Shown: piece after piece, positions 1-21,034 of the stretch
How positions within the stretch are numbered: the first letter of the stretch is position 1
Layout of the letters: each line of letters begins with the position of its first letter
DNA from: a virus
Length of the DNA: 21,034 nt
IMG/VR virus record: IMGVR_UViG_3300025806_000274
Coordinates: 1-21,034 of that record
Strand: one strand, 5' to 3'
Notes under the pieces: generated by a model
What the model was told of the DNA's origin: nothing
What the model saw: the letters and a program-made list of their open reading frames with translations, nothing else
The model's database searches: none
Program-made: the position numbers and the translations under genes

Positions 1-1
1 A

Positions 2-133
2 GCACTAGGAATAATTGAAGCACCCGCAAGAATCAGCGAGCTAAGGCGCGAAGGAATGCTAATAAAAACAAAAATGGTTACGGTTATTAATCGATATAAT
101 GAGCGCGTTAGTATTGCGGAGTGGTCGTTATGA
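2..133 (+). CDS. C-terminal end of a helix-turn-helix phage protein (partial)
   Basis: An open frame enters from the left edge and stops at TGA 131-133, leaving 43 residues. The fragment contains APARISELRREGMLIKT followed by a hydrophobic strand and ends AEWSL. This arrangement (helix ending in ELRR-G, then a two-stranded wing with T-MV-V) resembles the C-terminal half of the small winged helix-turn-helix proteins common in phage early regions (HTH_39-like), which are usually 70-90 residues long. That family assignment is from memory and rests on a short fragment. The N-terminus lies outside the window. It may be the last gene of an upstream early operon, because 113 non-coding bases and a possible promoter follow it. 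Confidence 0.55.
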   Translation, partial: ALGIIEAPARISELRREGMLIKTKMVTVINRYNERVSIAEWSL

Positions 134-151
134 GAATAAAAAAAAAGAACC

Positions 152-180
152 TTGCAAAGAACAAATAAAATATATAGAAT
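152..180 (+). promoter_or_regulatory. Possible sigma-70 promoter for the ibrA-like operon
   Basis: In the only real intergenic gap on the plus strand (134-246), TTGCAA at 152-157 is followed after 17 bases by TAGAAT at 175-180. These match the -35 and -10 consensus at 4 of 6 and 5 of 6 positions with ideal spacing. The stretch is very AT-rich, so chance matches are likely, and no start site is known. If real, transcription would begin near 187, just before an inverted repeat at 191-208. Confidence 0.4.
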
Positions 181-190
181 GTATACCAGA

Positions 191-208
191 GTATAACAAG
201 CGTTATAC
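191..208 (+). promoter_or_regulatory. Perfect inverted repeat, operator-like
   Basis: GTATAAC at 191-197 and GTTATAC at 202-208 are exact reverse complements separated by AAGC. The 18-bp dyad sits immediately downstream of the possible promoter and 38 bases before the ibrA-like ATG. Its size and position suit an operator for a dimeric repressor. As an RNA it would form only a weak AU-rich hairpin and no U-tract follows, so a terminator is unlikely. The regulator is unknown; the HTH fragment at 2-133 and the ribbon-helix-helix protein at 3117-3290 are nearby candidates. Confidence 0.45.
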
Positions 209-246
209 GTAGCATGATAATAACAGATAACTAAAGAGTGGGGTAT

Positions 247-1617
247 ATGGATAACTTGAGAATAGAAAAAAGCAATTACGGCTTTAAAAGGGTTTACAAA
301 GATGTCAATGTATATGATGCAGCTTTAGAGAGAGTTGATTTTATATTCAAAAACTTTGATCGTGTTTATCTTTCTTTTTCGGGAGGGAAAGACTCTGGAG
401 TAATGTTAAACCTATGCTTGGATTACATGAAAAAAAATAACATCAGAGACAAGAAGCTTGGAATTCAAATTTTAGATAACGAAGCAAATTATGAGTACTC
501 ATTGCAATTTATGCACAAAATATTACAAGACAATATTGAATACCTCGACATATATTGGTGCTGCCTTCCAGTGACGCTGCCATGCTGCATTTCTTCTTAT
601 GAGATAGACTGGCAGTGCTGGGGAGAAAAAGATAAGCATAGATGGATTAGAGAGATGCCTAAGCAGGACTACATTGTAAATATTGATAATCACAAATTTG
701 GCGATCTTTTTATTGAAAATATGAACTACGATGAATTTTGGGATATGTTTTCTGAGTGGTATAGTCAAGGAAAGAGTTGCGCTAATTTAATCGGAATAAG
801 AACGCAAGAGAGCCTTAACCGATACAGGGCAATACTAAACGACAGAAAAGAAACGAAAGACGGTTTAATGTGGACAAAGAAAAACACTGAGCACACATAC
901 AACTGCTATCCTATTTTCGATTGGAGAACCTCGGACGTATGGGCTTCAAATGCTAAGTTTGAGTGGCTTTACAATAAGCTCTACGATGTTTTTTATATGT
1001 CAGGTGTTCCAGTCGAAACAATGAGGGTGGCCAGCCCATTTATGAGCGAAGCAAAGGCTAGCTTAAACTTATATAGAGTTATTGACGGCCATACGTGGGC
1101 GAGGTTATGCGCAAGAGTGAGCGGGGCTAACTTCACAGCCACGTACGGAAAGCAGCTTAACTACAACAGCTTTTCTTTGCCAGATGGTCATACATGGAAA
1201 TCTTTTGTGAAGTTTTTAATTGATACTTTGCCGGAGCAGTCATCAGCAAATTTTAAGCAGCGCTTTATCCAATCAATAAAATTCTGGGGTAGAGTGGGGC
1301 GCGGGTTAAACGAAGATATTATAAGCAATTTAAAATCTATAGGTATAAAGTTTCACTTAAATGGAGTCACTCCACATGGAAGAGGCAACTTAAGGCGAGT
1401 GATAATAAAGGTACCGCCTGATCACCTAGACGGCTTAAAAAGCAACGCCGGTAGCGTAACTAGCTGGAAAAGGTTCTGTATAACGATACTTAAAAATGAT
1501 CATACATGTAAGTATCTAGGCTTGCAGCCAGCGAAGCACCAGCAAGAAAGGCAAAGATCAATACAAAAAAAATATAAATCATTAAATAAGAATGGGGCGA
1601 AAAATGAAAATAGTTAG
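247..1617 (+). CDS. ibrA: IbrA-like PP-loop protein (PAPS-reductase-like, DUF3440)
   Basis: The 456-residue protein has the N-terminal PP-loop signature SFSGGKDSGVML (SGGKDS at residues 45-50), which binds ATP in PAPS reductases and related adenylating enzymes. Further DUF3440 hallmarks are a cysteine-rich CCLPVTLPCC segment (105-114), GIRTQESLNRYRAI (183-196) and a C-terminal ILKND tail (about 406-430). Length matches E. coli IbrA, a proposed activator of prophage eib genes whose chemistry is not established. I chose ATG 247 over the GTG at 238 because the GTG lacks a clear ribosome binding site; AG-rich sequence with GGGG precedes the ATG. The next gene overlaps it by 14 bases, and IbrA/IbrB pairing is the usual arrangement. 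A PP-loop fold is near certain; PAPS as the actual substrate is not. Confidence 0.9.
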   Translation: MDNLRIEKSNYGFKRVYKDVNVYDAALERVDFIFKNFDRVYLSFSGGKDSGVMLNLCLDYMKKNNIRDKKLGIQILDNEANYEYSLQFMHKILQDNIEYLDIYWCCLPVTLPCCISSYEIDWQCWGEKDKHRWIREMPKQDYIVNIDNHKFGDLFIENMNYDEFWDMFSEWYSQGKSCANLIGIRTQESLNRYRAILNDRKETKDGLMWTKKNTEHTYNCYPIFDWRTSDVWASNAKFEWLYNKLYDVFYMSGVPVETMRVASPFMSEAKASLNLYRVIDGHTWARLCARVSGANFTATYGKQLNYNSFSLPDGHTWKSFVKFLIDTLPEQSSANFKQRFIQSIKFWGRVGRGLNEDIISNLKSIGIKFHLNGVTPHGRGNLRRVIIKVPPDHLDGLKSNAGSVTSWKRFCITILKNDHTCKYLGLQPAKHQQERQRSIQKKYKSLNKNGAKNENS

Positions 1618-2506
1618 ATTGTCAGATTTAAGCAACGAAAAAATAGTAAGCTGCCCAAAAGGCGGGTTCATTAGCAACCGTATATTGACTAAGTCAGATA
1701 ATATGGGTTACTCAATGACAAAAACTATAATCCCCCCTAAGGGCAAGCAGTTTTGGCATTACAAAGAGCATTTGGAGAGCTGTTATTGCATAAGTGGAAA
1801 AGGAATATTAACAAGCGAAAAAACAGGCGCAGAATTTATTATTGAGCCAGATGTAACTTATGTTCTTGATAAAAATGATCCTCATTATTTTGAAGCAGTA
1901 GAAGAGGTTGTTTTGATTTGCGTCTTTAACCCACCGCTACAGGGTGACGAGGTTCACGGTGAGGATGGCTCTTATATTGCAAGCGATAAGCTTTCGCCTG
2001 TCTATAACGTTAAAGCTGTTCATATTGATAGAATAAAATCTAACGATTATAACCCCAACTCTGTCGCCCCTCCTGAAATGGCATTGCTGGAAACCTCAAT
2101 TTGGGAAGACGGATATACCCAGCCAGTAGTTACAGTCTACGATAAAGAAGAGGATTTCTACATCGTAGTCGATGGATTCCATAGATTTAGAACATTAAAA
2201 GAAAGTAAGCGCATAAGGGAGCGAGAGAAGGACATGCTTCCTGTTGTTGTTTTGAACAAAGATATGCACGATAGGATGGCATCAACCATTAGACATAACA
2301 GAGCTAGAGGCAGTCACAATATAGAGCTTATGAGCACGATAGTTTCAGAGTTAGTTGAAATGGGGAAGGGGGACAAGTGGATTTGCGATCATATTGGAAT
2401 GAGTAAAGACGAGCTTTTACGTCTAAAGCAGATAACTGGAGTTGCCGCTCTTTTTCAGAATACTGACTTTAGTCAATCATGGGAAGCTGAACTTAATGAA
2501 AATTAA
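1604..2506 (+). CDS. Fusion of ectoine-synthase-like cupin and IbrB/ParB-like domain
   Basis: Residues 1-125 of this 300-aa protein look like a complete L-ectoine synthase (EctC), a small metal-dependent cupin that cyclises N-acetyl-diaminobutyrate. Visible matches are NMGYSMTKT, HYKEHLES, TYVLDKNDPH and CVFNPPLQGDEVHGEDGSY. The residues I recall as EctC metal ligands (Glu, Tyr, His) correspond to E58, Y86 and H94. Proposed substrate residues correspond to R26, T41, Y53, H56, C106, E116 and H118. The usual Trp near position 21 is Phe22. Residues 134-290 form an IbrB-like ParB domain: VVDGFHRFRTL (189-199), the basic HNRARGSHN (231-239), then a helix-turn-helix near 258-280. ATG 1604 is preferred over ATG 1592 because GGGG precedes it and EctC proteins start MIVR-like. 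It overlaps ibrA by 14 bases and the next gene by 11. Real ectoine synthesis is unlikely without EctA/EctB; the cupin may use another substrate or act as a sensor. Confidence 0.9.
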   Translation: MKIVRLSDLSNEKIVSCPKGGFISNRILTKSDNMGYSMTKTIIPPKGKQFWHYKEHLESCYCISGKGILTSEKTGAEFIIEPDVTYVLDKNDPHYFEAVEEVVLICVFNPPLQGDEVHGEDGSYIASDKLSPVYNVKAVHIDRIKSNDYNPNSVAPPEMALLETSIWEDGYTQPVVTVYDKEEDFYIVVDGFHRFRTLKESKRIREREKDMLPVVVLNKDMHDRMASTIRHNRARGSHNIELMSTIVSELVEMGKGDKWICDHIGMSKDELLRLKQITGVAALFQNTDFSQSWEAELNEN

Positions 2507-2906
2507 GAGAGTGTATAGGCATTATTTAGACTGGGAAGAAATGGATACCAAGATGTGGTCTAGCGTAAACAATAAAAAAAGTTACTTAAAAAAAGCAATA
2601 GTTTTTACTAGCGATCACGTGAAGTATGGCAGATTCATGATTCTTGTAGTTAAGAAGTGGCCGGTATCGTGCGAGAACTGGCTTACTGACTTTTCTTGCA
2701 ATAGAAGAGCATGGATAGGCCACGCGGCGGTGGCAATGGCGATTAATTGCCCTGAAAGCATAACTAGAGAAGCATGGGGGCACTTAACAGATGAGCAACG
2801 GACATTGGCGAACAGAGAAGCTGATAGAGCAATCGCTTTTTGGGAAAAGCGCTACTCAAAAGATAAGCTCTTACAGAGAGATGTGGATAAACAGATGTTA
2901 CTTTGA
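2496..2906 (+). CDS. Conserved-looking phage protein of unknown function
   Basis: This 136-residue protein begins MKIKRVYRHY. Its middle has CENWLTDFSCNRRAWIGHAA, then AWGHLTDEQRTLANREADRA, a helical segment ending in basic residues. I recall similar proteins (NRRAWIG and WG-LTDEQR-LAN motifs) next to IbrA/IbrB-like genes in phages, but I know of no function. No catalytic motif, signal peptide or membrane segment is evident. ATG 2496 lies inside the 3' end of the cupin-ParB gene (11-base overlap). An upstream in-frame ATG at 2442 would extend it deeper into that gene with no better ribosome site, so I rejected it. The tight overlap suggests translational coupling and a shared role with the IbrA/IbrB-like proteins. 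Confidence 0.75.
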   Translation: MKIKRVYRHYLDWEEMDTKMWSSVNNKKSYLKKAIVFTSDHVKYGRFMILVVKKWPVSCENWLTDFSCNRRAWIGHAAVAMAINCPESITREAWGHLTDEQRTLANREADRAIAFWEKRYSKDKLLQRDVDKQMLL

Positions 2907-3102
2907 TGATATTCCAGATAGCGCCCCAAAAAAGCTTGAGTCAACACTTAAGGTTCCTAGCTATAGAAAAATAGCTTTATGTATTTTAAAGAATGATCTT
3001 AATTTTAAAGAGCTTGGTTTCAGCCAAGAAAAGTCAAATTGGGCGCAAATTCTTCTTTCAGAAAAAAATGAGAAGGAAAGCAAGCAAATAAAATTAATAT
3101 AA
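2881..3102 (+). CDS. Small protein resembling the IbrA C-terminal tail
   Basis: The 73-residue product begins MWINRCYFDDIP and contains RKIALCILKNDLNFKELGF. Residues 27-51 align without gaps to residues 406-430 of the IbrA-like protein, with 10 of 25 identical (S, I, L, K, N, D, K, L, G, K) and many conservative changes. It is therefore a free-standing copy of the DUF3440 tail. ATG 2881 is preferred over an upstream ATG at 2791, because residues before it are only a shadow of the 136-aa gene's frame, and AGAGAG precedes it. It overlaps that gene by 26 bases. It might pair with or compete for whatever partner the IbrA tail binds; this is inference. Confidence 0.75.
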   Translation: MWINRCYFDDIPDSAPKKLESTLKVPSYRKIALCILKNDLNFKELGFSQEKSNWAQILLSEKNEKESKQIKLI

Positions 3103-3116
3103 ATGACGGGAATTTT

Positions 3117-3290
3117 ATGAAAAAACAAGTAGCATTTAGGTTAGAAGAAAAACTTTTATCTAGATTAAAATCAAGAGCAAAAAAAGAAGGCAGAACGCAG
3201 ACATGGTATGTGTCTACATCTTTAAATGATCACTTTGATAAAAAAGATAATAAAGAGGGGTCGGCCAATGAAGAAGGCTACAAAGATTGA
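3117..3290 (+). CDS. Ribbon-helix-helix (Arc/CopG-like) small DNA-binding protein
   Basis: A 57-residue frame begins MKKQVAFRLEEKLLSRL and continues KSRAKKEGRTQTWYVSTSLN before a charged tail. This is the classic ribbon-helix-helix layout: a short N-terminal strand (KQVAFRL), helix 1 (EEKLLSRLKSRAKKEG) and helix 2 starting at RTQTWYV. Such proteins bind DNA as dimers and act as repressors or antitoxins. GGGAA lies a few bases before ATG 3117. The 3' end overlaps the next gene by 23 bases. No toxin-like partner is obvious, so a transcriptional regulator is more likely than an antitoxin. It is a candidate to bind the inverted repeat at 191-208, but nothing in the sequence proves this. Confidence 0.75.
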   Translation: MKKQVAFRLEEKLLSRLKSRAKKEGRTQTWYVSTSLNDHFDKKDNKEGSANEEGYKD

Positions 3291-3633
3291 CTACGCCGGG
3301 TTGGACATTGAGATAGAGCTAGAAGCTGCTCAAAGCTACGTAGAGCATCGAATCAACAAAGGTAAGCCGTTGACACAAAGAGCATTCAATCAAGCCATGT
3401 GCATGGCATTAAGGGCGCATGAAGTAGGTATGTCCCCAACTGAGTTAATAGATTGGACTGTAAGCAAAGGGTGGGACGGTATAAACCTACCCTATGCAAA
3501 GAATGCTTTATCTCGAGAAACAATGGCAGAATTTGAGGCTACGGTATTGCCCAAGAATGTGTCACGGATTGATCGGACTCGCGATCAATCAATACCTAAA
3601 ATGTTAACGGATACAGGGTGGATGAAGCAATGA
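3268..3633 (+). CDS. Hypothetical protein with replication-protein-like helical motif
   Basis: The 121-residue protein starts MKKATKIDYAGLDIEIELEA, preceded by GAGGGG at good spacing; an upstream in-frame start at 3226 would lie inside the RHH gene and has no site. The middle reads LTQRAFNQAMCMALRAHEVG then PTELIDWTVSKGWDGINLPY. A helix pair followed by W-V-x-GW-GI resembles the C-terminal motif seen in phage replication O-like or DnaT-like proteins (ENGWKGI-type), which contact helicase or primosome components. The similarity is to a short motif from memory and the protein lacks an N-terminal winged helix, so the role is tentative. It overlaps the RHH gene by 23 bases and the next gene by 4 (ATGA). 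Confidence 0.65.
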   Translation: MKKATKIDYAGLDIEIELEAAQSYVEHRINKGKPLTQRAFNQAMCMALRAHEVGMSPTELIDWTVSKGWDGINLPYAKNALSRETMAEFEATVLPKNVSRIDRTRDQSIPKMLTDTGWMKQ

Positions 3634-3836
3634 AAACGATAGTTGGCATACAAAGCGCATACAGAGAGGCCATTGATAGCGCTTACGGCGAGAACATGAC
3701 GATATCCGCATTGCTTGTTCGTGAAATGGTAGAAAGGCTCAGCGAGCTAGAAACAGCGGTTATTAATATGGAGTGCGCCCTTCGTACATGCAATAACGCC
3801 AGCGCTGGCGCTCTAGATTCATATAAGCATTTATAA
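3630..3836 (+). CDS. Small hypothetical phage protein
   Basis: The product is 68 residues, begins MKTIVGIQSAYREA and is mostly helical (LLVREMVERLSELETAVI), suggesting a small coiled-coil protein. ATG 3630 overlaps the TGA of the preceding gene as ATGA, a typical coupled start; the GTG at 3618 is less likely. I do not recognise the family. Position within the plus-strand operon is the only clue: it sits between a replication-like protein and an HTH protein. Confidence 0.6.
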   Translation: MKTIVGIQSAYREAIDSAYGENMTISALLVREMVERLSELETAVINMECALRTCNNASAGALDSYKHL

Positions 3837-3857
3837 TTTTAGATCATGGAGTAAGTA

Positions 3858-4118
3858 ATGAAAGATATAGTTTCGGAAAGATTAGGCGCAAATGTAGACG
3901 AAGCCTATTTTGAGTTTTTAGTAAATGGGTGCAATCCCATGTCTCAAGTTAAAATAGCTGAGAAGCTTGGCGTAACTCATCAAGCGGTTTCAAATATAAT
4001 GAAAGCCATATTTAGAAAGTTGGAGCGAATACACGGATTAGAGCCGGTATCGCCCACTACTAGATCAATGGTGATGAAGCACAGTGACGGTATGAAAATT
4101 AATGTAGCGCTCAATTAA
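3858..4118 (+). CDS. Sigma-region-4-like helix-turn-helix protein
   Basis: The 86-residue protein contains SQVKIAEKLGVTHQAVSNIM followed by KAIFRKLERI, which has the layout of a sigma-70 region 4 or LuxR-like helix-turn-helix (about residues 28-58). GGAG lies 7 bases before ATG 3858. There is no sigma region 2, so it is not a full sigma factor. It is the last plus-strand gene before the late operon begins from the other direction. Small proteins of this type in phages can act as late-gene activators or antiterminators; which of these applies cannot be told. No clear terminator is visible between its stop and the tailspike stop. Confidence 0.7.
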   Translation: MKDIVSERLGANVDEAYFEFLVNGCNPMSQVKIAEKLGVTHQAVSNIMKAIFRKLERIHGLEPVSPTTRSMVMKHSDGMKINVALN

Positions 4119-4140
4119 GGGCGTTATCCCCCTAACCTAA

Positions 4141-6114
4141 TTAAATTCCAGTCCTATAGCTAATTGGGTTTAAATCAATCTGTGGGCCAGCTCCCGCCTG
4201 TACAGTGATTGCGCCGGTGGCGGCGGTGATTAATAATCGTGCATAAGCACCATTTCCGGAGGTTGTAATATAAAGGTTACGGTATGGCCTCATACGGTGA
4301 GGAATAACAAATATAGTGCCCGTTCCCCCGCTCACAAGCCCCCTTAATTGCACATTTCCTGACGCGTCAAGACTAATCCCAACCTGCGTTGCTGGAGCGC
4401 CCACAGAATTAACCCAACCATTTAAAAGTGTTGGAGTTATCCAGTCGCTATCACGCCCAACGCTAAACAAACCGCCCTTCATATTGTTTCTTCTGTATTG
4501 ATTAATAGCGTATGGAAAGGCTTCAGCCGATTGCATGACCACGTTTGGCTGTGTAAGCGTTACGTTAGAATCAATAAATATGCTGTATTTATCGTAAATT
4601 GTGTAAGTGTCGCCACTATCCCAATTGTTACTCGTGCCACCCCTTAAGGTTCCTGTAATCGTTGTTGCTGTGTTTGCAGTTATAAGAGCGTAACTTTGAT
4701 CTGTTTCGTTTTCGATGATCATGTCAACAAATTCGTTAACAGTATATGAGGCTGATGTATTTGTCATAAATGCCGCAGCTGTTGAAGTATTATCGCTCCC
4801 TGTGGTTGTGTCAATTGCAAGCAAGTCAAACCTATTGCCTACGATAGTCAAGCCATGAAGTACAAAATTGCCAAGCGCGGGGTTATTAGTGATTCTCACC
4901 CCGTACATAGGGTCTCCACCAGATAACCTTTCTCCGTTAAGACCGTAAAATGCGTATGGCCCTAAGGCTTGTGCGTCAGTAGCATTGTTTATATGGACGT
5001 AAGAGCCAGCAAACGGAATTAAGTATGCGTTATACCAATTCCAGCTCCCCATACTTTCGTCAGATTCTATATAAATACACGCTGCATCTGGGTCTGTCGA
5101 TTCGTTGATAAAGTAGGCGCTTGTAAATGTGCACACAAGGTTAGTGGATGACGTCAAGCTTGCAACACTTAAATCATCTGCCGTGCTGGTGTAAAAGCAA
5201 TATTTAGACGTTGTGCCTGCTTTATTTAATACATAAATATCGCTCCATGTATTAACCTCAGACGCTATAGAGTATATCGGCGCAACGCTAAATCTACCCT
5301 CAACTTTTATATAATCAAAATTATGATGCCCCGCACTGGCCGCAGAGGTTCGACCTAACAGGAGGCCTGTTTTGGGATATGTTGTATCGTCAGTTTTTAT
5401 ATAAATACCAGAAACTTTAGCATGGGTAAAGCCGGTAATACTTAAAACCGCATTGCCTGTATGCTCCGCTAGAATGATAGAGGTTCCTGTTCCACCCCTG
5501 CGTCCAACACCGATAATCTCTACCTCTGCCGGAACGGTTAAAGTTGCTGTGGTTCTGCATATACCCTCATCAAATATGACACGTCCAAGCATATTTATAG
5601 CCGCTTGCGCTGGCACTGTGTCATCTGCGACACCATCAAGAGCCGCACCGAACCATGAAACATAAACTGCCCCACTGTAAACCCTCTCAGCATACCAATC
5701 AGCATCTATAATAATAATAGTTCCGCCGTTGTCGGTTAGGCCGTGGGCTGATACATTTCTCAGCGTAAACATTCCGGCTATACCGGCATCAGTTACTAAA
5801 ACAGAGTCGCCATCAGTTAGCCCCGCTACACTTAACAGCCGCAATTCTGCGTAATCATCAACACGAAGAGCACCACGCTCAAGCTCTCTAAGCGCTGCCT
5901 GCACGTTTATAGATGATAAGTTAGATGCTGAATTATCATAACCAACACCAGTGGCGGCTCCCGCAATAACTGACTGAGTAACGCTTAATAGGTTTGGGTA
6001 TTGCAACCCGGTCCTAGTAGTTACAAGTCCGGGGACCGGGTTATTTATAAAGTCCTCAAGGGAATTGATGTCCGTTTCGGCCTCATTCAATTGTGTTAAA
6101 GTGGGTGCTGGCAT
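4141..6114 (-). CDS. Tailspike / tail fibre with pectate-lyase-type beta-helix
   Basis: The 657-residue protein has a short N-terminal helical region, then SNLSSINVQAALRELERG (about 64-81), a motif seen near the neck of many phage tail fibres. SWFGAALDGVADDTVPAQAA (153-172) is the typical opening of the pectate_lyase_3 superfamily, and GRVIFDEG with TATLTVPAEVEIIGVG follows as first beta-helix rungs. A long Ser/Thr/Gly-rich beta region fills the rest. Such spikes form trimers and bind or depolymerise surface polysaccharide. No catalytic residue can be assigned. Its ATG overlaps the stop of the J-like gene by one base (TAATG), as expected for a protein attached to the tail tip. It is the last gene of the late operon and probably sets host range. 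Confidence 0.8.
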   Translation of the reverse strand: MPAPTLTQLNEAETDINSLEDFINNPVPGLVTTRTGLQYPNLLSVTQSVIAGAATGVGYDNSASNLSSINVQAALRELERGALRVDDYAELRLLSVAGLTDGDSVLVTDAGIAGMFTLRNVSAHGLTDNGGTIIIIDADWYAERVYSGAVYVSWFGAALDGVADDTVPAQAAINMLGRVIFDEGICRTTATLTVPAEVEIIGVGRRGGTGTSIILAEHTGNAVLSITGFTHAKVSGIYIKTDDTTYPKTGLLLGRTSAASAGHHNFDYIKVEGRFSVAPIYSIASEVNTWSDIYVLNKAGTTSKYCFYTSTADDLSVASLTSSTNLVCTFTSAYFINESTDPDAACIYIESDESMGSWNWYNAYLIPFAGSYVHINNATDAQALGPYAFYGLNGERLSGGDPMYGVRITNNPALGNFVLHGLTIVGNRFDLLAIDTTTGSDNTSTAAAFMTNTSASYTVNEFVDMIIENETDQSYALITANTATTITGTLRGGTSNNWDSGDTYTIYDKYSIFIDSNVTLTQPNVVMQSAEAFPYAINQYRRNNMKGGLFSVGRDSDWITPTLLNGWVNSVGAPATQVGISLDASGNVQLRGLVSGGTGTIFVIPHRMRPYRNLYITTSGNGAYARLLITAATGAITVQAGAGPQIDLNPISYRTGI

Positions 6115-9100
6115 TAACTCGGCTCCAAGTCGTCATGTTGATATATTGCGGCTATGTATTCCTCACAGACAATATCGCACGTATTGTCACTGCTAGGCTG
6201 TATATTTCGTATTATAGCGCGTTTTACTACCTGATCTGTCGTTCCCATGCTGAATAAGACATCATAATCGCCAAAAGTAAAGCCTAAGGATGATGGGCTA
6301 TCAAGCGTTATTTGATTGGGTGAAGCGCCAGCCGATACGCTAAATGGGCCATAACATACGCCTTCGTCATCCCTGAAAAATGCTAAATCACTACCCAAAA
6401 AAGTTAATATTTGATCGGTTGAAATTGTAGCGCCAGAAACCGCCGTTACCTTTCCGAATTGTGGCGCATCTAGCTCATCGACAATGCCTACAGCGTCACC
6501 ATAAAACGAATTTAGTCCGTCCATTTCTGTAGTAAAGGAATATTCGCGCGGCCTGTTGCGCTCTCTTTCACGCTCTCGCATACCAAACCGCCAAGCCTGA
6601 GTACGGCCAGTAATACCAAAGGCCTGTATTTTTTTGGTTCTAATCCCATTGTCGCCAGCCAAAAAAGCATTAACAGTTTCGTTGATTCCGGTTTCATTAT
6701 TCAAGTATTCCACGATTATTCCGTCTGGCTCCTCTGTGCTGTCGTGTTCAGCAACCGTTGTCACACCCTCGCCCATCATAATATCGGGCGTGTATAAATG
6801 GCTGTAATCTGTACCCGCTGCCGTTCTAACAGGTGTCATCTTGCCGTTTTTAATCGTTGGCTCAGCGTAACCAGTAGACAAAATTAACTTTGAAACGTCC
6901 CATACTGTAGACTCATTGGCAAACTCAGCATTAAGGGTGTCGCCTCTAGCCTGAGTCAAAGTGTCAAACGCTGCAAATTCCGACCAATCAACATACTCGG
7001 CCAAATCATTACCGATTCTATCGTAAAGCATATAACCCATGAAACGGCCTATTTCGCTAGTGGAGCGGCTATCAACAACTGTGGTTGATGCGTATGTGTG
7101 TACGTCACCACCTAATATAAAATTCTCTTCAGGATAGCTAACAGCAAACATTTTTGACCCGTCAGGGTTAAAAGAAAAGCTATCAAGTACGACGGGAAAA
7201 ACATACCTGCCGCCGCTATCGGTTACAGAGGATAAATCACCACCAACAATATCAAGCTCAAAAGCATTTCTAAAAGAGTCAAACAAAATCAGCTTGCTAT
7301 CCGATATGAAAAACTCATCAACTGCCGGGCTTACTGTAAAATATCCAGATATATCAAGACTAACGGAATCGTAAGAAGCTGTAGAAACATCATTTAACGT
7401 ACTCATCGTGTACTGACGAATAGCGCTAGAGCCAATAAGAATAAATAGCTTATCACCTAGAATTCTACAAAATATCTCGCCGGAAATGGGGACATCGCTG
7501 AATATCTGAGATGGAGTTACTGATACCGAACTCACATCATAAGCAACGCTCATCAAATAAACGTATACAATTTGATTTTCCATAACTAGCAGCTTTGTCC
7601 CGCCATCAAAAACATCAATAACTTTATCAATCGTACTAGTAAATGCTGGCGATATTGTAGGGTTTGAAAAATCAATCGAACTTACATCATAAGGGGAGGC
7701 TGACGGATATGAAGTGATAACGGTCTCTGAATCAACAAAATTAGAAAGTGCTACATAATAATTAAGCCCACTATCACTAAAAAATGCCCCGAGTGGGTTT
7801 GATGTTGCCGTCCCGCTTACCCAAAGATCAACCGGCCTCGCATTTAAAAAAGCCGCATCATCCATTGAATAATAGTTTGTTGTTGCCGTATTTTCAGCAG
7901 TTAAACTGTATGGCGTACCGCTTGATGCTAGTGCTTCAATCTCGGCCAAAGTCGGTAATTTTCTTGTTGCACCAACAATGGCGAGCCTATTCTCAGCCGT
8001 TCTAGATAGCGCATTGGTGGCCCTTATTCTTAGGGCTATAGTTGTAACGTCTGAGTAACTTGTCGCACTTTCCAAAAGTGCCTTTACTCTCGTTATTTCA
8101 ACCTCGTCTAACTGCTTTGTGCTTGTCGCATCGTCAGTTATTCGGCGAAACCTAACCTCTGGGTTATAACTTGAGGCCAAGGATTGAGTTACAGTATAGC
8201 CGCGCTCATTATTTGTATTGTCTGTGTATGAGGTAGCCGGAACGGTCAGCCAGTCGCCGCCTAGCCCAGACTCCCTGTATTGAACCTCGATATCAACTGT
8301 CCTAGAGCTAAAACCACCGTTATTATTTAAAAAACCTATACCTCTAGGAAATCTAACTTCAAACTCGAATGCGGTTGCATTTTGACCAAAGGGGCAAAGT
8401 GTAAACGGCCCCTCCCAATTCACCCCCCCAAGCTCAGCCCTCCATTCTATAGCCGCCTCAGTATCGGACGTTAAAACGTCGGTGGTGTCATTATAAATAG
8501 TCCCCAAAACTGGAGTTAACACAAAAGTATCGTCCGAGTCCCCATTGTAGATTGTTTGCGAATCATAACCCACCGTAACGGTCTCAGGGTCAACAATGGT
8601 AACGGTGATAGTGTCATCAGTTGCGGTCGTGGTTAATATAGTTTCTACCCTCATAAACCGTTCATTTGCGGCTATATTGGCATCACTAAATAATAATATC
8701 GAACCGACATCGAAAGGAAAGGCAACGGCCACTGAATCGACAAAAAACTGTATAGTGTCGGGTGCTGTAAAAATCGCACTCCAATTTCCACTAGGCTGAT
8801 CGAAAGTTGTTTTTAGCGAAAGGCTGCTAACGTCTAACGCTTGATACCAGTTTTGGTGCGCTATATTGCCGCTCACTGTATCGCCCGGCTCAAAAATTTC
8901 TAACTCAATATCGCCGGGGTAATTTGAAATCGGGGTATCAGCTATAAATAAATTTCTTGAACTTATATCAAAATACCCAACCCCAACGGATAGCATCAAA
9001 TAAATATATTCGATGTTATCTTCAAACCGCCGCCGAGGGGGGCAGATATAATCAGGAAAAATAGGGATTGACCCAGCCACTTCTCTAACCAACTGGTTAG

Positions 9101-9464
9101 GCTTAACCTTGTTGGCTCTTACGCTTGACTCATATATTGAGTTTGGCTTTTCAGGTGATGAGTAGTCTTCAAGGTTTGATGTTACATAATAAGAATAAGC
9201 AGCAGACACTATAGCGATAATGATTGCAACCCATGTTGCAGGGTCAAACGCTGGCTCCAAAACAACAACAACAACATCAGAGCCGTTTAATATTTTATCG
9301 TGATCATCGTGCGGGTATTCGATACCGTTCAGTGTGGCGGTATAAGGCTTAAAATGCTCAATATAATTTTCACCAGCTTCTGCTTTTATAAAATCGGTTA
9401 AGCTTCCGTCGTGCTTATGAGCAGACAGTAAAACGCCGACTTTATCGTAAACTTCTATGAGCAT
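6114..9464 (-). CDS. Tail tip / host-specificity protein (TipJ, lambda J-like)
   Basis: At 1116 residues and directly after the NlpC/P60-like gene, this is the J-type central tip protein. The N-terminus (1-70) resembles a ubiquitin-like gpI module (LNGIEY, LNGSDVVVVV), then a hydrophobic stretch (77-93, WVAIIIAIVSAAYSYY) that may be membrane-active. NQLVREVAGSIPIFPDYI (123-140) and VGVGYFDISSRNLFIADTPI (160-179) are typical of J-like baseplate domains. Residues about 880-1000 (DIMMGEGVTTVAEHD, AWRFGMRERERERNRP) resemble the J core. Residues about 556-795 are unusual: a series of degenerate repeats with DVSS or DVSTASY elements, probably a beta-propeller-like insertion. A separate gpI gene is absent, consistent with fusion here. 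It overlaps the peptidase gene by 23 bases. ATG 9464 has only a weak ribosome site, so coupling is likely. Confidence 0.85.
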   Translation of the reverse strand: MLIEVYDKVGVLLSAHKHDGSLTDFIKAEAGENYIEHFKPYTATLNGIEYPHDDHDKILNGSDVVVVVLEPAFDPATWVAIIIAIVSAAYSYYVTSNLEDYSSPEKPNSIYESSVRANKVKPNQLVREVAGSIPIFPDYICPPRRRFEDNIEYIYLMLSVGVGYFDISSRNLFIADTPISNYPGDIELEIFEPGDTVSGNIAHQNWYQALDVSSLSLKTTFDQPSGNWSAIFTAPDTIQFFVDSVAVAFPFDVGSILLFSDANIAANERFMRVETILTTTATDDTITVTIVDPETVTVGYDSQTIYNGDSDDTFVLTPVLGTIYNDTTDVLTSDTEAAIEWRAELGGVNWEGPFTLCPFGQNATAFEFEVRFPRGIGFLNNNGGFSSRTVDIEVQYRESGLGGDWLTVPATSYTDNTNNERGYTVTQSLASSYNPEVRFRRITDDATSTKQLDEVEITRVKALLESATSYSDVTTIALRIRATNALSRTAENRLAIVGATRKLPTLAEIEALASSGTPYSLTAENTATTNYYSMDDAAFLNARPVDLWVSGTATSNPLGAFFSDSGLNYYVALSNFVDSETVITSYPSASPYDVSSIDFSNPTISPAFTSTIDKVIDVFDGGTKLLVMENQIVYVYLMSVAYDVSSVSVTPSQIFSDVPISGEIFCRILGDKLFILIGSSAIRQYTMSTLNDVSTASYDSVSLDISGYFTVSPAVDEFFISDSKLILFDSFRNAFELDIVGGDLSSVTDSGGRYVFPVVLDSFSFNPDGSKMFAVSYPEENFILGGDVHTYASTTVVDSRSTSEIGRFMGYMLYDRIGNDLAEYVDWSEFAAFDTLTQARGDTLNAEFANESTVWDVSKLILSTGYAEPTIKNGKMTPVRTAAGTDYSHLYTPDIMMGEGVTTVAEHDSTEEPDGIIVEYLNNETGINETVNAFLAGDNGIRTKKIQAFGITGRTQAWRFGMRERERERNRPREYSFTTEMDGLNSFYGDAVGIVDELDAPQFGKVTAVSGATISTDQILTFLGSDLAFFRDDEGVCYGPFSVSAGASPNQITLDSPSSLGFTFGDYDVLFSMGTTDQVVKRAIIRNIQPSSDNTCDIVCEEYIAAIYQHDDLEPS

Positions 9465-9825
9465 AATATTTTACATTTCCAGCAGAGTTAAACTGTTGTG
9501 GCGTATCTTTTGACACGCCAGCTTTTAAGCTTCTAACGTGTAAAATTTTACCACAAATCACGATGCCAACGTGATACAAATGCCCTCGCCTGTATTTACA
9601 GGCAATGGCACCGTTGACCGGCCCAGACTCATGGCAATAATTATCGACGCTTAAGTGGCCTCTTTCTCTACCGGATAGGATGCCGTATTTTGGCAGCTCG
9701 TCCATCGGTACCTTAAACTCCTTGTTAAGCCAATACCTCACATAATCCCAACAATTATTGTCGTCCCTGTATTGCCATATTAAATATTTAAGCATACCTA
9801 ACGCCGGGGTATTTGTCAGGGTCAT
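9442..9825 (-). CDS. NlpC/P60-like tail peptidase
   Basis: The 127-residue protein has DNNCWDYVRYWLNKEF (22-37), with Cys25 as likely nucleophile, and GHLYHVGIVICGKILHV (81-97), with His85 as the likely general base and His96 as the next polar residue. This Cys...His layout is that of the NlpC/P60 family used in tail tips (lambda gpK-like) to process tail proteins or cut peptidoglycan during entry. AGGA stands just before ATG 9825. An internal ATG 30 bases later lacks a site. It overlaps the DUF1833 gene by 38 bases and the J-like gene by 23. The gpK N-terminal JAMM domain is absent, so this is the short single-domain form. Confidence 0.8.
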   Translation of the reverse strand: MTLTNTPALGMLKYLIWQYRDDNNCWDYVRYWLNKEFKVPMDELPKYGILSGRERGHLSVDNYCHESGPVNGAIACKYRRGHLYHVGIVICGKILHVRSLKAGVSKDTPQQFNSAGNVKYYAHRSLR

Positions 9826-10282
9826 ATTTCCTGTAAGGCCAAGCCATATTACCTATCTGAAAAAACGAGGCGGTAATAACGACCTGCCGCCTATTCATTT
9901 GCGATGCTTTAACCTGAAACAAGTAAGGCCCAGCCGCGATAGTCGTTAAATCCGTGGGTAAATAAGCCCTATATTTTAAAGTGGGCGATTCTTTCGATGA
10001 TCTAGATGCGTTAATCAGCGATTTAATCTCATTTGATGGCACTCTTGACGTATTGTCAAAGCCAAATTGTATCGATTGCCCGCCGTCAGTGCCACGATCT
10101 GGTAGTTTTATATTCGCCCCAATAGCGGTAAACCTCACTACACTGGAGTCTTCTAGCGTCGCAAAGCTATCAGTATACCCAGACACAAAACGCTGCACCC
10201 CACCAGTTAGGCCGCTATGCGTTATCTCGATAGTATCAAGGGGTGTTTGTGATGCCGAGGCGTAAGCTTGAGCAATGGTCAT
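9788..10282 (-). CDS. DUF1833 minor tail protein
   Basis: The 164-residue protein begins MTIAQAYASASQTPLDTIEI and ends AWPYRKYDPDKYPGVRYA. DUF1833 proteins share this plan: an N-terminal ITH/LSHP-type strand, a mid-region FGFDNTSR strand, and a C-terminus with PF-(R/K)-Y-P-G. They lie between the distal tail genes and the NlpC/P60 gene in siphophages and probably form part of the tail tip (gpL position). The family name is from memory. Its ATG overlaps the TGA of the preceding gene by 4 bases. Confidence 0.75.
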   Translation of the reverse strand: MTIAQAYASASQTPLDTIEITHSGLTGGVQRFVSGYTDSFATLEDSSVVRFTAIGANIKLPDRGTDGGQSIQFGFDNTSRVPSNEIKSLINASRSSKESPTLKYRAYLPTDLTTIAAGPYLFQVKASQMNRRQVVITASFFQIGNMAWPYRKYDPDKYPGVRYA

Positions 10283-10731
10283 GCGAAATTGTTCTCATTT
10301 ACTAAAATATTAAACTGATTGTAATATGACTCTTCCCTTAATAGCGCGCTATCATCGAATAAACCTTTTATGCTTTCGCCATCGACCATACTTCTATTTT
10401 TTAGCTCTAGCTGGTAGCTTACAGTAATCACGTTAGGCGACTCATAAACAAAAGAATAGGCGCCATTTACTATTATTAATGTGCCGGTTTCCTCTGCGTC
10501 GCCAACCCAATACTCACCCGTAAAAGGGTCAACCCCACCGTTGAGCGTTATATTAACCCACGTTTCAAAATCGGCAAATTCTGCCGAGGTTAGGCGCTCC
10601 GAAACATTAAAAATTGTGTCTCGCTTCGGGAATATAGCCCGCTGCCTTCTATTCAATGTTGAAAATTCACTGACCTTAACATCAGGGGAATAAGTATGGC
10701 TGTATTGAGAGAGCAGATATTTTCTAGGCAC
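10279..10731 (-). CDS. Tail-tip protein, paralogue of the upstream gene
   Basis: This 150-residue protein follows the 117-aa gene with an 8-base overlap, and the two are related. Shared positions include QR near the start of the core, an F-x-x-(F/W)-V helix (FADFETWVNITLNGGVDPF against IFEHFVQDLLNDGADWF), a following G, a central V-(N/S)-GAYS motif and an E-(L/I)-K-(N/R) strand at the end of the core. About 40 extra residues (SIKGLFDDSALLREESYYNQ and beyond) follow here. Position after the tape measure points to the distal tail or tip (lambda M/L region). I cannot name the family. Confidence 0.65.
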   Translation of the reverse strand: MPRKYLLSQYSHTYSPDVKVSEFSTLNRRQRAIFPKRDTIFNVSERLTSAEFADFETWVNITLNGGVDPFTGEYWVGDAEETGTLIIVNGAYSFVYESPNVITVSYQLELKNRSMVDGESIKGLFDDSALLREESYYNQFNILVNENNFA

Positions 10732-11077
10732 GTTTTATCTCTATATTTGCGCTAATTTTCCATAAAAAAGTTGATAAAGGCGCTGCACTGTATGCCCCCG
10801 AAACAAACCTAACATTTCCATCTTCAACTACGCCAGAATTAAAAACATGACCCAAAAACCAATCAGCACCATCATTTAACAAGTCTTGAACAAAATGTTC
10901 AAAAATAGCCTTTTCTGTGCTTGATAAAACTAGGCTCGCAGATACTATTTCGCTGTTTCTGTATGAAACGCGTCTTTGGGTGGTCTTTCCGGGGATTGAA
11001 GACCTCACGACCGCGTTTTTATACGCCGACGAATAGCCAACCTCCCAACGTGGCATGTAATCCGGCCAAACCTCCAT
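10724..11077 (-). CDS. Tail-tip protein downstream of tape measure
   Basis: The 117-residue protein begins MEVWPDYMPRWEVGYSS and contains EKAIFEHFVQDLLNDGADWF, then FVSGAYS and a final strand ANIEIKRA. It starts on TAATG at the tape-measure stop, so it is translationally coupled. Its place immediately after the tape measure matches lambda gpM or distal tail proteins. It is homologous to the next gene (see that entry), so the tip may contain two related rings or a hetero-oligomer. No enzymatic motif is visible. Confidence 0.65.
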   Translation of the reverse strand: MEVWPDYMPRWEVGYSSAYKNAVVRSSIPGKTTQRRVSYRNSEIVSASLVLSSTEKAIFEHFVQDLLNDGADWFLGHVFNSGVVEDGNVRFVSGAYSAAPLSTFLWKISANIEIKRA

Positions 11078-12975
11078 TATGAAGCCCTAGCTTTAACGTT
11101 AGACGATGATTGTAAAGCCCTCCGGCTTCGTGAGGTTGAGTCGCCGTTTTCGCCAACAATTATCTCAATAATATCCTTTCTTGTAAGCGCTTGAACCTTC
11201 TCACCGGAATAATTGTTAATCACAATATTATTACCGCCGCCGCCTTTTTCCATGTCGGTGACTTTTTCATTAGGATGAAGCATGGCAAGCTTTCCGCCCT
11301 TACCATCCATGCCTCCCGCCCTTATGCCATTTCCAGTGCTGCCGCCGCCCTCAAAAGAGGCCATATTTTGACCTTTTATCGATGAAATTAAGCCCGCCGT
11401 ATTGGAAGCAACGCCAGCCGCCGCCCCTATTCCCGCTGGCCACCCTAACGACCATGCGCTAGCAATGCCCTGTGCTATTTTAACGCCAGCCTCAGCCGCT
11501 GCAAACGCTTGTGAAGCAGCAAACATGGCTCTATATGACTTTGACTGCTCGCCCTTCGCCTCTTTCATCACTCCAGCAATAGAACCGAAGGTGCCAGACA
11601 ATGCAGCTAGATTGGCGCGGCTTTGAGCATCCGATAAAGAATCTAGGTTATCATAATACTCATTATGGTTTTTTGTCGATAGCGCTTGCCACTTATCCTC
11701 AGAAATTATTTCTCGATTCTTGGCCTCGTCTATAATTCCTTGGCGGCGGGTATAGCTTTGTCTTAGCATCTCCTCTTCTGTTGCGTATCTATCGCTTACC
11801 CTTTCAAATTTCCTTAAAAAATTATCATCATCATTACCATCCTTCCCTAACGGGTTTAACTTTAATCCCCCCCCGCTTTTATTTGCTGATATCTCATTAT
11901 CAAACTTAGACTGAAAGTCATCAACAAAAGTTTTTATTGTGCTGGACGGCATAGGCTCTAAAAGCTTGGACTGAAGCTCGGACCTCATCATTTCAGTAGT
12001 GGCTTTAAAAGACTCGCCAAACTCTTCTATTTTTCGGATACCCGAAACATCAAAACCTAACTTTTCAGCTATGCCAGCACCAAAGCCGCCAATAACACTA
12101 ACTAATTGAACCAATCCGTTTGTTATTTCGGCTACAACCTGCCTTAAGCCCAAAAACACTACATTTAGACCGCGCCCCATGTCCGAAAGAAACCCCAGAG
12201 CTTTTGTGGCTTTTTCTGCCATGCTCTGCACTACAGGGCCAACCCCGCCAGCAGATTTAGTGGCTTCCACGAATAGATTGGCAAGCGCCCCTACTACTGG
12301 CGCAAACTGTATCGCGATCTGATTAGTTACACCTTGAAATATTGACTTAACGCGGGTCATAGAATCGTTGGCGGCTTCTATTTTTGACGCGTCTAATTTA
12401 GATATGTTTAAACCAAATAATTCGGCTTCCGCTGCCGCTTCCGCAAACCCTGCCGAACCTTCGTTCAACATGTTAACCATCATGATGCCTTCACGGCCAA
12501 AGAATGCCGCCGAAACGGCCGCTTTTTCTTGAGCGGTGGACATGCCAGCTATGCGATCTGAAACTATTTTATATTGCTCTGCCGGTTGAAGCTTAAAGAA
12601 TTCCGCAGTACTAAGCCCCATATTATCAAGCATCTTATTAGCAGCGCCGGTGCCCTGCTCAGCTTCCCCCATCCGTTTCGTGAAACGAATCATTGAAGAG
12701 TTTAGGCTTTCCATTGATACGCCGGATAGGTCGGCTTGATATTGTAATGAGGCGAGGTTTTCGGTTGCAAATCCTGAGGCGTTTGCGGTTTTTGCTAGCT
12801 TATCTATTCTTTTTGATGCCACCATGTAGGCGGCAACCATACTTGCGCCAAGAGCGGCACCGGCTACGGCACCGACTTTTGCGAGACCGTCAACTGACTT
12901 ACGAACACCAGCGAACGCTTTTTGAGTTTTATTTTCGGCGGTGATTTTATAATTAATTCTTTTATTTGACATCAT
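11077..12975 (-). CDS. Tail tape measure protein
   Basis: This is the largest alpha-helical protein of the operon, at 632 residues. The N-terminus (YKITAENKTQKAFAGVRKSV) leads into a small hydrophobic segment (VGAVAGAALGASMVAAYMV, 34-52). LQYQADLSGVSMESLN and AAVSAAFFGREGIMMVNML are typical tape-measure motifs. Hydrophobic Gly/Ala-rich stretches lie in the C-terminal third, near GWPAGIGAAAGVASNTAG. By the usual rule of about 0.15 nm per residue the tail would be near 95 nm, which is an estimate. It starts inside the end of the frameshifted chaperone (14-base overlap), the standard lambda-like order. Two tandem ATG codons (12975 and 12972) could serve as start. Confidence 0.92.
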   Translation of the reverse strand: MMSNKRINYKITAENKTQKAFAGVRKSVDGLAKVGAVAGAALGASMVAAYMVASKRIDKLAKTANASGFATENLASLQYQADLSGVSMESLNSSMIRFTKRMGEAEQGTGAANKMLDNMGLSTAEFFKLQPAEQYKIVSDRIAGMSTAQEKAAVSAAFFGREGIMMVNMLNEGSAGFAEAAAEAELFGLNISKLDASKIEAANDSMTRVKSIFQGVTNQIAIQFAPVVGALANLFVEATKSAGGVGPVVQSMAEKATKALGFLSDMGRGLNVVFLGLRQVVAEITNGLVQLVSVIGGFGAGIAEKLGFDVSGIRKIEEFGESFKATTEMMRSELQSKLLEPMPSSTIKTFVDDFQSKFDNEISANKSGGGLKLNPLGKDGNDDDNFLRKFERVSDRYATEEEMLRQSYTRRQGIIDEAKNREIISEDKWQALSTKNHNEYYDNLDSLSDAQSRANLAALSGTFGSIAGVMKEAKGEQSKSYRAMFAASQAFAAAEAGVKIAQGIASAWSLGWPAGIGAAAGVASNTAGLISSIKGQNMASFEGGGSTGNGIRAGGMDGKGGKLAMLHPNEKVTDMEKGGGGNNIVINNYSGEKVQALTRKDIIEIIVGENGDSTSRSRRALQSSSNVKARAS

Positions 12976-13425
12976 CTAACCCAAAATAATAAATCCAACC
13001 AGAAAGCTCGTCTAAAGTCATATCAAAAATAACGCTTAACGGTTGGTGGAGTCTAGCGGCCACCCCATAGACTTTATCTGGTTCATGGCCGCCGATTAGT
13101 TTTTTTCGTCGTCCTCTATTTCGTCGCTAGAGCTAATCCACGTCGCTATTTCCGCAACATCATCAGCTAGGACGTTTTTAAGCAATAACTGTTTTTCTAC
13201 CATCGTCGGGAATAAACGATCGCCTTTTGAATCAAGAGCCTTAAGATAAATAAGCTCGACGCAATAAAGAAAATCCGAGCCTTTGGATAATTTTTTGATT
13301 TTATCACTTTCAAAAACGGTGATAGGGGCGCACGATATTTCTATTGCGTTCTCACCCTCAAAAAAGGTTTTAGACCGGCTCTCTTTTGCGGAATATCTGG
13401 CTCTTAACTGCTGTATTGCGCTCAT
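12962..13425 (-). CDS. Tail assembly chaperone, -1 frameshift product (gpGT-like)
   Basis: Ribosomes reading the 109-aa chaperone meet A AAA AAC just before its stop. A -1 slip there continues into an open frame that adds 45 residues, starting LIGGHEPDKVYGVAARLHQP and ending at TAA 12962-12964, for 154 residues in total. The extension contains the T-domain-like ELSGWIYYFGLDD (31-43 of the extension). In lambda the same device makes gpGT, where G binds the tape measure and T binds tail tube subunits. The extension fills what would otherwise be a 120-base gap before the tape measure and overlaps that gene by 14 bases, as in lambda. Confidence 0.9.
13096..13425 (-). CDS. Tail assembly chaperone (gpG-like)
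   Basis: The 109-residue protein contains AIEISCAPITVFESDKIKKL and FLYCVELIYLKALDSKGDRL, and ends in an acidic region DEIEDDEKN at the slippery site. Position between tail tube and tape measure, size, and the frameshift define it as the G-type chaperone that coats the tape measure before tail tube polymerisation. It is not a structural part of the finished tail. It starts one base after the tail tube stop. Confidence 0.85.
   Translation of the reverse strand: MSAIQQLRARYSAKESRSKTFFEGENAIEISCAPITVFESDKIKKLSKGSDFLYCVELIYLKALDSKGDRLFPTMVEKQLLLKNVLADDVAEIATWISSSDEIEDDEKN
13099..13105 (-). other. Programmed -1 ribosomal frameshift site
   Basis: On the coding strand the bases read GAC GAC GAA AAA AAC TAA. 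The heptamer A AAA AAC fits the X XXY YYZ rule exactly in the chaperone's frame and lies directly before its stop. A -1 slip opens 45 further codons. I could not identify a strong downstream stem or pseudoknot by eye; the adjacent stop codon itself may promote slippage. Confidence 0.9.
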
Positions 13426-13426
13426 G

Positions 13427-13822
13427 TTACGCCACCACTGCTAGAGAAATGCCACCTGTCGCTTGAAAGCTAAAAGAAGCCTCAACCATACCATCATTGG
13501 CACCTGATATACTTAATCCAGTTATAATCGCGGTGCAGGTATAATAACTATCCGCCGTGGTGTTTCCTTCTGGATAAAGATTTAAAGTGACCTCAGTTGT
13601 TGACGGTGTCAGCGCTATTTGCCCGCTGGTGTCGGTTTCATCCCAAAAACAATCAATCGAACCTGTAGCATCGCCAAGAGTACCCTTATAGGTTTTAAAA
13701 TCATCCCCCATAACGGTGTCTTCCGTAACATCTCGCGTGATATCGAAAGAATAACCTTTAACCTCGGCTATCTGGTTTGCGCCAATATATACTGCGCCTT
13801 CATTACCTGCATGTGTAGCCAT
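13427..13822 (-). CDS. Major tail tube protein
   Basis: The 131-residue beta-rich protein begins MATHAGNEGAVYIGANQIAE and includes KGYSFDITRDVTEDTVMGDD (22-41) and FKTYKGTLGDATGSIDCFWD. The pattern of a strand, a VTEDTVMGDDF loop and GTLGDATGSIDC fits phage tail tube proteins. AGGAG stands 7 bases before ATG 13822, the strongest ribosome site in this operon, as expected for the most abundant tail protein. It follows the tail terminator and precedes the chaperone, as in lambda V. There is no C-terminal Ig-like domain. Confidence 0.85.
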   Translation of the reverse strand: MATHAGNEGAVYIGANQIAEVKGYSFDITRDVTEDTVMGDDFKTYKGTLGDATGSIDCFWDETDTSGQIALTPSTTEVTLNLYPEGNTTADSYYTCTAIITGLSISGANDGMVEASFSFQATGGISLAVVA

Positions 13823-13832
13823 TTTTCTTCTC

Positions 13833-14252
13833 CTATAGCGCTATATCTGGCGCGTTAAGTGTAGTTCTATAATTTATTAAATACGTCATTGTAATAACGC
13901 CGCTCGGCTCTTCACCGTCTGAAAAGTCAAACTCAGAGCTAATTAGCGTTAAATCTTTTGATAATCCACCTAATGTTTGATCAGTTAAAGCGGCCTCAAC
14001 CTTTTTTGCGATCTCGTCCAAATCATCGTCAGACTTTGCATAGCCTTCGATCTTTATCTCAAAGTTTCGGGCAAAATTTCTAGCGCCAATTATATCCTGC
14101 TCGCTTTCCTCATTGCCATTATAAATAATAATGCCCGGCAAATCAGCGATAGGGTAAACCCTATTTTTATAAACCCTGCATCCAGTAAGGGAAAGGTTTT
14201 TTAAAAGGCTGTATATCTCTTCTCTTATTTGCGAACGAACATGATCAGCCAT
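13833..14252 (-). CDS. Tail terminator protein (gpU-like)
   Basis: The 139-residue protein begins MADHVRSQIREEIYSLLKNL, then YKNRVYPIADLPGIIIYNGN, KSDDDLDEIAKKVEAALTDQ and a C-terminal strand with MTYLINYRTT. An N-terminal helix followed by a P-(I/G)-I-I-Y strand, and a helix beginning D-D-LDEIA that leads to AL, is typical of the tail terminator (gpU) family, which caps the tail tube. It overlaps the FII-like gene by 8 bases. Confidence 0.8.
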   Translation of the reverse strand: MADHVRSQIREEIYSLLKNLSLTGCRVYKNRVYPIADLPGIIIYNGNEESEQDIIGARNFARNFEIKIEGYAKSDDDLDEIAKKVEAALTDQTLGGLSKDLTLISSEFDFSDGEEPSGVITMTYLINYRTTLNAPDIAL

Positions 14253-14535
14253 TCAGAGTAATCCTAATTAGACCTTGATTGTCCGGCTCTTTATGCACAA
14301 CCGTATAAGTTTTAGATGCTATATTGATATTGTCATCTATTTCTATATCTGAAGAATCCCTGCTGCTAGCATATAAAACAGGCTCACTCGATGCTATCCC
14401 CGCAGTCCCAACATCTTGCTCGTAAAATTCTTTATTAAAAATGCCCTGATATTCTATACCCTCATGAGTATAAAAAATGCCGTGATCATCCTCGGCTAGG
14501 ATTTCATCCAAATCATCAATCAGGCTTAACGTCAT
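14245..14535 (-). CDS. Head-tail connector (lambda FII-like)
   Basis: The 96-residue protein starts MTLSLIDDLDEILAEDDHGI and contains IEYQGIFNKEFYEQ, then SEPVLYASSRDSSDIEIDD, a TYTVVH strand and a final LIRITLNG. The order helix, strand Y-GIF, a P-x-L-(Y/F) strand, short polar loop, then V-V-H-x-PD-x-G resembles lambda gpFII, which joins tails to filled heads. It overlaps the small gene before it by 20 bases and the tail terminator by 8. GAGG lies 9 bases before the ATG. The family assignment is by pattern and position. Confidence 0.75.
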   Translation of the reverse strand: MTLSLIDDLDEILAEDDHGIFYTHEGIEYQGIFNKEFYEQDVGTAGIASSEPVLYASSRDSSDIEIDDNINIASKTYTVVHKEPDNQGLIRITLNG

Positions 14536-14668
14536 CTTTCTTGACCTCGGCTAGTAGTCCTCTGTCGATTAACTTGGCGCGCGTAGTGTTTCGTATATTT
14601 TTAGGCTCATCACCTTTTTTATACTTAACACCATCAGCCGTGCACGACTTAACGAACTTCAAAATCAT
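14516..14668 (-). CDS. Small head-region protein, paralogue of the preceding gene
   Basis: A 50-residue frame starts at ATG 14668, inside the end of the 60-aa gene, and stops at 14516. It begins MILKFVKSCTADGVKYKKGD and ends KKDDVKPD. It is easily missed because it is short. It shares the C-x-x-DG-(4)-K-x-GD spacing of the 60-aa neighbour and then a (L/I)-I-x-x-(G/N)-x-(L/A)-(L/V) ending, so the two look like tandem copies. AAAAAGG precedes the ATG at short spacing. Filling an otherwise empty 113-base gap between two genes of this compact operon supports it. The function is unknown; small proteins at this place are often head-associated. Confidence 0.65.
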   Translation of the reverse strand: MILKFVKSCTADGVKYKKGDEPKNIRNTTRAKLIDRGLLAEVKKDDVKPD

Positions 14669-14831
14669 CAACCTTTTTATTCATTGGAGCTTTTACTTTC
14701 TTTGGCTTATCTTTTGCAATAACCGCTTTATTCATTCCAATCAAAAGATTACCGCTTTTTGTTTCTACAATGTCGCCAACTTTGCAAGCATTACCGTCTA
14801 CATAGCAGCCGACCAATATTTCTACTTTCAT
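14649..14831 (-). CDS. Small head-region protein downstream of capsid
   Basis: The 60-residue protein begins MKVEILVGCYVDGNACKVGD and has a lysine-rich tail (KDKPKKVKAP, NKKVDD). The core (K-(V/I)-x-x-L-x-x-C-x-x-DG, then KVGDIVE and a hydrophobic IGMNKAVI) resembles small SH3-like or winged proteins located after the capsid gene in many phages; I cannot name the family. An in-frame ATG at 14849 is rejected because it falls within the loop of the hairpin at 14839-14862. No strong ribosome site precedes either start. Confidence 0.65.
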   Translation of the reverse strand: MKVEILVGCYVDGNACKVGDIVETKSGNLLIGMNKAVIAKDKPKKVKAPMNKKVDDFEVR

Positions 14832-14838
14832 AATAAAT

Positions 14839-14862
14839 TTAGCCCCCATTACTGAGGGCTAA
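14839..14862. terminator. Hairpin after the capsid gene (possible attenuator)
   Basis: TTAGCCC (14839-14845) and GGGCTAA (14856-14862) form a perfect 7-bp inverted repeat with a 10-base loop. It begins 8 bases past the capsid stop, read on the minus strand. On that strand the downstream sequence is AAATTTATT, not a clean U-tract; on the plus strand CCTTTTT follows, which is terminator-like, but no plus-strand gene ends here. Likely roles are partial termination, RNA processing or capsid mRNA stabilisation. Seen directly; function is inference. Confidence 0.5.
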
Positions 14863-14870
14863 CCTTTTTC

Positions 14871-16703
14871 TTATGCCGCGTTATGGAAAGAGAATTTAGC
14901 AGGTTGTCTAATAGCTAAATCACACGTTTTAAATACTACATAACGTGTCTTACCTTTCAATGAATGCGTGTAAGGGTCAACATTTAACTCAATACCGCCC
15001 CACTCGCCAACTAAGACTTGAGAGAAGTCACCCAAAACGAAGTCATTAGCCGCTAGCTGAGAACTTGTTAAAAAGTTACGCCCAAGAATGTCAGAGCCGG
15101 TAGAGATAAAGTTACCTTCAACGCCAGAACCCTGCTTAGGCGTACTCATCATTGAATTCCAAAATGCAGGTGAACCAATATAGGTAAGGTCGCCCGCACC
15201 GTTAGCCGCCAACAAGGTAGCCATTTGGGTTAGCATTTCTGCGTATGTAGGAGCCGTGGCACTTGCAAATGTAGGGTCATCCACACCAGTTGCACCATCA
15301 ATACCCTGTGGAACGCCAGACGCACCGCCACCGTAGTAGATAGCAGAGTCAAGACCCAAAGCAATAGCTTGAAATAAATCATTTCTAACCAAACCCTCAA
15401 TAGCCGGTGTAGACTGCTGAGTTAATCGGCGTGAAACCTCAGTGTAAGCTGCTAAATCTTTAGGGGTTAGCGATATTGTATCGAATTGTGGCTCGCTCTC
15501 TGTCGCGTCCCCATCTTCTGCACTAATCCATGTCGATGCTGAGCCGCTAGTTTGACGCGGAATGTCTACATTACCAACAAGGCCCGGCAACATAACTGCG
15601 CCAGCTTGCAAAGCAACCATATTGTTACGCAATACGTCGATATAACTACCCGATAGCAAGTTAGTCCCAACTAACTCGGCACCATCTGTGGCCGTTCCCG
15701 CTGTCAAATCACGCTCAAAAACATTTGAGGGAATATAAGCGCCGCGAGCGTTAAAGCCGCTTGGCATTTGTGACTCAGCATCTGCGCAAACTTCAAGCTC
15801 TAAACCGGCGCGTTTTTGTGCAGCACGATCATTAGGGTTTGACATTGCGTCCATTAAGCGAATAAACGAAAAGCTTGATTGCTCTTTTTTGCTTAAATCG
15901 ACATTTGCTTCGACGGTTTGGTTTTCACGGGCTTTAGAGTTGCGATCACCGACTAGCTTTAGTGCTTTTTGGCAAGTTTCCTCGATGCTCATACCTTCGC
16001 TTACAGCCTGTCGACTCAATTCCGGCAAATCGTGAGTATCACACAATGATTTGATAGAATCCATGCGTTTAGATTCTTCGGTGCGAATGCGGGTTTTTTC
16101 TGCTTTCTCGTCGAATACAGGCACTTCTGTTTTAATTTCTTCTGTCATTTTCTTTTCCTCAATAATAGGTTTTTCAGCTTCAACTATTGCTTCAACTGGC
16201 TCTAAATTCATTTCACGACCAACACCCACACTGGAGTCTGCCGGTATAGATACAACAGAAATTTCGTAAGGCTCCCAATCTGTCACTTTAACTTCATCCG
16301 GCAAACCTGCTCGCTCAGTTACGTCATATTTGTGTATTTTATAACCCACTGATACAAGTTGACGAATTCCGTCGAGAACATCTTGAAAGATTTCTTGACC
16401 TCTATTGCTTTTACTAAAGCGGATAACAGCTCTCGCAACGCGATCACTATCGACTCTAGCACTCTCTACAACACCAATTTGATCATTGGTATCATGATTG
16501 ACCAGCACCGCGCCGCCGCTTAACAAGCGATCAAGTCTCAGACTTTGCGGATTATGATCTAAAATTTCCATTCCAAAAAAGCGCTCGTAAGGCTCCTCGC
16601 TTGAAAAAGCCAGCTCAACCGTTCGCGCCTCCTCGTCAATTGCACGCTTTTCTAAAGCGAATGAACGGTCATATTTCTGGCTTACTATGCCTTTTTTACT
16701 CAT
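14871..16703 (-). CDS. Prohead protease-major capsid fusion (HK97-like)
   Basis: The 610-residue protein has two parts. Residues 1-165 form an HK97-type prohead protease: VNHDTNDQIGVV with His70, and RQLVSVGYKI with Ser118, plus EPYEISVVSIPAD (Glu147 possibly third). Residues 166-280 are charged and helical, like a scaffold or delta domain. Residues 300-610 are an HK97-fold capsid: GAYIPSNVFERDLTAGT, NVDIPRQTSGSASTWISAED, FDTISLTPKDLAAYTEVS and KTRYVVFKTCDLAIRQPAKF. A separate protease and capsid are more usual. An internal ribosome site before Met186 could yield a 425-residue scaffold-plus-capsid form. It overlaps the portal gene by 8 bases. The protease would cut the linker to release mature capsid; the exact site is not visible. 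Confidence 0.9.
   Translation of the reverse strand: MSKKGIVSQKYDRSFALEKRAIDEEARTVELAFSSEEPYERFFGMEILDHNPQSLRLDRLLSGGAVLVNHDTNDQIGVVESARVDSDRVARAVIRFSKSNRGQEIFQDVLDGIRQLVSVGYKIHKYDVTERAGLPDEVKVTDWEPYEISVVSIPADSSVGVGREMNLEPVEAIVEAEKPIIEEKKMTEEIKTEVPVFDEKAEKTRIRTEESKRMDSIKSLCDTHDLPELSRQAVSEGMSIEETCQKALKLVGDRNSKARENQTVEANVDLSKKEQSSFSFIRLMDAMSNPNDRAAQKRAGLELEVCADAESQMPSGFNARGAYIPSNVFERDLTAGTATDGAELVGTNLLSGSYIDVLRNNMVALQAGAVMLPGLVGNVDIPRQTSGSASTWISAEDGDATESEPQFDTISLTPKDLAAYTEVSRRLTQQSTPAIEGLVRNDLFQAIALGLDSAIYYGGGASGVPQGIDGATGVDDPTFASATAPTYAEMLTQMATLLAANGAGDLTYIGSPAFWNSMMSTPKQGSGVEGNFISTGSDILGRNFLTSSQLAANDFVLGDFSQVLVGEWGGIELNVDPYTHSLKGKTRYVVFKTCDLAIRQPAKFSFHNAA
16146..16160 (-). promoter_or_regulatory. 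Internal ribosome binding site in the capsid gene
   Basis: Within the protease-capsid gene the coding strand reads GAGGAAAAGAAAATG. AGGA (16159-16156) stands 7 bases before an in-frame ATG (16148-16146) that encodes Met186. The position is exactly at the junction of protease and scaffold-like region. Start there gives a 425-residue product, a normal size for an HK97-type capsid with delta domain. The site could also be chance from Glu-Lys codons. Confidence 0.45.
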
Positions 16704-18132
16704 CAGTAACGCCCTCTTTAGGCTTTTCTTCGGTTTTGTTAATACCCATACTTTGCATTATTTCTTGCTCTTTCGCAATCTCTGCCCAAACAGACTCAGG
16801 GTCATCACCCTGCTCTCTCATTATCTGAGTCCGTGACTTTAATCGCTCATCTATAAACATTTGATTAGCTTTCATATCCTTGAGCGGGTCAACCCACCCC
16901 CATCGTCTAGCCTGAAAGCTTGCGACCTTATATTTTTCTAGCGGCTCAGATATTGGCGAGCCACCATTTAATAAAATTTGACCGCTAATGTAGGCCATGC
17001 CAAGCCACTCATTAAACACAGGGCGAACAAAAGAGCGTATAAGCCAGTTTTGATAAAACTTAAACAGCTCCCTATCTTCAAGAACGCCCGCCCTTATAGA
17101 TGAGTAGTTTACACCTTCGAGGTCATTAGATAAAGAATGATAAGAGATGCCCAACCCCGAAGCGATTGAACGTAAATTGGTTTTGATAAAAGCATCGAAC
17201 ATTTGATGAGGGTAACTAGGATTGTGGCTCTGTAATTCCCTGTCACCAATATCTAATATCTCGCCCGCATCAACATTTTCCAGCGTCCCCGCCGTACCTT
17301 CCTCGCTACCAGTATACTGATCTGAGCCTTTGGACGATAATACGGCAAACGTATTTGCAGAGGCGCGAGCGTTAACTATTGCGCCTTCCTGATACTTTTC
17401 TAAGTGCTTAGTAGCTTCTAGGGCCGCATGAGTCCACGGAATACCCCTTGACTGGTCTGGGAATTTAGGTACAAAGCAGTGGATAATATTCGAGGCTTTA
17501 ATTGAGTAACTTCTACCAGAACTATAATCACCATTATGATTTTTTTCTCTAAACCAATACCGGACAATGTCGCCGCTATTATTGTACTCAATACCCAATC
17601 TAATCTCGCCGCCCTTAACTACGGTATGCTTATCTGTATCAAGCAATTCAGCGTCAATAGACTTTAACTGAAACCCGTATTTGCCCGTATAGCGTTTTTC
17701 AAAAATGAATTCTCCATCAGTGGCAGCGCACGATATAGCCATTTGCTGAAATTCAACAAAAGAGGCGCGCTTATTAACGTCACAATTAAAGTTGCACCAA
17801 TCCTTCCACGCACGCTCAACAGCATCATTAGACCGCTTATCTGGCTTGCCCGCTGAATTAGATTTCTGCGCAGATACCGCTACACCTTCCGGCCCAACAA
17901 TGTTTGACTTTATAACATCAATAAAGCGATTTCCGTATGGGTTCTTTCTTACTAAAGCCCTAGATCTAGCCCTTAAATTTACCAAATCCTGTTTTAAATA
18001 GTAATCTATCGAATGCGACGACGACTCCCATCCACTTAAAACGCGGGGAGTTATTGAGCTAAAAAATCCGCTTTTCTGCATGATATGGCTTGCTGGCGTA
18101 TTCTTTTTCTTAAATCGATCAAATAAACCCAT
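16696..18132 (-). CDS. Portal protein (lambda gpB family)
   Basis: The 478-residue protein shows the lambda-type portal pattern. LVNLRARSRALVRKNPYGNR (50-69) is followed by DVIKSNIVGPEGV, an alternation characteristic of the family. SFVEFQQMAISCAATDGEFI and the FPDQSRGIPWTHAALEATKH block (about 235-254) are conserved core segments. VNYSSIRAGVLEDRELFKFY matches the stem/crown region NYSS-R. Portals form the 12-subunit ring for DNA packaging and tail joining. It starts 2 bases after the gpW-like gene and overlaps the capsid gene by 8. No ClpP-like protease is fused here, unlike lambda where C follows B; the protease lies in the next gene. Confidence 0.93.
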   Translation of the reverse strand: MGLFDRFKKKNTPASHIMQKSGFFSSITPRVLSGWESSSHSIDYYLKQDLVNLRARSRALVRKNPYGNRFIDVIKSNIVGPEGVAVSAQKSNSAGKPDKRSNDAVERAWKDWCNFNCDVNKRASFVEFQQMAISCAATDGEFIFEKRYTGKYGFQLKSIDAELLDTDKHTVVKGGEIRLGIEYNNSGDIVRYWFREKNHNGDYSSGRSYSIKASNIIHCFVPKFPDQSRGIPWTHAALEATKHLEKYQEGAIVNARASANTFAVLSSKGSDQYTGSEEGTAGTLENVDAGEILDIGDRELQSHNPSYPHQMFDAFIKTNLRSIASGLGISYHSLSNDLEGVNYSSIRAGVLEDRELFKFYQNWLIRSFVRPVFNEWLGMAYISGQILLNGGSPISEPLEKYKVASFQARRWGWVDPLKDMKANQMFIDERLKSRTQIMREQGDDPESVWAEIAKEQEIMQSMGINKTEEKPKEGVTDE

Positions 18133-18134
18133 GC

Positions 18135-18725
18135 TTAAGCGCCCATCTTAATTTGTACGCGGTCATTAGTGGCTATACCCTGCTTACGCTTTATGGCTTT
18201 CAACTCTTCTTTCCAAAGCTGCTCATACTCATTTTTCAGCATCATTAACTCTGTTATGCTTCGACGACTTAAAGACCTGCCAGCTATAGAATACGATTCC
18301 TGCTCTTTGGTTGCCGTCTTTTCAATAGTGGCATTAATGGCTTGAAGCACTTTATAATTGTGTGAGCGAGAGTCGCCAGTCAAAGCGGTTAAATCATAAC
18401 CGAAATTTGTAAAGCCCTCACCTATAACAACCTCCTCAGAGTCCAAATCTCTTATGATGATAGAGTTCCAGAGGTATAGTCCGTTTGAATAATTTGATGT
18501 GGTGGATTGACTAACCTCTACAATATGAGCCGCACCGGTCTTGGCTGCGGTTATAGATATTGGTGTCTGTGTAGACTCTTGAAGTGAAAAAACAAATCTC
18601 AGCGTGTACAAAGATGTTGGGTAAACTTCTGTAATGCCTGTGTTTTTCCATGCCCACCTAGAGCCAATAGTTAAATCATCGGGCACGGTTTCGGGATAAT
18701 TTGCAGAATCAAACTTATTAATCAT
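18135..18725 (-). CDS. Beta-domain protein with gpW-like C-terminus
   Basis: This 196-residue protein lies between large terminase and portal, where lambda has gpW. Residues 1-110 are beta-rich (GSRWAWKNTGITEVYP, SLYTLRFVFSLQ, GLYLWNSIIIRD). The C-terminal 85 residues contain DSRSHNYKVLQAINATIEKT and SYSIAGRSLSRRSITELMML followed by a basic tail. GR-x-(V/L)-x-x-x-S-(V/I)-(S/T)-(D/E)-L resembles lambda gpW, which plugs the packaged head. ATG 18725 overlaps the terminase TGA (ATGA); the in-frame TTG at 18740 is less likely. A gpW-like module with an added beta domain is my reading; function is inferred from position. Confidence 0.65.
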   Translation of the reverse strand: MINKFDSANYPETVPDDLTIGSRWAWKNTGITEVYPTSLYTLRFVFSLQESTQTPISITAAKTGAAHIVEVSQSTTSNYSNGLYLWNSIIIRDLDSEEVVIGEGFTNFGYDLTALTGDSRSHNYKVLQAINATIEKTATKEQESYSIAGRSLSRRSITELMMLKNEYEQLWKEELKAIKRKQGIATNDRVQIKMGA

Positions 18726-20536
18726 ATATCTGTCGCCCAATTCCTGCGCTTTCTAACTGGCTTAGGTCGCCTAATGGTTGAGGCTTGCTCAATAACAGGC
18801 TGTTCTTTTGGCTGCCTTCTTTGACTTATCGCGCCAATGTCAGGCTCCAACACTGCGTATGCCCCGTAATTATACACGTGCAAGTCGCAAATTTCATTCC
18901 TTTCTCTTTTTGATACCCACTTGAAGCGCTTAACGCCTTTTGTAAATTCAGACTTTCTAAACTCTGCCGTCAATTGTTTAAAATATTCCTCGTCACAAGT
19001 ATGAGGGAAATGTATGTAACCTTGCCCATAATCGTCATTATTAAGCCATGATAGCAGTATCGTATCCTTAGCAGTATCAGTACCAATAGAATACAATTGC
19101 ACCCTCTGCCTTCCTGCCTGAACTGGCTTTGATGCTACAGGCGCATAATAATTTGATGACCCTTTGATTGCAAATACTCGCCGCCCCTGTCTAGGCTTGC
19201 AAAAATTATAAACATGATCCGTATTAAATCCAGAGTCAACAAGCGTACACGCTATTTTAAGCTGGTGCTGTCCGCACTGATAAGGTTTTAATAGCCATTC
19301 ATCTAGCTCACGCCAAACATCTCTCGCGGCTGTATCACCCCAAAATATCTTATGCTCTATAACCCACTGCTCAAACTCTTCACCCCATCCATACGATAAA
19401 GCCTCTAACCTGTCCTTTTGAACATCAACTCCCGCCGTTATTAACAGTATATCATCTGGCAAAGAATCCGAATCATAGCTCTCGACGCGGTTTAAAAGTT
19501 TTTCGTGATCGACCTCATCCCCTTTCTCCTCCCACACTTCGCCCAACGCCGTATTAGTCCACGTCTTTAGTGTTTCGGGGTTATCCTTCATTTCTAGGAA
19601 GTCCTTTACGACCTCCCGCCATTTGCGCCAAGGCGAATATAACTCTGAAATATGAAACCCTGCTCTACCATTAAACTCACCCTCAGCTATCCACTCCCCC
19701 TTGAGCAGCATCCCTATTTTTTCAGCCTCATCGATAACGCACCCATTCACACAAGCATAGTAAGTATCTTTTATGTTTTCCTTGTCAAATATAACATTTG
19801 CCCACGTTAGTTTTTGCAGTTGATCACAATGCGGACAGGGTACGTTAAAAAAGCGTTTGTCAGATAATTGAAATTCAGTATCGATTCTCGACGCGCCTTT
19901 AATTGTAGGCGTAGAGGTTAGTATAATTTTCTTATTCCAGAACGTGTTTGTTCTTTTTCTTGCCAAGCTTACGGGATCGCCCTCTGTGCCAGCGCTTACC
20001 GGATACCTGTCAACCTCATCAGCGAGAACTATCCTTATCGGTCTTGACGCTAAAGAAGCTGGCGAATTTGCACCCGCCATTGTTATATGGCCACCCTCAA
20101 ACGTCTTGTGAAGCATGGTGTTACCAGAATTGCGGCTCTTGGCATCTTTAATTCTGCCTTTAAGCGCCGGGGTATCTCTAAGCATTGGAGCCAACCTATC
20201 CTTAGACCACGTTTGCGCCATTTCAAGCGTTGGCTGTAATAGCAAAATAGGACAGGGCTCATGATCTACATAAAAACCAACAACGTTATTTAGTAGCTCC
20301 GTCTTTCCAACCTGCGCCGAGGACATAATAACAACGGTCTCGACACTGGTATCGTTGACGGCATCCATCATGCCTCGCTGATATGGTGCTCGGTCGGTTT
20401 TCCACTGGCCCGGCTCTGCCGAACTTTCAGGAGATAACTTTCTTTTTTCGTCTGCCCACTCGCTTACCGTGAAATTAGGTGGCGGTGTCAGAGTCCGACG
20501 CAATGCGTCCGTGAGTGCCGCTAAGTAATTCGCCAT
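18722..20536 (-). CDS. Terminase large subunit (GpA family)
   Basis: The 604-residue protein has the domains of lambda gpA. TVSEWADEKRKLSPESSAEP (23-42) leads into the ATPase: Walker A-like SSAQVGKTE (72-80), Walker B RIVLADEVD (168-176) and coupling motif ILTSTPT (205-211). A zinc ribbon with CPHC (Cys234, 237) and CVNGC (Cys262, 266) follows. The RNase H-like nuclease shows Asp371 (TAGVDVQKD), Asp434 (TLVDSGFNTD) and Asp551 (EICDLHVYN) as likely metal ligands. It cuts and translocates DNA into the prohead. The GpA class suggests cos-type packaging, but no cos site was identified. Its start lies 62 bases inside the small terminase gene with no clear ribosome site, so it is probably coupled. 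Confidence 0.95.
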   Translation of the reverse strand: MANYLAALTDALRRTLTPPPNFTVSEWADEKRKLSPESSAEPGQWKTDRAPYQRGMMDAVNDTSVETVVIMSSAQVGKTELLNNVVGFYVDHEPCPILLLQPTLEMAQTWSKDRLAPMLRDTPALKGRIKDAKSRNSGNTMLHKTFEGGHITMAGANSPASLASRPIRIVLADEVDRYPVSAGTEGDPVSLARKRTNTFWNKKIILTSTPTIKGASRIDTEFQLSDKRFFNVPCPHCDQLQKLTWANVIFDKENIKDTYYACVNGCVIDEAEKIGMLLKGEWIAEGEFNGRAGFHISELYSPWRKWREVVKDFLEMKDNPETLKTWTNTALGEVWEEKGDEVDHEKLLNRVESYDSDSLPDDILLITAGVDVQKDRLEALSYGWGEEFEQWVIEHKIFWGDTAARDVWRELDEWLLKPYQCGQHQLKIACTLVDSGFNTDHVYNFCKPRQGRRVFAIKGSSNYYAPVASKPVQAGRQRVQLYSIGTDTAKDTILLSWLNNDDYGQGYIHFPHTCDEEYFKQLTAEFRKSEFTKGVKRFKWVSKRERNEICDLHVYNYGAYAVLEPDIGAISQRRQPKEQPVIEQASTIRRPKPVRKRRNWATDI

Positions 20537-20981
20537 CTGCTAAGTCTATCAAAGCCTCGTCTATTTCTTTTATTAAAATATCAAGCACGTCCTGATACTC
20601 AGTGGCCGCCTGTAATTTATGAGCGACCTTATGCGGAAGTCCCCGCATCTTGTTTTTTAAATTATTACCAACGGTTGCCCACTTCTCAGAGACATAACCT
20701 ATTCTTACCATATCCCCCCTTAATTCCTGCTCCTCTAATTCTGTCTTGTTCGCTTGATGGTGTGCGAGTCTTGCCCTTTCCTCTGTCAGCTCATAAACCC
20801 CACCACCACCGCGTCCACTTGCTTGCTCCCTCATCCTAGAGCAGTACTGTAAAACCCATTGGCCTAGGTCAGCGTCTGGCGTTAAGTACTGTTTGTGCGA
20901 CTTACTAACCCCCTCCTGAGTAATTCCCACAACACGAGCTAGCCCCGCCTGCGTTCCTTTCTTGTTTAAATCATCTCGCAT
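20475..20981 (-). CDS. Terminase small subunit (Nu1-like)
   Basis: The 168-residue protein has an N-terminal winged HTH (GTQAGLARVVGITQEGVSKS) for DNA recognition and a Nu1-type helical middle (ELTEERARLAHHQANKTELE), followed by RIGYVSEKWATVGNNLKNKM and a helical C-terminus for the large subunit. The short spacer GRGGGG at about 56-61 separates HTH and helices. ATG 20981 is chosen over an upstream GTG at 21026 because AGAGGGG precedes it by 6 bases. It is the first gene of the late operon; 53 bases to the window edge hold no recognised promoter. It overlaps the large subunit gene by 62 bases. Confidence 0.88.
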   Translation of the reverse strand: MRDDLNKKGTQAGLARVVGITQEGVSKSHKQYLTPDADLGQWVLQYCSRMREQASGRGGGGVYELTEERARLAHHQANKTELEEQELRGDMVRIGYVSEKWATVGNNLKNKMRGLPHKVAHKLQAATEYQDVLDILIKEIDEALIDLADGELLSGTHGRIASDSDTAT

Positions 20982-21034
20982 GATAACCCCTCTTAAACCT
21001 CTGACGCTAAAAAAATAACGCGGCACGAAACACC

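Follow-up and report, generated by a model that had tools for sequence, protein, structure and literature searches.

IbrA and IbrB of E. coli and its prophages, together with YbdN and YbdM of K-12, form an adjacent, overlapping pair of a PP-loop protein with a DUF3440 domain and a ParB-like protein. Relatives of ibrAB occur in 1,918 of 5,426 E. coli genomes; their surroundings there, IS-rich islands and prophage, offered no clue to function, and our search of the literature on DUF3440, ibrA/ibrB and ybdN/ybdM returned no paper on mechanism. A similar partnership is seen in Dnd/Ssp phosphorothioation, where the PAPS-reductase-like DndC works with DndB, a member of the ParB superfamily (PMC10853773). 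In phage CmoX/CmoY hypermodification an ATP-dependent, AMP-forming ligase adds glycine to a cytosine derivative, and ParBc neighbours are frequent; CmoY is, however, asparagine-synthetase-like rather than a DUF3440 protein, and it requires the carboxymethyltransferase CmoX, which is not seen at the locus described here (PMC12783734). The ectoine synthase EctC, a cupin, binds Fe through Glu57, Tyr84 and His92, contacts the substrate carboxylate through Asn-38 and needs Trp-21 for activity; this tryptophan is conserved in all 437 EctC proteins of ect clusters and is kept, sometimes shifted by two residues, in orphan EctC as well (PMC6344544).

Four overlapping genes kept together in phages

The window, a 21,034-base virus fragment, carries four overlapping plus-strand genes at its left end. 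Gene 1 (247..1617, plus strand) encodes an IbrA-like protein of 456 aa, a PP-loop ATP-pyrophosphatase (SFSGGKDS) with a C-terminal DUF3440 domain, and gene 2 (1604..2506, plus strand) an EctC-like cupin (residues 1-126) fused to a ParB/Srx-like IbrB domain (residues 131-296). They are followed on the same strand by gene 3 (2496..2906), encoding the 136-aa protein U3, and gene 4 (2791..3102), encoding T4, a 103-aa protein that repeats the C-terminal tail of IbrA (the end of DUF3440) as a separate product. Open reading frame coordinates bear out the four overlapping genes of the first-pass annotation, with overlaps of 14 bases between genes 1 and 2 and 11 bases between gene 2 and U3, and profile matches agree with the domains it had assigned (PP-loop PAPS-reductase-like, cupin with ParB/IbrB-like, an unmatched 136-aa protein and an IbrA tail copy). 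The third overlap, given there as 26 bases, would need a T4 start at 2881. Relatives of T4 have about 30 additional N-terminal residues in common, opening with MSN or MSK (MSN..W...), so T4 most likely starts at ATG 2791 and shares 116 bases with U3, read in the +1 frame. An in-frame ATG with an open frame is found at this position in 89 of 98 distinct loci vs. 19% after synonymous reshuffling of U3 codons, a comparison that carries no p-value because the loci are related. T4 matches the PF11922 (DUF3440) profile at positions 121-179 only, its last third (4.4e-8). Just downstream of the module lies a small Arc/CopG-like DNA-binding protein (3117..3290, plus strand; PHROG Arc-like repressor, 1e-3), which is probably regulatory and outside the conserved gene set.

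Gene 2 has the invariant motifs DGFHR and TIRxNRAxG. The E. coli pair shares the invariant motifs of the module but is without cupin, U3 or separate tail protein, and its IbrA is about 31-34% identical to that of the module. The same four genes, with 66-68% IbrA identity and orthologues of U3 and T4, are found in Mycobacterium phage Gaia (gp103-107) and in Pseudoalteromonas phage XCL1123; in Gaia a GIY-YIG-like gene separates gene 2 from gene 3, and in XCL1123 the cupin and ParB are two genes. The module had been suggested to be undescribed, which holds for the four-gene set but not for a cupin-ParB fusion beside a PAPS-reductase-like gene, annotated in Gaia and XCL1123 as PAPS reductase and ectoine synthase/ParB multidomain protein. 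This annotation and IbrA/IbrB are already known; the searchable literature gave no description of the four-gene set, of U3 and T4 or of a link to tailoring cassettes, and an earlier prediction is possible. Iyer et al. 2013 reportedly predicted lysidine-like PP-loop phage DNA modifications.

Two independent scans of IMG/VR, seeded by IbrA and by U3, both recovered the four-gene set, which recurs, far above chance, in clearly more than a hundred further phage contigs, and its carriers have very different hosts. Among the 82 U3-seeded loci a full IbrA lies within 3 kb in 78, ParB in 80, a cupin in 76 and T4 in 81; rare co-occurrence had been named beforehand as evidence against the module, and this outcome speaks strongly for it. 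Each of the four loci without IbrA (L101, L122, L129, L164) has less than 1 kb of contig upstream and is cut by the contig end. The cupin is fused to ParB in 63 of the 76 cupin-bearing loci, and the two are separate genes in L002, L009, L019, L020, L035 and others. Gene order is CupParB-U3-T4-IbrA in L067 and L074, with other rearrangements in L083 and L089. That the set is kept together despite shuffled order is strong evidence for a common function, and in phages the four are near-obligate partners. The cultured carriers are phages of Pseudoalteromonas and of Mycobacterium smegmatis. Pseudomonas phage Amjad_SA and Microcystis phage Mwe-JY13 have ParB-U3-IbrA without the four-gene form, which suggests that U3 was the first to join an IbrA-ParB core and that the cupin and tail copy were added later. 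One further locus, L088, was considered as a split IbrA completed by T4; this was dropped, since the tail of its IbrA lies in one unbroken frame and T4 is absent.

U3 is nearly phage-exclusive, with 179 viral loci vs. two contigs of 84,980 prokaryote genomes, the latter count being a lower bound because the scan relies on short conserved peptides. No Pfam, PHROG or NCBIfam family matched it. Its AlphaFold model is all-helical and of high confidence (pLDDT 95.4, pTM 0.87); a fold search of the PDB and a viral library gave no informative match, and the single strong viral match, A0A649V0K8 (58% identity), is presumably the U3 orthologue of a related phage.

An SF2 helicase of the ResIII/Helicase_C type accompanies 83 of 139 loci bearing IbrA and U3, pooled from the two scans with some contigs counted twice. 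It lies on the module strand in 81 of the 83 and is the next gene of at least 100 aa in 68 of the 139. No helicase adjoins the module within the window, where the upstream side is cut off. SF2/SNF2-like helicases also adjoin two- or three-gene ibrAB loci of Streptococcus, Flavobacterium, Pseudomonas and Fusobacterium phages. In Fusobacterium phage phiFN37 a queuine transglycosylase, with a second ParB next to it, lies some 3 kb away from ibrAB.

Tailoring-type genes in the wider IbrA-IbrB family

A wider scan with IbrA of Microbacterium phage Dewdrop as the query gave 76 loci. In nearly all of these IbrA and ParB are neighbours, in most cases with ParB directly following or overlapping IbrA, close upstream of terL, and U3, T4 and the cupin are absent from the set. 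A glycosyltransferase-like family, in which an EDD-type region is conserved, was present in 30 of the 76 loci (PHROG glucosyltransferase, 2e-5), DPPW methyltransferase-like proteins in 29, an HxD...H family in 16 (2-oxoglutarate dioxygenase-like by motif only, with no library match) and GNAT acetyltransferases in 11. The converse scan, seeded by the glycosyltransferase family, found IbrA within 3 kb in 74 of 80 loci and ParB in 76. In the four-gene variant the cupin is the only tailoring-type domain. A haloarchaeal plasmid carries DUF3440, ParB, GNAT and PAPS reductase in one run.

A constant activating core combined with swappable tailoring enzymes is the typical layout of phage DNA hypermodification pathways, and the wider IbrA+IbrB loci would fit it. 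The IbrA proteins of these tailoring-rich cassettes form a diverged subgroup, which lacks U3, T4 and cupin, so that a function would be carried over from them to the four-gene module by inference. Adjacency to helicase and terminase genes may also partly mirror where phages place their replication and packaging genes.

Predicted chemistry and competing explanations

We propose, with a probability of about one half, that the module is a nucleic-acid modification cassette acting most likely on phage DNA, in which IbrA-IbrB would form the activating core and the EctC-derived cupin a tailoring enzyme. IbrA would spend ATP through its PP-loop to adenylate either a base or a group attached to one, and would then join a small molecule to it, while IbrB, through its ParB/Srx-like domain, would recruit IbrA to DNA or open and license the DNA, a step in which the neighbouring SF2 helicase may assist. 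The cupin could then tailor the installed group, with a Fe-type Lewis-acid site acting on an amide or amine, for example by a dehydrating cyclisation. U3 and T4, the free tail of IbrA, might serve as structural or substrate-presenting subunits, and the benefit to the phage may be protection from host nucleases. Enzymatic modification of nucleic acid had been put forward in the first-pass annotation, and comparative context now lends it support, namely the exchangeable glycosyl-, acetyl- and methyl-transferase and dioxygenase-like genes and the SF2 helicase. We know of no modified base from any phage carrying the module, nor of a matching DNA modification in E. coli, where ibrAB relatives are common. 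As a tentative and on balance doubtful extension, IbrA-IbrB could form the centre of a widespread, unrecognised class of DNA hypermodification in phages, with a tailoring step that is swapped from phage to phage, the EctC-derived cupin building here a new, possibly cyclic, base group. If the proposal is true, IbrA/IbrB, for two decades known only as co-activators of prophage genes, would gain a biochemical role, an osmolyte enzyme would have been recruited into nucleic-acid chemistry, and phages would be at hand, two of them with cultured hosts of which one is a standard laboratory strain, in which a new modified nucleoside is testable.

Gene 2 matches PF06339 (Ectoine_synth, E=1.1e-38) and PF02195 (ParB_N, E=9e-5), and the Fe-binding ligands Glu57, Tyr84 and His92 are kept in 99 of 99 distinct phage cupins, in which Arg25, Thr40 and Tyr52 are likewise invariant. 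Neither Trp at or near position 21 nor Asn-38 was present in any of the 99, with Thr at the latter position in 90. The loss of both residues makes an ectoine synthase improbable, and no ectA or ectB is annotated in the whole XCL1123 genome or in 50 kb of Gaia. Ectoine synthesis was rejected as the role of the module, and the EctC likeness noticed at first sight should not be read in that sense. Because the metal ligands are invariant while Trp-21 is absent and Asn-38 replaced, the domain is a putative metal enzyme, and judging from these residues it probably works on a substrate other than that of EctC. For the ParB-like part, plasmid-type partition is unsupported, as no ParA adjoins the module in the 21-kb fragment.

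That EctC acts on a free metabolite fits another explanation, improbable but the best placed of the rivals considered: a small-molecule or counter-defence enzyme that, during infection, produces or breaks down a free metabolite, be it a nucleotide or derived from an amino acid, and leaves the DNA unmodified. ParB/Srx-fold relatives of the IbrB domain include the free serine kinases SerK and SbnI (weak matches), and two enzymes of free molecules, FAD synthase (by its PAPS domain) and ATP sulfurylase, are among the folds nearest to the IbrA model, along with PAPS reductase and TilS. Helicase and DNA-type methyltransferase neighbours and the adjacency to terminase genes speak against it.

The IbrA-like protein of the window matches PF11922 (DUF3440, E=7.7e-57), PF01507 (PAPS_reduct, 5.8e-10) and PHROG 2302 (8.9e-108), its PP-loop is intact, and its AlphaFold model is of moderate confidence (pLDDT 70). 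The C-terminal catalytic motif of CysH, CG[LIVM]H (ECGLH type), was found in none of 112 IbrA proteins, which do not have a single cysteine column in common either. From these two absences, adenylation is favoured over sulfur transfer as the predicted chemistry of IbrA. The opposite case, in which IbrA would act like DndC or SspD and IbrB like DndB to place sulfur in a base or in the backbone of DNA, is the next explanation in line and also unlikely. DndC is the best match to IbrA in the PADLOC defence library (9.8e-7), and within the module clade five IbrA cysteines are invariant (Cys105, Cys106, Cys113, Cys288 and Cys421). None of these five is conserved across the IbrA family, however, leaving the cysteine dyad and Fe-S ligands of DndC without a family-wide counterpart. 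No DndA-like desulfurase, DndD or DndE is annotated beside the inspected loci, DndD/DndE or SspB/C are absent from the annotated recurrent neighbours of IbrA loci, and the cupin and the glycosyl and acetyl tailoring genes have no part in phosphorothioation.

Still less probable is a modification of RNA (tRNA or rRNA) in the manner of the PP-loop enzymes TilS or NcsA. The tRNA thiolase NcsA is, like TilS, among the structural matches of the IbrA model, and tRNA is the substrate of many PP-loop enzymes, but no RNA-binding domain was detected in the four proteins with Pfam profiles, and the ParB-like partner, the SF2 DNA-type helicase and the packaging context favour DNA. We rate as equally improbable a transcriptional co-activator of the kind that E. 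coli IbrA/IbrB are annotated to be for prophage eib genes. The Arc-like protein downstream of the module would suit such a role; the active sites conserved in the ATP-pyrophosphatase and in the metal cupin, together with the tailoring-enzyme contexts, indicate chemistry, and transcription could be affected indirectly.

Last comes an auxiliary sulfate-assimilation gene (viral cysH), which we reject: PAPS reductase is a widespread annotation for IbrA-type genes, but the missing CysH motif and the lack of a family-wide cysteine exclude this assignment, and IbrA is linked to ParB, with cys neighbours missing. At the least, IbrA-family genes labelled PAPS reductase or cysH should not be scored as sulfur metabolism in virome surveys. 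Among phage records, 212 carry IbrA and 219 the ParB part, and the breakdown of their hosts is nearly identical.

Surroundings of the module in the window

Directly upstream of the four-gene module, the plus strand encodes the C-terminal end of a protein cut by the contig edge (window 1-133), which looks like a helix-turn-helix protein. Downstream, on the same strand (window 3226-4118), we found a gene for a replication-initiator O-like protein, assigned to PHROG 678, and another whose product is a small HTH protein resembling sigma region 4. The remainder of the window is occupied by siphovirus structural and terminase genes on the minus strand.

The module in mycobacteriophages

The second and third module genes are separated in phages Gaia and Nebkiss by a GIY-YIG-like endonuclease gene (8215-8589 in the Gaia locus, L003) with the appearance of a homing insertion. 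The annotated start of Gaia gp107, encoding the IbrA-tail protein, is at 8964, later than the conserved start, which lies about 90 bases upstream, within gp106, and gives a gene at L003:8874-9164.

IbrA and IbrB genes in other contexts

Relatives of the phage PhiR5_2 ibrAB pair were present in 1,918 of the 5,426 complete E. coli genomes scanned; in the three contexts examined, each pair stood alone, in either an IS-rich island or a prophage-like region. Fusobacterium phage phiFN37 carries, about 3 kb from ibrAB, a queuine tRNA-ribosyltransferase gene overlapped by a second ParB-like gene (L095:9754-11039), a pair reminiscent of DpdA/DpdB DNA deazaguanine modification.

Among the wider IbrA+IbrB loci (L170-L249), a phage cassette adjoining terL was repeatedly seen around these genes (for example L184:4232-8000, L206:3282-5300 and L226:6020-8000). 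It comprises genes for ParB, f125, an EDD-type glycosyltransferase, a DPPW methyltransferase, an HxD...H dioxygenase-like protein and GNAT, and IbrA loci are nearly the sole setting of this glycosyltransferase family. On a haloarchaeal plasmid, DUF3440, ParB, GNAT acetyltransferase and PAPS-reductase-like genes follow one another in a single run (L168:6448-9641).

Follow-up and report, generated by a model that had tools for sequence, protein, structure and literature searches.

An ectoine synthase-derived iron cupin partnered with IbrA and IbrB in phages

The fusion gene and its operon

The stretch of DNA analysed here (the window) is a 21-kb virus record of 21,034 nucleotides, IMGVR_UViG_3300025806_000274 in IMG/VR. 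Its first part carries the following features:

238–1617, plus strand: IbrA-like protein, a PP-loop ATPase of the PAPS reductase family that carries DUF3440 and belongs to the cupin-bearing clade of IbrA (Pfam, phrog_2302, IbrA tree)
1604–1981, plus strand: EctC-type iron-cupin domain, residues 1–126, with Phe22 in place of Trp21 and E58, Y86 and H94 kept (profile and structure matches)
1994–2506, plus strand: IbrB-type ParB/Srx-fold domain, residues 131–300, with motifs DGFHR and RHNRARGSH, on one polypeptide with the cupin (phrog_2159, near-invariant residues)
2496–2906, plus strand: OrfX, all-helical with no fold recognised, a conserved member of the operon that overlaps the end of the fusion gene by 11 bases
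2791–3102, plus strand: OrfY, small, resembling the C-terminal part of the IbrA DUF3440 (Pfam DUF3440, E 4.4e-8) and overlapping OrfX in another frame

Elsewhere the recognisable genes encode ordinary head and tail proteins of a tailed phage, and a search for tRNA genes in the window found none. One 610-residue frame (14871–16703) joins a head maturation protease to the major capsid protein.

The fusion frame is open over 1592–2506 (+), and its start is likely the ATG at 1604, given a GGGG-type ribosome-binding site ahead of it and homologues that likewise begin with MKV or MKI. Residues 1–126 match the Pfam model Ectoine_synth (PF06339) over profile positions 1–125 of 127 (E 1.1e-38, 132.7 bits, cut-off 27), reach 134.8 bits as a domain and 132 as a whole protein against NCBIfam PRK13290 (curated cut-off 128), and match EctC crystal structures at E 4e-21; judged by these scores, the resemblance to EctC is far above chance. 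As an earlier note on this DNA had read it, the cupin continues in frame into a ParB domain of IbrB type: residues 131–298 match phrog_2159 (IbrB/ParB) at E 8.5e-77, and the Pfam ParB_N score of the domain, 22.9, lies under its cut-off of 26.3.

The upstream protein matches PAPS_reduct (E 5.9e-10, 39.9 bits, cut-off 22.5) and DUF3440 (E 7.7e-57, 192.4 bits, cut-off 25) in Pfam, as well as phrog_2302 (E 9e-108). A PAPS_reduct plus DUF3440 protein with an adjacent ParB-like IbrB is, by its profile matches, an IbrA/IbrB pair, as in E. coli K-12 (YbdN/YbdM) and in the PAPS reductase and ParB pairs of other phages. A match at the level of DndC, which acts in DNA phosphorothioation, was not reached (TIGR03183, 18.2 bits against a cut-off of 290), and the PADLOC defence models returned only a weak DndC match for IbrA (E 1e-6) and none for the fusion, OrfX or OrfY.

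Cupin fold and active site

The structure of the fusion was predicted with 52 homologues. The cupin part has pLDDT mostly of 88–98, and at a pTM of 0.45 for the model the mutual placement of the two domains is unreliable. The predicted cupin fits the S. alaskensis EctC crystal structure with Z 19.0 and an rmsd of 1.1 Å over 112 residues; for P. lautus EctC the Z is 17.9, and the next-best cupins score about 13. Together with the profile coverage, this bears out the claim of the earlier note that the match extends over full-length EctC and not the cupin core alone.

On the residue map of iron ligands and substrate or product contacts published for P. lautus EctC (PMC6344544), the ligands Glu57, Tyr84/85 and His92/93 correspond to E58, Y86 and H94 of the window cupin, and further contacts have counterparts in S24, R26, T41, Y53, H56, C106, F108, E116 and H118. 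Aligning the cupin to EctC structures, a check that had been suggested, thus places the metal ligands at equivalent positions and upholds every ligand and contact named beforehand, namely all of the above except S24 and F108. In common with EctC (PF06339; P. lautus 5ONM–5ONO, S. alaskensis 5BXX), the phage cupin has the full-length fold, the iron ligands, Arg25, Thr40, Tyr52, Glu57, Phe106 and the lid region. All of 116 unique phage cupins keep E58 and Y86, and 115 of them keep H94; R26, T41, Y53, H56, E116 and H118 are each invariant (116/116). The dN/dS of the phage cupin, 0.02–0.14, is that of strongly purifying selection, although the ratios are approximate because several dS values are saturated.

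What sets the phage cupins apart from EctC is the loss of Trp21, replaced by Phe22 in the window. The role proposed for Trp21 of P. lautus is to keep the polarised amide stable and to push or position the substrate; the W21A variant retains 9.7% activity, and all of 437 ect-cluster EctCs have this Trp, as do 145 orphans, some of them with a two-residue shift (PMC6344544). We counted Trp anywhere in an eight-residue window before R26, because the MAFFT placement of residues 18–23 is uncertain, with a two-residue length difference: it is present in 1 of 116 phage cupins as against 26 of 26 bacterial proteins (16/16 ectB-linked and 10/10 orphan EctCs). Other residues are fixed in the phage clade instead, among them Phe96 (115/116) and Trp51 (96/116). 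The sole phage cupin seen with a Trp near position 22 is encoded at L078:5031–5402; its nearest relative in the tree, L083, is without it.

A single differing aromatic had been noted earlier, and the change from Trp21 to Phe22 stands. The invariance of Trp21 in ect-cluster EctCs and the W21A value make it weightier than was thought, and it is not alone, since Asn38 of P. lautus is Thr39 here. The latter was tried as a sign of changed specificity and dropped: ectB-linked EctCs mostly have His at this position, which is thus not diagnostic. Phe22 could partly stand in for the cation-pi contact of the Trp, and some ectoine synthesis could persist. Because the protein passes the EctC sequence models and fails on Trp21 and on ect-cluster features, we class it from its sequence as an EctC-derived cupin and do not file it as an ectoine synthase.

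Loss of Trp21 would also fit a structural relic, an ex-enzyme domain kept as a non-catalytic scaffold or oligomerisation module of an IbrA/IbrB complex. Cupins commonly dimerise, and many of the partners are fused or translationally coupled, both of which suit such a role, and the intact ligands could alternatively serve structure or metal sensing. A scaffold, however, is unlikely to keep the iron ligands together with R26, T41, Y53, H56, E116 and H118 down to about 41% identity, and we regard this explanation as quite improbable.

Linkage to ibrA and ibrB, and common origin

Homologues of the cupin occur widely among viral contigs, of which a cupin-only query gave 80, a best-hit sample of the collections whose proportions are not population frequencies and in which absence means absence within the fetched flanks. 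IbrB is found in 79 of them, IbrA in 75, and OrfX and OrfY in nearly all; in four of the five contigs without IbrA the operon lies at or close to the end of the contig, and the fifth, L129, stops just past the cupin gene. EctB, taken as the marker for the ect cluster, occurs in none of the 80 contigs and among none of the frames of the window, in agreement with the earlier remark that ect genes are missing nearby. No recurrent additional modification gene was seen around the operon, where the neighbours resemble general phage replication and recombination genes.

A genuine EctC used as the query retrieved just five loci from viral contigs, four of them linked to ibrAB and one an ectB–ectC contig. 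The latter (L282:1–1792, an IMG/VR record) begins with a bacterial ectB–ectC pair with Trp21 intact and resembles host DNA from the edge of a prophage. A cupin match of 33% in a phage record (L123, MT835761) was rejected as belonging to a bacterial ectB–ectC fragment; the inspected end of this GenBank 'Bacteriophage sp.' scaffold carries other bacterial-looking genes besides, and is probably non-phage there. Host-like contigs aside, the viral EctC-like genes found here sit in ibrAB operons.

This context bears on osmoprotection, in which the phage cupin would be an auxiliary metabolic gene making ectoine from host N-gamma-acetyl-diaminobutyrate. A recent metagenomic study treats a viral 'ectoine synthase', which may or may not belong to this clade, as osmostress help (PMC13079714), and the EctC-like fold and intact iron site would allow it. 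Against it stand the loss of Trp21 in 115 of 116 phage cupins, the lack of EctB beside all 80 contig cupins, the fusion to a ParB-like protein and the strict linkage to ibrAB, which does not figure among known osmolyte pathways. We therefore consider osmoprotection very unlikely, and a boost to the host ectoine pathway, one of the roles first suggested, is not supported because ect genes are missing and the cupin has lost a residue on which full ectoine synthesis depends. These results warn against taking viral 'ectoine synthase' genes for salt-stress helpers.

Cupin and IbrB are fused in 26 of the 80 contigs, about a third, and are separate genes in the others, sometimes with several genes between them. 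Gene orders include ibrA-cupin-ibrB-orfX-orfY, ibrA-cupin-orfX-orfY-ibrB and ibrB-orfX-orfY-ibrA-cupin, and at least three changes by fusion or fission fall on the cupin tree. Such switching fits partners that were already working together, and shuffled order with constant membership is typical of proteins acting together.

The fused state could also suggest a sensor: a small ligand of the cupin (ectoine, the ectoine precursor or iron) would control how the ParB domain binds DNA, a role that cupin domains play in some transcription regulators. Cupins act as sensor domains in other systems, and annotation names IbrA/B co-activators of prophage gene expression. Yet the cupin is free-standing in most loci, at times several genes from ibrB, and catalytic residues that mere binding does not need are invariant; this weakens the sensor role that had been put forward, and we think it unlikely.

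The search for other EctC–ParB fusions also tempers the earlier view that such a protein in a phage is unexpected. That of mycobacteriophage Gaia (GenBank KJ567043) was already annotated 'ectoine synthase/ParB multidomain protein'. Gaia (gp103–gp107) and Pseudoalteromonas phage XCL1123 share the operon of ibrA, cupin, ibrB, OrfX and OrfY, whose products are known there by annotation. Gaia has the fused form and differs by one additional gene between the fusion and OrfX, whereas XCL1123 shows a clean split, with the cupin stop one base ahead of the ibrB ATG.

In a midpoint-rooted tree, the phage cupins form one clade (support 98/93) that adjoins orphan EctCs of Rhodobacteraceae, apart from ectB-linked EctCs; the deep branching order is uncertain because the cupin alignment is short. 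These bacterial orphans (nearest Rhodobacteraceae, 46–50% identity), on the next branch of the tree, likewise stand without an ect operon and share Cys60 and Leu104. Unlike the phage cupins, bacterial orphans keep Trp21 (10/10), and those of Rhodobacteraceae have no ibrA match in the fetched 8 kb. Among 398 genomes from the phylum to which a Rhodobacteraceae genome belongs, no full-length fusion was found, and EctC and IbrB occur only apart. In the IbrA tree, all 35 cupin-bearing rows fall into one clade (support 100/100) on a long stem of 0.72, and the flanks fetched for the 46 rows outside it contain no cupin. Some 30 positions of IbrA set the cupin clade apart, being fixed there and different in other IbrAs, which together with the single cupin-bearing clade indicates that cupin and IbrA changed together.

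A possible step in an IbrA/IbrB pathway

The explanation that we find best, at a probability of roughly 60% and from sequence comparison, is that the cupin is a working EctC-type iron enzyme, acquired once by phages and re-targeted from ectoine to a step in an IbrA/IbrB pathway; osmoprotection and pure sensing fit worse. Among the roles first proposed, action on an amino-acid-like group carried by another substrate is accordingly the one that we would favour, given the invariant iron site, the loss of Trp21 and the obligate partnership of the cupin with one IbrA clade. IbrA, as a PP-loop ATPase, would activate or build an amine- or amide-bearing group; the iron cupin may then polarise an amide carbonyl and close a ring on that group, or carry out a related condensation or dehydration. 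The ParB-like IbrB, possibly an NTP and DNA binder, might hold or deliver the substrate, which is probably a nucleotide or a nucleic acid, and fusion of cupin and IbrB would allow channelling of the product.

In the openly accessible literature, we found no paper on the EctC–ParB fusion or on IbrA/IbrB biochemistry. The fusion itself is already in GenBank, in Gaia, with split genes in XCL1123; what appears to be new is the obligate, single-origin partnership of cupin and ibrAB, the altered pocket and the presence of two further conserved genes, OrfX and OrfY. Ibr genes are common in phages and present in E. coli, and an obligate partner with well-understood catalysis, an iron cupin that joins amide and amine into a ring, narrows the possible products of IbrA/IbrB, for which the cultured phages Gaia and XCL1123 offer a directly testable handle. 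To the question of what orphan EctCs do, the phage cupins also add a group that is large, coherent and constant in its gene context.

The common IbrA/IbrB forms are without the cupin: among 219 phage records with an IbrB match, 4 have it. The many cupin-less systems with no tailoring gene in sight argue that the cupin is not required for core IbrAB function. Outside the cupin clade, an SNF2/ResIII-type helicase adjoins and precedes ibrA in 28 of 44 loci, hinting at a DNA substrate, and OrfX accompanies it in 14 of the 44, never with the helicase in that set; helicase and ParB-like protein would together point to a nucleic-acid substrate.

In 4 of 40 cupin-less loci with both ibrA and ibrB, and additionally in L084, a GNAT acetyltransferase gene lies between the two, in the usual slot of the cupin (L218:5303–5716; L225:5290–5718, listed together with L085; L254:5062–5574; L239:5519–5914; L084:410–832), and GNATs of those kinds were not seen in cupin-bearing loci. 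EctA, the enzyme preceding EctC, is itself a GNAT, which makes this a suggestive parallel, from few loci: by analogy, IbrA/IbrB could make an amine that one branch acylates and another cyclises. Phage IbrA/IbrB may then modify nucleic acids by pathways in which the tailoring enzyme, GNAT or EctC-derived cupin, is interchangeable, the cupin building a cyclic group of the amidine type on a nucleotide or on DNA. We hold this extension only tentatively and think it rather doubtful; if true, it would be modification chemistry new to science.

The two small genes, OrfX and OrfY (window 2496–3102), share about 116 bases, which they read in different frames, an arrangement retained across many related phage loci. 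Structural comparison of OrfX gave nothing usable (best Z 3.8), which does not make its fold new. OrfY resembles a copy of the DUF3440 end of IbrA that has become detached, and in one locus, L090, it is fused to the front of IbrA.
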